DNA of 64,000 bases from Rhizobium sp. FKL33 (GTDB lineage: Bacteria > Pseudomonadota > Alphaproteobacteria > Rhizobiales > Rhizobiaceae): NCBI RefSeq assembly GCF_005222915.1, contig NZ_STFX01000028.1:1-64000 (forward strand). The letters are read 5' to 3'. The first letter of the stretch is position 1; each line of letters begins with the position of its first letter. Position numbers and translations under genes: made by a program. Positions 1-64,000 of the stretch are shown in pieces. Below the pieces are notes generated by a model. It was not told where the DNA came from, made no database searches, and saw only the letters and a list, made by a program, of their open reading frames with translations.

Positions 1-235
1 GGACTGCGCCGCCGCGATAGAAGCCGGCGCGATACATGACCTGCCAGTGGTCCTCGATCAGGAACGGATCCTTGCCGATCAGATAGTCGGCGAGTTCATG
101 CACGGCGGCCTCCACCGTCAGCGCCCGGCCCTCGACCACGGGCTCGCCCCAGCCGGTGACGCCCTCGTCCGTCTCGATCTTCAGGAAGCACCAGCGCGGC
201 GGGACGATATAGGTGGTCAGTTTGGTGATTTTCAT
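1..235 (-). CDS. dgoD: D-galactonate dehydratase, N-terminal part (cut by window edge)
   Basis: This is the first 78 codons of a mandelate racemase/enolase-superfamily enzyme; the rest lies outside the window. The protein opens [15 protein letters not shown] and continues with [16 protein letters not shown] and [14 protein letters not shown], then a [13 protein letters not shown] stretch. This matches the capping domain of DgoD, which dehydrates D-galactonate to 2-keto-3-deoxygalactonate in the De Ley-Doudoroff route. The catalytic barrel cannot be checked. A 16-bp perfect palindrome lies 32 bases upstream of the start and could be its operator. Another sugar-acid dehydratase of the same superfamily is the main alternative, but the N-terminus is very DgoD-like. 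Confidence 0.88.
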
Positions 236-266
236 GGATTCCGGCTCCCATTCGGTCTCAAGGATC

Positions 267-282
267 TGTGAGACGCCTCACA
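267..282. promoter_or_regulatory. 16-bp palindrome upstream of dgoD, candidate operator
   Basis: TGTGAG-ACGC-CTCACA is a perfect inverted repeat with a 4-base centre, placed between dgoD (leftward) and treZ (rightward) and much nearer dgoD. Sugar-acid dehydratase genes are commonly controlled by GntR- or IclR-family repressors that bind short palindromes. No such regulator is in view, so the assignment is only positional. Confidence 0.3.
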
Positions 283-408
283 CGATTCGTCGCGCCACTC
301 CGGCGCGCTCCTCTCGCCCGACGTCCTCATCCGACTCATTACCGCCACAGGGCGGCAGCGCCAAGGGCGTCCAGTAAATTTTAGGAAATTTTTACTGCCT
401 GTCTGCCC

Positions 409-433
409 GGAACAGGCGCTCGGTCGGAACGTT
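409..433 (+). promoter_or_regulatory. EcfG (RpoE2)-type promoter of treZ
   Basis: GGAAC, 16 bases, CGTT: a perfect match to the alphaproteobacterial general-stress sigma consensus (GGAAC-N16/17-CGTT). It ends 35 bases before the treZ start and 20 bases before its ribosome site. It is one of nine similar elements in the first 14 kb. Confidence 0.6.
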
Positions 434-468
434 GAGCAGGGGTTGATTGCAATAGGAGGCCAGATCCC

Positions 469-2247
469 TTGTCCCATTTCGCCTTTGGCCCTGTCATTCA
501 CGAACGCGGCGTACTCTTCAGGCTCTGGGCGCCGCTCCAGAAAAACATCAGTCTGCGTATAGACGACGGCCCCGTGCTTCCGATGACGACGTCTGATGGC
601 GGATGGCGTATTCTCGATGTCGAGGGCGCGAGAGCCGGAACTCGCTATCGGTTCGTTCTCGAGGACGGCCTCGAAATTCCCGACCCGGCATCGCGGCATC
701 AGCCGGAGGGCCTGAAAGGGCCGAGCGAAGTCATCGACCCGCTGCACTATCTCTGGCGCACGCCCGATTGGCGAGCACGCGCTTGGGAAGAGACCATCCT
801 CTATGAGCTGCATGTCGGGACCTTCACGCCGGAGGGCACGTTCAGGGCGGCGATGGAGAAGCTTGCTTATCTTGCTGATCTTGGCGTGACCATGATCGAA
901 CTGATGCCGATCGGCGAATTTCCTGGGCGCTGGGGCTGGGGCTATGACGGCGTGCTCCATTACGCGCCCTATTCCGGATATGGCGCGCCGGATGACCTGA
1001 AGGCGCTCGTCGACGAAGCGCATCGGCTGGGTGTCTCGGTCATGCTCGACGTCGTCTACAATCACTTCGGACCTGACGGGAATTACATGGGCCTCTACGC
1101 GCCGCTGTTCACCGAACGGCATCACACGCCCTGGGGCGCGGGCATCAACTACGATGACGCCGATTCGAAGCTGGTGCGTGAATATGTGATCCAGAACGCC
1201 ATCTATTGGATCGACGAGTTTCGACTGGATGGTTTGAGACTCGACGCCGTTCATGCGATCGACGATACCAGCGAGGAACATCTGCTCGACGAGTTGGCGA
1301 GACGCGTGCGCGACGCGGCAAGAGACCGCAACGTGCATCTCGTCGTCGAGAACGAGCACAATGATCCGTCCATGCTGGAGCGCACCGCAGACTCCGCGCC
1401 CCGCACCTATACCGCACAATGGAACGACGACATCCATCACGCTTTGCACGTGGCGGCAACCGGCGAAACGATCGGTTACTACGCAGATTATCAGGCTTTG
1501 CCCGAGGGGCTCGGTCGGAGCCTGACCGAAGGCTTCATCTATCAGGGGCAGGAGATGCCTTATCACGGCGGCTCCCGCGGCGGGGTCAGCACGCATCTGC
1601 CGGCGCAGGCGTTTATCGCCTTCATCCAGAATCACGACCAGATCGGCAACCGCGCCTTCGGCGACCGCCTGGCCGCCATCGTCGAGCCAGACCGATTGAG
1701 GGCCATTGCGGCCATCTATCTCCTGTCTCCGCAGGTACCGATGTTGTTCATGGGCGAAGAATGGGCGTCCACGCGCCCTTTTCCCTATTTCTGCGATTTC
1801 GACGAGGACCTGAACCGGAAGGTCCGCAAGGGTCGGGCCAAGGAGATGGTGCGGCTGCCAGGCTTCGAGCCTGAGCATGCCGACGAGATCCCCGATCCGA
1901 CATCCGAAGAAACTTTTCTGTCGGCGAAGCTGGATTGGGAAGAGTGCACGGACGATCTCGCCGGCAACTGGCTCGACTTTCACAAATCGCTTCTCGCGCT
2001 TCGACGCGACAGAATCATCCCTCTCCTCCGGCAACCATGCCGGACCGCAAGCTATAACAATGAGGGATCTCGCCTCGATGTTGTCTGGACCTATGGCGAT
2101 GCAAGGCTTGCACTGAGCGCCAATCTGGGCGCGTTGGCGGTTCCTGCGCGGGACCAGACGCGTGGAGAGGTGATTTGGCGCAGCCATCTGGACAGCGACG
2201 GTATGCGCGCGCCGTGGTCGATCATCTGGACGATCGAAGAGGCATAG
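469..2247 (+). CDS. treZ: Malto-oligosyltrehalose trehalohydrolase
   Basis: TreZ hydrolyses the bond next to the terminal trehalose unit of maltooligosyl-trehalose, releasing trehalose from glycogen-derived chains made by TreY. The 592-residue length is normal. An N-terminal CBM48/E-set domain (about 1-95) precedes the GH13 barrel (about 105-490). Visible GH13 motifs are DVVYNH (194-199), GLRLDAVH with nucleophile D259, VVENEH with probable acid/base E294, and QNHD with D390. QWNDDIHHALHV (317-328) is a TreZ signature. The start is TTG, chosen because AGGAGG stands 9 bases before it. TreY is not in the window. Expression is probably stress-controlled through the upstream EcfG-like promoter. 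Confidence 0.93.
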   Translation: MSHFAFGPVIHERGVLFRLWAPLQKNISLRIDDGPVLPMTTSDGGWRILDVEGARAGTRYRFVLEDGLEIPDPASRHQPEGLKGPSEVIDPLHYLWRTPDWRARAWEETILYELHVGTFTPEGTFRAAMEKLAYLADLGVTMIELMPIGEFPGRWGWGYDGVLHYAPYSGYGAPDDLKALVDEAHRLGVSVMLDVVYNHFGPDGNYMGLYAPLFTERHHTPWGAGINYDDADSKLVREYVIQNAIYWIDEFRLDGLRLDAVHAIDDTSEEHLLDELARRVRDAARDRNVHLVVENEHNDPSMLERTADSAPRTYTAQWNDDIHHALHVAATGETIGYYADYQALPEGLGRSLTEGFIYQGQEMPYHGGSRGGVSTHLPAQAFIAFIQNHDQIGNRAFGDRLAAIVEPDRLRAIAAIYLLSPQVPMLFMGEEWASTRPFPYFCDFDEDLNRKVRKGRAKEMVRLPGFEPEHADEIPDPTSEETFLSAKLDWEECTDDLAGNWLDFHKSLLALRRDRIIPLLRQPCRTASYNNEGSRLDVVWTYGDARLALSANLGALAVPARDQTRGEVIWRSHLDSDGMRAPWSIIWTIEEA

Positions 2248-2250
2248 GGC

Positions 2251-2376
2251 TCATTCGGTGCTGGCGGTCGGTTCGGGATCGATGGCGGGATCACCGCTGA
2301 TGAGGCTCGCAAGACCATAAATCACGCCTGCCCAGACGAGGAGCGACAGGTTCACCGCCAGGATCAGATAGCCCAT
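2251..2376 (-). CDS. Small single-span membrane protein (hypothetical)
   Basis: This 41-residue open frame begins MGYLILAVNLSLLVWAGVIY and forms one hydrophobic helix (about 3-26), followed by a short acidic tail rich in Asp, Glu and Pro. It is convergent with treZ, ending 3 bases beyond the treZ stop. An upstream in-frame Met would add 26 unlikely residues, so the inner Met is preferred although its ribosome site is weak. I do not recognise a family. The clean membrane segment argues for a real gene; the short length argues for caution. Confidence 0.45.
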   Translation of the reverse strand: MGYLILAVNLSLLVWAGVIYGLASLISGDPAIDPEPTASTE

Positions 2377-2447
2377 TCGCCGCGTCGTCCGTCCTGCACC
2401 TGTCCCTTTCTCAAAGCACGCGACCGTCAAGCAACCGCATTGCATTC

Positions 2448-2473
2448 GGAACAATCCGGGCTGCGAAAAGGTT
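2448..2473 (+). promoter_or_regulatory. EcfG-type promoter of the SDR-maltokinase-glgB operon
   Basis: GGAAC, 17 bases, GGTT, ending 30 bases before the SDR start. The -35 half is exact and the -10 half differs from CGTT at one base. Confidence 0.45.
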
Positions 2474-2503
2474 CAAGCAGGGCAGACGCAAAGGAGCGAA
2501 CCG

Positions 2504-3367
2504 ATGTCCAACACCCGCCGCCCCAAGCCGCCTCATCCCAAGCAGGAACAGTCGCCGCCCGGCACGACGCCGAACATGGATCCATTGCCGGATCACGGTG
2601 AAGAGAGTTACCGCGGAAATGGGCGACTTGAAGGCAAGGTCGCCCTGATCACCGGCGGCGATTCGGGCATCGGCCGCGCAGTCGCCATCGCCTTCGCCCG
2701 AGAAGGCGCCGATGTGGCCATCGCCTATCTCCAGGAACATCGCGACGCCGAGGACACCGCCCGGCTGATCGAAGAAGCAGGCTCCAAGGCGCTGACCATT
2801 CCCGGCGATCTTTCCGACGAGGGCCATTGCAACGGCGTCATCGAAAAAGTGGTCAACGAACTGGGCGGGCTCGATATTCTGGTCAATAACGCCGCCTTTC
2901 AGCGAACTTATGCCGACATCTCCGACATCACCGCGGAGGAGTGGGACACGACATTCCGCACCAATATCTATGCGCCCTTCTTCCTTTCCAAAGCGGCAGT
3001 CCCGCATATGAAGCCGGGATCGTCGATCATCAACACGACGTCGATCCAGTCCAAGCAGCCCTCCCCCCAACTGCTCGCCTATGCCTCGACAAAGGGCGCC
3101 ATCCTGAACTTTACCGCAGGCCTTTCCGCCATGATGGCGGATAGGGGCATACGGGTGAACGCGGTCGCGCAGGGACCGATCTGGACGCCGCTCATCCCGT
3201 CGACCATGCCGCAGGAGAAGGTCGAGAATTTTGGAAAGCAGACAGCGCTCGGACGTGCGGGACAGCCGGCCGAACTCGCCGGCGCCTATGTGCTGCTCGC
3301 CTCGGATCTCGGCAGCTACATGACCGGCGCCGTCATTCCGGTGACCGGCGGCGAGATCATGATCTGA
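2504..3367 (+). CDS. Short-chain dehydrogenase, stress-type (YghA/YhxC-like)
   Basis: A cytosolic NAD(P)-dependent oxidoreductase of 287 residues. A Pro-rich leader of about 40 residues, typical of the general-stress SDR subgroup, precedes the Rossmann fold. The cofactor loop is TGGDSGIGR (50-58), with NNA at 128-130 and catalytic S180, Y193 and K197 (YASTK). A C-terminal GAVIPVTGGE closes the fold. The start has AAGGAG 8 bases upstream. The substrate is unknown; homologues are annotated as general stress or glucose dehydrogenase-like. It leads a probable operon with the chimeric glgE/mak gene (28 bases downstream) and glgB. Confidence 0.85.
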   Translation: MSNTRRPKPPHPKQEQSPPGTTPNMDPLPDHGEESYRGNGRLEGKVALITGGDSGIGRAVAIAFAREGADVAIAYLQEHRDAEDTARLIEEAGSKALTIPGDLSDEGHCNGVIEKVVNELGGLDILVNNAAFQRTYADISDITAEEWDTTFRTNIYAPFFLSKAAVPHMKPGSSIINTTSIQSKQPSPQLLAYASTKGAILNFTAGLSAMMADRGIRVNAVAQGPIWTPLIPSTMPQEKVENFGKQTALGRAGQPAELAGAYVLLASDLGSYMTGAVIPVTGGEIMI

Positions 3368-3395
3368 CGTCCGCCACGATAGTTTGGACCCATCC

Positions 3396-6300
3396 ATGAC
3401 ACACGCGACTTCGACAACCGCCTTCCGTGAGGCGGCGGCCCCGCCGCGACTTTACTTCGTCCATCCCTTGGCGCTGAAGAGCGAAGATGAGTGGCGGCGC
3501 GCCTTCGCCCATGCCCGAGCTTTGGGTTTCGACAAAGTGCTTACGGCGCCGATTTTCGCCCGCCCGCCCGGCGGCAGCGTGTTTGTTCCAACAGATTGGG
3601 ACAGCGCGGAGCCGGAACTCGGGCTGGGCGCCGACGCGACGGCGGCGCTTGCACGTCTGTCCGCCGCTGCAGGCGAAGAGGGCGTCGGGTTGATGCTCGA
3701 CATCGTCGTCGATTTCGAACCGGATCCGCGCGGGACGACGCCGTTCGATCCCCGCATCGGGCCGCTGCGGCGAGGCGGGCGGCAGATCGAGGTGGTGGGA
3801 GACGAGGCGGCGGCGCACTGGAGCGAGAGGCTGTCGCGCTTCATCAATGCCGGGGTGTCCGGCTTCCGCTGCATGGGGCTTGCGCAGGCGCCGGCGGACT
3901 TCTGGCGCAGTGTAATCCACAGTTGCCGCGCGAACGCAGGCGAGGCGATCTTTCTCGCCTGGACGCCGGGCGCCGATTTCGAAGTTCGCCGCCGCCTGCG
4001 GGGGACAGGTTTCGACGGAAGCTTTTCATCCTTCGCCTGGTGGGACCTGGAGTCGCCATGGTTTGCCGAGGAATATGAATTGCAGCGCGATCTGGGCTGG
4101 CAAATCGCCTTTCCGGAAGCGCCCTACGGCAAACGGCTGGCGCATGGCGCCGAAAGCCGCGAGATCCTCGAACGCCAGGCGCTGCGCGCGCTGAAACTCG
4201 CCGACCAGATCGGCGACGGGCTGATGGTCCCCATGGGCTTCGAATATGGCGCGACGCAGCCCCTGGATCCGCTGTCCGGCAAAGGCGCGGATCTCTGGAG
4301 CGCAGAACGCGCCGCCTGCTTCAATCTGACGGGGCCTATCCGCGAACTCAATCGATCGGCCAACCAGGCGGCTCGGCAACCCAAAGGTACGCTTCAGTTC
4401 CTGGCCGCCTCTGGCACGCCATGCCTGACCCTGCTTCGCACCGATGGCGCTAGCTTCTCCGCCTCAGACCGGTTGACGGCGATCCTCGTCAATCGTGATC
4501 TCAGACGGGGCGCCTCGGCGCCATATAACGTCTTGAGAGAGGCTTCGTCGGGCTTTCTGCCGCTGAAGCCCGCCGGCGGTGACGGATCGGCGCTCAATGC
4601 GCTGGCGCGTCTCCGCCCTGGCGACATCAGGATCTATGTCGGCGAACGCGGCCAGCCAATCCGTAGCGCAGTCCCCGCCAACGGCGCGGAGGCGGCAGGC
4701 GAGGATTCCCGGCTGGCGATCGAGGCGGTTACCCCAAGCGTCGACGGCGGTCGTTTTCCGGTTAAGCGGATTGTCGGCTCCCTTGTCCATGTCGAGGCCG
4801 ATATTTTCGGAGATGGGCATGACCCCTTGTCCGCAGCGCTTCTGTGGCGCGCGGCAGACGACGCGGAATGGCGGGAAGCTCCGATGACGCTTCTGGTCAA
4901 CGACCGCTGGACGGCCGATTTCACCCCGCAACGTCTCGGCCGGCACGAATTCCTGATCGAGCCCTGGCGCAATCCGTTCGGCATCTATCGTTACGAATTG
5001 CAGAAGAAGCATGAGGCGCGGCTGGACCTGACGCTCGAACTACAGGAAGGCGCAGCGCTGATCCGGAAGGCTGAGGAACAGGCGGAAGATCCACTCAAAT
5101 CTCGCCTGCGCGCCTTCATCGAACGGCTCGCCCAAGCGGAAAGCAGCGAACGCGTGGCGTTGCTGCTTTCGGACAACGCCTTCCGACTGATGGCGGAGGC
5201 CGATGCGCGACCATTTCGAACCCGATCAGCCGTGATACCGCTCGACGCCGAACGTCGAGAAGCGGCCTTCGCCAGCTGGTACCAGATCTTCCCGCGTTCC
5301 CAAAGCGGCGATCCGCATCGGCACGGAACGTTCGACGACGTCATCAAGCGGCTGCCCGCGATCCGCGACATGGGCTTCGACGTCCTCTATCTTCCACCGA
5401 TCCATCCCATCGGCGCCACCAATCGCAAAGGCCGCAACAACTCCCTGGCTGCCGGACCCGACGATCCGGGCAGCGCCGAGCTCGTCGCCGCCACCGAAAT
5501 GCCCTTCTCCAACGACCTCGTCCTCACCGAACTGCGGGTTCAGTTGGAGGGGCATGCCGAGACCTATCTTCTGCCGCTGGCGGTGGCCTGGGATGACACC
5601 CAGCCACAAGCGCTGGCGCAACAATTGACGCTTGCCCGTGTTCGCCATGTTCGGCGCGTCGGTTTCCTGACCGACGGCTTCGCAGCGGAAGCGCCCGCGC
5701 GCAGCGTGATGCGAGGGCTGTGCGAGCGCTCGGCGATCTCGAGCAAGACAGGGTCGCTGGAATTTCTCGGCACAGAGGCGCTCGACTGCATGAGCCTCTC
5801 CGACGACATGCCGATCCGCTGGCTGTCGGCCGAGCAATCGAACAGTTCGCTGATCCTTGGCGACATGGCGATGATCAAGCTGATCCGCCATATCTTCCCG
5901 GGCATCCATCCCGAAGTGGAAATGACTCGACATCTCACCAAAGTCGGTTACGCCAACACGCCGCCGCTGCTCGGCGAAGTCGCCCGCATAGACGCCGAAG
6001 GAGAACGCTCTACGCTGATGATCGTCCAGGGCGCCATTCGCAATCAGGGCGACGCCTGGACCTGGATGCTGAACGAACTCCGCCATCGCCTTGAAGTCGT
6101 CATCGTCAACGCCTCTGGTGAGGAGGCGGCGAGCGAGGAAGAGCGCGATCCGTTCAACGGGCTGATCGAAGTGGCCGGCGTCGTCGGCAAGCGGCTGGGC
6201 GAATTGCACGCCGCCCTCGCTCTGCCAAGTGAAGATCCCGATTTCGCCCCCGCCACGGCCGGTGAGACCGAAGCGGAGACCTGGCGAAAGGCGCTCCAGA

Positions 6301-6923
6301 AGAAACTCGGCGACTGCCTCGATCTCTTGTCGGACGTCCGTCCCAATCTCGATCCAGCCTGCGCTCAGTATATCGATCCGCTGCTGGAGCAGCGCGCTCG
6401 ATTGCTTGACGCCGCCTCGGCCCTGTCACGCTCTCTGGTGGGGGCGATAGAAACACGGGTGCATGGCGATTTCCATCTCGGCCAGGCGCTCGTCGCCGAA
6501 GACGACGTCTACATCATCGATTTCGAGGGTGAGCCTGCGCGCGCGCTTTCGGATCGACGCGCCAAGACAAGTCCGCTTCGCGATGTCGCCGGCCTCCTGC
6601 GCTCGATCAGCTACCTCGCCGCGTCGGCGGGATCGGACCGGGATACGGCGGCGGAAACAAGCGACGATCATCGCGCCCAGCTGACCGAACGGTTCAAGCG
6701 CGAAGCAGAGACCGCGTTCCTCGAACGCTATGCCGCCGCGATCGAGAACAATGAAGCCTTGTCGATGACGCCCGAACGGCGCGCTCGGTTGATCGATCTC
6801 TTCCTGCTCGAAAAGGCGGCTTATGAAATCGGTTACGAGGCCCGCAACCGGACCGGCTGGCTGCCCATTCCGCTCAAGGGCTGTGCGACAATTGCCAACA
6901 GACTGATGGAGGCGCATCGATGA
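3396..6923 (+). CDS. In-frame chimera: GlgE N-terminal half fused to maltokinase of TreS-Mak
   Basis: One uninterrupted frame of 1175 residues. Residues about 10-420 form the extra glycosidase-like domain found at the N-terminus of rhizobial GlgE. Residues about 430-690 are the GlgE N-terminal domain and the first catalytic strand, up to [10 protein letters not shown] and RKGRNNS. At residue 690-695 the sequence switches abruptly to the cap of a maltokinase ([11 protein letters not shown]). It continues through HGDFHLGQ (1023-1030) and IDFEGEP (D1042) to a normal maltokinase C-terminus. The catalytic nucleophile and acid of GlgE, all of TreS and the first few residues of the Mak cap (the RQRWF region) are absent. 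Normally glgE and treS-mak are separate genes of over 1000 codons each. The kinase could still make maltose-1-phosphate; the GlgE activity must be lost. ATG at 3396 is preferred over TTG at 3384, though neither has a strong ribosome site. Confidence 0.85.
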
Positions 6924-9127
6924 CAGCGCAGCATCTACTCGGCGCAATCGATCCTCACGCGGTCGCGGCGCTCATGGACGGCCGCCATGGCGATCCCTTT
7001 TCGATCCTCGGCAAGCATAGGATCGGAGAGCAGACCGTGCTTCGCGCGCTGCTGCCCGGGGCGATGCGCGTCGACATTCTCGACGCAGACACCGGCGCGG
7101 AGATCGGCCAGGCCGAACTCGTCCATGCGGGCGGCTTGTTTGCCGGGCCGATCCAGCCGGTCAATCGCTATGTCATGCGCATTCACTGGCTCGACGCTGT
7201 GCAGGAAACCGAAGATCCCTATTCCTTCGGCCTGCTGCTCGGCGAACTCGACCTGCATCTTCTCGCCCAAGGCACCCATTACGATCTTGGACGCACCTTG
7301 GGCGCGACGGCCATGGCTGTCGATGGCGTTCCCGGCGTCCGCTTTGCGGTCTGGGCGCCGAATGCGCAGCGCGTCTCTGTGGTTGGCGATTTCAACAGTT
7401 GGGACGGACGACGTCATCCGATGCGGCTTCGCCGTGAAGCTGGCGTCTGGGAATTGTTTGTGCCGCGCCTTGGGCCCGGCGACCGCTACAAATACGAAAT
7501 CATCGCCCCCTCCGGCGAGGTGCTGCCGCAGAAAGCTGATCCCGTCGCTCGATCGAGCGAGGCCGCGCCCGCCACCGCCTCGATCGTCGTGTCCGGCAAC
7601 TCGTTCCCCTGGACCGACGAAGACTGGATGCGGCGCAAGCGCGAGCATCGCGACCTGAACGCGCCGATGTCGATCTACGAAGTGCATCTCGCCTCCTGGC
7701 TCAGGATCGCGGAGGAAGGCGGCCGCTCGCTCAACTGGATCGAACTCGCCCAACGGCTCATCCCCTATGTCCAGGACCTGGGCTTCACCCATGTCGAGCT
7801 CCTGCCGATCATGGAGCATCCGTTCGGCGGCTCCTGGGGCTATCAACCACTGGGGCTCTTTTCGCCGACCGGGCGACACGGAACGCCGGAGGACTTCGCG
7901 GTCTTCGTGGATCGGTGCCACGAGGCCGGCATCGGCGTGCTGCTCGACTGGGTGCCGGCGCATTTTCCGACCGACGTCTGGGGACTGGCGCGTTTCGACG
8001 GCACGGCGCTGTATGAGCATGAAGATCGGCGCGAAGGCTTCCACCGCGACTGGAACACGCTGATCTACAATCTCGGCCGCAACGAGGTGAAAGGCTTTCT
8101 GATCGCCTCGGCGCTCGAATGGCTGGACCGGTTCCATATCGACGGGCTGCGCGTCGACGCCGTCGCCTCGATGCTCTATCGGGATTACTCAAGAAACGTC
8201 GGCGAGTGGATTCCGAACAAGTATGGCGGACGGGAAAACCTGGAAGCCGTCGAATTCTTCAAGCATCTCAACAGCATCATCCGTCAACGCGCGCCGCACG
8301 CCCTGACCATCGCCGAGGAATCGACAGCCTGGCCGGGCGTCACGGCGCCGGTGGAACAGGGCGGGATCGGCTTCGACTTCAAATGGAACATGGGCTGGAT
8401 GCATGACACGCTGGATTTCATGGAAAAGGACCCGATCTATCGGGCCTATCACCTGGGGCAGATGACCTTCGGGATGGTCTATCAGTATACCGAGCATTTC
8501 GTGTTGCCTCTGTCGCATGACGAAGTGGTTCACGGCAAAGGCTCGCTCTATGGCAAGATGCCGGGCGACGACTGGCTGAAGCGGGCCAATCTTCGCGCCT
8601 ATTACGGGTTCATGTGGGCGCATCCCGGCATGAAGCTGTTGTTCATGGGGGGGGAACTCGGCCAGCGGACAGAATGGAACCACGACGCCTCGGTGCACTG
8701 GGATCTGCTCGACGATCCCGGTCACGCCGGACTGCAGCGGGTGATCAGCGATCTCAACCGTCTTTATGTACAGGAGCCGGCGTTGCAGTTCGGCGACCTC
8801 AACAGCCGGGGATTCGAATGGGCGACTGCGGATGACGCGCAGAATTCCGTCATCGCTATGCTGCGCTATTCGGAGGACCGAAAGGAAGCGATGCTGGCGG
8901 TGTCCAACTTCACACCGACGCCCAGATCCGGTTACCGCATCGGCGCGCCCTTTCCCGGACGCTGGACGGTGGTGTTCAACAGCGACGCCGAGATCTATGG
9001 CGGATCGAACCAGGGCATGCTCGAAGCCTGGACTGAAAGTGAACCGAGCCATGGTCGCGATGTCTCGATCGTGCTGACGCTTCCGCCGCTCGCAACGGTT
9101 TATCTCAAGGGGGTCCAAGAAAGGTGA
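6920..9127 (+). CDS. glgB: 1,4-alpha-glucan branching enzyme
   Basis: GlgB cuts alpha-1,4 chains of glycogen and rejoins them as alpha-1,6 branches. The 735 residues hold an extra N-terminal E-set domain (about 10-115), a CBM48 (about 130-225) with [10 protein letters not shown], and the GH13 barrel with DWVPAHFP (343-350), GLRVDA with nucleophile D413, IAEES with acid/base E466, and LSHDEVVHG. An all-beta C-terminal domain ends the protein. Its ATG overlaps the stop of the upstream chimera by 4 bases, so the two are translationally coupled. In intact rhizobial operons the order is glgE, treS-mak, glgB, so this gene marks the downstream edge of the deletion. Confidence 0.96.
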
Positions 9128-9137
9128 CGGTGAAGCG

Positions 9138-9162
9138 GGAACAAAACCGCACGGATCCCGTT
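9138..9162 (+). promoter_or_regulatory. EcfG-type promoter of the TIGR02587/TIGR02588 pair
   Basis: GGAAC, 16 bases, CGTT: a perfect consensus match that starts 11 bases after the glgB stop and ends 44 bases before the next start. The same stretch contains a weak GCGGGAA/TTCCCGC inverted repeat that might serve as a glgB terminator. Confidence 0.6.
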
Positions 9163-9206
9163 GTTTTCCCGCAATAGGCGGAAAGCCAGGGGGAACCGCA
9201 GATTTC

Positions 9207-10040
9207 ATGCACATCAGAACGGCGTCGGAACCGAGCCTTCAGCATTTCCTGACCGGCCTTGGGCGAGCCGCCGGCGGCGCCATCATCTTCACGCTGCCGA
9301 TGCTGATGACGATGGAGATGTGGGCGCTCGGCTTTACCATCGAGGAATGGCGGCTCTGCCTGCTGCTCATCGTCACGATCCCGCTGCTGCTCGGCCTCTC
9401 CTATTATGGCGGTTTTCGCAGAACTTTTTCGTTGAAGGACGATCTCGCCGACGTCTTCGTCGGCCTGCTGATCGCCGGGCTGATGTCGGCCTTCGTGCTC
9501 TGGCTGTTCGGCGTCGTGACACTCGACACCTCGCTTCGCGAAGCGATCGGCAAAATCGCCGTGCAGACTGTGCCCGGCGGCATAGGCGCAATGCTGGCGC
9601 GAAGCCAGTTCGGCGGAGAATCCTCGACAGAGGATCTCAGGCGCGAGAGATCGTCCTATTGGGGCGAGTTTTTCCTGATGGCGACGGGCGCTCTCTTTCT
9701 GTCCTTCAACGTCGCTCCGACCGAGGAGATCATCCTCATCGCCTACCAGATGGATGTCTGGCGGGACGTCGCTCTGGCGCTGACATCGCTGATTCTGATG
9801 CACGCCTTTGTCTATGTCTCCAATTTCAAGGGCGGCGAAGGGCGCGACGCTGGCTCGCATCTGTCGCTGTTCCTGCGCTTCAGCCTGCCGGGCTATGTGC
9901 TGTCGCTCATCATGTGCATGACGATGCTGTGGGTTTTCGGACGGAGTGACGGCTTGAGCCTGCATTCCTTTCTGAGCGCGACGCTGGTGCTCGGTTTTCC
10001 CGCCTCGATCGGCGCGGCGGCGGCCCGGCTCGTGCTTTAG
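9207..10040 (+). CDS. TIGR02587 family (DUF2391) integral membrane protein
   Basis: A 277-residue polytopic inner-membrane protein with about seven hydrophobic segments (near 23-45, 50-68, 82-103, 155-172, 185-205, 225-245 and 252-275). It carries the family features FNVAPTEEIILIA (about 168-180) and a Gly-rich cytosolic loop. The family occurs in rhizobia, methylobacteria and cyanobacteria, always of unknown function, and is usually followed by a TIGR02588 gene as here. The exact EcfG-like promoter upstream places it in the general stress response. Confidence 0.85.
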   Translation: MHIRTASEPSLQHFLTGLGRAAGGAIIFTLPMLMTMEMWALGFTIEEWRLCLLLIVTIPLLLGLSYYGGFRRTFSLKDDLADVFVGLLIAGLMSAFVLWLFGVVTLDTSLREAIGKIAVQTVPGGIGAMLARSQFGGESSTEDLRRERSSYWGEFFLMATGALFLSFNVAPTEEIILIAYQMDVWRDVALALTSLILMHAFVYVSNFKGGEGRDAGSHLSLFLRFSLPGYVLSLIMCMTMLWVFGRSDGLSLHSFLSATLVLGFPASIGAAAARLVL

Positions 10041-10064
10041 ACACTCAAAGAGGAGGTAAACGCT

Positions 10065-10469
10065 ATGAGCGACGGCCAGGACAAGCAGGACGACCTGCCG
10101 GATGAAACCCCTGTCGTGGAATGGGCTCTGGCCGGCATCTCGGCGCTGCTGTTTGCGAGCGGCTTCGTCTATCTCGTGGCCCACGGCGTTACCAGCGGAG
10201 ATGGGCCGGCGGATCTCCGGATCGTCCATACGCTCGCTCCCAAAGATCCCCACCGCGTCGATTTCACCATTGTGAATATGGGACAGAAGACCGCCGCGCA
10301 GGTGCAGGTGAAGGGGCAGGTTTTGGAAAACGGCGCCGTCGCCGAGGAAAGTCGCGCCGTGATCGACTATGCGCCGGAAGGATCCAGCGAGCAGGGAAGC
10401 CTGATGTTCCACCGCGACATCAGGGGTCTGGAATTCCGCATCGTCGCAGAGGGCTTCAACGAACCGTAA
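10065..10469 (+). CDS. TIGR02588 family protein, single-span
   Basis: A 134-residue protein with an acidic cytosolic start, one membrane helix (about 22-45) and a periplasmic beta-rich domain resembling an Ig or fibronectin-like fold (HRVDFTIVNMGQKTAAQVQV). It is the regular partner of TIGR02587, lies 24 bases downstream and has AGGAGGT 7 bases before the start. The two probably form a membrane complex; no activity is known. Confidence 0.83.
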   Translation: MSDGQDKQDDLPDETPVVEWALAGISALLFASGFVYLVAHGVTSGDGPADLRIVHTLAPKDPHRVDFTIVNMGQKTAAQVQVKGQVLENGAVAEESRAVIDYAPEGSSEQGSLMFHRDIRGLEFRIVAEGFNEP

Positions 10470-10548
10470 AGGCGCAAGGCAGGGCCTGTTTCACGCGCCA
10501 TGCCGACATGCTGCTCTGGCGACAGAGGCAAGCAATGGAAAAAGAAAT

Positions 10549-10625
10549 GATCGTCCTCCCTCGCGCGTGGTCAGGCGGAGTCCAGACCTGACCGAGGTCC
10601 GCATTTCGCGCGAGGGAGAACGATC
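10549..10625. repeat. 77-bp nested inverted repeat (cruciform / structured RNA candidate)
   Basis: Arms of 19 bases (10549-10567 and 10607-10625) are complementary with a single mismatch, which would be a G-U pair in RNA. Inside them GGTCAGG/CCTGACC and GCGGA/TCCGC form further pairings, so the element can fold as a long branched hairpin. It lies between TIGR02588 and the convergent gene at 10738 and is not part of any credible gene. It could be a small RNA, an unusual terminator or a palindromic repeat family member. Confidence 0.55.
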
Positions 10626-10630
10626 AATGG

Positions 10631-10671
10631 GCAGGAAGCTCGGGGGGAACAAGGGGCAGTCTGCTTCCTGC
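10631..10671. repeat. Second stem-loop next to the nested repeat
   Basis: GCAGGAAGC at 10631-10639 pairs with GCTTCCTGC at 10663-10671 across a purine-rich loop. It follows the larger inverted repeat by 5 bases, giving two hairpins in tandem over about 120 bases. There is no T-run on either side, so an ordinary intrinsic terminator is unlikely. Confidence 0.4.
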
Positions 10672-10737
10672 GCGCTCATAACCCATTTGAACGCCCAAGG
10701 TTCCAAGCCAGTCTGGAATTGACATGTCCTTTTCGGG

Positions 10738-11106
10738 TCACTCGTTCGCAGGACGCTCCGATATCACGGCGGACCGGGTGGGAGCATAGGCGGGGCCTTC
10801 TGCGGATCGGCGGCGCGGCCCCTCCTCGTCGAAATGATCATGGGGATGATCGTCAGAAAGGTCCGGAGCCTCTTCGGTGTCCGCGTCCTCGATGCTCTGG
10901 TCTTCCCCGTAGGGTTCCGGATCATCTGCGGGGTCGGGATCGATGAGATTGCTCATTTTGAGGTTGGCGACGGCCGCCCCCATCGCCGCAAGTGCTTCGT
11001 CCGTGCTCCAGCCAGCCGCATTCGCATTGGCGATCATCGTCTGGATCGCGCGATCGAACGCCCCCGTCAGCGCTTTCATCCGCCGTTCGTTCAAGTCCAT
11101 TGTCAT
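10738..11106 (-). CDS. Hypothetical acidic protein with helical N-terminus
   Basis: 122 residues. The first 55 form a helical Ala-rich segment (MKALTGAFDRAIQTMIANA and EALAAMGAAVANLK). The rest is acidic and looks disordered (DDPEPYGEDQSIEDADTEE). I do not recognise a family beyond similar hypotheticals in Rhizobiales. The start is supported by AAGGAGAGG about 5 bases upstream, and an EcfG-like promoter is centred about 35 bases upstream, so it is probably a stress gene. It is divergent from the BON protein gene. Confidence 0.65.
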   Translation of the reverse strand: MTMDLNERRMKALTGAFDRAIQTMIANANAAGWSTDEALAAMGAAVANLKMSNLIDPDPADDPEPYGEDQSIEDADTEEAPDLSDDHPHDHFDEEGPRRRSAEGPAYAPTRSAVISERPANE

Positions 11107-11126
11107 CAGCCTCTCCTTTTCACTGA

Positions 11127-11151
11127 AACCCCGCAGGATTTCCGAAGTTCC
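11127..11151 (-). promoter_or_regulatory. EcfG-type promoter of the hypothetical gene at 10738-11106
   Basis: Read on the minus strand: GGAAC, 16 bases, GGTT, ending 20 bases before the start codon. Confidence 0.45.
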
Positions 11152-11169
11152 AGAGCTGGTTTTTCAGGG

Positions 11170-11195
11170 GGAACCGAAGCCCGGCGAACACAGTT
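11170..11195 (+). promoter_or_regulatory. Possible EcfG-type promoter of the BON-domain gene
   Basis: GGAAC, 17 bases, AGTT, ending 52 bases before the start. The -35 half is exact; the -10 half matches three of four positions. Confidence 0.35.
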
Positions 11196-11247
11196 TTAGA
11201 AGCAGAAAGACCGCGCCAGCGACGGTCTCGAAAGAAGAGGAAACCCA

Positions 11248-11892
11248 ATGGCGAGCAGAGATGACTTCCGAAACGACCGCAATCGCGAACGGACGTCCCG
11301 AGATCGTGAACGGTTCGATGTGGACCCGTTCTACGGCGCCCGGGGCTATCCCGACTGGGATCGGACAGGCTCCTTCCGGGAACGCGAGCGCGAGGATGGG
11401 AATCTCGCCGACGACCGGCGATACAACTCCCCCGGCTTCGGCCGAAACGAGGCTGGCTATGCGCAGCCTGAATATCGCTACCGCGAACGCGACAGAGACA
11501 ATGGCGAGCGCCGCCAGGCCTATGGCGACCGCGATGCAAAACGCGACCTGCTCGATCGCGCCTCCGACGAGGTCGCATCCTGGTTCGGCGACGAGGACGC
11601 CGAGCGGCGGCGCGAACAGGATCGTCATCGCGGCAAAGGCCCGAAAGGATACGTGCGGCGCGATGAATGAATTCTCGAGGACATCAATGATCGGCTGATG
11701 CAGGATCCCTATCTCGACGCGTCCGAGATCGAAGTGATGGTGGCCGAAGCGGAAGTGACGCTGACGGGCACGGTTGCAAGCCGTCAGGACAAGCGGCGCG
11801 CCGAAGATCTGGCCGAGTCGGTTTCGGGCGTTTCCCATGTCCAGAACAATATCCGCGTCAAAACGGGAACCATCGCCAATATCGTGAGTTGA
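11248..11892 (+). pseudogene. SWFGD/BON-domain stress protein split by one in-frame TGA
   Basis: The upstream part (140 codons) is Arg/Asp-rich and low-complexity, with the SWFGDEDAERRR and RGKGPKGYVRRDE motifs of rhizobial BON proteins. A TGA at 11668-11670 stops it. The same frame continues with ILEDINDRLMQDPYLDAS and a complete BON domain (IEVMVAEAEVTLTGTV to VSHVQNNIRVK) up to 11892. In homologues these are one protein, with Arg usually at the TGA position, so one CGA-to-TGA change explains the break. BON domains bind phospholipid or envelope components in osmotic and acid stress. The second half could be made alone from ATG at 11698, but it has no good ribosome site. Readthrough or a sequencing error are alternatives. 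Confidence 0.75.
11866..11890 (+). promoter_or_regulatory. Possible EcfG-type promoter of the DUF3008 gene
   Basis: GGAAC, 16 bases, AGTT, inside the last codons of the BON frame and ending 54 bases before the DUF3008 start. The -10 half matches three of four positions. Confidence 0.35.
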
Positions 11893-11944
11893 TTTCGACG
11901 AATGGCGGGCTCGACAGGAGCCCGCCATTTCCAAGGAGCCGGTC

Positions 11945-12133
11945 ATGCCCGCAAAATCCAAAGCTCAGCAGAAAGCAGCAGGCGCGGCGCTCTCCGCCAA
12001 GCGAGGAGATACGCCGAAAAGCAGCCTGCGCGGCGCGTCGAAAAGCATGGCGGCCTCAATGTCGGAAAAACAACTCGAAGATCTGGCTTCCACTCCGCGC
12101 AAGGGCAAGCCGGAACATGCGTCACGTGACTGA
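11945..12133 (+). CDS. DUF3008 family small basic protein
   Basis: A 62-residue Lys/Ala-rich protein starting MPAKSKAQQKAAGAALSAKR, with KSSLRGASKSMAASMS and a C-terminal RKGKPEH. This is the whole DUF3008 pattern and length. It is a cytosolic, probably disordered protein found among stress genes; its function is unknown. AAGGAG sits 7 bases before the ATG. Confidence 0.85.
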   Translation: MPAKSKAQQKAAGAALSAKRGDTPKSSLRGASKSMAASMSEKQLEDLASTPRKGKPEHASRD

Positions 12134-12173
12134 ACCCGCGACAAGTTTTGCGTAGCGACGGGAAGGATTTATC

Positions 12174-12362
12174 ATGCCGACTGGCCTCTACCCCCAGATC
12201 ATCTGGGATGTGATCGATCGCAGCATCACCATCATCGACGGAGACCGCGTCGTCGATCTGCGCGAGCGCTTTCGTTCGCGCGAGGATGGTCTCCGCGCGG
12301 CAGAAGCCTATTGCCGCCGTCACATGCGACGCGAGGCGGATCCGATCCGGGCAGCCGGCTGA
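12174..12362 (+). CDS. Small hypothetical protein
   Basis: 62 residues with mixed strand and helix character: YPQIIWDVIDRSITIIDGDRV, then a charged helix RSREDGLRAAEAYCRR. GGAAGGA precedes the ATG by 6 bases. No family is recognised. Its last 43 bases overlap the tail of the oppositely oriented gene at 12320-12610, so at most one of the two ends is likely to be exact. Confidence 0.45.
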   Translation: MPTGLYPQIIWDVIDRSITIIDGDRVVDLRERFRSREDGLRAAEAYCRRHMRREADPIRAAG

Positions 12363-12610
12363 ACGATCAGTGTTTCCCGGTTTTCGGGGAAATAGAAACG
12401 CGCAGCGACCGACGCGAAGGTTTTCAAGCGTGCGCGGCAGACGATGCCGCGATCATAGGCGCGAATGAGCAGCGAGACAAAGGTTTCCTGCTTTTCGCGG
12501 CTTTTGGGATACCAATGCTCGGTCTCCAACTCCCGGATAACACCGCGCAAGAACGACACTTCCGATCCCGCAAAGACGCCTGGGCTGTGGATTTGAGTGT
12601 GCAGCGACAT
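12320..12610 (-). CDS. Conserved-looking hypothetical protein
   Basis: 96 residues. The central part (LRGVIRELETEHWYPKSREKQETF and LLIRAYDRGIV) looks like small helical hypotheticals of rhizobia that share a stretch of the form VI-E-E----S-ET---F---I---Y-RGIV. The start is supported by GGGAGG 7 bases upstream. The C-terminal 25 residues are less convincing and overlap the gene on the other strand. The role is unknown. Confidence 0.5.
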   Translation of the reverse strand: MSLHTQIHSPGVFAGSEVSFLRGVIRELETEHWYPKSREKQETFVSLLIRAYDRGIVCRARLKTFASVAARFYFPENRETLIVQPAARIGSASRRM

Positions 12611-12742
12611 TCATGGCCCTCCCGCACCGCTCCGAACGAAGCATTCCGACTGCGGCGCTTCGTCCTTTGTCGCTTATTCATGTCGCAAATGAAATGGCGA
12701 AATTTAGCCCATCTATTTTTATGGGTTTATAATATTGAAGCT
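12611..12742. other. Non-coding stretch with an A/T-rich core
   Basis: Between the hypothetical gene ending at 12610 and the alcohol dehydrogenase stump, the sequence becomes A/T-rich around 12690-12740. I see no gene. The A/T-rich part begins exactly where homology to the dehydrogenase ends, so it may have arrived with the deletion that truncated that gene. Confidence 0.4.
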
Positions 12743-12871
12743 TCAATAAGCGCGCCGACATACCGCGCAGGCCGTCACCTTGAGGACGGCGTCGCGGCCG
12801 TGGTGAATTTTCGGGTCCGGCACGCTTTCACAACGTTTGTCGGACTTTCCGTGCCAGGTCAGGGCTTTCAT
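12743..12871 (-). pseudogene. Truncated zinc-dependent alcohol/formaldehyde dehydrogenase stump
   Basis: Forty-two codons starting MKALTWHGKSDKRCE, then VPDPKIHHGRDAVLKVTACA, match the N-terminus of glutathione-independent formaldehyde/zinc alcohol dehydrogenases of about 390 residues. Homology ends at the catalytic zinc motif: ACAVC is followed by RRAY and a stop instead of the usual GSDLH. A ribosome site (GAGGAG) and an EcfG-like promoter remain upstream. It cannot encode an active enzyme; the rest of the gene is not in the window. Confidence 0.75.
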
Positions 12872-12912
12872 TGCGGTCTCCTCATTGAGGCGGGCATGGT
12901 TTGAGGCGACAC

Positions 12913-12937
12913 AACCGGACAAAGAGGAAAGCGTTCC
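12913..12937 (-). promoter_or_regulatory. EcfG-type promoter of the dehydrogenase stump
   Basis: On the minus strand: GGAAC, 16 bases, GGTT, ending 41 bases before the start codon. It is preserved although the gene downstream is truncated. Confidence 0.45.
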
Positions 12938-12965
12938 CGTTTCAAGCCGGCGCCAAGCAGATAAG

Positions 12966-12998
12966 CAAAAGCGCGCCGGACGATGCGACGCGCTTTGC
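12966..12998 (-). terminator. Intrinsic terminator downstream of the DUF2171 gene
   Basis: Reading leftward, AAAGCGCG pairs with CGCGCTTT around a 13-base loop and is followed by T residues (TTTTGCTT). It lies about 40 bases after the DUF2171 stop. Confidence 0.5.
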
Positions 12999-13035
12999 AG
13001 ATTTCAGGCAGCGTAGGCTTACAGATACGATAGGA

Positions 13036-13293
13036 TCAGTGGATGCGGGAGCCTGACTCTTCCTCTTCCTGCTGTACGGCCTCATCGGCCGGGACAGACA
13101 GGTGAACCCTGTTTTCCTGGACGGTCTCGACCAGCGACAATTCGATGAAGTGGTGATGCCCCTGATGACCGGCGCCCTGGCTGTCGGACTTGGTCAGCTT
13201 GATGCGATCGCCCTCGATGCGGTCGACTGTGCCGACATGGCGGCCGTCGTTGCCGATCACTTCCGCATGTTCCCGGATATCGTGAATGGTCAT
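13036..13293 (-). CDS. DUF2171 domain protein
   Basis: 85 residues. A PRC-barrel-like small beta domain reads VIGNDGRHVGTVDRIEGDRIKLTK, then a His-rich loop (GAGHQGHHHFIELSLVE) and a Glu-rich tail. This is the DUF2171 pattern, common in Rhizobiales stress clusters with no known activity. AAGGAG precedes the start by about 8 bases. A degenerate EcfG-like element lies upstream. Confidence 0.8.
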   Translation of the reverse strand: MTIHDIREHAEVIGNDGRHVGTVDRIEGDRIKLTKSDSQGAGHQGHHHFIELSLVETVQENRVHLSVPADEAVQQEEEESGSRIH

Positions 13294-13324
13294 GGTCGTT
13301 CTCCTTGATGGATTGCGTCAGGGA

Positions 13325-13349
13325 AACGCGGGACCTGCGGTTTTGATCC
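13325..13349 (-). promoter_or_regulatory. Degenerate EcfG-type promoter of the DUF2171 gene
   Basis: On the minus strand: GGATC, 16 bases, CGTT. The -10 half is exact; the -35 half has one change from GGAAC. It ends 31 bases before the start. Confidence 0.3.
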
Positions 13350-13355
13350 ATCCGA

Positions 13356-13613
13356 TCATATGATTGTAGGGCGACCGCCATTCTTGGGTATGAATTCGAG
13401 CGTCAGCCTGATTTCCACGATCGGCCGGCGGATCTCGTCGAACACCTCCACCGCGATCATGTTCAGGGGTTCACCCGGCAGACCGTCCAACGCCATTTCG
13501 GCCAGCGCCTTTCGGCCTTCCTCGACGGCCTGGGCGTCGTTGTCGAATTCATAGGCGCGTTCGGCCGGCGACGCGCCGTCGCGGTCCAGTACGGAGAAGA
13601 AATATTTGGGCAT
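13356..13613 (-). CDS. DUF6894-like small protein
   Basis: 85 residues from MPKYFFSVLDRDGASP, with the family pattern of a short beta hairpin, a helix with EEGRKALAEMALDG, and a C-terminal strand pair VEVFDEIRRPIVEIRLTLEF. The role is unknown; many rhizobial paralogues exist. The inner Met is preferred to one 10 codons upstream because CCAGGAG lies 7 bases before it. Confidence 0.75.
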   Translation of the reverse strand: MPKYFFSVLDRDGASPAERAYEFDNDAQAVEEGRKALAEMALDGLPGEPLNMIAVEVFDEIRRPIVEIRLTLEFIPKNGGRPTII

Positions 13614-13638
13614 GGCGACACTCCTGGTATCGCCCGTA

Positions 13639-13663
13639 AACACATGACCTCGAAGGCGGTTCC
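13639..13663 (-). promoter_or_regulatory. EcfG-type promoter of the DUF6894-like gene
   Basis: On the minus strand: GGAAC, 16 bases, TGTT, ending 25 bases before the start. The -35 half is exact; the -10 half differs at one base. Confidence 0.4.
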
Positions 13664-13667
13664 GTCG

Positions 13668-14393
13668 TCAGCGCGCGACAAGCGCCGTCTTGAGCGCCCG
13701 CACGGTGGCTTCGTCGGTGCGACGGGTCTGGCGGGGACTGAAGCCGAGCGACACGACGCGGTCATCCGTCTCGTCAACCGTGGTCGAAAGCGAGCCGTGC
13801 ACCTCCCGCACTGGCAGCCGGTCAAGGATCTGGCCGATGCTCGCGGGCGTAACGCCGGAGCCCGGCATGATGGAGATGCGGCCATCGGCGAGCCTGATGG
13901 CCTCGGCGAGATCATCGAGGCCTTCGGGCGCGGTCTTTGCGCGGCCGGAGGTGAGAATGCGCTCGAAACCATAGTCGACGGCGAGTTCGATCGCGGCAGC
14001 CATATCAGGGACAAAGTCGAAAGCGCGATGCAGGGTGCGCGGCATGCGGCCCACCGCGTTGGATAATTGCCTCAGCGCCTTGGCGTCGAGCGCTCCGCCC
14101 GGAAGATTGGCGCCGATCACCACGCCCGAAATGCCGGCGGAAGCGGCGAACTGAATGTCCTCGCACATCAGGTCCAGTTCGCGCTGGGTGTAGACGAAAG
14201 CGCCGATGCGCGGACGGATCATCGCATAGACGGGAACCGAGGATTTCGCCGCCGCGCTCATCAAGCCGGCGGACGGCGTCAATCCGCCTGTCGAAAGGGC
14301 GCTGCAGAGTTCAATGCGGTCGGCTCCGCCCGAAATGGCGGCTTCGAGCCCTGCCAGATCATCGACGCACACTTCCAGCAGAATTTCGCTCAT
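13668..14393 (-). CDS. cutC: CutC family protein
   Basis: A 241-residue TIM-barrel protein starting MSEILLEVCVDDLAGLEAA, with GGADRIELCSAL, GGLTPSAGLM, IRPRIGAFVY, LHRAFDF, ILTSGRA and IMPGSGVT, all CutC signatures. The name comes from copper sensitivity in E. coli mutants, but the enzymatic role is unsettled. Here it is the last gene of an amino-sugar operon, and its start overlaps the end of the sugar kinase by 35 bases. This context favours a role in carbohydrate metabolism rather than copper. Confidence 0.88.
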   Translation of the reverse strand: MSEILLEVCVDDLAGLEAAISGGADRIELCSALSTGGLTPSAGLMSAAAKSSVPVYAMIRPRIGAFVYTQRELDLMCEDIQFAASAGISGVVIGANLPGGALDAKALRQLSNAVGRMPRTLHRAFDFVPDMAAAIELAVDYGFERILTSGRAKTAPEGLDDLAEAIRLADGRISIMPGSGVTPASIGQILDRLPVREVHGSLSTTVDETDDRVVSLGFSPRQTRRTDEATVRALKTALVAR

Positions 14394-15300
14394 ACGCTTT
14401 CACGCTCCATCCCAACGCCGCCGCGCCGATCAAGCCTGCATCGGGTCCACATTGCGCCTGGACCACCAGCGGCCGCTCGGAAACGCCGAGTACTCCGGGT
14501 TTCGTTTTCCGGTCGATGTTAGATAGGAGCTTTTCGGAATTTGCAAGGCCTCCGCCCACCGGCGCAATTTCGGCTCCGGTGATGTTGATCGCGAGCGCCA
14601 GAAGGCGGGCGACGAGATCGCTGTAAATGTCCACCGTCCGCGCCGCGGCCGGATCATCCGCCTCCCATGCGGAGAGAATTGCATGGCTGTCGGCGTCCGA
14701 GCCGTGAAGATGCCGATGCAGGGCTTCGATCCCGCGCGCGCCGCCCACGGTGTTCAAACAGCCTTTGCGGCCGCAACCACACTCGAAGGCGGGTATGAGT
14801 TCCGGCGGATCGCCGGCGATGGCGGGGAGAAAAGCGCCATGGCCCCATTCACCGGCAAAACCGCCAGCGCTGTTGACGAGCCGCCCACCGCTGACGAGAC
14901 CACCGCCGACGCCGGAGCCGAGAATCACCCCGAACACCACATGGCGGCCTCGGCCCGCCCCATGCGCGGCTTCCGCGAGCGCGAAACAATCCGCGTCATT
15001 GGCGATCAGCACCGGCAGGCCGAGCGCCGCTTCCAGCGCCGGAGCAAGGATTGTCTGGTGCAGCGCCGGAATGTTGGCGCAGGTCAGGCGTCCAGTGTCA
15101 CGATCCACGACGCCTGTTAGAGAAATTGCCAGAGCCTGGGGCCTCGACGGCGCAGCCCTGGTCAGGTCTCCGATGGCGGCGACGAACGCTTCAATCGTAT
15201 CGGACGGCGTTGCGACCCGTCCCATAGGCTCGAGCGCTCCCGGTTCCGGGGACCACGCCGCCTTGATGAAACTGCCGCCGATATCGAGAGCGAGGATCAT
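14359..15300 (-). CDS. ROK family sugar kinase (N-acetylglucosamine/N-acetylmannosamine type)
   Basis: 313 residues. The phosphate-1 ATP loop is ALDIGGSFIKAAW (4-16), the catalytic region ANDADCFALAEA carries the conserved ND, and GVILGSGVGGG is the phosphate-2 motif. The ROK zinc site is present as GEWGH and CGCGRKGCL. It phosphorylates a hexose or amino sugar at the 6-position in the cytosol. It lies 7 bases after the ABC ATPase gene and overlaps cutC. The divergent operon encodes a second, unrelated kinase, so this one may act on another imported sugar such as glucose or ManNAc. Confidence 0.88.
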   Translation of the reverse strand: MILALDIGGSFIKAAWSPEPGALEPMGRVATPSDTIEAFVAAIGDLTRAAPSRPQALAISLTGVVDRDTGRLTCANIPALHQTILAPALEAALGLPVLIANDADCFALAEAAHGAGRGRHVVFGVILGSGVGGGLVSGGRLVNSAGGFAGEWGHGAFLPAIAGDPPELIPAFECGCGRKGCLNTVGGARGIEALHRHLHGSDADSHAILSAWEADDPAAARTVDIYSDLVARLLALAINITGAEIAPVGGGLANSEKLLSNIDRKTKPGVLGVSERPLVVQAQCGPDAGLIGAAALGWSVKAYERNSAGSVRR

Positions 15301-15307
15301 GCCTCGC

Positions 15308-16309
15308 TTACCTGATCGCCTTGCCAGCCGCGTCGAAGCGATGCAGCGATTTGGCGTCCGGCGTCATATGGACGATCTCATCCGGCGCATAGGGATGTTC
15401 ACCGAACATGCGCACGGTGATGGTCCCCAGCTTCTCGGATTCGATATAGACGATGGTGTCGGCGCCGAGATGTTCGACATGCACGACCTTGCCGGGCCAC
15501 AATCCGCTTTCCCGGGACAAGGTAATATGTTCGGGGCGGACGCCGAGCGTCTGGTAGCCGCTTTCGCCCAGTCTGCCGGCCTCGACGAAATTCATCTGCG
15601 GCGAGCCGATGAAACCGGCGACGAAGAGATTGGCGGGCTTGTTGTAGAGCTCCATCGGCGAGCCGACCTGCTCGACCGCGCCGGCGCTCAACACGACGAT
15701 CTTGTCGGCCAGCGTCATCGCCTCGACCTGGTCATGCGTCACGTAGATCATGGTCGCCTTGAGACGACGATGGAGCGCTGCGATTTCCAGCCGGGTCTGC
15801 ACGCGCAGAGCCGCGTCGAGGTTGGAAAGCGGCTCGTCGAAGAGGAAGAGGCTCGGCTCGCGCACGATGGCGCGGCCGATGGCGACGCGCTGACGCTGGC
15901 CGCCCGACAGTTCGGCTGGCCGGCGTTCGAGATAGGGCTCCAGCGACAGCATCGTCGAGGCCTTCTTCACCTGCTCAGCGATGACACTCGCCTCGACGCC
16001 GGCCTGCTTGAGGCCGAGCGCCATGTTGTCGCGCACGGTGAGATGCGGATAGAGCGCATAGGACTGGAAGACCATGGCGATGCCGCGTTTCGCCGGCGGC
16101 GTGACGGTCACATCCTTGCCGTCGATCAGGATCTGGCCGGACGAGATGTCTTCGAGGCCGGCGATGGAGCGCAGAAGCGTGGACTTGCCGCAGCCGGAGG
16201 GGCCGACAAAGATCACGAATTCGCCATCCGCCACATCGAGGTCGATGCCCTTGAGCACTTCGAGCGGGCCATAGGCCTTGCGGATGGATTTGAGTTTCAG
16301 ATTGCCCAC
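15308..16309 (-). CDS. Sugar ABC transporter ATPase, UgpC/MsmK type
   Basis: 333 residues. Walker A is GPSGCGKST, the signature [14 protein letters not shown], Walker [14 protein letters not shown], and the switch His is in VTHDQ. A C-terminal MalK-like TOBE domain (about 235-330) follows, with TLGVRPEHI. It energises the two permeases and the binding protein encoded upstream in the same operon. UgpC/MsmK ATPases often serve several CUT1 importers, so it may be shared. Confidence 0.93.
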
Positions 16310-16322
16310 TGGTAGTCTCCGT

Positions 16323-17378
16323 TCATAGCGCGATCTGCTCGCCGGTGCGCACGCTCTCGTCGGCGGCGAGGCAGATGCGCAGCGATTGCACCGCGTCCTG
16401 CATGTGCCGGTCGAGATCGAGATCCTCGCGGATCGCCCTGAGCACGAAAGCCTGTTCGAGATCGCAAAGGTCCTGATGGCCGGGTTCGCCCGCCATCTGC
16501 AGCAATTCGTCGCCGCTCACGAAGCGGCCATCGGGGCCGGTCTTCGCCGGATGGCGGCGGATCACCGAGGTCTTGGTGTGCGTGTCGATATCGTCGGACT
16601 TGGCGTTCGGATCCATAACGATCGAGACGCAGCCCTTGGGGGTGATGATGTCCTTCACGAAGAAGGCCGTCTCCGACATCATCGGACCCCATCCCGCCTC
16701 ATACCAGCCGACCGAGCCATCCTCGAACGTCACCTGAAGATGGCCGTAATTATACATGTCGGCAGCGATCTCGTCCGAGAGCCTGACACCCATGCCGCGC
16801 ACGCTGACAGGCTCGGCGTCGGTGATCTGGCACATCACATCGACATAATGCACGCCGCAATCGACGATCGGCGATGTCGTCTGCATCAGCGCCTTATGCG
16901 TTTCCCAGGCTTTGCCGGAGGATTGCTGGTTGAGGTTCATGCGGAAGACGTAGGGCGGGCCCATCTCGCGGGCGAGTTCGATCAGCTTCATCCAGGAGGG
17001 GTGATGGCGGAGGATATAGCCGATCACCAGTTTTCTGCCGGTGGCGCGGGCGCAGGCGACGACGCGCTCGGCGTCGGCCACGGTCGTCGCCAGCGGCTTT
17101 TCGAGAAAGACATGGCAGCCCGCCTCCATCGCCTTGATCGCATAGGCGGCGTGGCTGTCGGAATAGGTGTTGATCGAGCAGAGATCAGGTTTCAGCTCAG
17201 CCAGCGCGTCCTCGAAATTGGGACGAATAGCATGCCCGGCCAGAATGTCGGGCAGGACCACCTGCGAACGATTGACCAGGCCGACAATCTCGAAGCCGTC
17301 ATTCCTAGCATAGGACTGGGCGTGGCTTAGGCCCATATTGCCGAGGCCGGCGACAAGAACTTTAATGGGAGAGGGCAT
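16323..17378 (-). CDS. Gfo/Idh/MocA family oxidoreductase
   Basis: 351 residues. The N-terminal Rossmann fold has [14 protein letters not shown] (8-21), then the family motif [12 protein letters not shown] with its catalytic Lys and the C-terminal alpha/beta domain with [10 protein letters not shown]. It is an NAD(P)-dependent sugar dehydrogenase or epimerising enzyme, substrate unknown. In this operon it could oxidise an amino sugar or a glycoside such as the 3-keto intermediates used in rhizobial sugar catabolism. Its first 17 bases overlap the end of the inserted DUF4304 gene. Confidence 0.9.
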
Positions 17379-17832
17379 TTCCGGTCTCCTTAGTGGGCTG
17401 TGCCAAGCGCTTTACGGCCGCGCCGATATCGTGTGCCAGAGCGAGCGACGTCGCTTCCGTGGTGCACTTGGCCAAATGAGCGAAGGCATGCGTGTAAGTA
17501 TGGTCCCGTATAATCTGGCGCCGACTCACATCCGTTAGACTGGCTTCCAAATCGAGGGCATTGCTCAGCGGCGAGTTGTCCTGGATGACAGAATCCGCAC
17601 GCCAGAGAATGTGCAGGCCCGACACTTTGGGTCTACGCGTTGGCGACAATCGAAAGAATGACACGCCTGCATTTATGTAATGCTGCGGGCCCCATTGCGA
17701 CTTCTGCAAATTGACGACACAGGTTACTTCTGGATGCTCTCTGTAGAAATAGACACTCCCGACAGGTTTGAAGCCGTTGGCCAAAGCTGTCTCGGTCAAG
17801 GCATCTATCACAATGCTCACCTCGACACTCAT
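17362..17832 (-). CDS. DUF4304 domain protein inserted in the sugar-transport operon
   Basis: 156 residues with the DUF4304 pattern: a helix, NGFKPVGSVYFYRE, VVNLQKSQWG, INAGVSFFRLS, then charged helices. Known members are scattered cytosolic proteins of unknown role, often in variable or toxin/immunity-like regions and not in sugar operons. Base composition looks less GC-rich than that of its neighbours, with an ordinary spread of codons. Its ATG overlaps the permease stop as ATGA and its end overlaps the next start, so it is translated as part of the operon. It looks like an acquired gene fitted exactly into the operon. Confidence 0.8.
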   Translation of the reverse strand: MSVEVSIVIDALTETALANGFKPVGSVYFYREHPEVTCVVNLQKSQWGPQHYINAGVSFFRLSPTRRPKVSGLHILWRADSVIQDNSPLSNALDLEASLTDVSRRQIIRDHTYTHAFAHLAKCTTEATSLALAHDIGAAVKRLAQPTKETGNALSH

Positions 17833-18668
17833 TTCACTGCTCCTGCCGTGATGCCGCGAATGAGTTGGCGCGAGAAAATCATGTAGAGAACGAGAACGGG
17901 CGCGATGGCGAGCGACAGCGCAGCCAACACCGCGTTCCAGTTGGTAACGAACTGGCCGATGAAGATCTGCGCGCCGAGCGTGATTGTCTTGGTGGCTTCC
18001 GACGGCGCGAGGATCAGCGGGAACCAGAGATCGTTCCAGATAGGGATCATGGTGAAGACCGCGACCGTGGCCATAGCGGGGCGCACCAGCGGCAGCACCA
18101 GCCGGAAGAAGATCTTGTATTCGCTGAGGCCGTCGATGCGGCCGGCGTTCTTGAGATCGTCGGACACCGTGCGCATGAATTCCGACAGGATGAAGATGGC
18201 GAGCGGCAGGCCCTGCGCCGTGTAGACGAGGATCAGCGCCGTCCGGGTATTGACCAGATTGAACGCCACCATGCCCTGGAGAATGCCGATCGTGCCCAGG
18301 CGGATCGGAATCATGATGCCGAGCGCCATGTAAAGACCGAGCAGCGTGTTGCCGCGGAAGCGATATTCCGACAGCGCGAAGGCCGCCATGGCGCCGAACA
18401 GCAGAACCAGCGCGATCGCCACGACCGTAACGATCAGCGAATTCATCAGATAGATCTGGAAACTGCCGCCGCTCAGAACGGTGGTGTAGCCGATGAGATC
18501 GAAGGTGCCCGGCAGCGGCGGCTGCATCGGATTGCGGAAGATGGCGTTGCGCGACTTGAAGGAATTGATGATCGTCAACACCACGGGGAAGAGCGCGATT
18601 GCGGTATAGGCAACGAGCACGGCGTGGGCGGCGGCGGCGCGGCCGAGGGAGGAGCGGGTTTTCGACAT
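17829..18668 (-). CDS. Sugar ABC transporter permease, MalG type
   Basis: 279 residues, six membrane helices. The cytosolic EAA loop reads NAGRIDGLSEYKIFFRLVLP, the contact site for the ATPase. It is a CUT1 subfamily permease that pairs with the MalF-type subunit encoded 10 bases upstream. The operon context suggests uptake of an amino sugar, a chitooligosaccharide or a muropeptide sugar across the inner membrane. Confidence 0.93.
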   Translation of the reverse strand: MSKTRSSLGRAAAAHAVLVAYTAIALFPVVLTIINSFKSRNAIFRNPMQPPLPGTFDLIGYTTVLSGGSFQIYLMNSLIVTVVAIALVLLFGAMAAFALSEYRFRGNTLLGLYMALGIMIPIRLGTIGILQGMVAFNLVNTRTALILVYTAQGLPLAIFILSEFMRTVSDDLKNAGRIDGLSEYKIFFRLVLPLVRPAMATVAVFTMIPIWNDLWFPLILAPSEATKTITLGAQIFIGQFVTNWNAVLAALSLAIAPVLVLYMIFSRQLIRGITAGAVK

Positions 18669-18678
18669 CGTGATCTCC

Positions 18679-19620
18679 TCAGAACTGGTAGCGGCGCATG
18701 CGGCGCTGGATGGCGAAGAGATAGAAGGCGACGCCGGCGAGAATGATCAGGAACATCACCGTGGCGATGGTCGCGCCCATCGATCGGTCGCCGAGCTGCA
18801 GCTGGAAGCCGAAGAAGGTGCGGTAGAGCAGAGTGCCGAGAATGTCGGTCGATCCATCCGGCCCGGCGAGCGCGCCCTGCACGGTGTAGATCAGGTCGAA
18901 GGCGTTGAAATTGCCGACGAAGGTCAGGATCGAAATGATGCCGATCGACGGCAGGATCAGCGGCAGCTTGATCTTCCAGAACTGGCTGAAGCCGGTGATC
19001 CCGTCGAGTTCGGCCGCCTCGATCACTTCATCGGAAATGTTGAGCAGGGCCGCATAGATCAGCATCATCGGGATGCCGACATATTGCCAGACCGAGATCA
19101 GGGATACGGCGATGAGCGCGGAATTGGGCTTGCCGAGCCAGGGGCCGAACAGGAATTTCAGGCCGACGGTGTCGAGAAGGAAAGGCGTCACGCCCCAGAT
19201 CGGCGAAAGAATGAGCTTCCAGATGAAGCCGACGATCACGAAGGACAAAAGCGTCGGCATGAAAATGGCGGTGCGGTAGAAGCTCGCGAATCTGAGCTTG
19301 GGGATCGACAGCAGCGCGGCCAGCGCCACGCCAATGGGGTTCTGCACCAGCATATGGATGATGAAGAAGATGACGTTGTTCTTCAGCGCGTTCCAGAAGC
19401 CGTCGGACCATTTGGGCTCGCCGAACAGGGTGGCGAAATTGCCGAGGCCGACAAATGTCTTCTGGCCGTCGACTTCGTTGAAGAAGGAGAGCCACAGCGT
19501 GCTCGCGAGCGGAATGATCATCACCGCCGTATAGACCAGCACCGCCGGCAACAGGAAAACGGCGATATGCCAGCGGACGGGCCGGCGCGGCGCGGCTTCG
19601 GGAAGTGTGTCGACGTCCAT
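18679..19620 (-). CDS. Sugar ABC transporter permease, MalF type
   Basis: 313 residues from MDVDTLPEAAPRRPVR, with six membrane helices and the EAA loop AAELDGITGFSQFWKIKLP. The frame is open 61 codons further upstream, but that part is the translated RIME-like repeat, so the inner ATG is the start. It forms the translocation channel with the MalG-type subunit. Confidence 0.9.
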   Translation of the reverse strand: MDVDTLPEAAPRRPVRWHIAVFLLPAVLVYTAVMIIPLASTLWLSFFNEVDGQKTFVGLGNFATLFGEPKWSDGFWNALKNNVIFFIIHMLVQNPIGVALAALLSIPKLRFASFYRTAIFMPTLLSFVIVGFIWKLILSPIWGVTPFLLDTVGLKFLFGPWLGKPNSALIAVSLISVWQYVGIPMMLIYAALLNISDEVIEAAELDGITGFSQFWKIKLPLILPSIGIISILTFVGNFNAFDLIYTVQGALAGPDGSTDILGTLLYRTFFGFQLQLGDRSMGATIATVMFLIILAGVAFYLFAIQRRMRRYQF

Positions 19621-19661
19621 TTGGCTCGTCCAGGTAAAGAGAAGATGTGGAAGGCGGCGAT

Positions 19662-19790
19662 GGCCCCTCATCCCCCTGCCGGGACCTTCTCCCCGCTGGC
19701 GGGGAGAAGGAGGATGTGGCAAGGCGGGCGCTCCATCAGCCTTCGCCCCGCAGGCGCGGGGAGAAGGTGGCGGCAGCCGGATGAGGGCAT
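19662..19790. repeat. RIME-like palindromic repeat between binding-protein and permease genes
   Basis: Outer arms CCCTCATCC and GGATGAGGG flank two hairpins. The first is CCTTCTCCCC/GGGGAGAAGG (19685-19710, 6-base loop). The second, at 19740-19767, has CCCCGC/GCGGGG plus CCTTC/GAAGG with one mismatch. This is the organisation of the rhizobial intergenic mosaic element RIME1. In this position it would fold in the mRNA 3' to the binding-protein gene, where such repeats can stabilise the upstream message and lower permease expression. Confidence 0.7.
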
Positions 19791-19837
19791 GTTCGCAGAT
19801 CAAGAGGCGGCGGCGAAAACCGCCGTCTCTTTGCTAT

Positions 19838-21097
19838 TTACTTTGCGGGCTTGTACCAGCTGTCGAGGCCCTTCTGGAGCTTCTCGGCTGCGACCTCAGG
19901 CGTATCGGTGCCGTTGATCACGTTGGCAGATTCGACCCAGGTCTCGTTTTCGAGGTTGGGCGTGCCGCGCGACAGGATCTGGTAGGTCGAGCGGATGGTC
20001 GAAGAGCACTTTTCACGCCAGGAGACGAATTCCTGCGCGAGCGGATCCTGCATCTTCACCGCCGTCTTGTTGAGGCTGAAGAAGCCCGGCAGCGAATTGG
20101 CGTAGAGATCTGCGAATTCCGGCGAGGCGACCCAGGTCAGGAAGGTCTTGGCCTGTTCAGCATGTGCGGACTTGGCGTTCAGACCGACGGCGATGTCGGT
20201 GTGGTCGGAGATGTAGCACTTGTCTCCGTCCTTCTTCACCGGCGGCGGGAAAGCGCCCATCTTGAACTGGGCCTGGGTGTTGAAGCCGCCGATTTCCCAG
20301 GAGCCGGCCGGATAGATGGCGGCGCGGCCGAGCGTGAACAGGTTCTGGCTGTCCGGATAGGTCTGGGCTTCGAAGCCGTCGCCGAGATAAGGCTTCCACT
20401 TGGCGAGCGTCTTGTAGGGCTCGACCCACTGGGCGTCGGTCAGCTTCTGCTCGCCCTTGATCAGCGCGAGACGGCCTTCTTCGCCCTTCCAGTAGTTCGG
20501 GCCGATATTCTGGTAGCCCATGGTCGCGGCTTCCCAGAGATCCTTGGTGCCCATGGCCATCGGGATGTAGTTGCCGTCGGCCTTGATCTTTTCGAGCGCG
20601 GCGAAGAATTCGTCCTCGGTCTTCGGCGGGGTGATGCCGAGCTGGTCGAAGGCGTCCTTGTTGTAGATGAAGCCATGGATGACCGAGGCCATCGGCACGC
20701 AGAAGGTGGCGGCGCCGTCATCCGTGGTCCAGGCGGACTTGGCGACGTCGGAGAAGTTCTCCATGCCGGCATTCTTGGTGATGTCGGCGAGATAGCCCTT
20801 CTTGTAGAGATCGAGCGAGGCGTCGAACGGGCGGCAGGTGATCAGGTCGCCGGCGGAACCGGATTCCAGCTTGGCGTTGATGGCCGAGTTGTACTCGGTC
20901 GGGGCCATCGGCGAGAAGACCACCTTGATGCCGGGATGCTTGGCCTCGAAAGCCGGAATGAGCTTGTCCTTCCAGATCGCCAGGTCGTCGTTGCGCCAGC
21001 TCTCGATGGTGAGCGTGACGTCCTCGGCGCTGGCCGCCCCGGCATAGCCGAGGATGCTCGCGCTCAGGAGCAGAGCCTTGATTGTGGTGCGGGTCAT
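19838..21097 (-). CDS. Periplasmic sugar-binding protein, CUT1 type
   Basis: 419 residues. A Sec signal peptide (about 1-24, ending ASA before EDV) precedes a type-1 extracellular solute-binding fold: LTIESWRNDD, FEAKHPGIKVVF, FCVPMAS, IYNKDAFDQLG, AAIYPAGSWEIGG. It delivers the substrate to the permeases downstream. The binding specificity cannot be read from sequence; MurQ encoded directly upstream and NagA across the divergent promoter point to an amino sugar or its oligomer. Confidence 0.92.
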   Translation of the reverse strand: MTRTTIKALLLSASILGYAGAASAEDVTLTIESWRNDDLAIWKDKLIPAFEAKHPGIKVVFSPMAPTEYNSAINAKLESGSAGDLITCRPFDASLDLYKKGYLADITKNAGMENFSDVAKSAWTTDDGAATFCVPMASVIHGFIYNKDAFDQLGITPPKTEDEFFAALEKIKADGNYIPMAMGTKDLWEAATMGYQNIGPNYWKGEEGRLALIKGEQKLTDAQWVEPYKTLAKWKPYLGDGFEAQTYPDSQNLFTLGRAAIYPAGSWEIGGFNTQAQFKMGAFPPPVKKDGDKCYISDHTDIAVGLNAKSAHAEQAKTFLTWVASPEFADLYANSLPGFFSLNKTAVKMQDPLAQEFVSWREKCSSTIRSTYQILSRGTPNLENETWVESANVINGTDTPEVAAEKLQKGLDSWYKPAK

Positions 21098-21145
21098 GTT
21101 GTTCTCCCTCTTGTTGACGCCACTATGGCGTTTTTGAACCCAGTT

Positions 21146-22042
21146 TCAAACACGACCGAGGAGCTTGAGCGCGGCGCGCACATTTGCGCTTGTCCTGCTC
21201 AAGATCGCCTCGGCTTCAGATTTGTCTTGCGCGCCCGCGGCCAGCACGATCGCGGTCTTAACCGCGCCATCGGCCGCCTCGATGGCGCGTGCGGCGTCAT
21301 CGGCGCCGACATCCGCGATCGCCGCAACAATGCCGGCGGCGCGCTGGCGCAATTTGCTGTTGTCGGCGAACAGGTTCACCATGCGCCCGTCATGGACATG
21401 GCCGAGATGGATCGCCATCAGCGTCGAAAACATGTTGAGCGCGATCTTTTGCGCAGTGCCGGCGCCCATGCGAGTGGAGCCGGACACCATTTCCGGCGGC
21501 GTCTCCAGAAGGATGGCCACATCGGCGAGCGCAAGCAGCGGCGTGCCGGCGTTGTTGGCGATCGAGACGATGCGCGCGCCCAGAGACCTGGCCTCTTCGG
21601 CCAGGGCCAACGTATAGGGGGTGGAGCCGCTCGCCGACACGCAGATCACGCAGTCGCCGACGGAAATCTCCCGTCGGGCGTCGGCGCGGGCGGCGTCGAG
21701 ATCGTCTTCCGGCGCGCCGGCCAGATTGAGCAGGCTGTCTGCGCCGCCGGCCAGAAGCACGGCGATCCGGTCGCGCGGAATGCCGAAGGTGCCGGGCAGT
21801 TCGAGCGCATCGGCCATGGCCATCAGCCCGGAACTACCGGCGCCGGCGTAAACGAGACGGTGACCGCTATTCAGCGCATCCGCAGCCAGGCGCGCCGCAG
21901 CGGCGATCGCCTGTGCGGCCGCGGCGGGAGCCTTGGCGGCTTCGGCCTGCGCGGCGGCGAGAAGCGACAGCGCGTCGAGCGGCGCGAGGATGTCGATCCC
22001 CTTCGCCCTCTCATGCAGCGCCTCTGTCTTCCGCTCAGCCAT
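21146..22042 (-). CDS. murQ: N-acetylmuramic acid 6-phosphate etherase
   Basis: MurQ removes D-lactate from MurNAc-6-phosphate to give GlcNAc-6-phosphate in peptidoglycan recycling. The 298-residue SIS-fold protein shows GAGSSGLMAMADALE, VSASGSTPYTLALAEEA, SGSTRMGAGTAQK and VNLFADNSKL, all close to MurQ. The ATG at 22042 has GGAGACAGG upstream; an earlier Met is unlikely. It begins the leftward operon. A TGGTATT-type tandem operator lies 29 bases upstream of the start. Confidence 0.93.
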   Translation of the reverse strand: MAERKTEALHERAKGIDILAPLDALSLLAAAQAEAAKAPAAAAQAIAAAARLAADALNSGHRLVYAGAGSSGLMAMADALELPGTFGIPRDRIAVLLAGGADSLLNLAGAPEDDLDAARADARREISVGDCVICVSASGSTPYTLALAEEARSLGARIVSIANNAGTPLLALADVAILLETPPEMVSGSTRMGAGTAQKIALNMFSTLMAIHLGHVHDGRMVNLFADNSKLRQRAAGIVAAIADVGADDAARAIEAADGAVKTAIVLAAGAQDKSEAEAILSRTSANVRAALKLLGRV

Positions 22043-22070
22043 GCAACCTGTCTCCTCAGTGCCGGCAATT

Positions 22071-22088
22071 AATGCCAACAAAATACCA
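22071..22088 (-). promoter_or_regulatory. Tandem TGGTATT operator upstream of murQ
   Basis: On the minus strand: TGGTATT, TTGT, TGGCATT, two direct half-sites 4 bases apart with one mismatch in the second. It has the same form and spacing as the site upstream of the divergent kinase gene. It is the probable binding site of the GntR regulator encoded at 23131. Confidence 0.6.
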
Positions 22089-22215
22089 ATTGTCCAGCAG
22101 GAATTTACGAAAGGTAAAATTTCGTGATCCAACCACGCCTATCCACACGATCTTGATGTTGAATAGATTGGTTAATTTTTCTTCCTGGATTTTTTTGCCG
22201 ATGCCGCTTGGATAT

Positions 22216-22233
22216 TGGTATTTTTTTGGTATT
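22216..22233 (+). promoter_or_regulatory. Tandem TGGTATT operator upstream of the kinase operon
   Basis: TGGTATT, TTTT, TGGTATT: two perfect direct half-sites 4 bases apart, 20 bases before the kinase start. From memory, the same tandem motif has been assigned to NagQ-type GntR regulators of GlcNAc genes. Confidence 0.65.
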
Positions 22234-22253
22234 GTCTGATCAGGAGGCGTTCA

Positions 22254-23138
22254 ATGGCCAGATATTTCGTTGGAATTGACGGGGGCGGCACGAGTTGCCG
22301 CGCGGCGGTCGCCGATGCGACGGGCCGCATTCTCGGCATGGGCAAGAGCGGCTCCGCCAATATCATGACCTCCGCCGACATCGCGCTCGCCAGCATCTCC
22401 AACGCCAGCCGCGAAGCTTTCGCCAGCGCCGGACTGAGCGAAAGCGAACTGACGGAGGCCTCGGCCTTTCTCGGCCTCGCCGGCAACAATGTCGAAGACG
22501 CGGTGATCGCCGTCTCTTCGCGCCTTCCCTTCGCCCGCTCGGTGATCGATTCCGACGGACTGATCGCGCTCGAAGGCGCGCTCGGCGAAGGCGACGGCTC
22601 GGTGGCCATTCTCGGCACCGGCAGCATCTTCATCACGCGACTGGGAATGGACATTCGCTATCTCGGCGGCTGGGGCTTCGTGATTGGCGACTTCGGCTCC
22701 GGCGCCCGTCTCGGACACGCGGCCCTGCAAGAGGCGCTGCTCGCCTATGACGGCATTGCGCCCGCTTCGCCGCTGACGACCTCCATCCTCACGGAGTTCG
22801 ACCATAATCCGCCGCGCATGGTGGCCTTCGCCAAGAAAGCCAGCCCGGGTGAGTTCGGCCGCTTTGCGCCGCGCATCTTCGAATTCGCCAAACTGGGGGA
22901 CGAGACCGCATCCCGGCTCCTGACCGCGGCAGCCGCCCAGATCGACGCCGGCCTCGACCGGCAGGCGGAGATCAGCGGGGGCGGTCGACTGGCGCTGCTC
23001 GGCGGCCTCGCCGCTCTTTACGCCGATCATCTCGCGCCCCGCCATCGGTCCCGCCTCATCGAACCCCAGGCGGATGCGTTGACGGGGGCCGTGGCTCTGG
23101 CTGTCCGGCGGTTCCAGACGGAGGCGATGCATGGGTGA
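22254..23138 (+). CDS. BadF/BadG/BcrA-type amino-sugar kinase (GlcNAc/MurNAc kinase)
   Basis: 294 residues from MARYFVGIDGGGTSCRAAV, chosen because AGGAGG stands 6 bases before this ATG. The actin-like ATPase fold shows DGGGT (phosphate 1), VAILGTGSIFI (phosphate 2) and GGWGFVIGDFGSGARLG, as in eukaryotic-type N-acetylglucosamine kinases and the clostridial MurNAc/GlcNAc kinase MurK. With murQ across the promoter, phosphorylation of MurNAc, GlcNAc or both at the 6-position is likely. It is the first gene of the rightward operon; its 3' end overlaps the regulator by 8 bases. Confidence 0.85.
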   Translation: MARYFVGIDGGGTSCRAAVADATGRILGMGKSGSANIMTSADIALASISNASREAFASAGLSESELTEASAFLGLAGNNVEDAVIAVSSRLPFARSVIDSDGLIALEGALGEGDGSVAILGTGSIFITRLGMDIRYLGGWGFVIGDFGSGARLGHAALQEALLAYDGIAPASPLTTSILTEFDHNPPRMVAFAKKASPGEFGRFAPRIFEFAKLGDETASRLLTAAAAQIDAGLDRQAEISGGGRLALLGGLAALYADHLAPRHRSRLIEPQADALTGAVALAVRRFQTEAMHG

Positions 23139-23895
23139 GCCACTCGCAGATCTCCTGCCGCTCGGGGCGCTGCAAAGCGAAGGCTCCGGCCCGCTCTATG
23201 TCAAGCTGCGGCAGTGGCTGGAAGAGGCCATCCATGAAGGCCGCCTCGCCCATGGCCAGGCTCTGCCGCCCGAACGCGATCTCGCCGAATATGCCCAGGT
23301 CAGCCGCGTCACTGTGCGCAAGGCGGTGGACGAATTGGTGCGCGACGGACTGCTCAGCCGCAAGCATGGCTCGGGCACTTTCGTGATGAAGCCGGTGGCC
23401 CGCATGCAGCAGCCGCTGTCGCGGCTCACATCCTTTTCCGAAGACATGGCGCGACGCGGCTATTCCACCCGGTCGGAATGGCTGGAGCGCGGTCTCTTCC
23501 ATCCATCGCCCGACGAGATGATGAAGCTCGGGCTCAAGGTGGACATGATGGTGGCGCGGCTCGCCCGCCTGCGCATCGCCAACGAATTGCCGCTCGCCAT
23601 CGAACGCGCCTGCCTGTCTTCAGACATTCTGCCCGATCCGATGATGGTCACCACGTCGCTCTATGCCGAACTCCAGCGGTTGAACGCCAGTCCGGCGCGG
23701 GCCGTGCAGCGCATCTGGGCGGTGAATGTCGGACGCGAAGAAGCCGGCCTTCTGGGCGTGCCGGAAGGCTCCGCCGGTTTGGCCATCGAACGCCTCTCCT
23801 ATCTCGCTTCGGGGCGGGTGGTGGAATTCACCCGCTCCCTCTATCGCGGCGACGCCTATGACTTCGTCGCAGAAATGACGCTCACCGACGCGTGA
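23131..23895 (+). CDS. GntR family regulator with UTRA domain (NagQ/DasR-like)
   Basis: 254 residues. The winged helix (about 15-90) contains LPPERDLAEYAQVSRVTVRKAVDELV and the wing LLSRKHGSGTFV. The UTRA effector domain (about 100-245) has LTSFSEDMARRG, VARLARLRIANELPLAIER and IERLSYLASGRVVEFTRSL. HutC/NagR-type members of this kind respond to GlcN-6-P or GlcNAc-6-P. It probably represses both divergent operons through the two TGGTATT sites and is itself in the regulated operon. Confidence 0.9.
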   Translation: MGEPLADLLPLGALQSEGSGPLYVKLRQWLEEAIHEGRLAHGQALPPERDLAEYAQVSRVTVRKAVDELVRDGLLSRKHGSGTFVMKPVARMQQPLSRLTSFSEDMARRGYSTRSEWLERGLFHPSPDEMMKLGLKVDMMVARLARLRIANELPLAIERACLSSDILPDPMMVTTSLYAELQRLNASPARAVQRIWAVNVGREEAGLLGVPEGSAGLAIERLSYLASGRVVEFTRSLYRGDAYDFVAEMTLTDA

Positions 23896-23917
23896 GCCCC
23901 AGTACAGGATGACCCCA

Positions 23918-24940
23918 ATGACGACCCATATGCGCCAGGAAATCAACGAGATCCCCACCGCGGTTTCCCGGCTTCTCGACCGGCAGGGTCCGAGCCTGCG
24001 CGCCGCCGGGCAGGCGCTGAAGGCAACAGATCCGGCCTTCCTGGTCACCATCGCCCGCGGTTCATCCGACCATGCCTGCCATTTTCTGAAATATGCGGTG
24101 GAGCAATATGCCGGCCGCGCCGTGGCCTCGATCGGCCCCTCGCTCGCCTCGATCTATGGCAAGTCGTTGCGCCTGAACGGCGCGGCGGCGATCGCGGTGT
24201 CGCAGTCCGGCAAGAGCCCCGACATCGTCGCCATGACCAAATCGGCGCGGGACGCCGGAGCGGTGACGATCGCGCTGACCAACACCCTGCCCTCGCCTTT
24301 GTCTGACGCCGCAGACCACGCCATCGACATTCAGGCCGGGCCCGAACTCGCGGTCGCCGCGACCAAATCCTATGTCAGCTCGATCGTGGCGGGTCTCGCC
24401 ATTCTCGGCGAATGGACCGATGATGTCGACCTCGCCCGCGCCGTCAGCGACCTGCCGGACACGTTGAACCAAGCATTGTCCCTGGACTGGAGCCCGCTGC
24501 AGGCGGCGCTCGAAGGGGCTGATTCGCTCTATATGCTCGGCCGGGGACCGGCGCTCGCGATCGCCTCGGAAGCAGCGCTGAAATTCAAGGAAACGTCCGA
24601 GATTCACGCCGAAGCCTATTCCAGCGCGGAAGTGCTGCATGGACCGGTGGCGCTGGTCGGCAGGAAATTTCCGGTCGTCGGCTTCGCTTCCCGCGACGCC
24701 GCCACCGCCTCGACCATCGCGACCCTGGACGACCTGGCGCGCAAAGGAGCGGCGGCTTTCGTGACCGGCGACGGCGCGGACGCAGCCTCGCAACTGCCTG
24801 CGGTTCGCACCGGTCATCCGCTCACCGACGCGCTGGCGCTGATCATCCCCTTCTATGGTTTCGTCGAGGCGTTTTCCCGGTCGCGCGGTTTTAATCCGGA
24901 TGCGCCGGCGGCGCTCAAGAAAGTGACGGAGACGCATTGA
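23918..24940 (+). CDS. Glucosamine-6-phosphate deaminase, SIS (NagB-II) type
   Basis: 340 residues with two SIS domains: ARGSSDHACHFLKY and VSQSGKSPDIVAM, then LGRGPALAIASEAALKFKETS and EAYSSAEVLHGP. This is the isomerase half of GlmS without the glutaminase domain, the pattern of NagB-II. It converts GlcN-6-P to fructose-6-P and ammonia. ATG at 23918 is favoured over 23909 because AGGA lies 9 bases before it. It lies between the regulator and nagA, whose start overlaps its stop. Confidence 0.88.
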   Translation: MTTHMRQEINEIPTAVSRLLDRQGPSLRAAGQALKATDPAFLVTIARGSSDHACHFLKYAVEQYAGRAVASIGPSLASIYGKSLRLNGAAAIAVSQSGKSPDIVAMTKSARDAGAVTIALTNTLPSPLSDAADHAIDIQAGPELAVAATKSYVSSIVAGLAILGEWTDDVDLARAVSDLPDTLNQALSLDWSPLQAALEGADSLYMLGRGPALAIASEAALKFKETSEIHAEAYSSAEVLHGPVALVGRKFPVVGFASRDAATASTIATLDDLARKGAAAFVTGDGADAASQLPAVRTGHPLTDALALIIPFYGFVEAFSRSRGFNPDAPAALKKVTETH

Positions 24941-26100
24941 TGGCCCTGATCGCGATCGACAACGGCCGGATCTTCGACGGCGAGCATTGGCGCGAGGACG
25001 AAACCCTTCTGATCCGTGACGGGCGTTTCGAAGGTTTCTGCCCTTCCGACAGGGGGCCAGCCCAAGCGGAACGCACCGACATTCAGGGCGGGGTGATCGT
25101 CCCCGGCTTCATCGATCTCCAGGTCAATGGCGGCGGCGGGGTGATGTTCAACGACGACCAGAGCGTCGAGGGAATCCGCCGGATCTGCGCGGCGCATGCG
25201 CGTTTCGGCACGACGGCGCTATTGCCGACCCTGATCACCGATACGCCCGCGATCACCGCCGCCGCCATTGAGGCCGGCTTGCAGGCCAAGGCGGAGCATG
25301 TTCCGGGCTTTCTCGGCCTGCACCTCGAGGGACCGCATCTGTCGACCGCACGCAAAGGCGCCCATGACCCGAACCTCATCCGCCCGATGACCGAGGAGGA
25401 TCTGACACGGCTCGAAGCGGTCGGTCGCCGTTTCGACGCGATCATGATTACGGTGGCGCCCGAGAATGTCACGGAAGATCAGGTGAGGCGACTGAAGGCA
25501 GCGGGCTACACGGTCAGCCTTGGCCACACCAATGCCAGCTACGAGACGGCGGGGCAGTATGCGGCAGCGGGCGCGCGTTGCGCGACGCATCTCTTCAACG
25601 CCATGAGCCAGATGGAAAATCGCAGCCCCGGACTGGTCGGCGCGGCGCTCGATATCGGCGCGCTCAATGCCGGGATCATCGCCGATGGCTTTCACGTCCA
25701 CAAGGGCTCGATGGCGGCGGCGCTGCGGGCCAAACGCGGCCCCGGGCATATCTTCGTCGTGACCGACGCGATGTCGACGATCGGCACCGATCTGACCGGC
25801 TTTACCCTGAACGGCCGACAGATCTATCGAACCGACGGCAAGCTGACGCTCGCCGACGGCACGCTGGCCGGCGCAGATATCGACATGTTCTCTTCCGTCC
25901 GCTTCCTGATCGAGGTGATCGGGCTGCCCTTGGAAGAGGCGGCTAAAATGGCGAGCGTCTATCCGGCCGAGGTCATGGGGGTTCAAGATCGCAAGGGGCG
26001 GATCGCCGAGGGATTTGATGCGGATTTTGTGATCTTGAGCGCTGACGCCACGCATCTGACCTCGACCTGGATTGGCGGGGCCTGCGTCCATCTGACCTGA
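24940..26100 (+). CDS. nagA: N-acetylglucosamine-6-phosphate deacetylase
   Basis: NagA removes acetate from GlcNAc-6-P. The 386-residue amidohydrolase barrel shows PGFIDLQVNGGGG, the metal ligand Glu in LHLEGPHLS, His in LGHTNASY and THLFNAMSQ, and the catalytic Asp in VVTDAMSTIG. The ATG shares its first base with the last base of the upstream TGA, so it is coupled to nagB-II. Together with MurQ and the kinases it completes a route from MurNAc or GlcNAc to fructose-6-P. Confidence 0.95.
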   Translation: MALIAIDNGRIFDGEHWREDETLLIRDGRFEGFCPSDRGPAQAERTDIQGGVIVPGFIDLQVNGGGGVMFNDDQSVEGIRRICAAHARFGTTALLPTLITDTPAITAAAIEAGLQAKAEHVPGFLGLHLEGPHLSTARKGAHDPNLIRPMTEEDLTRLEAVGRRFDAIMITVAPENVTEDQVRRLKAAGYTVSLGHTNASYETAGQYAAAGARCATHLFNAMSQMENRSPGLVGAALDIGALNAGIIADGFHVHKGSMAAALRAKRGPGHIFVVTDAMSTIGTDLTGFTLNGRQIYRTDGKLTLADGTLAGADIDMFSSVRFLIEVIGLPLEEAAKMASVYPAEVMGVQDRKGRIAEGFDADFVILSADATHLTSTWIGGACVHLT

Positions 26101-26179
26101 TCGGTACGGCCTGCACCGGTTGCAAATGTAAATTTTGTGCTATAGTCGGCATAAATTCGTTCCAGCACAGGTTGATTTC

Positions 26180-26560
26180 ATGACGTCGGGTATGGGTAGA
26201 AAGCTTCTGCGCCTTTTTTGCGCGCTGCTGCTCGTCATGCTCGGCTTTGCGCACAAGCCTGCGCCGTCCTTTGCGGCAGACCCCGTTCCAGGCTTCGCTT
26301 ATGCGCTGCCCGACGGCTCCATAGCCGATATCTGCTACGGCGATGACGAGGATGGAGCCAAGAAGCACGCATCCGACCGAGGATGCGATGCGTGTCGCCT
26401 GTCTGCGAGCATCCATCTTCCCAGCGTCGAAAAAGCCGTATACGTCCCGCGGCCGGATCTCGAACCGGTAATCTATGCTTGGGACGAGGCGCTTCAACGT
26501 CTGCTCCTGCCCCCCTCCGCCTCTCCGCGCGGACCGCCTGCACGATCCGATCTCGTTTGA
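26180..26560 (+). CDS. Small exported Cys protein, DUF2946-like
   Basis: 126 residues. A signal peptide (KLLRLFCALLLVMLGFAHK, ending near SFA-ADP) is followed by a short secreted domain with FAYALPDGSIADICYG and CDACRLSASIHLP, then a Pro-rich tail with SPRGPPAR. The CxxC and the dicysteine layout resemble the DUF2946-type periplasmic proteins found with metal or haem uptake genes. A TATAGT box lies about 35 bases upstream. Start choice is uncertain between 26180 and 26192. The neighbouring Crp/Fnr and PepSY genes support an iron or copper role. Confidence 0.6.
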   Translation: MTSGMGRKLLRLFCALLLVMLGFAHKPAPSFAADPVPGFAYALPDGSIADICYGDDEDGAKKHASDRGCDACRLSASIHLPSVEKAVYVPRPDLEPVIYAWDEALQRLLLPPSASPRGPPARSDLV

Positions 26561-26649
26561 GCCCGGCGCGCTTTCGCGCCGATTTCTGAGATCCGGATCC
26601 GGCGACGCGAGTTAATCTGACGTTCCGGCATCCCAGGCCGGATGAAGCC

Positions 26650-27279
26650 ATGCATTTGCTCTCCATCGCCATCCCGGGCGCAAGCCCTGTTCCCCGGCGC
26701 CTTCGCGCGTCCACCAAACACAACCAGTTTCTGGAGCCGCGCCAGACGCTCTCGATCGAACCGTCTGCGGAATTGCTAACCGTCGAAAGCGGCTGTCTCG
26801 CCCTCTCGCATTATCTCCCGGACGGAAGGCGGCAGATCTCCGACATTGTCGGGCCCGGCCGCGTCTTCTCGATCGGCGCGGATTGCCGGGCCGAGTCGCT
26901 TACCTACAGCTCGGTCATGCCCGTCGACATGCCAAGCGACGCCTATGTCTCACAGGGCCGCCTGATGCTGGCGCGCATGCAGGCGCATGCGCTGTTGCTC
27001 GGGCGCAAGACGGCGGCGGAACGGGTGGCGACGGCAGTCCTCGATCTCGCGCGGCAGTTCGCGCCCCGCGACCGACCTTCCCGGCCGTCGCGGGCCACCT
27101 TCATTCTCTATCCGACGCGCGCCGACCTCGCCGACTGGCTGGGTCTGACGATCGAAACCATCAGCCGGACGCTCAACGCTTTCAAGCGCACGGGTCTGAT
27201 CGCTTTCGACAGGCCCGAACGCATCACCATCCTCAATCAACCTGCTCTGGAACGCGCCGCCGGCGGCACCACGCCCTAA
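26650..27279 (+). CDS. Crp/Fnr family transcription regulator
   Basis: 209 residues. A cNMP-fold sensor (about 25-105, SIEPSAELLTVESGCLALSHY and IVGPGRVFSIG) joins a dimer helix and a winged helix (about 140-200) with YPTRADLADWLGLTIETIS and RTLNAFKRTGLI. No N-terminal Cys cluster is visible, so it is not an oxygen-sensing Fnr; FixK-like function is possible. It stands 38 bases upstream of the PepSY gene, which it may control. Confidence 0.85.
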   Translation: MHLLSIAIPGASPVPRRLRASTKHNQFLEPRQTLSIEPSAELLTVESGCLALSHYLPDGRRQISDIVGPGRVFSIGADCRAESLTYSSVMPVDMPSDAYVSQGRLMLARMQAHALLLGRKTAAERVATAVLDLARQFAPRDRPSRPSRATFILYPTRADLADWLGLTIETISRTLNAFKRTGLIAFDRPERITILNQPALERAAGGTTP

Positions 27280-27317
27280 GCGCGCTCTTGTTCTTCGTCT
27301 AAACCAAAGGGGACATC

Positions 27318-28736
27318 ATGACAGTTGGAACGCTCGACAGCGCGCCGCCCAAGGATCGGGCCATCGCGCAAAAATTCTATTTCGCCGCCTGGAGATGGCA
27401 TTTCTATGCGGGTCTTTATGTGGTCCCATTCCTGATCATGCTCGCCGTCACCGGCCTGATCATCCTGTGGTTCACCACGGTCGCACCCGAATATGGCGAC
27501 CGCATCGCCATTCCGGTCGGCGAAAAGGCGCTCAGCATCACCGATCAGGCCAAGGCGGCGCTGCAAACCTATCCGGAAGGCAGCATCGGCAAATATGTCG
27601 CGCCTTACGGCCCCGCCAATCCCGCGCTTTTCCAGGTCAATCTCGAAGGCGGCAACCGCATGATCGCGCTCGACCCGTATACGGGCAAGGTGGTGCAGGA
27701 CCGCGCGCAGGACGGCACGTGGAACGAATTCGCAACATCAATCCATGGTGAGTTGATGATCGGCGGCAATGGCGGCTTCGGCGATTTGCTGATCGAGATT
27801 GCGGCCTCGCTCGGCATCATCCTTCTGGTAACCGGCCTTTATCTGTGGTGGCCGCGAAACCGGCAGAGCTGGCGCGATGTGCTGGTGATCAATCTTGCGG
27901 CTCGCGGACGGGCCTTCTGGAAGTCACTTCATGTGACGACCGGCTTCTGGATGTCGATCATCCTGCTGTTCTTTCTAATCTCAGGCCTTTCCTGGGCGGG
28001 CGTCTGGGGCGGTAAATTTGTACAGGCCTGGAGCACCTTTCCGGCTGCGAAATGGGACAATGTGCCTCTGTCCGACAAGACCCATGCCGAGATGAACCAT
28101 GGCGCGGAAAAGGACGTCCCCTGGGCTCTCGAGCAGACTCCTATGCCAATGTCGGATGGAAGCTCCGGCGCCGCCGGCCTGCCGGAAGGCCTTCCGATCG
28201 TCTTGCAAAACATTGTTTCCTATGCCCGTACAATCGGCTTTGATGGACGTTTCCAGGTCAATGCGCCAGCTGACGCCACCGGCGTCTGGACGTTGAGCCG
28301 GGATTCGATGAGCTATGACAGCCTCGATCCGACGTCCGACAAGACCGTGCATATCGACCAATATACTGGCCGAGTCCTGGCGACGGTCGACTACGCGGAT
28401 TATTCGGTTCCGGGCAAGGCGATGGCTGTTGGAATCGCGCTGCATGAGGGCCAGTTGGGATGGTGGAACATCGCGCTGAACGCGTTCTTCTGCTTCGCCA
28501 TCATCGCAATCGCCGTGTCCGGCGTGGTTATGTGGTGGAAACGTCGTCCGGGCGGCAGCTTCCGGCTCGGCGCCCCGCCCCTGCCCGATGCAATGCCGAT
28601 GTGGAAAGGCGCCGTGGTCATTATGCTGGCGCTGAGCTTCATCTTTCCTGTCGCCGGCATCACCCTGCTCGCGGTCTTGGCGCTCGACGTGATCCTGTTG
28701 AGCAATGTTCCGCGGCTCAAGGCCGCGCTGAACTGA
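27318..28736 (+). CDS. PepSY-associated membrane protein (PiuB-like)
   Basis: 472 residues with four or five membrane helices. It starts with WRWHFYAGLYVVPFLIMLAVTG, then a periplasmic PepSY domain, HGELMIG, LGIILLVTGLYLWWPR, LHVTTGFWMSIILLF, a second PepSY repeat, LHEGQLGWWN and VMWWKRRPGG. The conserved membrane His residues suggest haem binding. Members work in iron-siderophore reduction or uptake at the inner membrane. No TonB receptor is visible next to it. A 10-bp hairpin follows 6 bases after the stop. Confidence 0.87.
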   Translation: MTVGTLDSAPPKDRAIAQKFYFAAWRWHFYAGLYVVPFLIMLAVTGLIILWFTTVAPEYGDRIAIPVGEKALSITDQAKAALQTYPEGSIGKYVAPYGPANPALFQVNLEGGNRMIALDPYTGKVVQDRAQDGTWNEFATSIHGELMIGGNGGFGDLLIEIAASLGIILLVTGLYLWWPRNRQSWRDVLVINLAARGRAFWKSLHVTTGFWMSIILLFFLISGLSWAGVWGGKFVQAWSTFPAAKWDNVPLSDKTHAEMNHGAEKDVPWALEQTPMPMSDGSSGAAGLPEGLPIVLQNIVSYARTIGFDGRFQVNAPADATGVWTLSRDSMSYDSLDPTSDKTVHIDQYTGRVLATVDYADYSVPGKAMAVGIALHEGQLGWWNIALNAFFCFAIIAIAVSGVVMWWKRRPGGSFRLGAPPLPDAMPMWKGAVVIMLALSFIFPVAGITLLAVLALDVILLSNVPRLKAALN

Positions 28737-28741
28737 ATGGA

Positions 28742-28777
28742 CTGCTCGCGGGCCGGCGCCGGCTCGTCCGCGAGCAG
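28742..28777 (+). terminator. Hairpin after the PepSY gene
   Basis: CTGCTCGCGG and CCGCGAGCAG form a perfect 10-bp stem; the 16-base loop contains its own GCCGGCGCCGGC palindrome. There is no T-run, so termination may be weak or Rho-aided. Confidence 0.45.
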
Positions 28778-29216
28778 CGATTGGCGCAAGATTTCAGGCG
28801 ACCCTGTGAACGGATGGAATCAACGGCGCCTTTCTGGCAAATTCTCAGAGTCGTCGGGGATCGCTACAAAAGTGATTTTACATGCGACAAAAGGACGCAC
28901 ATTGTCAAAAAACCATTCGATTTCGAATGTTTTCGCCGTGTACTCACGGAATGATTTTCCAATCAATCGTGGGAAACCATCCGCAACATCGATCTCGATC
29001 AAAGCACCAAGACGTTGTATCCCCCGAAAACGGGTTATAAATGTTGTATTTGAAACCCATATTCCATGCTCTTAAAGAGCATATTTTGCTCTTGGTTCGG
29101 GACTAGTCTGGCGACACCTCAAATTGTCGCAATGAATTTCACAGATTGAAATCATCGTCATCGTCATTTAACCACAAATGAATTTCCTTTTGGTAATTCC
29201 ATATAAAGCTGGGTGT
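28778..29216. other. A/T-rich intergenic region with a possible coding remnant
   Basis: About 440 bases without a convincing gene, clearly richer in A/T than the flanks from 28850 on. On the minus strand an open frame of about 60 codons (28820-29002, TTG start) reads LIEIDVADGFPRLIGKSF and EIEWFFDNVRPF, which looks protein-like but matches nothing I recognise. It may be a remnant of a lost gene. The right end carries the TetR gene promoter region. Confidence 0.35.
29066..29082. promoter_or_regulatory. 17-bp palindrome upstream of the TetR gene
   Basis: ATGCTCTT-A-AAGAGCAT is a perfect inverted repeat 134 bases before the TetR start. Length and symmetry fit a TetR-family operator, although it is rather far upstream; a second GCTCTT follows 5 bases later. 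Confidence 0.35.
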
Positions 29217-29885
29217 ATGACGAAGTTAATGACAAAGAAGCCAAACCCATCCGGTCAGAGACGCAATCTTCCGGCTCATGAGCGCCGGCATGAGCTCCTG
29301 GAAGCCGCGATCGATATCTACTCGGTGAAGGGTATGGCAATCACCGTCCAAGAATTGGCGGACAGAGTTCAGGTGACCCAACCTCTTGTTCACCGCTACT
29401 TTCCCACCAAAGTCGATCTCCTGTCGGCAATTTCTGATGTGATCCAGAACGGACACTGGGAGACGCGATGGCGGGAAATTCTGGTGGACTCCGCGACACC
29501 GTTTCCGCAACGACTGGAAGCCTTTTACAGTTACTATCTCCCGACGATCTACAAGTCGCGATGGTTTCGCGCTTTTATGTTCCTTTCTCTGAACGACCCC
29601 ACTTTCGCGCAGGCCTATCTCACAAAATTCAAAAATTTGCTGTTTCGCGAGATCGTCGAAGGCGCGCGGCAGCACTATGGATTTCCCTCGGTCCGAGACC
29701 GCTCCCCGACCGAACGGGAATATGAACTGATCTGGAGCATGCATTCCACGCTCGTCTTTGCCGGCATTCGGCTTTGCATTTATGAAATGCCTCCTGCCAC
29801 CGATATGACAGTCGTGATGAAGGATCAGATCAAAGCCTATCTCTCCATCGCCAAGGACGTCATCGAGGAGGAGTTGGCCGACTGA
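29217..29885 (+). CDS. TetR family transcription regulator
   Basis: 222 residues. The N-terminal helix-turn-helix (about 20-65) reads ELLEAAIDIYSVKGMAITVQ and VTQPLVHRYFPTKVDLLSAI. The ligand-binding helices have no recognisable specificity. The frame is open 13 codons earlier, but that segment overlaps a plausible promoter, so the start at MTKLMTKKP is preferred. It is convergent with the DMT exporter, stopping 3 bases before that gene ends. Confidence 0.8.
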   Translation: MTKLMTKKPNPSGQRRNLPAHERRHELLEAAIDIYSVKGMAITVQELADRVQVTQPLVHRYFPTKVDLLSAISDVIQNGHWETRWREILVDSATPFPQRLEAFYSYYLPTIYKSRWFRAFMFLSLNDPTFAQAYLTKFKNLLFREIVEGARQHYGFPSVRDRSPTEREYELIWSMHSTLVFAGIRLCIYEMPPATDMTVVMKDQIKAYLSIAKDVIEEELAD

Positions 29886-29888
29886 CAG

Positions 29889-30773
29889 TCAGGCCTGGCT
29901 CTCCGCCACGACCGTCTTGCCGCGCTCTGACAGCAGCGCCAGCACTCCCGCTATCATGATGAGGGCCGCCCCGCCGAAGACGTTCAAATTCGGCTGATCG
30001 CCCCAGATGACGTAACCCAGAATGAAAGCCCAGATGAGCGAGGTGTATTCGAACGGAGCCAAGAGCGAGACGGGCGCGCGGCGGATACTTTCGAAATAAG
30101 CGAATTGCGCCACGCCGGTAAAGACGCCGACCCCCGCCATAAGCGCTAGAAGACCGGGCTTCACCGGCATCCAGAGAAACAGGCAGGCGGTGCCGGTCAT
30201 CAAGATGAAAAAGCCGCTGGAGATCGCCATCTGCACCAGCGTGCGTTCCGCCATCGCCGTCTTGCGCAGCAAAATCGCCGAAAGAGCCCAGAACACCGCA
30301 GCCGACAGCGCGAGCGCGATCGGGCGCGACAGCCCCAGGCCAGCGGCGAAGGGATCGCTTGCCAGCAAGACGCCCCCGAAGCCCACGGCGACCGCCAACC
30401 AGCGCAGGGGCGGCACGCGCTCCTTCAAGATCGGCGCGGCGAGCAGCGTGACGATGACGGGCGAGGCGTAATAGATCGTGGTCAGTTGCGCGAGCCCGAG
30501 ATCGCGCGAGGCGGTGTAGAAGGTCAGCCAGGCGAGAAGCAGCAACACGTTGCGCGACAACATCGGCACGAGCACCGGCGACCGGACCATTGCCGTCGGC
30601 AGGCTTTTGCCGCCGACTGCGAGACACAGAGCCAGGATCACCACGCTGCGCACGAACAGGATCTGGGCGATCGGGAGGCCCGCAGCCAGAAGCTTGACCG
30701 ACGCATCCTGCATGGAAAACAGGAAATAGGCGAAAACAGTCAGCGCCACGCCGGACAAAACGGTCTTGTTCAC
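29889..30773 (-). CDS. EamA/DMT family transporter
   Basis: 294 residues with ten predicted membrane helices in two EamA repeats (LTVFAYFLFSMQDASVKLL to ILKERVPPLRWLAVAVGFGG, and ALALSAAVFWALSAILLRK to the C-terminus). It is an inner-membrane exporter or uptake carrier for small metabolites, substrate unknown. GTG at 30773 is chosen because hydrophobic homology starts there; the upstream 71 codons are not protein-like. It follows the SIS gene on the same strand. Confidence 0.85.
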   Translation of the reverse strand: MNKTVLSGVALTVFAYFLFSMQDASVKLLAAGLPIAQILFVRSVVILALCLAVGGKSLPTAMVRSPVLVPMLSRNVLLLLAWLTFYTASRDLGLAQLTTIYYASPVIVTLLAAPILKERVPPLRWLAVAVGFGGVLLASDPFAAGLGLSRPIALALSAAVFWALSAILLRKTAMAERTLVQMAISSGFFILMTGTACLFLWMPVKPGLLALMAGVGVFTGVAQFAYFESIRRAPVSLLAPFEYTSLIWAFILGYVIWGDQPNLNVFGGAALIMIAGVLALLSERGKTVVAESQA

Positions 30774-30879
30774 GACGGCCTCGCAGGATCCCGATTCACG
30801 TAGGAGAGCGTCATTAACGCCGGGCGCCGGAGGCGGCGCAAGTAAAAATTTCCGGGGCTCACACCCGGTCGATGACGCG

Positions 30880-31860
30880 TCAGCGGAAGCGCGTCTCGCC
30901 GAGGGGCGCGCCACGAGATCGGGCTGCGGCGACGGCTGCACGCTGTGCAGGCACGATTTCGACCAGCGGCGCAAGCAGCGAGGCAATCTCCGGATAGGAC
31001 CAGTCCCTGTCGGGACCGATCAGCCGGACGGCTCCGCCGGCTCCGCGAATATCCGCGGCAAGGGCGAGATTGGAGGCAAGATCGATATCCTTGGGAGCAA
31101 ATCCGATGACCTGAAAGCCGGCGCCCATCGCCTCAATCGGACCATGTCGGAAGATGCCGCCGGTCATGGGCGTCGCCGACATCCGCGCGAACTCATGGAA
31201 CCAGAGCGCGGCGGCGCGGGCGGAGCCGACGGAAGGTCCGCGTCCGAGGATATAGAGCGGACCGCCGGCTGCGGGAAAGTCGTTTTCCATCGGAGCCGAC
31301 ACCAGCGCCTGCACCGCCTGCAGCGCCGGCTCGAAATCGCCACGCTCCAGCAAACCGGGGCGCCCTGACAGCGACAACAGCACCGCCATGGCGCCCATAT
31401 AGGTCTGCACGGCGAAGACCGTGTCGCGCGGGCTGCCGACGATCAGCGGCAGATGGGCGCGTCGGGCCAGCGCGCCCGGTTCCTCATTGGTGACGCCGAT
31501 GGTGATGGCGTTGAGCTCCGTCATCGCGTCCAGGAGTTCGACCGTTTCGTTGGTTTCGCCGGACTGAGAAATAACGACCACCACGGCATTGCGGCAGAGC
31601 AGCAAGCGATGTCGGACAAGTTCACCCGTCTCGATGAGATTGGCGTTCACGCCCATGGCGGAGAGGTGATAAACGAGTGGAACAGCGACATGGAAAGACG
31701 CGCCCATGCCGGTGACGATCACCGGACGGCCGCTCAACACTGTCGCGCGCGCACCTTCGAGCGCCATTCGTCCCTCGCTGAACATTCGGTCCAGAACAAT
31801 CGACAGCGCCTGGGGTTGATCCTGGACATCGCGTTCGACGGTTCTGGGCGTTCTGGACAT
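30880..31860 (-). CDS. SIS domain sugar isomerase/deglycase-like protein
   Basis: 326 residues from MSRTPRTVERDVQDQPQAL. Two SIS modules: VIVTGMGASFHVAVPLVYH with VVISQSGETNETVELLD, then YILGRGPSVGSARAAALWF and GGIFRHGPIEAMG. The layout is that of the GlmS isomerase half and of FrlB-type Amadori deglycases. It lies downstream of an amidase in the same direction. A role in releasing an amine or ammonia from a sugar-amine substrate is possible, but the sequence does not prove it. The upstream start in the frame is not protein-like. Confidence 0.78.
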   Translation of the reverse strand: MSRTPRTVERDVQDQPQALSIVLDRMFSEGRMALEGARATVLSGRPVIVTGMGASFHVAVPLVYHLSAMGVNANLIETGELVRHRLLLCRNAVVVVISQSGETNETVELLDAMTELNAITIGVTNEEPGALARRAHLPLIVGSPRDTVFAVQTYMGAMAVLLSLSGRPGLLERGDFEPALQAVQALVSAPMENDFPAAGGPLYILGRGPSVGSARAAALWFHEFARMSATPMTGGIFRHGPIEAMGAGFQVIGFAPKDIDLASNLALAADIRGAGGAVRLIGPDRDWSYPEIASLLAPLVEIVPAQRAAVAAARSRGAPLGETRFR

Positions 31861-32022
31861 GAAGACGGGGCCTTTGCATATCGAGCAGTATCGGCGGCGA
31901 GACGGATTACGCCAGCCTCCGCGAGAAATAGCGGAAAGCCGAGACGAACACAAAGCGCGCCGGCGCATGTGACATATGCAGGAAATGCAGCCGTTCGGCT
32001 GAGGTTCCACGATCCTTGTGCA

Positions 32023-32041
32023 GCTCTCCTAAAGGGAGAGC
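32023..32041 (-). terminator. Hairpin spanning the amidase stop
   Basis: Leftward, GCTCTCC pairs with GGAGAGC around a 5-base loop that contains the stop codon. There is no T-run; a partial terminator or processing site is possible. Confidence 0.3.
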
Positions 32042-33438
32042 GCTTCGATGGCGCCGCCGATCGCCAGCGCGCGCTCGTCCTGGAAGCGGTGGCCGACGAT
32101 CTGGAGCCCCACGGGCATGCCATGTGGCGTGAGACCAACAGGGACCGACAGGGCGGGGCTTTGGGGCAGGAGATTGAAGGGGCAAGTCATATCGAGGCCG
32201 AGCAAACGCCCCTGTTCATCCTCGCCGATAAAGTCGTCATCTATACGATCGACGCCCGGCGCTGTGATGGCGCAAGTCGGACAGAGCAGCGCTTCCCTGC
32301 CCTGGAGAGCTGTCGCCAGGGAACGCCACATCTCGGTCCGCAGCAATTCGATCCGCTTGATCTCGGCTGCGTTAAGCGTCAGGCCGCGCTCGATGAGCTT
32401 GACGATTTCGGGATCCATCCGCTCGCGGAAACCCACCAGCCGGTCGCCGAAATAGGCGGCCATGAACACGCACCAGAGATCGAACCAGCGATCATTGACG
32501 GCGCGCGTCCAGCCGAGATCCACCTCCTCGATGACCGCGCCGGCATTGCGCATGCGCTCGACCGCCTCGTCAATCGACTGACGGACGTCGGGCTCGAGGC
32601 GGTAATAGCCGAGGTCGTAAGACAGGGCGAAGCGGCGGCCGCGGAGATCGAGGGGAGCGCAATTCCCGCCATCGAAGCCGATCGGGATGGAAGAAATGTC
32701 CTCGTCGCTCGGACCAGACGCCGCCGACATGAAGGCGATCGCGTCCTGTATCCTTCGAGCGAGAGGGCCGAAATGCGAGATATTGTCGAACTGGCTCGGC
32801 AGGATGGTCATGGGAATACGGCCGAGGCTCGGCTTCAGGCCGACGACGCCGCAGAAGGCGGCGGGGATGCGCACCGAGCCGCCCATATCGGTGCCTTCCG
32901 CAACGGGCACGACGCCGATCGCCACCGCCACAGCGGAGCCGCCGGATGAACCGCCCGAGGTTTTCGAGAGATCCCAGGGATTGCGGGTGACGCCGAAACG
33001 CGGGCTGACGGTGAAGCTCGAAAAGGCGAATTCCGGCGTCGTGGTCTTGCCCATCAGGATCGCGCCGGCCGCTTCGAGCCGCCGCACCACAAGCGCGCTT
33101 TCTTCGGGAACCCAGTCGCCAGAGGACCAGGAGCCAAGCGTCGTGAGATCGCCTTTGGTGGGGGTCAGATCCTTGGCGGCGAAGGGCACGCCGAAGAGCG
33201 CGCCCGTGGGCTCCCCGCGCGCTACGGCGGCATCCGCCGCTTCAGCCGCAGCCATGGCCTGCTCACCGCGGATCAAGGCGAAGCAATTTGCGGCGTCCTG
33301 GGCGATGCGCGCCCGACGCAGGCTCTCGGCCATGATGTCGACCGCCTTGAGCCGACCGGAGCGAACGCCCTCGGCGATCTCGAGAGCCGGCAGGTCCAGC
33401 TCATGGCGGTCGAATGTGATTTTCATTGCCTTTTGCAT
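32029..33438 (-). CDS. Amidase signature family hydrolase
   Basis: 469 residues with the Ser-cisSer-Lys triad: Lys in FAAKDLTPTKGD, the Gly/Ser loop KTSGGSSGGSAVAVA, and the nucleophile in GTDMGGSVRIPAAFCG. The C-terminal PVGLTPHGMPVGLQIVG is also typical. It cleaves an amide (acetamide-, aryl-amide- or GatA-like); GatB/GatC are absent here, so tRNA amidation is unlikely. ATG at 33438 or 33426 could be used. It is divergent from the LuxR regulator gene, a frequent regulator-target arrangement. Confidence 0.87.
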   Translation of the reverse strand: MQKAMKITFDRHELDLPALEIAEGVRSGRLKAVDIMAESLRRARIAQDAANCFALIRGEQAMAAAEAADAAVARGEPTGALFGVPFAAKDLTPTKGDLTTLGSWSSGDWVPEESALVVRRLEAAGAILMGKTTTPEFAFSSFTVSPRFGVTRNPWDLSKTSGGSSGGSAVAVAIGVVPVAEGTDMGGSVRIPAAFCGVVGLKPSLGRIPMTILPSQFDNISHFGPLARRIQDAIAFMSAASGPSDEDISSIPIGFDGGNCAPLDLRGRRFALSYDLGYYRLEPDVRQSIDEAVERMRNAGAVIEEVDLGWTRAVNDRWFDLWCVFMAAYFGDRLVGFRERMDPEIVKLIERGLTLNAAEIKRIELLRTEMWRSLATALQGREALLCPTCAITAPGVDRIDDDFIGEDEQGRLLGLDMTCPFNLLPQSPALSVPVGLTPHGMPVGLQIVGHRFQDERALAIGGAIEALSL

Positions 33439-33497
33439 GAGAGAGTTCCAAAGCATCCTGAACGCGATGACGCGTGCTGAGGTCGGGGGTGAAGCGG

Positions 33498-34262
33498 ATG
33501 GACCAATCCGCGACGGTGAATGAGGCGAAGCTCGGCGCTTTCGCGACGGCCTTCGCAGAGTCGGTGACGGCGATCGGGCAGACCGCGTTCCCGGATCTTC
33601 TGGCGAAGGCGCTGCAGGCGCTCGGGCCTTTCGGCATGATGAACGGCTTCTATTACACAGCGGATGGCGGGGCCGGCGATCTCTACAACATGCACGACCA
33701 GAAACGTCATGGCGTGATCGTCGATCATTATCTCGACGGCGCCTATGTGCTCGACCCTTTCTACGACGCCGTTAAAGGCGATCGCCGCGAGCGGTTTCTG
33801 GCCATGCGGGCGATCGCCCCGGATGATTTCTTCGACAGCGAATACTTCCGCCGCCATTACCGGACGACCGGCATCATCGACGAAGTGGGTTTCGTGCTCG
33901 ATCTCGGTGCGAACTCGACCGGCGTGCTCTCGGCGTCGCGCATGGAGGGCGAACCGCTGTTCGGCGCGGAGGAGCTCGGGCTTTTCGGATTGTTTGGACC
34001 GATGGTCTGTGCTGCTGCGCGGAAACACTGGCAAGGTTTGGGAGACGGCGCTGCGCCGAGCGGCGGCGCCCGCATCGAACATCCGCTTCTGACCAAACGG
34101 GAGACCGAGATCGTCACCCTGATCCTCAAAGGCCATTCCAACCTCTCGATCGCTGCCGTTCTCGATCTGTCGCCGAACACGGTCAAGGTTCACCGGCGAC
34201 AGATCTATGCGAAGCTGAAGATCTCCAGTCAGGCCGAGCTTTTCCATCTGTTTCTCGCCTGA
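33498..34262 (+). CDS. LuxR-type helix-turn-helix regulator
   Basis: 254 residues. An N-terminal domain of about 175 residues with FYYTADGGAG and VIVDHYLDGAYVLDPFYDAV resembles autoinducer-type sensor folds without clear AHL pocket residues. The C-terminal HTH (about 190-254) reads LTKRETEIVTLILKGHSNLS and LSPNTVKVHRRQIYAKL. ATG at 33498 has GGGGTG and GCGG upstream and the best spacing. Its likely target is the divergent amidase operon. Confidence 0.82.
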   Translation: MDQSATVNEAKLGAFATAFAESVTAIGQTAFPDLLAKALQALGPFGMMNGFYYTADGGAGDLYNMHDQKRHGVIVDHYLDGAYVLDPFYDAVKGDRRERFLAMRAIAPDDFFDSEYFRRHYRTTGIIDEVGFVLDLGANSTGVLSASRMEGEPLFGAEELGLFGLFGPMVCAAARKHWQGLGDGAAPSGGARIEHPLLTKRETEIVTLILKGHSNLSIAAVLDLSPNTVKVHRRQIYAKLKISSQAELFHLFLA

Positions 34263-34280
34263 CCGGAGCTTTTTCCCGGC

Positions 34281-35612
34281 TTATTCAGCGAAATCCATTT
34301 CCGGCGGGGCCTTGCGCAGTCCACCGGTCAGATAGACGAGATAGACCGCGCCGATAACGAGCCAGGCGAGACCCAGGATCTTGGCGTTCCAGTCGAGATT
34401 GCCCAGCAAATAGAGATCGCAAACAGCTGCGACCGCCGGAATGATCAGCCCGACGAGAACGCCCGAAGCGCGGACCTGCGTCTCGCCGCGCAGATAAAGC
34501 GCGATCACCGAGAGATTGACGGCGGTGAAGGCGAGGAAAGCGCCGAAATTGATGAAAGAGGTCGAGGTGGTGATGTCCATGAACAGCGCCAGAAGACCGA
34601 CGACGCCGACCATGACCAGATTGATTACCGGCGTGCGCCAGCGCGGATGAAGCCGCGCGAAGATTGCTTTCGGCAGGACATCATCGCGGCCCATGGCGAA
34701 CAGCAGCCGTCCGACGCTCGCCTGTGCGGCGAGACCCGAGGTGAACTGGGCGACGATGAGGGTGGCGAGGAAAATCGCCACAAACGCGTCGCCGCCGATC
34801 TTGGCTGCGATTTCAGTGGCGGCGGAATCGACGGACTGGAACACCGCGCCGGGATGGGCGAGTTGGGTGACATAGGACGACAGCACGAAGATCGCACCGC
34901 CCGCCACGGCCGTGATCAGGATGGCCTTCGGCATGGTGCGCGCGGGATCGCGGGTCTCTTCGGTCAGCGTCGAGACGGCGTCGAAACCCAGGAACGAATA
35001 GGCCGCGATCGCAGCGCCCGCGATGGAGGCCGAGAAAGGCACGTCCGCCTTGAAGAAGGGCTCGACCGACAGCAGACCGCCGGGACCTTGCGCTGCGATG
35101 ACATAACGCGCCGCCAGCGCCACGAAGGCGATGAGCACGAGAAGTTGAACGGCCATCAGGATGAGATTGACGCGGCTTGCGAAGACGACGCCGACGAGAT
35201 TGACGGCAGTAGTCAGAAGGATAAACGCCAGGATCCAAACAAAGGCCGGCACATCCGGAAACGCGGACGATAGATAGGCGCCGCCGATCAGCCAGATGAC
35301 CATGGGCAGGAAGAAATAGTCGAGCAACACAGCCCAGCCGACGAGGAAACCGACATGACCGTTCAGTGAGCGGCGAGCATAGGTGTAGGCCGAGCCCGCA
35401 ACCGGATAGACGCGCGCCATCACGCCATAGCTGATGGCGGTCAGAAGAATCGCGCCGGCGGCGATCAGATAGGCCATCGGCGTGGTGCCGCCGCTGGTGG
35501 TCGCGAGCGCGCCGAATGTGCCGAACACGATCATCGGCGTCATGTAAGCAAGGCCGAACAGAACGACCGACCACAGGCCGAGCGCGCGTTGGAGTTTGAT
35601 AGGCTGGTTCAT
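34281..35612 (-). CDS. APC superfamily amino acid/amine permease
   Basis: 443 residues and twelve membrane helices, starting LQRALGLWSVVLFGLAYMTP and including GLGFD-like and TEETRDPARTMPKAI motifs of the PuuP/YhdG-type APC carriers. It imports an amino acid, amide or amine by cation symport. The start is fixed by CCGGAGG 4 bases upstream of the ATG. It lies between the amidase block and the CoA-transferase gene, downstream of a strong hairpin. Confidence 0.88.
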   Translation of the reverse strand: MNQPIKLQRALGLWSVVLFGLAYMTPMIVFGTFGALATTSGGTTPMAYLIAAGAILLTAISYGVMARVYPVAGSAYTYARRSLNGHVGFLVGWAVLLDYFFLPMVIWLIGGAYLSSAFPDVPAFVWILAFILLTTAVNLVGVVFASRVNLILMAVQLLVLIAFVALAARYVIAAQGPGGLLSVEPFFKADVPFSASIAGAAIAAYSFLGFDAVSTLTEETRDPARTMPKAILITAVAGGAIFVLSSYVTQLAHPGAVFQSVDSAATEIAAKIGGDAFVAIFLATLIVAQFTSGLAAQASVGRLLFAMGRDDVLPKAIFARLHPRWRTPVINLVMVGVVGLLALFMDITTSTSFINFGAFLAFTAVNLSVIALYLRGETQVRASGVLVGLIIPAVAAVCDLYLLGNLDWNAKILGLAWLVIGAVYLVYLTGGLRKAPPEMDFAE

Positions 35613-35710
35613 CTTCGCCTCCGGAGTTTTTCTTGGCGCCGTTTGGCGCGGTCCTTCGAGGCCTCCCCTTTTTGGGCGAGGCAGGCGGCGATGATGTCGA
35701 AAATGCGGCG

Positions 35711-35744
35711 ACGGCGACATAACACCAAGGGGTTATGTCGCCGT
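35711..35744. terminator. Perfect 13-bp hairpin between CoA-transferase and permease genes
   Basis: ACGGCGACATAAC pairs with GTTATGTCGCCGT around an 8-base loop. It sits 65 bases after the CoA-transferase stop and about 100 bases before the permease start on the same strand. There is no T-run. It may be a terminator, an operator or an attenuator. Confidence 0.45.
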
Positions 35745-35808
35745 ATCAGCCGTGGATCTCACGGAGGGGTTTGCCCGGTTAGCGCAGGCCCAAGGAGGAG
35801 CCTAGTGA

Positions 35809-37002
35809 TCACACCACGCTGGCGGCAATCACGCCCTGGGCCAGCAACTGGTCGATCCGCGCCTCGTCATAGCCGGCTTCCCTGAGAATCTCGCGGCTGT
35901 GCTCGCCGGCGAGCGGGGCGCCGCGCTCGACTGTCGACGGAGTCTTGGAGAAACGGATCGGAAAGCCGGGCGTCTTCACCCGTCCCTCGGTCGGATGGTC
36001 GTATTCCACGAAGGAGCCGTTATGCTTGATCTGCGCATCGTCGACGAGATCGGCGTAACCATAGACGGGACCGCACCAGATGTCGGCGGCGCGCAGCAGG
36101 TCCAGCCATTCCGCAGAGGTCCTGGTCTTAAGCCTGTCGCGCGTCTTGGCAAAGATCTCGTCGCGACGGCTCCATGTATCGACCTCGTCGTTCATGGTCA
36201 GGAAACTGTCCTCGCCGATCACCTCGCCCAAGGTTTTGAGCTTGGGGAAGGCCACGATGATGAAGCCGTCCGACGTCGCGAAGGCGCCATAGGGCGCGCG
36301 GATATAGACATGCGCATGCGGCTCGGCGGAGCGCTTCTGCTCCTTCTTGCCGACGGTGAAGACCGAAAGCTCCTGCATCTGGATGGTGGTGATGGCGTCG
36401 AGCATGTTGACCTGCACCAGCTGCCCCTCGCCCGTGCGCTCGCGATGCAGGAGGGCGGCCAGCACGCCTTCGAAGGCGGTGTAGGCCGTGATGGCGTCGA
36501 CCAGATACTGGCCGGCGGCGGTGGGCGGCTCGCCTTCCCGGCCCGCCGACAGCATGGCGCCCGACATGCCCTGCAGCACGAGATCCTGGCCGGGACGATC
36601 GACATAGGGTCCAGTCTCGCCATAACCCGACATCGAGACATAGACGATGGACGGATTGATCGCCGACAGGCTTTCGTAATCAACGCCGAGACGCTTGGCG
36701 ACGCCGGGGCGATAGTTCTGGAGGAAGACGTCGCAATCGCGGACGAGGTCCATCAGGATGGCTTTGCCGTCGGGCGATTTGAGATCGACGGCGAGCGAGC
36801 GCTTGTTGCGGTTGAGCGACAGGAATGAAACGTTGACGCGGTTGCCGCCTGCGCCGCCTGCCGAGACATGCCGCTGCCATTCGCCCGTCACGGGCTCAAC
36901 CTTGACAACATCCGCGCCGAGATCGCCCAGACGTTGCGCCGCGAACGGCCCCGCCATGGCGATCGAACAATCGAGGACGCGGTACCCGCTGAGAACGCCC
37001 AT
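35809..37002 (-). CDS. CaiB/BaiF family CoA-transferase
   Basis: 397 residues. The type-III CoA-transferase fold shows VLDCSIAMAGPFAAQRLGDLGADVVKVE, NRNKRSLAVDLKSPDGKAI, the active-site Asp in RPGQDLVLQGMSG, and YTAFEGVLAALLHRERTGEGQ. It moves CoA between carboxylic acids, for example from succinyl- or formyl-CoA. The substrate is unknown. The LacI gene lies immediately upstream on the same strand, with a LacI-like operator in the 109-base gap. Confidence 0.9.
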   Translation of the reverse strand: MGVLSGYRVLDCSIAMAGPFAAQRLGDLGADVVKVEPVTGEWQRHVSAGGAGGNRVNVSFLSLNRNKRSLAVDLKSPDGKAILMDLVRDCDVFLQNYRPGVAKRLGVDYESLSAINPSIVYVSMSGYGETGPYVDRPGQDLVLQGMSGAMLSAGREGEPPTAAGQYLVDAITAYTAFEGVLAALLHRERTGEGQLVQVNMLDAITTIQMQELSVFTVGKKEQKRSAEPHAHVYIRAPYGAFATSDGFIIVAFPKLKTLGEVIGEDSFLTMNDEVDTWSRRDEIFAKTRDRLKTRTSAEWLDLLRAADIWCGPVYGYADLVDDAQIKHNGSFVEYDHPTEGRVKTPGFPIRFSKTPSTVERGAPLAGEHSREILREAGYDEARIDQLLAQGVIAASVV

Positions 37003-37064
37003 GTCTTCCTCCCAAAGATGATTTTCATTGTCTTCAGGGTACCGGCATTCAGCACAACGTCAAG

Positions 37065-37078
37065 AGTGAGCGCTAACA
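37065..37078 (-). promoter_or_regulatory. LacI-family operator upstream of the CoA-transferase gene
   Basis: Minus strand TGTTAGCGCTCACT: the left half is an exact TGTTAGCGCT and the right half keeps the central CGCT. The consensus for many LacI/GalR regulators is TGTTAGCGCTAACA. It lies 63 bases before the CoA-transferase start and 34 bases after the LacI gene end. Confidence 0.55.
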
Positions 37079-37111
37079 TTTTTCAACGGACGGCTTCCAT
37101 CACCGTCGATC

Positions 37112-38155
37112 TCAGGCGCTCTGCCGCAGGATCAGTTCGAATCCGACATCAACGCGTTTTTCGGCAGGCGTCTGACCGAGCATCGACGCCAGAAGCATTT
37201 CCCCGGCTCTGCGACCGATCTCGCTTGCCGGAATACGGATGGTGGTGAGAGCCGGGTTGAGATGACGGGCGAGTTCGAAATCGCCAAATCCGGTGATCGC
37301 CAGTCTTTCCGGAACGGAAATACCCAGTCTCTGGCTCGCCAGAAGCGCGCCTGAGGCGAGGATATCGCTCGAGAAGACCAGTGCATCGCAATCCGGCCGC
37401 TCCCGCAGCGCGCGTGCGAGAAGGCGAGCGCCCGCTTCCATGTCTGCGCCCTGGTCCTGCTCCACGACCAAACTCGGCTCCGCCTCAGGCCAGATCGCCT
37501 TCACTGCCTCGACGAAACCGTTCCGCCGCTCTTCGGCGCGCACGTCTCCGCGCGCCAGCGCGCCGCAGAACACGATGCCCCGTCGCCCCATGGCTACGAG
37601 ATGATCCACAAGGGACCGCATGGGTTGACGGTTCGAAAAACCGACGACGCCATCGAGCGGATGGTCGACGAGATCCCAACCTTCCACCACCGGAATGGCG
37701 GCCCGTTTCAGCAAAGCCGTTGTCTGGCGACTGTGCCGGGCGCCGATGATGAAAATGCCGTCGGGACGCCGCCCCAAAAGGCCGCGGATGACTTTTTCTT
37801 CTTGAACCGGGTCGTAGTTCGTCGCGCCGAGAAAGATCTGATAGCCTCCTGCGTCAAGCACCTCCGAAAAGCTCTGGATCGTGTCGGCGAACACGGAGGC
37901 GGAGATCGTCGGGATGATCGCCGCCACGGTGCGGCTGCGCTGCGAGGCGAGATGGCTGGCGGCGAGATTATGGACGTAATGGGTGCTGGCGATGGCTGCG
38001 CGGATCGCTTCGGCGGTCTTTTCCGTTACGGTGTCAGGAGAGCGCAGAAAGCGCGACACGGTCTGCATCGACACATCCGCCGCGCGGGCGACATCGGCCA
38101 TGGTCGCGCCTTCGCTCTTGCGGCGCGGTCGGCGCTTCGGCGTATCTTTTTCCAT
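37112..38155 (-). CDS. LacI family transcription regulator
   Basis: 347 residues. After a basic leader, the LacI HTH reads TMADVARAADVSMQTVSRFL and HYVHNLAASHLASQRS is the hinge. A periplasmic-binding-protein-like sensor (about 75-345) follows, with VAAIIPTISASVFADTI and ITGFGDFELARHLNPALTTI. GntR/GalR-type gluconate or sugar-acid effectors are common for this subgroup, but none can be named. The start with GGAGA 9 bases upstream is preferred to far-upstream codons. It probably binds the site upstream of the CoA-transferase gene. Confidence 0.88.
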   Translation of the reverse strand: MEKDTPKRRPRRKSEGATMADVARAADVSMQTVSRFLRSPDTVTEKTAEAIRAAIASTHYVHNLAASHLASQRSRTVAAIIPTISASVFADTIQSFSEVLDAGGYQIFLGATNYDPVQEEKVIRGLLGRRPDGIFIIGARHSRQTTALLKRAAIPVVEGWDLVDHPLDGVVGFSNRQPMRSLVDHLVAMGRRGIVFCGALARGDVRAEERRNGFVEAVKAIWPEAEPSLVVEQDQGADMEAGARLLARALRERPDCDALVFSSDILASGALLASQRLGISVPERLAITGFGDFELARHLNPALTTIRIPASEIGRRAGEMLLASMLGQTPAEKRVDVGFELILRQSA

Positions 38156-38364
38156 GGCAGTCTCCACTCTCACCAAACACGGATGTTTTATCGCTGTCAT
38201 CGACGACTTGCTATGAAAGACGGCGCGGCGCAACATGGCCACAACGTCCAAGATTTCACCAGCGATGTGAACGGATTGTTTAGGTCGTAAGGCGATGATC
38301 TGCATTCCCGAAGTCGAGACGAATCCATGCCATTCAGCACCGAACAACAGATCGAGCCGACTGC

Positions 38365-40866
38365 GTGAGAGCCTTGACAGCCTTACGCCCCTTACCGGAC
38401 TGGATCGTGAAGGAGATTCTCTCCTCACTCGATCTGCTGCCGGCGCCGGCGATCCTGATCGATGAACGCCTGAGCGTGTTCGGCGCCAATGAAGCAGCCT
38501 ATTCCATCCTGCCGGGCGTCGGAACGGCGTCGTCGCTGTGCGCACAGTTCGCTGAAGAGGACCGGGACAAACTCGTCAATCTGCTGATCCTGTCGCCGGA
38601 TATTCCAGGCTGCCCAGCCGGCCTCGACATCGAAATCACATCAGGAGAAGAGCGCCGCTGGTGTAATCTGCAGGCCAGGCAGGTCTCGGGTTTCGACGGC
38701 TTCTTCATCGTCACCATACTCGACATCCATGCCGCCAAGACGACGCAGATAGAGACGCGCCGCTGGGAAGAACGCTGGAATGCGGCGCTGGTGGGCTCGG
38801 ATCTCGGCGTCTGGGACCATGACATCAGGCGCGGCGACTATTTCTATTCCGGGAAATGGAAAGAGATCCGGGGGCTTTCACGCGATAGCGAAGTCGACGC
38901 CGACTATGAGAGCTGGATCGATGCCGTCCATCCTGATGACCGCGAACGGGTCCGCGCCTATATCGAGAAGCAGGTCGCGGGAGACATGTCGGTCACGGAT
39001 TGCGAGTATCGCGAGCGACGCGCCGATGGAACCTATGTCTGGATCGAATGCCGCGGCGCCTGCGTCGAAACTTTTCCGGATGGCAGCGCGGCCCGCATCA
39101 TCGGCACCGATCTCGATATCACCGCGCGCAAGGAGGCCGAAGGACAGATCCAACGGCTGAAGCAGCGTTTTGAACTCGCGCTGGAAGCCACGCGCATCGG
39201 GGTTTTCGAGGCCGATCTCGTCGATCACACCGTGCAGTTCGACGACACGCTGATGGAGATTTTCGGTCTGATCGGCAATTCGCCAGTCATGGGCGGAGAT
39301 GATTGGATGAGCGTCATCCATCCTGAAGACCGCGCCGCCGCCCTGCAGCGGATCAATGCCGGCGTGACATCGGGAAAAGATTTTTCGAACGAATTCCGGA
39401 TCATCAGGGCCAATGACGGGGCCTTGCGCCATATTCGGGGGCAAGCTGCGCATTTCATCGACGCAAATGGCCGGCAAAAGGTGATCGGCGCCAATTGGGA
39501 TGTCACGGAGGACGTCCGGGTGCGCGAGGAACTCGAGCGCGCCAAGACGCTCGCCGAGGCCCGCAACTCCGAGCTCGAAGCGATCCGATCCCGTCTGGAA
39601 TTCAACGCGCTGCATGACGATTTGACGGGGCTGCCGAACCGACGCTTCCTCGATGAAACGCTTGCACGCCACTCCGGCGCCGCTGGCCTCTCCATCCTGC
39701 ATATCGATCTGGACCGCTTCAAGCAGATCAACGACACGCTCGGCCATCGCGCCGGCGATTTCATGCTGACGCATGCCAGCGCCATTCTGCTCTCGGCCGC
39801 ATCAACAGACGATGTCGTCGCCCGGATCGGCGGAGACGAATTCGTCATCGTCTCGACTTTCGAAGGTGATCTCTGCCGGTTGCAAGCCATGGCGACCGAG
39901 ATCATCGAGCGGCTTCGGGCGCCAGTCTATGTCGACAAGACGCCCTGCCGCGTCGGCGCCAGCGTCGGCATCGCTTTCGACGCGCGACCGGATTGCGACG
40001 CCACGCAATTGCTGCAGAACGCCGACATGGCGCTTTATCGAGCCAAGAGCAACGGCAAGAACCGCTACGAATTCTTCACCAGCGAATTGCAGGACCAGAT
40101 CGTCGTTAAGAAGCGCGTTTCCGACGAGATCCTTGCATCGCTGGAACGCGGCGAATTCATCCCCTATTTCCAGCCGCAATTCGATGCGAAGAGCCTCGAT
40201 CTCGCCGGGCTGGAGACGCTGGCGCGCTGGGCGCATCCGCTCAAGGGCGTCTTGCCGCCGGCTGCGTTTCTCGCCATCGCCGAAGAGCTGGACGTGGTCT
40301 CCGCCATCGATGCGATGATTCTCGAGAAATCCCTCGACCATATGAAAACGCTGGGCGAGGCGGCGCCCAAGATATCGTTCAACATCTCTGTCAGGCGACT
40401 GAGCGATCCCGAACTGATGACCAAGCTCGATAAGCTGCCGATCGCGCCTGAGAAGATTTCCTTCGAATTGCTGGAAACGATCTTCCTCGACGACAGCGAA
40501 GGCGATCTCGCCGCCAATATCGAGGCGCTGCGCAGCCGGGGCTTCGGCCTCGAAATCGACGATTTCGGGTCGGGACACGCCTCGGTCATCGGACTTCTGA
40601 AGGTCAAGCCGAACACGCTGAAGGTGGACCGGGCGCTGATCAAGCCGATCGTCGAGAACCGGGAACAGCGGCAACTGGTCGAAGCGATCATCGGCATCGG
40701 CCATTCGCTGGGCATGAAGGTGACGGCGGAGGGCGTGGAGACGCGCGCGCACATCGATCTGCTTCGCGACATGAATTGCGACATCTTGCAGGGCTATGCG
40801 CTCGCCAAGCCGATGAGCTACACCGATCTTCGCGGCTTTATCGCGCGGGAGGACTGGCGGCGCTGA
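38365..40866 (+). CDS. PAS-PAS-GGDEF-EAL cyclic-di-GMP signalling protein
   Basis: 833 residues, no membrane segment. An N-terminal PAS-like part (about 20-120) and two PAS_3/PAC modules (about 130-255 and 265-390) are followed by a GGDEF domain with intact ARIGGDEFV and an EAL domain. The RxxD inhibition site before GGDEF is missing. The EAL signature reads ETL (GLETLARWAHP), but the metal and catalytic motifs FNISVRRL, DDFGSG, KVDRAL and AEGVET are present, so phosphodiesterase activity is plausible. The GTG start is weakly supported; GTG at 38407 is an alternative. Confidence 0.88.
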   Translation: MRALTALRPLPDWIVKEILSSLDLLPAPAILIDERLSVFGANEAAYSILPGVGTASSLCAQFAEEDRDKLVNLLILSPDIPGCPAGLDIEITSGEERRWCNLQARQVSGFDGFFIVTILDIHAAKTTQIETRRWEERWNAALVGSDLGVWDHDIRRGDYFYSGKWKEIRGLSRDSEVDADYESWIDAVHPDDRERVRAYIEKQVAGDMSVTDCEYRERRADGTYVWIECRGACVETFPDGSAARIIGTDLDITARKEAEGQIQRLKQRFELALEATRIGVFEADLVDHTVQFDDTLMEIFGLIGNSPVMGGDDWMSVIHPEDRAAALQRINAGVTSGKDFSNEFRIIRANDGALRHIRGQAAHFIDANGRQKVIGANWDVTEDVRVREELERAKTLAEARNSELEAIRSRLEFNALHDDLTGLPNRRFLDETLARHSGAAGLSILHIDLDRFKQINDTLGHRAGDFMLTHASAILLSAASTDDVVARIGGDEFVIVSTFEGDLCRLQAMATEIIERLRAPVYVDKTPCRVGASVGIAFDARPDCDATQLLQNADMALYRAKSNGKNRYEFFTSELQDQIVVKKRVSDEILASLERGEFIPYFQPQFDAKSLDLAGLETLARWAHPLKGVLPPAAFLAIAEELDVVSAIDAMILEKSLDHMKTLGEAAPKISFNISVRRLSDPELMTKLDKLPIAPEKISFELLETIFLDDSEGDLAANIEALRSRGFGLEIDDFGSGHASVIGLLKVKPNTLKVDRALIKPIVENREQRQLVEAIIGIGHSLGMKVTAEGVETRAHIDLLRDMNCDILQGYALAKPMSYTDLRGFIAREDWRR

Positions 40867-40877
40867 CGCCGCCAGTC
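40852..40877. terminator. 11-bp hairpin spanning the stop of the GGDEF-EAL gene
   Basis: GACTGGCGGCG and CGCCGCCAGTC form a perfect stem with a CTGA loop; the TGA of the loop is the stop codon. It lies between two convergent genes and could terminate both, although there is no T-run. Confidence 0.45.
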
Positions 40878-40887
40878 GAGGGCAAGA

Positions 40888-42315
40888 TCAATCGCCGTAG
40901 CCGATGATCGACTTGATTTCGAGGAAATCGTGAATGCCGAAATCGGCATATTCGCGGCCGTTGCCCGATTGCTTGTAGCCCCCGAAGGACGAATAGACGT
41001 CCCATTCCGGATAGTTGAGGAAGACGGAGCCGGCGCGCATTTCGGCGGCGACAGCCCGGGCATGGTTGATGTCTTCGGACTGGATATAGGCCGCGAGACC
41101 GTAGACCGTGTCATTGGCGATATCGATGGCCTCGGCCTCGTCCTTGTAGGGCATAATCGACAGCACCGGCCCGAAGATTTCTTCGCGCGCGACGGTCATG
41201 TCGCGGGTGACGCCGCCGAACACGGTCGGGCGAATGAAATAGCCGCGATTGAGGTGTTCGGGACGGCCTGTTCCGCCCGTCACAAGCGTCGCGCCTTCGT
41301 CGATGCCAGCCTGGATCAGGCGCTGGATCTTGTCATACTGCAGCTGGCTGACGACGGGGCCGAGATCGGTGTCGGCAGCTTTTGGGTCGCCGGTCTTGAA
41401 GGCTTCGGCGGCGACTTTCGCCACCTTCAGCGCTTCGTCGTGGCGGTCGGCCGGCACCAGCATACGGGTCGGCGCATCGCAGGACTGACCGGTATTGCCG
41501 AAGCAGCCCTGAACGCCCTTGGTGACGGCATCTTCGAGATCGGCGTCGGGCAGGATGATGTTGGCCGATTTGCCGCCGAGTTCCTGGGCGACGCGCTTGA
41601 CGGTGTCGGCGGCGGTCTTGGCGACGATGATGCCGGCGCGGGTGGAGCCCGTGAAGGACACCATGTCGACATCGGGATGGCCGGCCATGACCTGGCCGAC
41701 ATTCGGGCCATCGCCATTGATGAGATTGAACACGCCCTTGGGCACGCCGGCCGCATGCATGACTTCGGCGAAGATGATGCCGCTGATGGGGGCGATCTCG
41801 GAAGGCTTGAGCACGACCGTGCAGCCGGCGGCGATTGCCGGGGCGACCTTGCAGACGATCTGGTTGAGCGGCCAGTTCCACGGTGTGATCAGCGCGCAGA
41901 CGCCGATCGGCTCTTTGACCACCGTGGTCGTGCCGCGCTTTTCGCTGAAGGAGTAATCTTCGAGCGCCTTAATCGTGGCCTCCATATGGGCGCGGCCGGC
42001 CCATGCCTGGGCGTCGAGGGCGAAGGACATCGGCGCGCCCATCTCGTCCGACACGGCCTTACCGATATCTTCAAAGCGCTCATTGTAGACTTCGAGGATC
42101 TTCTTGAGCAGCGCAAGGCGGTCGGCATGGCTGGTCTTGGAAAAGGTCTTGAAGGCGGCCTTTGCGGCGGCGACGGCCTTGTCGACATCGGCCTTGGAGC
42201 CGACGGAAATCTTGGTGTAGGCCTCTTCGGTGGCCGGGTTGATCACATCCAGCGTGGCGGGAACGACAGGGGCAACCCATTCGCCGTTGATGTAGAAGAG
42301 TTCGTGATTGCTCAT
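40888..42315 (-). CDS. NAD-dependent aldehyde dehydrogenase
   Basis: 475 residues. ALITPWNWPLNQ, the catalytic Glu245 in AQELGGKSAN and the nucleophile C279 in GNTGQSCDAPTRM are all present, with EIFGPVLSI and SFGGYKQSGNGRE. It oxidises an aldehyde to the acid in the cytosol. As the last gene of the polyamine/amine cluster it would act on aminoaldehydes or semialdehydes made by the PuuB-like oxidase or the phospho-lyase. It starts 25 bases after the PotA-like gene. Confidence 0.92.
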   Translation of the reverse strand: MSNHELFYINGEWVAPVVPATLDVINPATEEAYTKISVGSKADVDKAVAAAKAAFKTFSKTSHADRLALLKKILEVYNERFEDIGKAVSDEMGAPMSFALDAQAWAGRAHMEATIKALEDYSFSEKRGTTTVVKEPIGVCALITPWNWPLNQIVCKVAPAIAAGCTVVLKPSEIAPISGIIFAEVMHAAGVPKGVFNLINGDGPNVGQVMAGHPDVDMVSFTGSTRAGIIVAKTAADTVKRVAQELGGKSANIILPDADLEDAVTKGVQGCFGNTGQSCDAPTRMLVPADRHDEALKVAKVAAEAFKTGDPKAADTDLGPVVSQLQYDKIQRLIQAGIDEGATLVTGGTGRPEHLNRGYFIRPTVFGGVTRDMTVAREEIFGPVLSIMPYKDEAEAIDIANDTVYGLAAYIQSEDINHARAVAAEMRAGSVFLNYPEWDVYSSFGGYKQSGNGREYADFGIHDFLEIKSIIGYGD

Positions 42316-42339
42316 GCTTGCTTTCCTCTGCTTGCGCGT

Positions 42340-43422
42340 TCAGCCCGCCATCATCGGGCAGGTCGCCCCGGGACGCAGCGACAGAGCCACGGTTACGCCC
42401 GGTTCGACGATTTCTTGTTCCCCTTGCCGCGGCACATCCACGGACAGCGTCTTTCCCTGGCTGGTTTCGACGCGAAGCCGAAGCGATTTGCCATGAAAGA
42501 CGACGCTGACTGCTGTTCCTAGCAAATCGCCTGCGGCGGCGTCACGCGAAACGAACAGGTCCTCAGGCCTGACGCCGATTGTGACATCGTCTCCGAGCCT
42601 TTTTGTCGACGCCCCATCGGAAGGTATGGTCAAGGTCCAGCCATCGACGTCGACACTGACCCCAGAAGCGGAGACCCCGACCACCCGCGCCGGCAACAGG
42701 TTCATGGTGCCGATAAAGCCAGCGACGAAACGGGTGGCGGGCCGGTCATAGAGTTCGGCGGGAGACGCTGCCTGTTCGATACGGCCCTTGTTCATCACCA
42801 CGATGCGATCGGAGATCGACAGCGCCTCGGTCTGGTCATGGGTGACCATCACGAAGGTCGCGCCGATCTCGTGCTGCAGGCGCTTCAATTCCACCTGCAT
42901 CTGTTCGCGCAGATGCGCGTCGAGCGCCGAAAGCGGTTCGTCGAGCAAGAGGAGTTTCGGTTCGCAGACGATGGCGCGGGCGAGCGCCACGCGCTGACGC
43001 TGACCGCCGGAAAGGGCGCTGACCCGGGCCTCGGCCTTGTCAGGCAGACCGACCATCTCCAGCACCGCCTGAACCTTTTTGCGACGCTCGGCGGAGGGGA
43101 TCTTGCGAAGCGACAGGCCGAACTCGATATTCTCCGTGACATTCATATGCGGAAACAGGGCGTAGTCCTGGAAGACGGTGTTCACGGGTCGATCATAGGG
43201 TCGGAGCGCGGTGATATCGCGCCCTTCAAGCAACACTTTGCCCGACGTCGGGCTTTCGAACCCGGCGATGACCCTCAGCGTGGTGGTCTTGCCGCAGCCG
43301 GAGGGGCCGAGCAGGCTCAGGAATTCGCCTGGTGCGATGTCGAGATCGATATCGTCGAGGCCGACCAGTCCGCCGGGAAACACCTTGCGCACCTTGTCGA
43401 GCGACAGCAAGGGCTCAGCCAT
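42340..43422 (-). CDS. Spermidine/putrescine-type ABC transporter ATPase (PotA-like)
   Basis: 360 residues: Walker A GPSGCGKTT, signature [14 protein letters not shown], Walker B LLLLDEPLSALDAHLRE, switch VTHDQTEAL, and a TOBE_2 domain (about 275-355). It powers the PotB/PotC-like permeases of the same cluster. ATG at 43422 follows GGAGG by 6 bases; the start overlaps the regulator stop by 8 bases. Confidence 0.92.
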   Translation of the reverse strand: MAEPLLSLDKVRKVFPGGLVGLDDIDLDIAPGEFLSLLGPSGCGKTTTLRVIAGFESPTSGKVLLEGRDITALRPYDRPVNTVFQDYALFPHMNVTENIEFGLSLRKIPSAERRKKVQAVLEMVGLPDKAEARVSALSGGQRQRVALARAIVCEPKLLLLDEPLSALDAHLREQMQVELKRLQHEIGATFVMVTHDQTEALSISDRIVVMNKGRIEQAASPAELYDRPATRFVAGFIGTMNLLPARVVGVSASGVSVDVDGWTLTIPSDGASTKRLGDDVTIGVRPEDLFVSRDAAAGDLLGTAVSVVFHGKSLRLRVETSQGKTLSVDVPRQGEQEIVEPGVTVALSLRPGATCPMMAG

Positions 43423-44020
43423 TGTCGGCCTCCGGCGGCTTGTTGGTGTTGACCCAGAGGATCTCGGCGCGGACGGCGCCTCTGTTGGTGAAAGCATGCA
43501 TCAGGGTGCTCTTGAAGGCGAAGCTGTCGCCCTGCTTCAATTGATAGGTTCCGCCGTCGATTTCGAGCTCCACATCGCCCGTCAGCACATAGCCGAATTC
43601 ATGGCCGGTATGGGCATAGGCTTCGGCAGTGCCGCCGCGGGGCTCGACCGTCACCAGCATGCCGGTCAGCTGTGAACCCGGCGGCGACAGCAGCCATTTT
43701 CCGATGCCTTCCGAATGAACCGGCAGCGGCCGGCGCGATTGTGCCCGGACGCAATAGAGATCGTTGGAATTGTCGGTCCCCTCGCCGATCAGCGCGCCAG
43801 GCTCCACCGACAGCGCCGCCGCTAGCGGCCAGATGACCTTGACGCGCAGAGAACTCAGGCCGCGCTCAATCTGGCTCAGCGCCCCGATCGAAATGCCGGT
43901 GCGGGAGGCAAGCTCCGTCAGCGACATGTTGCGCTCGAGCCGGAGCGCGCGCACACGCCGGCCGACAATGACGTCGGCCTCCGTCGCATCCCGCATCTGT
44001 CTTGCCGTCATCTCTTGCAC
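43415..44020 (-). CDS. XRE family regulator with cupin domain (PuuR-like)
   Basis: 201 residues. The XRE HTH (about 18-75) reads VRALRLERNMSLTELASRTG and GALSQIERGLSSL. The C-terminal cupin_2 (about 115-195) has HEFGYVLTGDVELEIDGG and GDSFAFKSTLMHAF. PuuR-type members repress polyamine catabolism and are released by putrescine. The gene sits within the transporter operon. Clusters of ATGAAA/TTTCAT half-sites before the PuuB-like and PotB-like genes are candidate targets. Confidence 0.87.
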   Translation of the reverse strand: MQEMTARQMRDATEADVIVGRRVRALRLERNMSLTELASRTGISIGALSQIERGLSSLRVKVIWPLAAALSVEPGALIGEGTDNSNDLYCVRAQSRRPLPVHSEGIGKWLLSPPGSQLTGMLVTVEPRGGTAEAYAHTGHEFGYVLTGDVELEIDGGTYQLKQGDSFAFKSTLMHAFTNRGAVRAEILWVNTNKPPEADNG

Positions 44021-44042
44021 TCTGGCGTCCTTTCTCTCCGGT

Positions 44043-44073
44043 CGCCGCCGCCCTTTGGGGGACGGCGGCGGCG
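44043..44073 (-). terminator. GC-rich attenuator hairpin after the binding-protein gene
   Basis: CGCCGCCGCC and GGCGGCGGCG make a 10-bp stem with an 11-base loop in the gap between the PotD-like gene and the regulator gene. It lacks a T-run, so it is probably a partial terminator or mRNA stabiliser that keeps the binding protein in excess. Confidence 0.45.
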
Positions 44074-44080
44074 CATGGGC

Positions 44081-45139
44081 TCAGCCGCCCGCCTTGACCT
44101 TTTCGAACATCTTGGCGAGATCGTCATTCTGCTTCATCGGCCCGGTGAAAACCGTGGTCTTGAGCATGTCGTCGGGATTGGACGGCAATTCAAGCGTCTT
44201 CAGCGTATCGGCCGGAACTTCGGCGAAAGCGGTGCTGGTCGAGGCGCCATAGCCATAGGCCTCGATCAGATATTTGCCGGAATCGGCTTCCAGACGGCTG
44301 TTGATGAAGTCATAGGCCAGATCGACATTCTTGGCGTCCTTCAGCAGCACATAGCCGCAGGTCCAGGTGAGCATGCCCTCTTTCGGCTTCATGAACTCCA
44401 CCGGTACGCCCTGTTTCTTGAGCGCCACGGCGGAGGCGTTCCAGGTCATGGCGGCGACCAGTTCGCCGCTCGCCAGCGACTGCTCCACCGAGGTCATGTC
44501 GGTGGTGTAGGTGGAGATCAGCGGCCGCTGATCGCGGAGCTTCTCGGCGACCTTGTCGAGATCGGCCGCGCTCATGTCAAAGGGGTTGACGCCAGCAAGA
44601 AGGGCGGCGACCAGCGGCGTGTCATGCACGGCGTCGATCGTGGCCATGCGGCCGGCATATTGCTTGTCCCAGAGGAGCGACCAGCTCTTTTCCGGATTCT
44701 CAACCAGATCGGTGCGGTAGAGGATGGAGGTGTTGCCCCAATCCCAGGGCACCATCCAGACCTTGCCGTCGCCGGCCTGGAGGTCTGGAAGATTGCGGAA
44801 GGTCGGGAAGATCTTGTCCCAGTTCTTGATGCGCTTGGTGTCGATCGGCTGCAGCAGGCCTTCCTTGTTCCACCGGGCGATCTTGTCATAACAGGGATGG
44901 GCGACATCGGGCCGGAAACCGGCCTTGACCTTGGTGAAGGCGTCGTCGTCATCGCCGAACATCGCATATTCGATCGCATCGGGATGTGCGGCGAGATAGG
45001 ATTTGCTGAATTCCGGCAATTCATAGCCGGACCAGGTGAAATAGGACAGTTTGTCGGCGGCCTCAGCCAACCCGCTTGTCGTGATCAGAGCCGCCGCGAG
45101 CGCGCCGCCCAGGATCTTGGTCAGTCTTCCAGTTTTCAT
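44081..45139 (-). CDS. Periplasmic polyamine-type binding protein (PotD/PotF-like)
   Basis: 352 residues. The signal peptide (about 1-27, ending AEA before ADK) is followed by LSYFTWSGYELPEFS, YDKIARWNKEGLLQPID, MVPWDWGNTSILYRTDLV and TYTTDMTSVEQSLASGE of the PotD/PotF class. It captures a polyamine or related cationic amine in the periplasm. GAGGAGAA lies 5 bases before the ATG; the frame's earlier Met is not credible. Confidence 0.88.
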   Translation of the reverse strand: MKTGRLTKILGGALAAALITTSGLAEAADKLSYFTWSGYELPEFSKSYLAAHPDAIEYAMFGDDDDAFTKVKAGFRPDVAHPCYDKIARWNKEGLLQPIDTKRIKNWDKIFPTFRNLPDLQAGDGKVWMVPWDWGNTSILYRTDLVENPEKSWSLLWDKQYAGRMATIDAVHDTPLVAALLAGVNPFDMSAADLDKVAEKLRDQRPLISTYTTDMTSVEQSLASGELVAAMTWNASAVALKKQGVPVEFMKPKEGMLTWTCGYVLLKDAKNVDLAYDFINSRLEADSGKYLIEAYGYGASTSTAFAEVPADTLKTLELPSNPDDMLKTTVFTGPMKQNDDLAKMFEKVKAGG

Positions 45140-45174
45140 GCGCGTTCTCCTCTTCGTTGTTATGATTGGATCAT

Positions 45175-45972
45175 TCACGTCTGGCCGCGCCGGCGGAGCA
45201 GTTCCGCAGCGGCAGCGATGGCGATGCTGACCGCAAGGATGACGCTGCCGAGCGCCATCACCATCGGCAGCGATTTCGGAAAGCGCAGCTGGCTCCAGAT
45301 GAACAGCGGCAGCGTCTGATCGGAGCCGGCCAGGAAAAAGGCGATGATGAATTCGTCGAAACTGGTCAGGAAGGCCAGCATGAAGGCCGAGCCGATCGCC
45401 GAGGCCGAGAGCGGCAGCATGACTTTCCAGAGCACCAGGAATTCGCGCGCGCCGAGATCCTCGGCGGCCTCGGGAATGCTGCGGGGAATATTCTGGAAGC
45501 GCGACCGCATCACCATCACCGTCGTGGGCAGGCCGGCGAGCACATGCCCCGCCACCATGGCCGTCAGCGAGGGGCCGAGACCGGCGAGATTGACGAGGAT
45601 CAGCAGCGATATGCCGAGGATGACGCCGGGAATGAGAATAGGCAGGCGGGCGATGGCCGAGACGAGATTGGCGAAGACCGATTGCCCGAAGACATCCATA
45701 TAGGCGATCGCGCCGCCGCAGAGCGTCGCCAGAAAAGCCGAGGTCAGGCCAACGATCAGGCTGTTTGCGACGGCGGCGGCGAGCGCTTCATTGCCGATGA
45801 GCGCCTTGTACCAATCCAGCGTGAAGCCCTTGAGCGGAAAGGACGCCTGCACCGCATCGTTGAAGGAGAAGAGCGGGATCAGGCAGACCGGCAGATAGAG
45901 AAACACCAGATAGGCTGCGACATAGAGCCAGAGCAGACTGCCGGCATTGAGGCGTGGAGCGTGCGCGGTCAT
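45175..45972 (-). CDS. Polyamine-type ABC permease (PotC-like)
   Basis: 265 residues with six membrane helices. The EAA loop reads EAAEDLGAREFLVLWKVMLP. It pairs with the PotB-like subunit, whose stop overlaps its start as ATGA. It belongs to the spermidine/putrescine permease class. Confidence 0.92.
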   Translation of the reverse strand: MTAHAPRLNAGSLLWLYVAAYLVFLYLPVCLIPLFSFNDAVQASFPLKGFTLDWYKALIGNEALAAAVANSLIVGLTSAFLATLCGGAIAYMDVFGQSVFANLVSAIARLPILIPGVILGISLLILVNLAGLGPSLTAMVAGHVLAGLPTTVMVMRSRFQNIPRSIPEAAEDLGAREFLVLWKVMLPLSASAIGSAFMLAFLTSFDEFIIAFFLAGSDQTLPLFIWSQLRFPKSLPMVMALGSVILAVSIAIAAAAELLRRRGQT

Positions 45973-46853
45973 TGGCGGCTCCCGTAGCGACGATCGACCA
46001 TGCGGGCGACGAGAATCAGCGCCAGAATCAGCGCCATCACGGAGACAGCGAGCGCCGCGCCGAACGGCCAGTCATTGGCCTTGCCGAACTGCGCCTGGAT
46101 CAGCGAACCGATCATCACGCTTTGCGGTCCGCCGACCAGCGCCGGCGTCACATAATCGCCGACCGTCGGCACGAAGACGACGAGCGCGCCGGAGAGCACG
46201 CCGGGCATCGAGTACGGAAGCACGACGCGGCGGAAGGCAGTGAAGGGCTTGGCGCCGAGATCGGCGGCTGCTTCCAGCAGCGATTTCGGCATCGTGTCGA
46301 GCGCGACGAAAATCGGCAGGATCGCGAATGGCGCATAGGCATGCGCAAGCGTGAGCACCACAGCGGCGGGCGTATTGAGGAAAGCCAGCGACGGCTCGCT
46401 GAGCAGGCCGCTGCCGACCAGCGCCGAATTCAGGACGCCATTATAAGCGAGCACGATCTTCCAGGCGAAGACCCTGAGCAGATAGCTGGTCCAGAACGGC
46501 AATGTCACCAGAAACAGGATGAGGCCACGATGGCGACCGGCATGGAAGGCGAGAAAATAGGCGACGGGAAAGGCGGTGACGACTGTGGCTGCCGTGACCA
46601 AACCGGCGATGACCAGCGACCTCACCGCGACCATGACATAGAGTGGATCGGTTGCGACGGTGACATAATTTGCAAGAGTGCCCCCTGCCCCGGTCAGCGA
46701 GCCGTCATTGACGCGCAACGACAGAAACAGCACCAGCGCCAGCGAGAAGAGGATCAGAACGAACGCTACGAAGGAGCCGGGCGTCAGCATGAGGGCGCGG
46801 AACACCGCGCGCGATCCGCCTCCCTGCTGCACCCTTTCCCCCATCGCCATCAT
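45969..46853 (-). CDS. Polyamine-type ABC permease (PotB-like)
   Basis: 294 residues with six membrane helices and the EAA loop EAAADLGAKPFTAFRRVVLP. It forms the channel with the PotC-like subunit. The upstream gap has several TTTCAT/ATGAAA elements, so a separate regulated promoter probably starts here. Confidence 0.92.
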   Translation of the reverse strand: MMAMGERVQQGGGSRAVFRALMLTPGSFVAFVLILFSLALVLFLSLRVNDGSLTGAGGTLANYVTVATDPLYVMVAVRSLVIAGLVTAATVVTAFPVAYFLAFHAGRHRGLILFLVTLPFWTSYLLRVFAWKIVLAYNGVLNSALVGSGLLSEPSLAFLNTPAAVVLTLAHAYAPFAILPIFVALDTMPKSLLEAAADLGAKPFTAFRRVVLPYSMPGVLSGALVVFVPTVGDYVTPALVGGPQSVMIGSLIQAQFGKANDWPFGAALAVSVMALILALILVARMVDRRYGSRQ

Positions 46854-46867
46854 GGCCGTCCGCTCAA

Positions 46868-46904
46868 ATATGAAATTCAGTTCATCATTTTCATTTTTCA
46901 GAAA
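46868..46904 (-). promoter_or_regulatory. Cluster of ATGAAA/TTTCAT half-sites before the PotB-like gene
   Basis: On the plus strand the gap contains TATGAAATTC, GTTCATC and ATTTTCATTTTTC within 37 bases. The same words recur upstream of the PuuB-like gene. They are candidate operators for the XRE-cupin regulator of this cluster. Confidence 0.45.
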
Positions 46905-46918
46905 GAGTCAAGCTCGCT

Positions 46919-48199
46919 TCACCGCTCCAAAGCGTCCAGCATGCGATACCAGGCTATCGTCGCGCCGACACCGACCTGCCGGAATCGGTGGAAGGGAATG
47001 GGCGCGATCGGCGTGAGCGGCAAAGGCAGCCGCTCTGGATCACTGGTCAGGAGATAATCGACGAGACGCGGGCCCGACGCCGTCATCAAACCGACGCCGC
47101 GCCCCTGGCAACCGACCATCGTCACCAGCCCCGGCTCAGGCTCATGCACATGCGGCAGATGATCGAGCGTGACGGCGACGCGGCCGAACCAGCGTTTTTC
47201 AATCGCCACGCCACGCAAAGACGGAAACAGCCGGACCAGCGCCCGTTCGAGATGCGCCCAAGCCTCCGGTCCGCGCGGCAGACGCATCGGGCCACGACCG
47301 CCGAGAATGAGACGGTTGCCGGCAGCGCGGCGGTAGTAAACGAGAATCCGCCGGGAATCCGACACCGCCTGCCCGGCCGGCAGGATCGATCTCAACACGT
47401 CCTCGGCAATCGGCGCGGTGGCGATCTGAAGAGAATGGAGCGGCACGAGCGTGGCGGCGAGGCCCGGGAACAGAGTGTCGGAATAGGCATTGGCAGCCAG
47501 CAGCACCTTGCCTGCCCGGATCTCGGCGCCATCGGCGAGACGGGCGATCCAGAGGCCGTCGCGGCGCGAAAGGCTGGCGCAACGGCTGTTTTCGCGGATC
47601 TCGACGCCGTTTTCGCGAGCCAGTCGCGCCAGTTCCAGCGTGAGCGACAGCGGATTGATGACGCCGGCGCGGCGATCGTGAAAGCCGCCGAGATAGTTGC
47701 CGGCGCCGATTGCGGACTGAATGCCCGTTGCGTCCAGCATCTCGACCTGATCGCTGTAGCCGCGCCATTGTTTGTAGCGCGCAGTCGCGGCGGCGAGCGC
47801 CTTTTCCGTATGACAGGCCTGTATCCAGCCCGAGCGCGCCCGGGGAACGTCGAGCTTTTCACCTTCGATGAGATCGAACACGGCGTCCGCCGTTCCCGAA
47901 ACGAAATCGACGACCGCGGCGCCGCGCTTGTCACCGAAATGCTGGAGAAGCCAGTCCGGATCATATTTCAGGCCGGGAATGACCTGGCCGCCATTCAACC
48001 CGCTCGCGCCTTCGCCGATCCGGCCGGCATCCACCAGCCGAACGCCGAGCCCTTGGCGGGCCGCTTGCAACGCGCCCGTCAACCCGCAAAAGCCGCCGCC
48101 GATCACCAGCAGATCAACGCGGCCAGCGCTCGCTTTCGCCTGCGACATCTCCCGCCGCTGCGCCTCATCGGACCAGACCGGATCGTTGGTCAGCATCAT
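46919..48199 (-). CDS. FAD-dependent amine oxidoreductase (PuuB-like, DadA family)
   Basis: 426 residues. The FAD fold begins DLLVIGGGFCGLTGAL, then GRIGEGASGLNGGQVIPGLKYD and VLLAANAYSDTLFPGLAATL; the C-terminal GCQGRGVGLMTASG binds FAD as well. It resembles gamma-glutamylputrescine oxidase and other glycine-oxidase-like flavoenzymes that turn amines to aldehydes plus ammonia. The aldehyde dehydrogenase at the cluster end could take its product. The start could be the first or second Met. Confidence 0.87.
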   Translation of the reverse strand: MMLTNDPVWSDEAQRREMSQAKASAGRVDLLVIGGGFCGLTGALQAARQGLGVRLVDAGRIGEGASGLNGGQVIPGLKYDPDWLLQHFGDKRGAAVVDFVSGTADAVFDLIEGEKLDVPRARSGWIQACHTEKALAAATARYKQWRGYSDQVEMLDATGIQSAIGAGNYLGGFHDRRAGVINPLSLTLELARLARENGVEIRENSRCASLSRRDGLWIARLADGAEIRAGKVLLAANAYSDTLFPGLAATLVPLHSLQIATAPIAEDVLRSILPAGQAVSDSRRILVYYRRAAGNRLILGGRGPMRLPRGPEAWAHLERALVRLFPSLRGVAIEKRWFGRVAVTLDHLPHVHEPEPGLVTMVGCQGRGVGLMTASGPRLVDYLLTSDPERLPLPLTPIAPIPFHRFRQVGVGATIAWYRMLDALER

Positions 48200-48214
48200 C
48201 CCGCCCCTATCTCC

Positions 48215-48272
48215 AAATTTTCATCAGCATATCGCCAGAAAATGAAATTGAAACAGGAGTTTTCATTTATTT
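48215..48272 (-). promoter_or_regulatory. Cluster of ATGAAA/TTTCAT half-sites before the PuuB-like gene
   Basis: Three elements, AAATTTTCATC, GAAAATGAAATTGAAAC and GTTTTCATTTATTT (plus strand), lie within 58 bases upstream of the oxidase start. The E. coli PuuR box also contains an AATGAA core. They are likely operators of the XRE-cupin protein. Confidence 0.45.
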
Positions 48273-48283
48273 GAAGCGCCGCG

Positions 48284-48898
48284 TCAGCCGCCAATCTGGA
48301 CCAGCGGGCGAAAGCCGGCCTTGAGCGCGGCGAGAATGGGCGGAGGCGTCAGCACATCGACCCTGGTTGCGGGATCGAAGACAGTCGGGGCGCCATAGCC
48401 GGCGTGGCTCCAAGGGTGAAGCTTGCCATGCAACAGGAGATGCGGCTGTCGCCCATGCAGCACGAACCCGCCATCGGGCAGGTGTCCGAGTGTTTCCAGA
48501 TGTAGCCCGGCGCCTCGCCCGAGCCGCGCCTGATGCAGGATCTGATCGATGCAGGAGGCTGAAAGCGTCTGCTCCGCCTCCCCAAGACCTTCCGCCAGCG
48601 CAGCGCGAAAAGCTTTGTAGGCCGGGCGGCGGCAAAGCGCGCAGGGACGATGACCTGCTGACAGCGCCACGGCCTCGTCGAGAAAGAAGAGCGGCGTGTA
48701 ATGACCGCGTTGATCGAAGATCACCCGATAACTCGGCGACCGGGGTTCAAGCGTGCAACTGATCCACGCCTTGCTGCGCCAGGCCCTGACGATGCGGCCT
48801 TGCCTGTCATGCAGATCGCCGCGATTGCCCATCAGAGACCCGCGCGCCGGGGACGCTTCGATGTTTCCAAAGGGCGTCACACGATTGGCGCGCGGCAT
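48284..48898 (-). CDS. Conserved hypothetical protein with CxxC motif
   Basis: 204 residues, soluble. LFFLDEAVALSAGHRPCALCRRPAYKAF near residues 70-97 is a striking conserved-looking core with a CALC pair that could bind a metal. The C-terminal half has LHGRQPHLLLHGKLHPWSH. Similar hypotheticals occur in rhizobia; no function is known to me. It lies 6 bases after the three-domain kinase/phospho-lyase gene on the same strand, so it is probably co-transcribed with it. Confidence 0.7.
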   Translation of the reverse strand: MPRANRVTPFGNIEASPARGSLMGNRGDLHDRQGRIVRAWRSKAWISCTLEPRSPSYRVIFDQRGHYTPLFFLDEAVALSAGHRPCALCRRPAYKAFRAALAEGLGEAEQTLSASCIDQILHQARLGRGAGLHLETLGHLPDGGFVLHGRQPHLLLHGKLHPWSHAGYGAPTVFDPATRVDVLTPPPILAALKAGFRPLVQIGG

Positions 48899-48904
48899 CA
48901 GGGG

Positions 48905-51820
48905 TCACCAGCCTTCGTCGAGCACGCGGGCCAGCATGTCGACGAAATAGTCGGCGCTGGCTTTCGACAGGCACATCGGCGGCTTGATCTTCAAGACATT
49001 GAGGTGATCGCCCGTCGGTTGCATGATCACGCCGAGATCGAGCAGGCGGTCGCAGATCCGCGCCGTCTCCACCGTGGCGGGTGCGAGCGTCTGGCGGTCT
49101 CGGACGAATTCGAGGCCGAGATAGAGGCCCATGCCATGCACCGCGCCAACGAGATCGAAACGCTGGCCGAGCGCCTCCAGCCGGGCCTTGAGATGATCGC
49201 CCACTTGCCGCGCATTGTCCTGAAGCTTTTCCTCGAACAGCGCGTCGAGCACGGTCATGCCGACCACGCAGGACACCGGGCTGCCGCCGGCGGAGGAGAA
49301 GAAATAACCCTCTTTCTCCAGGCTGTCGGCGATGGCGCGGCTGGTGATCACGGCGCCGAGCGGATGGCCGTTGCCCATTCCCTTGGCGATGGTGATGATA
49401 TCGGGCGTGACGCCCTGCTCCTCGAAGCCCCAGAAGTAATGGCCGAGACGACCGTAACCGACCTGCACCTCATCGGCGATGGTCACGCCGCCCCGGGCGC
49501 GGACCATCTCGTAGACGGCCTTGAGATAACCTTTGGGCAGGGGAATGCCGCCGGAATTGCCATAGACGCTTTCGCAAATGAAGCCCGCCAGCGCCTCGCC
49601 TTTTTCCTCCAGCCGCGCCAGCGCCTTTTCCACTTCGGTGACGTAGCCGGGAGCGGAATCCGGCCCACGATAGGGACCGCGATAGGTGTTGGGCGAGGTG
49701 ACGGCGTGCACCCAGGAGGGCCGCGTGGTCAGCGCCTGCGGGTTGTCGGCGATCGAGGTGGAGACGGCGTCGGACGCCACCGTCCAGCCGTGATAGGCCT
49801 CGAGCAGGCTGAGCATGTTGCGCGCACCGGAATGCGCCCAGGCGAGCCTGAGCGCGAGATCATTGGCTTCCGATCCGGAATTGACGAGGAAGACCGTGTC
49901 CAGGCCCTCGGGCGCGAGATCGACGAGCCGTTTGGAAAAATCAGCGATCCCGGCATAGTGGAAGCGGGAATTGGTGTTGAGCAGGCTCCATTGCCGCCCG
50001 ACCGCCGCCGAGAGCTTCTCGTGGCCATGGCCGAGGATGGCGACATTGTTGACCATGTCGAGATAGGCGCGGCCATTTGTGCCATACATCTGCTCGCGCC
50101 AGCCGCGCTCGATCTGCGGCGGGTTCTGGTAATAGTTCTTCTGGGGCTTGGCGAAATGCGCCTGCCGCACCGCCATCAGATCCTCGCTGGCCAGCGCCGG
50201 CGCATCGAGATCGATCCCCAGGAGCGTGGACGGCGACGGGCAGAGTTGCATCCAGGCTCTCGCCTGATGATCAGCGACGAAGGCGGGCGGCCTCTCCTCG
50301 CCGAGACGGCTGAGTTGAATGGCGGTCACGCCCTCCTTGCCCACGGCTGCAAACTGGTCGCCGATGTCCAGCAGTGCGCCCGCCTCGACGAGTGCATTCG
50401 CGCCGGTCAGCCACACAGTCAGGGCCTGCCCGACCAGCGCCAGCGCGCCGTCCGTATACAGCACCCGGCCCGCGAAGGGCGCTTGAAGTCGCGTTCCGAC
50501 CGGAGCGGCCAGCTCCACGACCAGCGCCATCGAGGCCGGCGCTTGCGGAGCATGATGCGTCGCGCGGCTCAAGCGGCGTTCGCCATAGCGCGTCGCCGCA
50601 AAGCCAGTCCTGACGGCAGCGTCTTTGAGCAAGCGGCGATCGATGTCGGCTTCCAGCCAGTTGCCGGAACGATAGGCCTCCGAGAGCGCATCGAGACGCA
50701 GAGGCGTCAGCGCGGGCGCATCGAGATCACCGATCAGCGGCGCCACGACCGGCGCGGGCGCGGCATTCGTTTTTCCCAGAACATCGAGAATAGCCGCCTG
50801 CATCACCGCAATCGGGAGACTGACGGCCACGCGCAAAATCTCACGCTCGTGGTCGATATTGCCGGCGACATAGGCGTTGTCGGGCTCCACGGCCAATTGC
50901 TGCTCGCCGGAGGCTGCGAGAACACAGGCGCGCTGCACGACCAGAGGCCAGAGCGCCTGCAATTCCCCATCCGTCAAGGGATAGGTCGCATGAAACGCCT
51001 GTACGGCCGGCAGGATGAAGAAGGGATCGCCATCGGCGTGATGCAGCAGCGCCGCGCAGGTGACAGCAAGATCGCCGACCACCCAGCCGCGCATGAGGTC
51101 GCCGAAATCGATCACGCCGGCGGGGATCGGATGGCCGTCATCGCCGATACGGGCGACGACATTGTCGTCGGTCACGTCGTGATGCACGGCTTGCACGCGC
51201 AACTTGTCGCGGAGGGGCGCGAGATGGGCTTCCGCGGCTTCCGTGGCCGCCAGCACAGCCGTGCGCCGCGCGGGATCGGGAATGGCCGACGCCATGGCCA
51301 ACGTGACGCTGTGGGCGGCGCGCATGTCCCATTGCAGGGCGCGATCGAGGCCCGGATGATCGAAACTGGCGAGCGACGCCGCCACCTCCGCCGAGAGGCG
51401 GCCGAGGGCGCGGCGGGTGACCTCCGAGAGATGCTTGCGGCGGGTCAGCGGCTCGCCTTCGAGATAGGTGAGCAAACGGGCGCGGCAGGGCGTATCGCCG
51501 ACCGTCAGTTCGATGATCTCCTTCCCCGAATGCGCGGCCACCGGGCGCGGCGCTTCGAAGCCGATCTGATTTGAGGCGAGCGCGCGCATGGCGGCGTTCT
51601 GGGATTCCAGTTCGGCCAGGGAATATTCCGCACGGGAGATCTTCAGCACGAAAGCCTCGCCGGTGGCGGTCCGGATGCGGAAATTGCGATCCTGCTGGCT
51701 GCCGAGCTCGGCGATTTGCCCCTCCAGACCATACGCGTCTCGCAAGATCGCCGCCGCCTGGTCGATGCTAACGTCAGGGCGCGGAAGGTCTGCGCGTTGA
51801 GCAGCGTTCTGGTGGGTCAT
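48905..51820 (-). CDS. Kinase / M23-like / class-III PLP phospho-lyase three-domain enzyme
   Basis: 971 residues. Residues about 1-310 are an APH/HYKK-like kinase (VKIS-type Lys in AFVLKISRAE, catalytic HHDVTDDNVV, DFGDLMRGW). Residues about 430-530 form an M23-like beta domain (VGTRLQAPFAGRVLY), without visible zinc ligands. Residues about 545-971 are a class-III PLP fold with NSGSEANDLALRLAW, IADEVQVGYGRLG and the PLP Lys in IAKGMGNGHPLG. The kinase and lyase halves match human hydroxylysine kinase and the phosphohydroxylysine/phosphoethanolamine phospho-lyases. It would phosphorylate an amino alcohol and then eliminate ammonia and phosphate to give an aldehyde. ATG at 51820 follows GGGAGAAA. 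Confidence 0.88.
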   Translation of the reverse strand: MTHQNAAQRADLPRPDVSIDQAAAILRDAYGLEGQIAELGSQQDRNFRIRTATGEAFVLKISRAEYSLAELESQNAAMRALASNQIGFEAPRPVAAHSGKEIIELTVGDTPCRARLLTYLEGEPLTRRKHLSEVTRRALGRLSAEVAASLASFDHPGLDRALQWDMRAAHSVTLAMASAIPDPARRTAVLAATEAAEAHLAPLRDKLRVQAVHHDVTDDNVVARIGDDGHPIPAGVIDFGDLMRGWVVGDLAVTCAALLHHADGDPFFILPAVQAFHATYPLTDGELQALWPLVVQRACVLAASGEQQLAVEPDNAYVAGNIDHEREILRVAVSLPIAVMQAAILDVLGKTNAAPAPVVAPLIGDLDAPALTPLRLDALSEAYRSGNWLEADIDRRLLKDAAVRTGFAATRYGERRLSRATHHAPQAPASMALVVELAAPVGTRLQAPFAGRVLYTDGALALVGQALTVWLTGANALVEAGALLDIGDQFAAVGKEGVTAIQLSRLGEERPPAFVADHQARAWMQLCPSPSTLLGIDLDAPALASEDLMAVRQAHFAKPQKNYYQNPPQIERGWREQMYGTNGRAYLDMVNNVAILGHGHEKLSAAVGRQWSLLNTNSRFHYAGIADFSKRLVDLAPEGLDTVFLVNSGSEANDLALRLAWAHSGARNMLSLLEAYHGWTVASDAVSTSIADNPQALTTRPSWVHAVTSPNTYRGPYRGPDSAPGYVTEVEKALARLEEKGEALAGFICESVYGNSGGIPLPKGYLKAVYEMVRARGGVTIADEVQVGYGRLGHYFWGFEEQGVTPDIITIAKGMGNGHPLGAVITSRAIADSLEKEGYFFSSAGGSPVSCVVGMTVLDALFEEKLQDNARQVGDHLKARLEALGQRFDLVGAVHGMGLYLGLEFVRDRQTLAPATVETARICDRLLDLGVIMQPTGDHLNVLKIKPPMCLSKASADYFVDMLARVLDEGW

Positions 51821-51975
51821 GGCCGTTTCTCCCGAGTAAGGCGACATGGCCTGGTTTCTTAATCTCTGGAATGATTTAGGGCAATCGCCAGATCAGGTGC
51901 GGCCTTGCCAGCGAAGCGTCGGCCCCTTAAATGGAGGCTGGCGGTCGGTGGAGCCGTTTTGGAATTCAGCGCCTG

Positions 51976-52824
51976 ATGGAAAAGTCGCCCAGCCGCAGAC
52001 GCGGAAACCTGTTTTTCTGGTTTATACTTGCGGTCATCGCCGGCGCGATCGGCGCAACGGTGCTGCTTGCGCGGGACGGGGCCAATCTCAAGCGCTTGAT
52101 GCGGGCGTTCGGCTACACGCCGACGGTTCTGGAGACGGAAAAGCCCGCCTTGCCCGCCTCCCCCAAGAGCAAGCGCCTGCGCAATCTCTCGATCCCGCTC
52201 GATCCCATCGTTTTCCTGCGTGAAATCAAGGACGCCGAAAGCGGCTTTCTCCGCCGGCTGAGCATTGACGGCAAGGCGCTGTGCAAGGGCTTTGCCGATG
52301 CCGGGTTCGCCATGAGCGCCTGGTCTCCGGGCGTGTTCAGCAGCAAGACCTATGAATGCTGGGGCGAGCAGGTGTTCAACGCCGATGGCGAGCCGGACAA
52401 GCAATCCAGCTTCTTCCTGATGGTCAAGGGGCTGCCGGACGGCGAACTTCTGTCGGCGCGGGTCAAATTCATCTTCGCCACCCCCGATATGCGCAACAAG
52501 CTCAGCAAGGAAGCAGTGCGCATGCTGACGCTGCTGGCGGAAAAGACCCGCTGGGGCGATCTTGCCGACCATGCCGCCGACATCAATGCGTTGAAGCCGT
52601 TCTCCCTCGACGCCTTCGGTCTCAGGGTGAAATTTTCCAACGAATTCGGCGGCCCCGGCCGATACAATCTCGTCGTCTCGCGCGATGGAACACTGACAGA
52701 CGCAGAGAAACGGACCCGCAACTTTTTCAACCGCGCAACCTATTTGCCCTTGCCGCCGGGAGTTGAAAAGAAGCCGCCCGCAATCGTCGAGGATGAGAGA
52801 AAACAAGGCAAGAGAGATGACTGA
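51976..52824 (+). CDS. Single-span membrane protein, DUF6030-like
   Basis: 282 residues. One N-terminal membrane helix (LFFWFILAVIAGAIGATVLL, about 12-31) is followed by a periplasmic domain of mixed fold with FLREIKDAESGFLRRLSIDG, YECWGEQVFN and FIFATPDMRNKLSKEAVRM. This resembles the rhizobial DUF6030 family of unknown role. It is divergent from the three-domain enzyme, and its 3' end overlaps the YeeE gene by 8 bases. Start choice is by the position of the membrane helix. Confidence 0.65.
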   Translation: MEKSPSRRRGNLFFWFILAVIAGAIGATVLLARDGANLKRLMRAFGYTPTVLETEKPALPASPKSKRLRNLSIPLDPIVFLREIKDAESGFLRRLSIDGKALCKGFADAGFAMSAWSPGVFSSKTYECWGEQVFNADGEPDKQSSFFLMVKGLPDGELLSARVKFIFATPDMRNKLSKEAVRMLTLLAEKTRWGDLADHAADINALKPFSLDAFGLRVKFSNEFGGPGRYNLVVSRDGTLTDAEKRTRNFFNRATYLPLPPGVEKKPPAIVEDERKQGKRDD

Positions 52825-53242
52825 CTTCACACCTGTACAATCGCTGTTCGGCGGAGGCCTGATCGGCCTTTCCGCCGTGCTGTTGATGGCTTTCCACGGC
52901 CGCATCGCCGGAATGACAGGCCTCCTCGCTGGCGTCCTGCCGCCATTGCCGTTCGATTGGCCTTGGCGCGCCACGTTTCTATTGGGCGCGGCGCTGTCGC
53001 CGATCCTTTGGCTGAAGAGCGGCGGTGAGATCACCTTCGAATCGCCCGCCGCGCCTTGGGCGCTGGCCGCAGGCGGTTTCGTGGTCGGTCTCGGCGTGGT
53101 GCTCGGCGGGGGGTGCCCCTCGGGTCACGGCGTTTGCGGCATCGCCCGTTTCTCGAAACGGTCGATTGCCGCCACCTTGACCTTCATGGCGACTGCGTTT
53201 CTGAGCGTTTTCATTCTGCGCCATCTGATCGGAGCCGCATGA
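52817..53242 (+). CDS. YeeE/YedE family membrane protein, first half
   Basis: 141 residues with four membrane helices. LFGGGLIGLSAVLLMAFHGRIAG and LGGGCPSGHGVCGIARFS are YeeE/YedE signatures; the Cys residues of the second motif line the thiosulfate/sulfide path in the known structure. It works with the next gene as a split transporter for a reduced sulfur species. The start overlaps the previous stop and the stop overlaps the next start. Confidence 0.88.
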   Translation: MTDFTPVQSLFGGGLIGLSAVLLMAFHGRIAGMTGLLAGVLPPLPFDWPWRATFLLGAALSPILWLKSGGEITFESPAAPWALAAGGFVVGLGVVLGGGCPSGHGVCGIARFSKRSIAATLTFMATAFLSVFILRHLIGAA

Positions 53243-53661
53243 TGAGAGAGCTGCTCGCCCTCGCTTTCGGCGCGATCTTCGGTCTGGGCATCGCCATTTC
53301 AGGCATGATCAATCCGGCCAAGGTGATGAATTTCTTCGACCTCTTCGGAACATGGGATCCGAGCCTCGCTTTCGTGATGATCGGCGCGCTCGCTGTCGCC
53401 ATTCCCGGCTATGCGCTGATTTTCCGGACGCGCCAGGCGCCAGTCCTCAACGCGGAATTCGCCCAGCCGGCCAGGACGACGATCGATCGCCGCTTGATCG
53501 GCGGGTCCGCGCTGTTCGGTTTGGGCTGGGGCGCGGCGGGCTTCTGCCCCGGCGGGTCCATTCCGGCGATCGGCCTCGGCGAAGCCTCGGTCTACATCTT
53601 CCTGTTGGCGATGATCGCCGGCATGATGGTGATGCGCCAGATCCTCGCCCGGCTGGATTGA
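53239..53661 (+). CDS. YeeE/YedE family (DUF6691) membrane protein, second half
   Basis: 140 residues with four membrane helices. IFGLGIAISGMINPAKVMNFFD and LFGLGWGAAGFCPGGSIPAIG mark the DUF6691 partner, with the conserved Cys in FCPGG. The ATG overlaps the stop of the first half as ATGA. Pairs of this type are often next to sulfur dioxygenase or ArsR genes, which are not present here. Confidence 0.88.
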   Translation: MMRELLALAFGAIFGLGIAISGMINPAKVMNFFDLFGTWDPSLAFVMIGALAVAIPGYALIFRTRQAPVLNAEFAQPARTTIDRRLIGGSALFGLGWGAAGFCPGGSIPAIGLGEASVYIFLLAMIAGMMVMRQILARLD

Positions 53662-53668
53662 GACGAGG

Positions 53669-54076
53669 TTAGCGATGCATGCGGGCGCCTTTGGAGATCT
53701 TGTCGGCGATCTTCTTCGGCGCGCGGAAGCCGAGACCAACGAAACTGGCGTTATCGGGACCGAATTCGGAAAAGACGGCGCGATTGGCGGCGTCGTGGCC
53801 GGTCGAAAACATCTCTTCGATATAGGCGGCGCCGTCCACGTTTTGCTCCTTCATGCGCGCCGCCGCCTTTCGGATCGTCTCTCCATCCGCTTCCAGCACG
53901 ATCACCGGCTGGCCGCTGATGGGCAGGAACCGCCTGCCGTCGCGATCGAGATAGGGCTCGCCGATGATCTCGGGCGCGCCCGCCGTCACGCCGCTCATCA
54001 GAAAGGCGGCGACATTCAACGCTTGCCAGGATGGCAGGTCCTCGCGCAGGATCAGAACGATTTTGGTGTCGAACAT
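53669..54076 (-). CDS. DUF2000 family protein
   Basis: 135 residues from MFDTKIVLILREDLPSWQAL. LNVAAFLMSGVTAG, GRRFLPISGQPVIVLEAD and the C-terminal SFVGLGFRAPKKIADKI fit DUF2000, a small cytosolic family related to peptidyl-tRNA hydrolase folds, of unknown role. GGGAGC lies 4 bases before the ATG. It is divergent from the AraC regulator, and the two start codons overlap. Confidence 0.82.
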   Translation of the reverse strand: MFDTKIVLILREDLPSWQALNVAAFLMSGVTAGAPEIIGEPYLDRDGRRFLPISGQPVIVLEADGETIRKAAARMKEQNVDGAAYIEEMFSTGHDAANRAVFSEFGPDNASFVGLGFRAPKKIADKISKGARMHR

Positions 54077-54959
54077 GGGTGCTCCCTTGGCTGGCAATGA
54101 AGACTGGCGCTTAGCAAGGGCCGAGACCTTGGGTCTTGAACGTCTGTGCGTGGAAGGCGACCATATCCGCCGCGCGCCCGACGCCGAGGCGCTGGAACGG
54201 ATCGAAGTAGTGATGTCGCGCTTCGCCTATGCGGCGCATCGCCATGACAGCTATGCGCTGGGCTTGACGATCAGCGGCGCGCAGGCCTTCGCCTATCGCG
54301 GCGAGCGGCGCGTGAGCCTGCCCGGCCAGTGGCTCGCGCTGCATCCTGATGAACTGCATGACGGACAAGCCGGCGACGAGGCCGGCCTGCGCTACCGCAT
54401 GCTCTATCTCGAACCCTCCCGACTTTACGACGCGTTGCCCGAGGGCATCCGCACCCTACCCTTCCTGAAGCAGCCGGTCGGCGACGATCCCGTGGTGGCG
54501 CGCCTGCTCGCAGGGCTGCTCGGCGGCATGGAGAACGGCATCGATCCGCTCGCGCTCGACGGATGCCTCGCGGAACTCGCCGCGCGGCTTGCGGCGCTCG
54601 CCGGCCTCGCCAAGGGTCGCAGCAGGCAACCGACGCCCGACATGCGGCGCATCCGCGACTACCTCGTGGAGCACGCCTTCGAACAGGTGACATCCGAGGA
54701 TCTCGAACGTCTTTCCGGGCTCGACCGCTATCAGATCGCCCGCGCCTTTCGCCGCGTGCATGGATCGAGCCCGCACCGATTTCTGGTGATGCGGCGGCTG
54801 CAGGCCGCCCGCAAACGCCTCGGCGAAGGCGCCGCGATCGCCGATGTCGCCGCCGAAACCGGTTTCGCCGACCAAGCGCATCTGACCCGCTGGTTCCGGA
54901 GCGCTTATGGAACGACGCCGGGACGATGGGCCGAGATGGCGTCGGCGCGGAAAGCCTGA
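54075..54959 (+). CDS. AraC family transcription regulator
   Basis: 294 residues. An AraC_binding cupin-like N-terminus has RFAYAAHRHDSYALGLTISG, and the C-terminal double HTH (about 195-290) reads LERLSGLDRYQIARAFRRVHG and IADVAAETGFADQAHLTRWF. It probably controls the divergent DUF2000 gene. The start is uncertain: ATG at 54075 overlaps the DUF2000 ATG by two bases, and TTG or GTG codons shortly downstream are possible. Confidence 0.83.
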   Translation: MGAPLAGNEDWRLARAETLGLERLCVEGDHIRRAPDAEALERIEVVMSRFAYAAHRHDSYALGLTISGAQAFAYRGERRVSLPGQWLALHPDELHDGQAGDEAGLRYRMLYLEPSRLYDALPEGIRTLPFLKQPVGDDPVVARLLAGLLGGMENGIDPLALDGCLAELAARLAALAGLAKGRSRQPTPDMRRIRDYLVEHAFEQVTSEDLERLSGLDRYQIARAFRRVHGSSPHRFLVMRRLQAARKRLGEGAAIADVAAETGFADQAHLTRWFRSAYGTTPGRWAEMASARKA

Positions 54960-55205
54960 GACGCCAAACATTTGCGGCCTCCGCCCTTCCCTTTGCCAAA
55001 AAAACCGCCTAAGACAGCGCCCATCATGGATCGCGCGCGGCTTTGGATCATATCGCGAATTATTAGCCCGGCCTTTGCAGCCTGAACGGCGAGCGCAAAG
55101 GTCCGGGATTTTGGCGTTTGCGCCACTCCAATCCACGATAGTTCCCATTTTTCGCAGGCGCTGTCCGCCCCTCCCCCGCGATCGGGCGCGAGCGCATAAG
55201 ACGGT
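54960..55205. other. Intergenic region upstream of ileS
   Basis: About 245 bases with no gene. I see neither a clear T-box-like structure nor a recognisable regulatory element. The ileS promoter must lie here, but no good -35/-10 pair stands out. Confidence 0.4.
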
Positions 55206-58178
55206 ATGACGATGAACGACACCGCAGACAAGAACGACTATTCCTCGACGCTCTATCTTCCGCAGACGGATTTCCCCATGCGCGCCGGCCTGCCGCAGAA
55301 AGAGCCGGAGATCGCCAAGCGCTGGAAGGAGCAGGATCTCTACAAGCAGCTGCGCGCCTCCGCCGCCGGTCGGCAGAAATTCGTGCTGCATGACGGCCCG
55401 CCCTACGCCAATGGCAACATCCATATCGGCCATGCGCTCAACAAAGTGCTGAAAGACGTCATCACCCGCTCGTTCCAGATGCGCGGTTACGACGCCAATT
55501 ACGTGCCGGGCTGGGATTGCCACGGCCTGCCGATCGAATGGAAGATCGAAGAGAAGTACCGCGAAAAGGGCAAGGACAAGAACGAGGTCCCGGTCAACGA
55601 ATTCCGCCGCGAATGCCGCGAGTTTGCGCAGGGCTGGATCAATATCCAGTCTGAAGAATTCCGCCGCTTGGGCATCGAGGGCGATTTCGACAATCCCTAT
55701 ACGACCATGAACTATCATTCCGAAGCCCGCATCGCCGGCGAGCTTCTGAAGATCGCCATGTCGGGCCAGCTCTATCGCGGCTCCAAGCCGATCATGTGGT
55801 CGGTGGTCGAGCGCACGGCGCTTGCCGAGGCTGAGGTCGAGTATGCTGAAGTCGAGAGCGATACGATCTGGGTGAAGTTCCCGGTGGTGAGCCATTCTTT
55901 AGGTTTTAATCCTGATAAACCTGAAAGTGTTAAACACAAAGACGATCTCAGAGGGCATCTCGGGAATGCGGGATCGTATGTGGTGATCTGGACGACTACG
56001 CCTTGGACAATCCCCGGCAATCGAGCGATCTCCTACTCCAAGAATATCAAATATGGTCTCTATGAAGTTACATCGGTTGAAGCCGACTTCGGCCCAAGAG
56101 TTGGCGAAAAACTGATCTTCGCTGACAATCTTGCCGAAGCATCGTTCACGAAAGCGAAGCTCGGATTCAAAAGACTGATGGATGTAACTGCGGACGACTT
56201 AGCCGGCATAACCTGTGCCCACCCTCTCGCATCTCTAGGTTACAATTTTGAGGTCCCCCTGCTCGCCGGCGACCATGTCACCGACGACGCCGGCACGGGC
56301 TTCGTGCACACCGCGCCAAGCCATGGCCGCGAAGACTTCGAGGCATGGATGGCGAATGTGCGGGCGCTCGAGGCGCGCGACATCGACACCAAGATCCCGT
56401 TCCCGGTCGGCGACGACGGCTTCTACACCGATGAAGCCCCCGGTTTCGGCCCCTCGGCCGAAGGCGGCGCGGCGCGGGTGATGGACGACAACGGCAAGAA
56501 GGGCGACGCCAACAAGCGCGTCATCGAGGCGCTGATCGCCGCGAACAACCTCTTCGCCCGCGGCCGCATCAAGCATGACTATCCGCATAGCTGGCGCTCC
56601 AAGAAGCCGGTGATCTTCCGCAACACGCCGCAATGGTTCGTCTATATGGACAAGGATCTCGGCGATGGCGCAACGCTGCGTTCCCGCGCGCTCGCTGCCA
56701 TCGACCAAACCCGCTTTGTCCCCGCCGGCGGCCAGAACCGTCTGCGCGCCATGATCGAGCAGCGTCCGGACTGGGTGCTGTCGCGCCAACGCGCCTGGGG
56801 CGTGCCGATCTGCGTCTTCGCCGACAAGGACGGCAATGTCTTGAAGGACGAGGCGGTCAACGCCCGCATCCTCGAAGCCTTCGAAGAGGAAGGCGCCGAC
56901 GCCTGGTTCGCCGAGGGCGCCAAGGAGCGCTTCCTTGGTTCGGACCATGACGGCGAGACCTGGCAGATGGTCACCGACATTCTCGACGTCTGGTTCGACT
57001 CGGGCTCGACCCACACCTTCACGCTTGAAGACCGTCCGGACCTGAAATGGCCCGCCGACGTCTATCTCGAAGGCTCGGACCAGCATCGCGGCTGGTTCCA
57101 TTCCTCGCTGCTTGAAAGCTGCGCCACGCGCGGCCGCGCGCCCTATGACACGGTCATCACCCATGGCTTCACCATGGCTGAGGACGGCCGCAAGATGTCC
57201 AAATCGCTCGGCAACACCGTGACGCCGCAGGAAGTGATGGGCCAGTCGGGCGCCGATATCCTGCGTCTCTGGGTGATGAACACCGATTACTGGGAAGACC
57301 AGCGTCTCGGCAAGACGATCATCCAGACCAATATCGACGCCTATCGCAAGATCCGCAACACGATCCGCTGGATGCTCGGCACGCTCGCCCATGACCAGGG
57401 CGAGGACATTGCTTACGCCGATCTGCCGGAACTCGAAAAGCTGATGCTGCATCGCCTCGCCGAACTCGATGCGGTGGTGCGCCAGGGCTATGACGAATTC
57501 GACTTCAAGCGCATCGTCCGCTCGTTGTCTGATTTCGCCAATGTCGAATTGTCGGCCTTCTATTTCGACATCCGCAAGGACACGCTCTATTGCGACGCGC
57601 CGTCGAGCCTGAAGCGGCGCTCGGCGCTGTTTGTGATCCGCAAGCTGTTCGATTGCCTCGTCACCTGGTTTGCGCCGATGATGCCCTTCACCATGGAAGA
57701 GGCCTGGCTGTCGCGCGATCCCTCGGCTCAATCGGTGCATCTCGAACAGTTCCCGGAAATCCCGGCCGACTGGTCGAACGAGGCGCTGGCCGAGAAGTGG
57801 AAGAAGGTGCGCGCGGTGCGCCGCGCCGTGACCGGCGCGCTGGAAATCGAGCGCAAGGACAAGCGGATCGGCTCGTCGCTCGAAGCCGCGCCCGTGGTCC
57901 ACATCGCCGACGCCAGCCTGATGACGGCGGTGGAAGGACTGGATTTCGCCGAGATCTGCATCACCTCGGATATTTCGCTGGTCGCAGGCGAAGGTCCGGC
58001 CGAGGCGTTCCGCTCGGAAGACGTCGACCATGTGGCGGTGGAGCCCAAGCGGGCGGAAGGCGTCAAATGCGCCCGCTCCTGGAAGATCACCCGCGATGTC
58101 GGCTCCGATCCCGAATATCCCGATGTGTCGGCGCGCGATGCGCAGGCGCTCCGGGAACTGGCCGCGATAAAGGCCTGA
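55206..58178 (+). CDS. ileS: Isoleucyl-tRNA synthetase
   Basis: 990 residues. Class-I motifs are HIGH (73-76 in [12 protein letters not shown]) and KMSKS (663-667), with the CP1 editing domain between them ([15 protein letters not shown] and [15 protein letters not shown]). It charges tRNA-Ile in the cytosol. The C-terminus has the single-Cys alphaproteobacterial form GVKCARSWK, without a full zinc finger. Bases about 55890-56255 (residues about 227-350) are visibly richer in A/T and use Leu TTA/CTA, Arg AGA, Ile ATA and Val GTA, which the rest of the gene avoids. A strong terminator follows. Confidence 0.97.
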
Positions 58179-58186
58179 TCACCTTC

Positions 58187-58211
58187 AAACGGCGCCTTCG
58201 GGCGCCGTTTT
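58187..58211 (+). terminator. Intrinsic terminator of ileS
   Basis: AAACGGCGCC and GGCGCCGTTT form a 10-bp stem with a TTCG tetraloop, continuing into TTTTCC. It begins 8 bases after the stop. Confidence 0.8.
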
Positions 58212-58383
58212 CCGTTCGGACTTTCGGCGGCTAGAATTGACCGGATGCAATTCCGGATCGGAATCATTTGCGCTCGCCGCCCATCTCCGGTAAAAGCTGC
58301 CTGAAAATGGCCGGAATTTTCGCTAAACCGACTATTCCACACCACTTCGAATGAGCATCTTTCGCCGGAAAGGCTTGGACGGC

Positions 58384-58992
58384 ATGACAAAGTTGTATCG
58401 CGTGGCTGGCGCATTCGCGGCGCTTTCCCTCATCGGCCTGGCGGCGTCGGGCTGCATGGGGCCGACTTACGGCACCGGGAAATCCGCCAATGAACAGCTG
58501 TTCGACGATCTCGGCGATGCGATTTCGCTGAAGCCGCAGAAGCAGCCGGACCTCGCCTATCAGCCGCGCGGCCAACTGGTGAAGCCGGCCAATGTCAATG
58601 CGCTCGTCGAGCCCGAGAAGAACATCGCCACAAAGGACAATCCGCAATGGGTGGAAAGCCCGGAGGAGCTGCGCAAGCGCCTGCGCGCCGAGGCCGACGC
58701 CAATGCCGACAGTTCCAGCTACCGTTCGCCGATCGCGGTGTCCACGGCCAATGGCCAGGGGCTTTCGCCGGAGCAGCAGCGGCAGGCCTTCCGCGAAGCT
58801 CGCAAGATCCAGGACGGTCGCTATTCCGATCAGCGCCGCTTCATGAGCGATCCGCCACTGGAATATCGTCGCGTCGACGACCCATCCAAACTTGCCGATC
58901 TCGGCACGCCCGAGTCGAAGAAGGAAAAAGAACGCAAAAAGGAAGCCGAGATTGCCGGCAGCGGCAAGAAATGGTGGCAGGTTTTCGACTGA
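58384..58992 (+). CDS. Outer-membrane lipoprotein, conserved in Rhizobiales
   Basis: 202 residues. The lipoprotein signal peptide MTKLYRVAGAFAALSLIG ends in the lipobox LAASGC, so Cys lipidation at about residue 24 is expected. The mature part is hydrophilic with GTGKSANEQLFDDLGDAISL, QPRGQLVKPA, and a charged C-terminus ending KKWWQVFD. It is a regular neighbour of ileS in this order; its function is unknown. The ATG at 58384 puts the signal peptide at the N-terminus, unlike the one at 58351. Confidence 0.82.
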   Translation: MTKLYRVAGAFAALSLIGLAASGCMGPTYGTGKSANEQLFDDLGDAISLKPQKQPDLAYQPRGQLVKPANVNALVEPEKNIATKDNPQWVESPEELRKRLRAEADANADSSSYRSPIAVSTANGQGLSPEQQRQAFREARKIQDGRYSDQRRFMSDPPLEYRRVDDPSKLADLGTPESKKEKERKKEAEIAGSGKKWWQVFD

Positions 58993-58997
58993 GGTTG

Positions 58998-59015
58998 AGC
59001 GGCCTACGGGCCGCT
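58998..59015 (+). terminator. Intrinsic terminator of the lipoprotein gene
   Basis: AGCGGCC and GGCCGCT pair around a TACG loop, followed by TAATTGTTT. Confidence 0.6.
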
Positions 59016-59137
59016 TAATTGTTTCAGCAGCAGGCGATCGATCTGCTTCTTGATTATAAATTTACTTAAATTATAAATCTTCCGACAGCGCCCGGGAGTA
59101 AAAAAGGTTGTTAACTTTCTGCGCCTAACGCTAGGGT

Positions 59138-59929
59138 ATGAAGGTCAGCAAGAAAACATTCCTAAAGGCAACATCGGTGTCGATCGTTTCGATGATTGTC
59201 TCGATATCCATTTGCCTCCTGATCGTTCCCATGCTGGGCGGCACGCCGGACGGCCCCGGGTTCTGGATGAGCCTGATATGTCCGCTCGTCATCGCCTGGC
59301 CGGCCAGCGCCTATCAGTTCACGCAGACGGAAAAGATCCAGCGGGCGCGCGACGAACTCGCCCGGGCGCATGCCGAACTCGACCGGTTGCACCAGGAACT
59401 CACCCACGCCCATGACCTCTTGGCGCATAAGGCGCGCATCGACGGCATGACGGGCGGGCTCAACCGCGACACCTTCCTCCAGATGTTCGAAATGGCCTGC
59501 CGCAAGGACGGATGCGCCGCGCTGCTGCTGTGCGACGCCGACCATTTCAAGAAGATCAACGACGCGCATGGTCATCTCGCTGGCGACGAGGCTCTGCGCG
59601 GCATCGCCGCCGCCATTTCCCGGTCGCTGCGGCCGCTCGATTTCTGGGGCCGTGTCGGCGGCGAGGAATTCGCCATCTTTCTGGATAGCGCGGACGAGGA
59701 AGAGGCGTTCTATATCGCCGACCAGATCCGCTCGGCTGCGCAGGAGATCGGCCTCGTTTATGAGGGCCGGTCCGTGAAGACGACGCTCAGCATCGGCGTA
59801 ACGGTGTTCGAAGGTCCCGGAGACGCGCTCGATCACTACCGCATCGCCGACCGCCGTCTCTACCGCGCCAAATCCGGCGGCCGCAACCGCGTGGTTATGC
59901 ATGACGGGGACGAAGCCGAGGCCGCCTGA
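59138..59929 (+). CDS. Membrane-anchored diguanylate cyclase
   Basis: 263 residues. Two membrane helices (about 12-33 and 42-60) and a coiled-coil linker (RARDELARAHAELDRLHQEL) lead to a GGDEF domain (about 95-255) with active-site GGEEF. The inhibitory site RPLD stands exactly 5 residues before it, so product feedback is expected. It makes cyclic-di-GMP. It follows an A/T-rich promoter region and is convergent with tadA. Confidence 0.9.
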   Translation: MKVSKKTFLKATSVSIVSMIVSISICLLIVPMLGGTPDGPGFWMSLICPLVIAWPASAYQFTQTEKIQRARDELARAHAELDRLHQELTHAHDLLAHKARIDGMTGGLNRDTFLQMFEMACRKDGCAALLLCDADHFKKINDAHGHLAGDEALRGIAAAISRSLRPLDFWGRVGGEEFAIFLDSADEEEAFYIADQIRSAAQEIGLVYEGRSVKTTLSIGVTVFEGPGDALDHYRIADRRLYRAKSGGRNRVVMHDGDEAEAA

Positions 59930-60382
59930 TCAGCCGCGCCTATCGCGGAAAAAGGATTTGAGCAGGTCAGCGGCTTCCGTCTCCGAAAATCCGGAATAGA
60001 CCTCGGGGGCGTGATGGCAGGTCGGCTGGGAAAAGAAGCGCACGCCGCTGTCGACCGCGCCGCCCTTGGGATCGGCCGCGCCGAAATACAGCCTACGAAT
60101 GCGGGCAAAGGAAATGGCGGCGGCGCAGAGCGTGCAGGGTTCGAGCGTGACATAGAGATCGGCGTCGATCAGCCGTTCGTCGCCGACCTCACGACACGCC
60201 ATGCGGATGGCCTCGATTTCGGCATGCGCGGTGGGATCGTTTTTCTCGCGGGTGCGGTTTCCCGCCCGCGAGATGACCTCGCCCGACTTGACAATCACGG
60301 CGCCGACCGGCACTTCCCCGCGTCTTGCGGCCTCCCGCGCTTCCTCGAGCGCGATCTCCATGAAGGGTTTTGCCGGCTTCAC
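59930..60382 (-). CDS. tadA: tRNA-specific adenosine deaminase
   Basis: 150 residues. TadA converts A34 to inosine in tRNA-Arg(ACG). The zinc site is H53 and catalytic E55 (TAHAEIEAIR) with C83 and C86 (EPCTLCAAAI). GTG at 60382 is taken as the start since AGAGG precedes it by 7 bases and the length is then normal; ATG at 60361 would remove 7 residues. It is divergent from rluB, a common pairing in rhizobia. Confidence 0.93.
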   Translation of the reverse strand: MKPAKPFMEIALEEAREAARRGEVPVGAVIVKSGEVISRAGNRTREKNDPTAHAEIEAIRMACREVGDERLIDADLYVTLEPCTLCAAAISFARIRRLYFGAADPKGGAVDSGVRFFSQPTCHHAPEVYSGFSETEAADLLKSFFRDRRG

Positions 60383-60449
60383 ACGGTATTTCCTCTTAAC
60401 CCGGGCATGATGTCCTGATAGGAGAGCGTAAGAACAAAGGCAAGGACAG

Positions 60450-62255
60450 ATGAAAGACACCAAGAAACCGGCTGGCCGGAAACCGATGCGGGCCAAAACC
60501 GGCGCAGACAAAGGCGGGAAATTCGCCTCGGGCAAGGGCGCGGGCGCGCGACCGGCCAAGGGCCCCGGCGGCAAGGACAAGAACCCTGCTCATCTCGAAG
60601 TGACCGGCGAGGGCGAACGCATCTCAAAGATCATGGCGCGCGCCGGCGTCGCCTCGCGCCGCGATTGCGAGCGGATGATCCTCGAGGGCCGGGTGTCGCT
60701 GAACGGCAAGGTGCTGACCACGCCCGCCGTCAACTGTACGCCCGACGACAAGATCGAGGTCGACGGCCAGCCGATCGGCGCGATCGAGCGGACGCGGCTG
60801 TGGATCTATTACAAGCCCGGCGGGTTGGTGACCACCAATTACGACCCCGAGGGTCGCCCGACCGTCTTCGACAATCTGCCGGAAGACCTGCCGCGGGTGA
60901 TCTCCGTCGGCCGTCTCGACATCAACACCGAAGGCCTGCTGCTCTTGACCAATGACGGCGGCCTGGCCCGGATGCTGGAATTGCCGACCACCGGCTGGCT
61001 GCGGCGCTATCGCGTGCGCGCCTATGGCGCAATCGACCAGGCCAAGCTCGACAGCCTGAAAGACGGCATCGCGGTCGACGGCGTGTTCTACGGCGCGATC
61101 GAAGCGACGCTCGACCGCCAGCAGGGCCACAATGTGTGGATCACCATGGGTCTGCGCGAAGGCAAGAACCGCGAGATCAAGAATGTGCTCGGCGCGCTCG
61201 GCCTCGACGTCAACCGCCTGATCCGCATTTCCTATGGTCCGTTCCAGCTCGGCGAACTCGAAGAAGGCGACGTGGTGGAAGTGCGCAGCCGCACGCTGCG
61301 CGACCAGCTCGGCCCGCGCCTGATCGCCGAAGCCAACGCCAATTTCGAAGCGCCGATCAACACTCTGCCCAAGGACGCCGCAGCCGAAGAGAAGAAGGCG
61401 GACCAGCCTGAGGCTGCCGAAAGGCCGCGCCGCGAAAGCCGGGAAGAGCGGCGCGACCGCGACCTCGCCCGCATCGACACCAAGCGTCCCGCCAAGAGCG
61501 AAGCGCGCGGCAAGGGCGACTGGGCCAAGGGGGACCGCGACAGAGGCGAGCGCGGTGGCGATCGGGATCGCGGTGGCGATCGGGATCGTCGCGGACGCGA
61601 TGACGACCGCCGTGGCGATCGCCGCGACGACAAGCCGAAGCGTCCGCCGCTGGGCGCGATCCGCACCGCCAATGTCTGGATCGCTCCGGGCGGACGGCCC
61701 GCGGAGAAGGACGCCTCCGGCGACGTGATCACCGATCGCGCCGGCCGCCAGATCCTGCGCGTGCGCAAGCCCAAGGAGGACGGCGCCGAAAAGAAGCCGT
61801 CCAAGCCGAAGCGCCCCGCAGCCGCCAAGGCGCGCCGGGACGAGCGCGGCGACGCCGGCCGTGACGAACGCGAGACAAGAGCGCCCCGTCGCGGACGCGA
61901 CGATGCGGCGGGCGGCGAGCGCCCACGCAGCCGCTCGGCAAAGCCGGGCGGAAAACCGGACTTCCAGGATCGCGGCGACGCGCCCAAGCGCGCCTTCGGT
62001 AAAGCCAAGCCTGATTTCGCCCGCGACGGCGACAAGCGACGCGACGACAGGCCCAGGGACGACAAGCCGAGAAATGATCGGCCCCAAGGTGACAAGCGCC
62101 GGGACGACAGCCGTCGCGACGACACGCGCAAGCCAGGCGGACGTCGGCCTGACGCGCGCTCGGGCGAAGGCCGCAGCGACGACAGAAGCGGCCCCCGCAA
62201 GGGCGGACCGGGTGGAAAAGGCGTGAGGGGCGGCGGTGCGGATCGTCGGCGGTGA
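60450..62255 (+). CDS. rluB: 23S rRNA pseudouridine synthase B with long disordered tail
   Basis: 601 residues. A basic leader (1-50), an S4 domain (about 55-100, ISKIMARAGVASRRDCERMI) and an RsuA/RluB catalytic domain (about 115-290, active Asp in VGRLDINTEGLLLLTNDG) make pseudouridine in 23S rRNA helix 89. After about residue 305 comes a 290-residue tail rich in Arg, Asp, Lys and Gly with short repeats (GDRDRGGDRDR), predicted to be disordered and RNA-binding. Such tails are usual in alphaproteobacteria, but this one is long. Its end overlaps rsmD. Confidence 0.93.
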   Translation: MKDTKKPAGRKPMRAKTGADKGGKFASGKGAGARPAKGPGGKDKNPAHLEVTGEGERISKIMARAGVASRRDCERMILEGRVSLNGKVLTTPAVNCTPDDKIEVDGQPIGAIERTRLWIYYKPGGLVTTNYDPEGRPTVFDNLPEDLPRVISVGRLDINTEGLLLLTNDGGLARMLELPTTGWLRRYRVRAYGAIDQAKLDSLKDGIAVDGVFYGAIEATLDRQQGHNVWITMGLREGKNREIKNVLGALGLDVNRLIRISYGPFQLGELEEGDVVEVRSRTLRDQLGPRLIAEANANFEAPINTLPKDAAAEEKKADQPEAAERPRRESREERRDRDLARIDTKRPAKSEARGKGDWAKGDRDRGERGGDRDRGGDRDRRGRDDDRRGDRRDDKPKRPPLGAIRTANVWIAPGGRPAEKDASGDVITDRAGRQILRVRKPKEDGAEKKPSKPKRPAAAKARRDERGDAGRDERETRAPRRGRDDAAGGERPRSRSAKPGGKPDFQDRGDAPKRAFGKAKPDFARDGDKRRDDRPRDDKPRNDRPQGDKRRDDSRRDDTRKPGGRRPDARSGEGRSDDRSGPRKGGPGGKGVRGGGADRRR

Positions 62256-62799
62256 GTTTCGCGGGCGGCCGCTCGCGACCCCGAAAAGCCACGACATCCG
62301 GCCGACCACCGACCGGACGCGTGAGAGCCTGTTCAACATCCTGAACCACAAATATCCCGAGGCGCTCGATGGCGCCCGGGTGATGGACGTGTTCGCCGGC
62401 ACCGGCGCGGTGGGACTGGAAGCCCTGTCGCGCGGCTGTTCGCAGGCGATGTTCGTGGAAATGTCGGTGGAAGGCCGGGGGCTGATCCGCAGCAATATCG
62501 AGGCCTTGGGACTACAGGGCCGCACGCGCATTCTCAGGCGCGACGCGACCGATCTCGGCCAGAGCGGCACGATCGATCCCTTCGACTTCCTCTTCGCCGA
62601 TCCGCCCTATGAGAAGGGTCTGGGCGAGAAGTCGATGGCCTCGGCGGCTGCAGGCGGCTGGCTCAAGCCGGGCGCGCTTGCCATTCTCGAAGAGCGGGCC
62701 TCCGTCGATCCCGTCGTTCCCGCGCCTTTCGCTTTTCTCGAGGTTCGGGAATTCGGCGACACACGGATGCATTTCTATCGCTACGCTGCCGATCGGTGA
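62236..62799 (+). CDS. rsmD: 16S rRNA (guanine966-N2)-methyltransferase
   Basis: 187 residues from a GTG start within the end of rluB (20-base overlap). MRIVGGEFRGRPL, the substrate loop IRPTTDRTRESLFNIL, the SAM loop DVFAGTGAVGLEAL and the catalytic FADPPYE are the RsmD set. It methylates G966 of 16S rRNA. It is co-transcribed with rluB, so the two rRNA modifications are linked. Confidence 0.93.
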   Translation: MRIVGGEFRGRPLATPKSHDIRPTTDRTRESLFNILNHKYPEALDGARVMDVFAGTGAVGLEALSRGCSQAMFVEMSVEGRGLIRSNIEALGLQGRTRILRRDATDLGQSGTIDPFDFLFADPPYEKGLGEKSMASAAAGGWLKPGALAILEERASVDPVVPAPFAFLEVREFGDTRMHFYRYAADR

Positions 62800-62806
62800 G
62801 GATGAG

Positions 62807-63670
62807 ATGATCACGCAGGGCACTTCTGCGCCAAGAGTGGCGATCGCCTTCGGCGGCGGCGGCGCGCGGGGACTGGCCCATATTCACATCATCGAAGCGC
62901 TGGACGAACTGGGCATACGCCCGGTGCGCATCACCGGCTCTTCCATCGGCGCCATCATGGGCGCCGGCATGGCGGCCGGACTTTCAGGAGCCGAGATCCG
63001 CGACTTCACGCTGAAGACGGTCGGCGACCCGCGCGCGGTGATGAACCGCATCTGGTCTCTCAGGCCGACCACACTGCAGGAATTCGTCTCCGGCGGCGGC
63101 TTTCGCGTCGGTCAGTACAACCTCGAACGCATTCTGAAAGCCTTCCTGCCTGAATCACTGCCGGAGGATTTTTCGGGCCTCAACATTCCACTCGGCGTCA
63201 TCGCCACCGATTATTACGGAGAGCGCGAGGTCCTGATCGAACAGGGGGCGCTCTATCCAGCCATGGCGGCGTCGGCCGCCATTCCCGCCGTGTTCATGCC
63301 GGTGATGGTGGAGGGACGGGTGATGGTCGATGGCGGCATCTACAATCCCGTGCCCTTCGACTATCTGTTCGACGACGCCGATATCGTCATCGGCGTCGAC
63401 GTGGTCGGCGCGCCTGTCGGCGCGCCTGTCGGCGAAGACCAGCAGATTCCGCGCCGCATCGAAAGCCTGTTCGGCGCAAGTCAGTTGATGATGCAATCGA
63501 TCATCGCCGCCAAGCTCAAGATCCGCAAGCCGGACATTCTTCTACGCCCGAATGTCGGCAAGATCGCCGTGCTCGATTTCATGAAAGCGGCCGACATTCT
63601 CGCCATGTCGGCCGACATCAAGGACGAACTCAAGCGATCGCTGGACGCGGCAAACACATTCCGCGCCTGA
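62807..63670 (+). CDS. Patatin-like phospholipase
   Basis: 287 residues. The oxyanion loop AFGGGGARG (14-22), nucleophile S46 in GSSIG (44-48) and the Asp of the dyad in VDGGIYNP show an active patatin fold (RssA/YchK type). It hydrolyses acyl chains of membrane phospholipids; the partner pathway is unknown. The start has GGTGAGG 4 bases upstream; it lies 7 bases after rsmD. A short tandem duplication (GAPVGAPVG) occurs near residue 203. Confidence 0.88.
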   Translation: MITQGTSAPRVAIAFGGGGARGLAHIHIIEALDELGIRPVRITGSSIGAIMGAGMAAGLSGAEIRDFTLKTVGDPRAVMNRIWSLRPTTLQEFVSGGGFRVGQYNLERILKAFLPESLPEDFSGLNIPLGVIATDYYGEREVLIEQGALYPAMAASAAIPAVFMPVMVEGRVMVDGGIYNPVPFDYLFDDADIVIGVDVVGAPVGAPVGEDQQIPRRIESLFGASQLMMQSIIAAKLKIRKPDILLRPNVGKIAVLDFMKAADILAMSADIKDELKRSLDAANTFRA

Positions 63671-63676
63671 GCACGC

Positions 63677-64000
63677 TCACTTGGATTTCAGGAGATCGCG
63701 AATCTCGGTCAGCAGCACGATGTCCTCTGAAGGGCCAGTCGGCGCGGCAGGCTCTTCCTTCTTCGGCATAGCCCGATTGACGACCTTAATGAGCAGGAAA
63801 ATGATCCAGGCGACAATAAGGAAGTTGATCAGAATGGTGATGAAGCTGCCATAGGCAATAACGTTGCCCTGTTCACGGGCGGCAGCAAGCGTGGTGGCCG
63901 TCACGGCGCTCGACAGTGGCAGGAAGTAATTTGAAAAATCAACGCCGCCACCGGTGATCGCACCAACTATTGGCATGATCAGATCCTCGACGAGCGATTT
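63677..64000 (-). CDS. mscL: Large-conductance mechanosensitive channel, C-terminal part (cut by window edge)
   Basis: The last 107 codons are visible. [18 protein letters not shown] at the window edge is the end of TM1, followed by the periplasmic loop, TM2 ([20 protein letters not shown]) and a cytosolic helix [12 protein letters not shown]. MscL is a homopentameric pressure valve for hypo-osmotic shock. The N-terminal helix and pore-lining first half of TM1 lie outside. It is convergent with the patatin gene, 6 bases apart. Confidence 0.93.

Follow-up and report, generated by a model that had tools for sequence, protein, structure and literature searches.

In-frame deletion relics, or chimeric pseudogenes, are a known category in bacterial operons, and the long rhizobial form of GlgE and the bifunctional TreS-maltokinase (TreS-Pep2) are the described proteins closest to the product of the locus presented here. 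Passages of PMC5042117 state that in mycobacteria the blocking of GlgE or GlgB leads to poisoning by maltose 1-phosphate, whereas the loss of TreS or Pep2 is tolerated, and that accumulation of maltose 1-phosphate kills M. tuberculosis and accompanies the poor growth of a glgE mutant of S. venezuelae; an excerpt of PMC8084333 reports an almost eight-fold rise in this compound upon deletion of glgE in P. aeruginosa. For the kinase, portions of PMC4306142 (Fraga et al. 2015) describe a cap formed by the first 88 residues, with an invariant Trp14 that is cross-linked to the P-loop, together with the roles of the P-loop, AMLK, HGD, DFE and DVA motifs, and according to extracts of PMC6509496 the activity of M. 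smegmatis Pep2 is substantially reduced when 70 N-terminal residues are removed.

The window analysed here, 64,000 nucleotides of Rhizobium sp. FKL33, is the start of contig C24 in an assembly of 5.31 Mb and 60 contigs that is 98.2% complete, and all features described below lie on its forward strand. An intact treZ for malto-oligosyltrehalose trehalohydrolase (469-2247; NCBIfam TIGR02402, 697 bits against a cut-off of 539) is followed by a gene for an SDR-family oxidoreductase (2504-3367; Pfam PF13561, 211 bits), which holds the same position in both sister genomes, and then by a single frame of 1175 amino acids at 3396-6923. This frame is open without a stop from the ATG at 3396 (alternative start TTG at 3384) to the TGA at 6921-6923, and glgB (6920-9127; TIGR01515, 895 bits) overlaps it by 4 bases with its ATG at 6920. 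Residues 1-692 are GlgE and the remaining residues make up the kinase portion of a TreS-maltokinase. The GlgE portion begins with an extra N-terminal domain of the rhizobial form (residues 1-430, 3396-4685), delimited by internal similarity, a column check and the structure model, and continues with an intact GlgE N/S domain (residues 439-620, 4710-5255), matched by Pfam PF11896 over profile positions 2-179 of 179 with an E value of 4.1e-56. After this domain, an orphaned initial segment of the catalytic barrel (residues 621-692, 5256-5471) ends in RKGRNNS and GPDDPGS, is devoid of catalytic acids and accounts for the sole alpha-amylase match (PF00128), which covers residues 630-670 and the first 42 of 446 profile positions only. 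The deletion junction at 5472-5474 leads into a truncated remnant of the maltokinase cap (residues 693-765, 5472-5690), and the intermediate and C-terminal lobes of the kinase follow at 5691-6920, with the P-loop AEQSNSS retained at residue 812 and the motifs AMIK at 825, HGD at 1023, DFE at 1042 and DVA at 1063; the putative maltokinase profile TreS_Cterm (TIGR02457) covers residues 700-1166 with 492 bits against a cut-off of 375. A preliminary description of this DNA had read one frame running from GlgE through RKGRNNS into the kinase, a join around base 5470 and a 4-base overlap with glgB, and each of these points is borne out by the open frame, the domain matches and the position of the junction; its statement that the frame enters the maltokinase cap stands as regards the presence of the kinase part, but the first part of the cap is also gone. 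An Rfam search of the window returned no match. As a separate observation, C24 and contig C1 of one sister genome (G003) start at most about 70 bases apart, upstream of treZ (window 1-70).

What is missing from the frame is specified by the relatives. The residues D809, E838 and D896 of the sister GlgE, which we take from GH13 motifs to be the catalytic acids, fall within the missing stretch and are present in 22 of 23 aligned homologs, the one exception being a gap in a truncated row. The GLGE_C domain has gone as well, as have the complete catalytic domain of TreS and approximately 24 residues at the start of the maltokinase cap; Pfam reports no GLGE_C domain for the window protein, while the GlgE of G003 has PF21702, and the TreS GH13 domain (TIGR02456) goes unreported for the window protein in the NCBIfam profile search. 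By alignment to M. vanbaalenii Mak, the retained cap starts at about residue 24-25, so that the equivalent of the invariant Trp14 is lost, and both breakpoints fall inside domains. The chimera thus resembles the long rhizobial GlgE in its GlgE part (78% and 81% to the two sister proteins) and in its N/S domain, but its catalytic barrel is almost entirely gone, as are the three acids of the active site and the C-terminal domain; similarly, its residues 692-1175 are 86% and 90% like those of the bifunctional TreS-Mak of the sisters, with the kinase core kept, but the TreS domain and the first part of the cap subdomain are absent. With in-frame deletion relics it has in common the very short homology at the deletion, the occurrence in a single genome and the retained downstream overlap, whereas it differs in having no stop or frameshift so far, and it is not formally a pseudogene.

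Two genomes of the same genus, G003 (by its contig a match to Rhizobium sp. SG_E_25_P2) and G002 (a match to Rhizobium sp. G21), retain both glgE and treS-mak in the corresponding operon, and by blastn the window lacks 2995 bp against each of them, with offsets of -64 and +2931 for G003 and of -411 and +2584 for G002. In the comparison with G002, the match on the 5' side extends to base 5474 and that on the 3' side begins at base 5472, leaving the three nucleotides AGC common to both. Since glgE and treS of the sisters are in different frames and 2995 leaves a remainder of 1 on division by three, the deletion joins them in frame. The spacer between the GlgE part and the kinase part measures 2976-3074 nt in all 24 related loci counted, the lower value being that of G002, where the alignment enters a frame break and blastn gives 2995. 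This count comprises L037-L040 and L046-L065, leaving aside L044 and L045 (the same genomes as L037 and L038), L066-L068 (one part matched only) and further matches whose two parts sit at separate places. That glgE had lost its catalytic half together with treS by an in-frame deletion, as had been proposed, is upheld by the identical gap against two sisters and by the spacing of about 3 kb in these loci. A junction probe matches 93 of 394 family genomes, and among the matches listed only the window's own spans the junction; within the genus three of nine genomes match, the own one included, and the other two have intact spacing. A shared ancestral fusion was therefore rejected. The plasmid collection contains 710 matching records, none with a single place covering 80% of the query, and yielded no second copy of the deletion, and among the matches listed from open-licence PMC papers neither this event nor a loss of glgE in rhizobia was described.

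The comparison also brought up several features of glgE in the relatives. The extra N-terminal domain of about 430 residues (window 3396-4685; L037 3335-4609) resembles GlgE's own catalytic domain, with 27-35% identity over 160-182 residues in most comparisons, and since the nucleophile position is not Asp and the acid position is not Glu in any of the 23 aligned proteins (L040 has Asp at the acid position), it looks, by its sequence, like a conserved pseudo-GH13 domain. The operon of Rhizobium sp. G21 (L038) has frame breaks in treZ, glgE and glgB; the completeness of this genome is 86%, and the breaks look like sequencing error rather than gene decay. In L058 the GlgE frame stops 695 residues from the start of the match, against 1049-1096 in the other aligned homologs, and may be a second, independently broken glgE.

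The genome was also searched for the missing functions, as had been suggested. Used as a DNA query, the missing 3 kb found just two stretches in the genome, one of 218 nt with 72% identity and one of 42 nt with 83%, both within a gene of the NCBIfam BglA family, and no TreS rose above the profile cut-off, the best match (246 bits against 678) being a 551-residue frame on C10 that scores 990 bits against a cut-off of 900 as BglA. A second glgE or a full treS elsewhere in the genome was accordingly rejected at the sensitivity of these searches. TreZ and GlgB, which the preliminary description took to remain, are both matched by their profiles in the window; two GlgA are above cut-off in the genome, one of them adjoined on C35 by GlgC and a second GlgB, and these two, like OtsA on C9, TreY on C54 and GlgX on C10, also exceed their cut-offs. 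As the glgB-glgC-glgA cluster, TreY, TreZ and OtsA are retained, the genome can probably still make trehalose and glycogen. A second treZ-like gene on C10 (about 75208-75949; L043 4207-5949) appears broken: its back part is a frame of 435 amino acids corresponding to TreZ profile positions 159-543, and the front part is read in a different frame, which contains a TGA.

Taken as a whole, we consider it probable that a real and recent deletion of 2995 bp inactivated the GlgE pathway and left an in-frame chimeric relic. The event would probably have been an illegitimate recombination guided by a microhomology of about 3 bp, taking with it the catalytic domain of GlgE, that of TreS in its entirety and the beginning of the maltokinase cap, and the trehalose-to-alpha-glucan route would thereby have been closed. 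The remaining ends would have come to lie in frame by a one-in-three chance, allowing translation to continue into the overlapping glgB, and the chimera itself would most likely be a relic that lacks the activities of GlgE and TreS and phosphorylates maltose weakly or not at all. We suggest that the loss was tolerated because the glgB-glgC-glgA cluster, TreY, TreZ and OtsA remain and because the supply of maltose by TreS and the use of maltose 1-phosphate by GlgE went together.

An AlphaFold model of the chimera built on a 38-row alignment has a mean pLDDT of 76.8 and a pTM of 0.44. The N-terminal domain (block means mostly 70-97), the N/S domain and the kinase core are mostly well predicted, and in Foldseek the best solved structure is the maltokinase 4u94; the barrel stub and the cap remnant have a pLDDT below 50 at residues 620-647, 659-692, 699-709 and 727-763, block means are 38-60 across residues 691-770, and there are shorter low stretches in other places, including the P-loop (812-814). 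The low values of stub and remnant suggest that the join links two broken pieces and not whole domains, while those near the join may stem in part from a thin alignment there.

As to age, in a neutral frame of this kind one stop should arise for about every 0.01 substitutions per site, counting base changes only and no indels, and by about 0.03 substitutions per site the chance that it is still open has dropped to 5%. With the frame still open and an own-branch dS of about 0.46 in the kinase part, derived from pairwise values, the chimera, if dead, would be young, falling roughly in the last 7% of the branch. Its low pairwise dN/dS would then be inherited from the time before the deletion and would neither show nor exclude function. 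Unique changes in the own lineage against G002 number 28 and 14 in mak (p 0.044, one of six segments, uncorrected), 6 and 5 in glgE 435-660, 29 and 35 in glgE 1-423, 11 and 6 in the SDR gene, 41 and 68 in treZ and 21 and 41 in glgB, the G002 counts of the last two, like the conserved-site test for glgE 435-692, being possibly inflated by the frame breaks of that genome. In the kinase part, conserved sites have no surplus of changes (2 of 28 in the own lineage, 1 of 14 in G002, 2 of 33 in G003), and the own-lineage excess in the kinase sequence is too weak to prove relaxation. In glgB, highly conserved sites account for 7 of 19 own changes, compared with 2 of 29 in G003 (uncorrected p 0.02), which hints at a possible relaxation of the whole operon.

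The preliminary description had offered a collapsed assembly as one alternative, in which the 3 kb would be present in the organism and merely dropped from the assembly. The contig does begin at window base 1, only 3.4 kb from the chimeric frame, and the G003 contig begins at nearly the same place. A false assembly join usually needs a shared repeat, yet the longest exact word common to the 300-nt surroundings of the two breakpoints in the sisters is 9 nt (G003) or 10 nt (G002), with none at the join; a repeat-mediated collapse was rejected for want of a long repeat there, and the deletion was taken as real. With 3 nt common to the two sides of the junction in the comparison with G002, exact words of 9-10 nt at most within 150 nt on either side of the breakpoints, a clean join in frame and the missing piece on no other contig of a 98.2% complete assembly, we regard an assembly error as unlikely. 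The deletion might also be confined to this isolate or vary within the sequenced culture, without being fixed in the species, given that the comparison includes one genome of the species and that the event appears recent, but we hold this to be highly improbable.

The other alternative concerns function: the chimera could conceivably work as a protein in which the N-terminal and N/S domains of GlgE carry a maltokinase, and could make maltose 1-phosphate or act as a regulator. The fully open frame of 1175 residues, the retained kinase core motifs and the low dN/dS, which count against a relic, would also fit a protein under selection; the kinase core is mostly well predicted and nearest to solved maltokinases, and, in the part of PMC6509496 concerned, the Pep2 with the 70-residue truncation kept some activity. 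On the other side, the breakpoints lie within domains and leave stubs of low model confidence, the invariant cap Trp is lost, no dedicated maltose supply remains with TreS gone, no GlgE is left to consume maltose 1-phosphate, described as a toxic product elsewhere in passages of PMC5042117, and among the matches listed from 394 family genomes the junction is spanned in the own genome only. A working chimera is hence improbable to us, and the new regulatory or maltose-1-phosphate-producing protein put forward earlier is disfavoured by the cut domains, the missing Trp and the absent TreS; still more doubtful would be an active chimeric maltokinase kept by selection to make maltose 1-phosphate or to sense maltose without GlgE.

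For genome annotation, the recent deletion that we favour implies a warning, as pipelines may label the chimera GlgE or maltokinase despite its lost catalytic residues and the loss of part of its cap. For the organism, the locus has the look of a knock-out that arose naturally in the GlgE pathway, with the step that produces maltose and the one that uses maltose 1-phosphate lost jointly; with GlgE and TreS removed together the toxicity of maltose 1-phosphate would be avoided, and, given that this toxicity is known, such a joint loss of both steps would be favoured.
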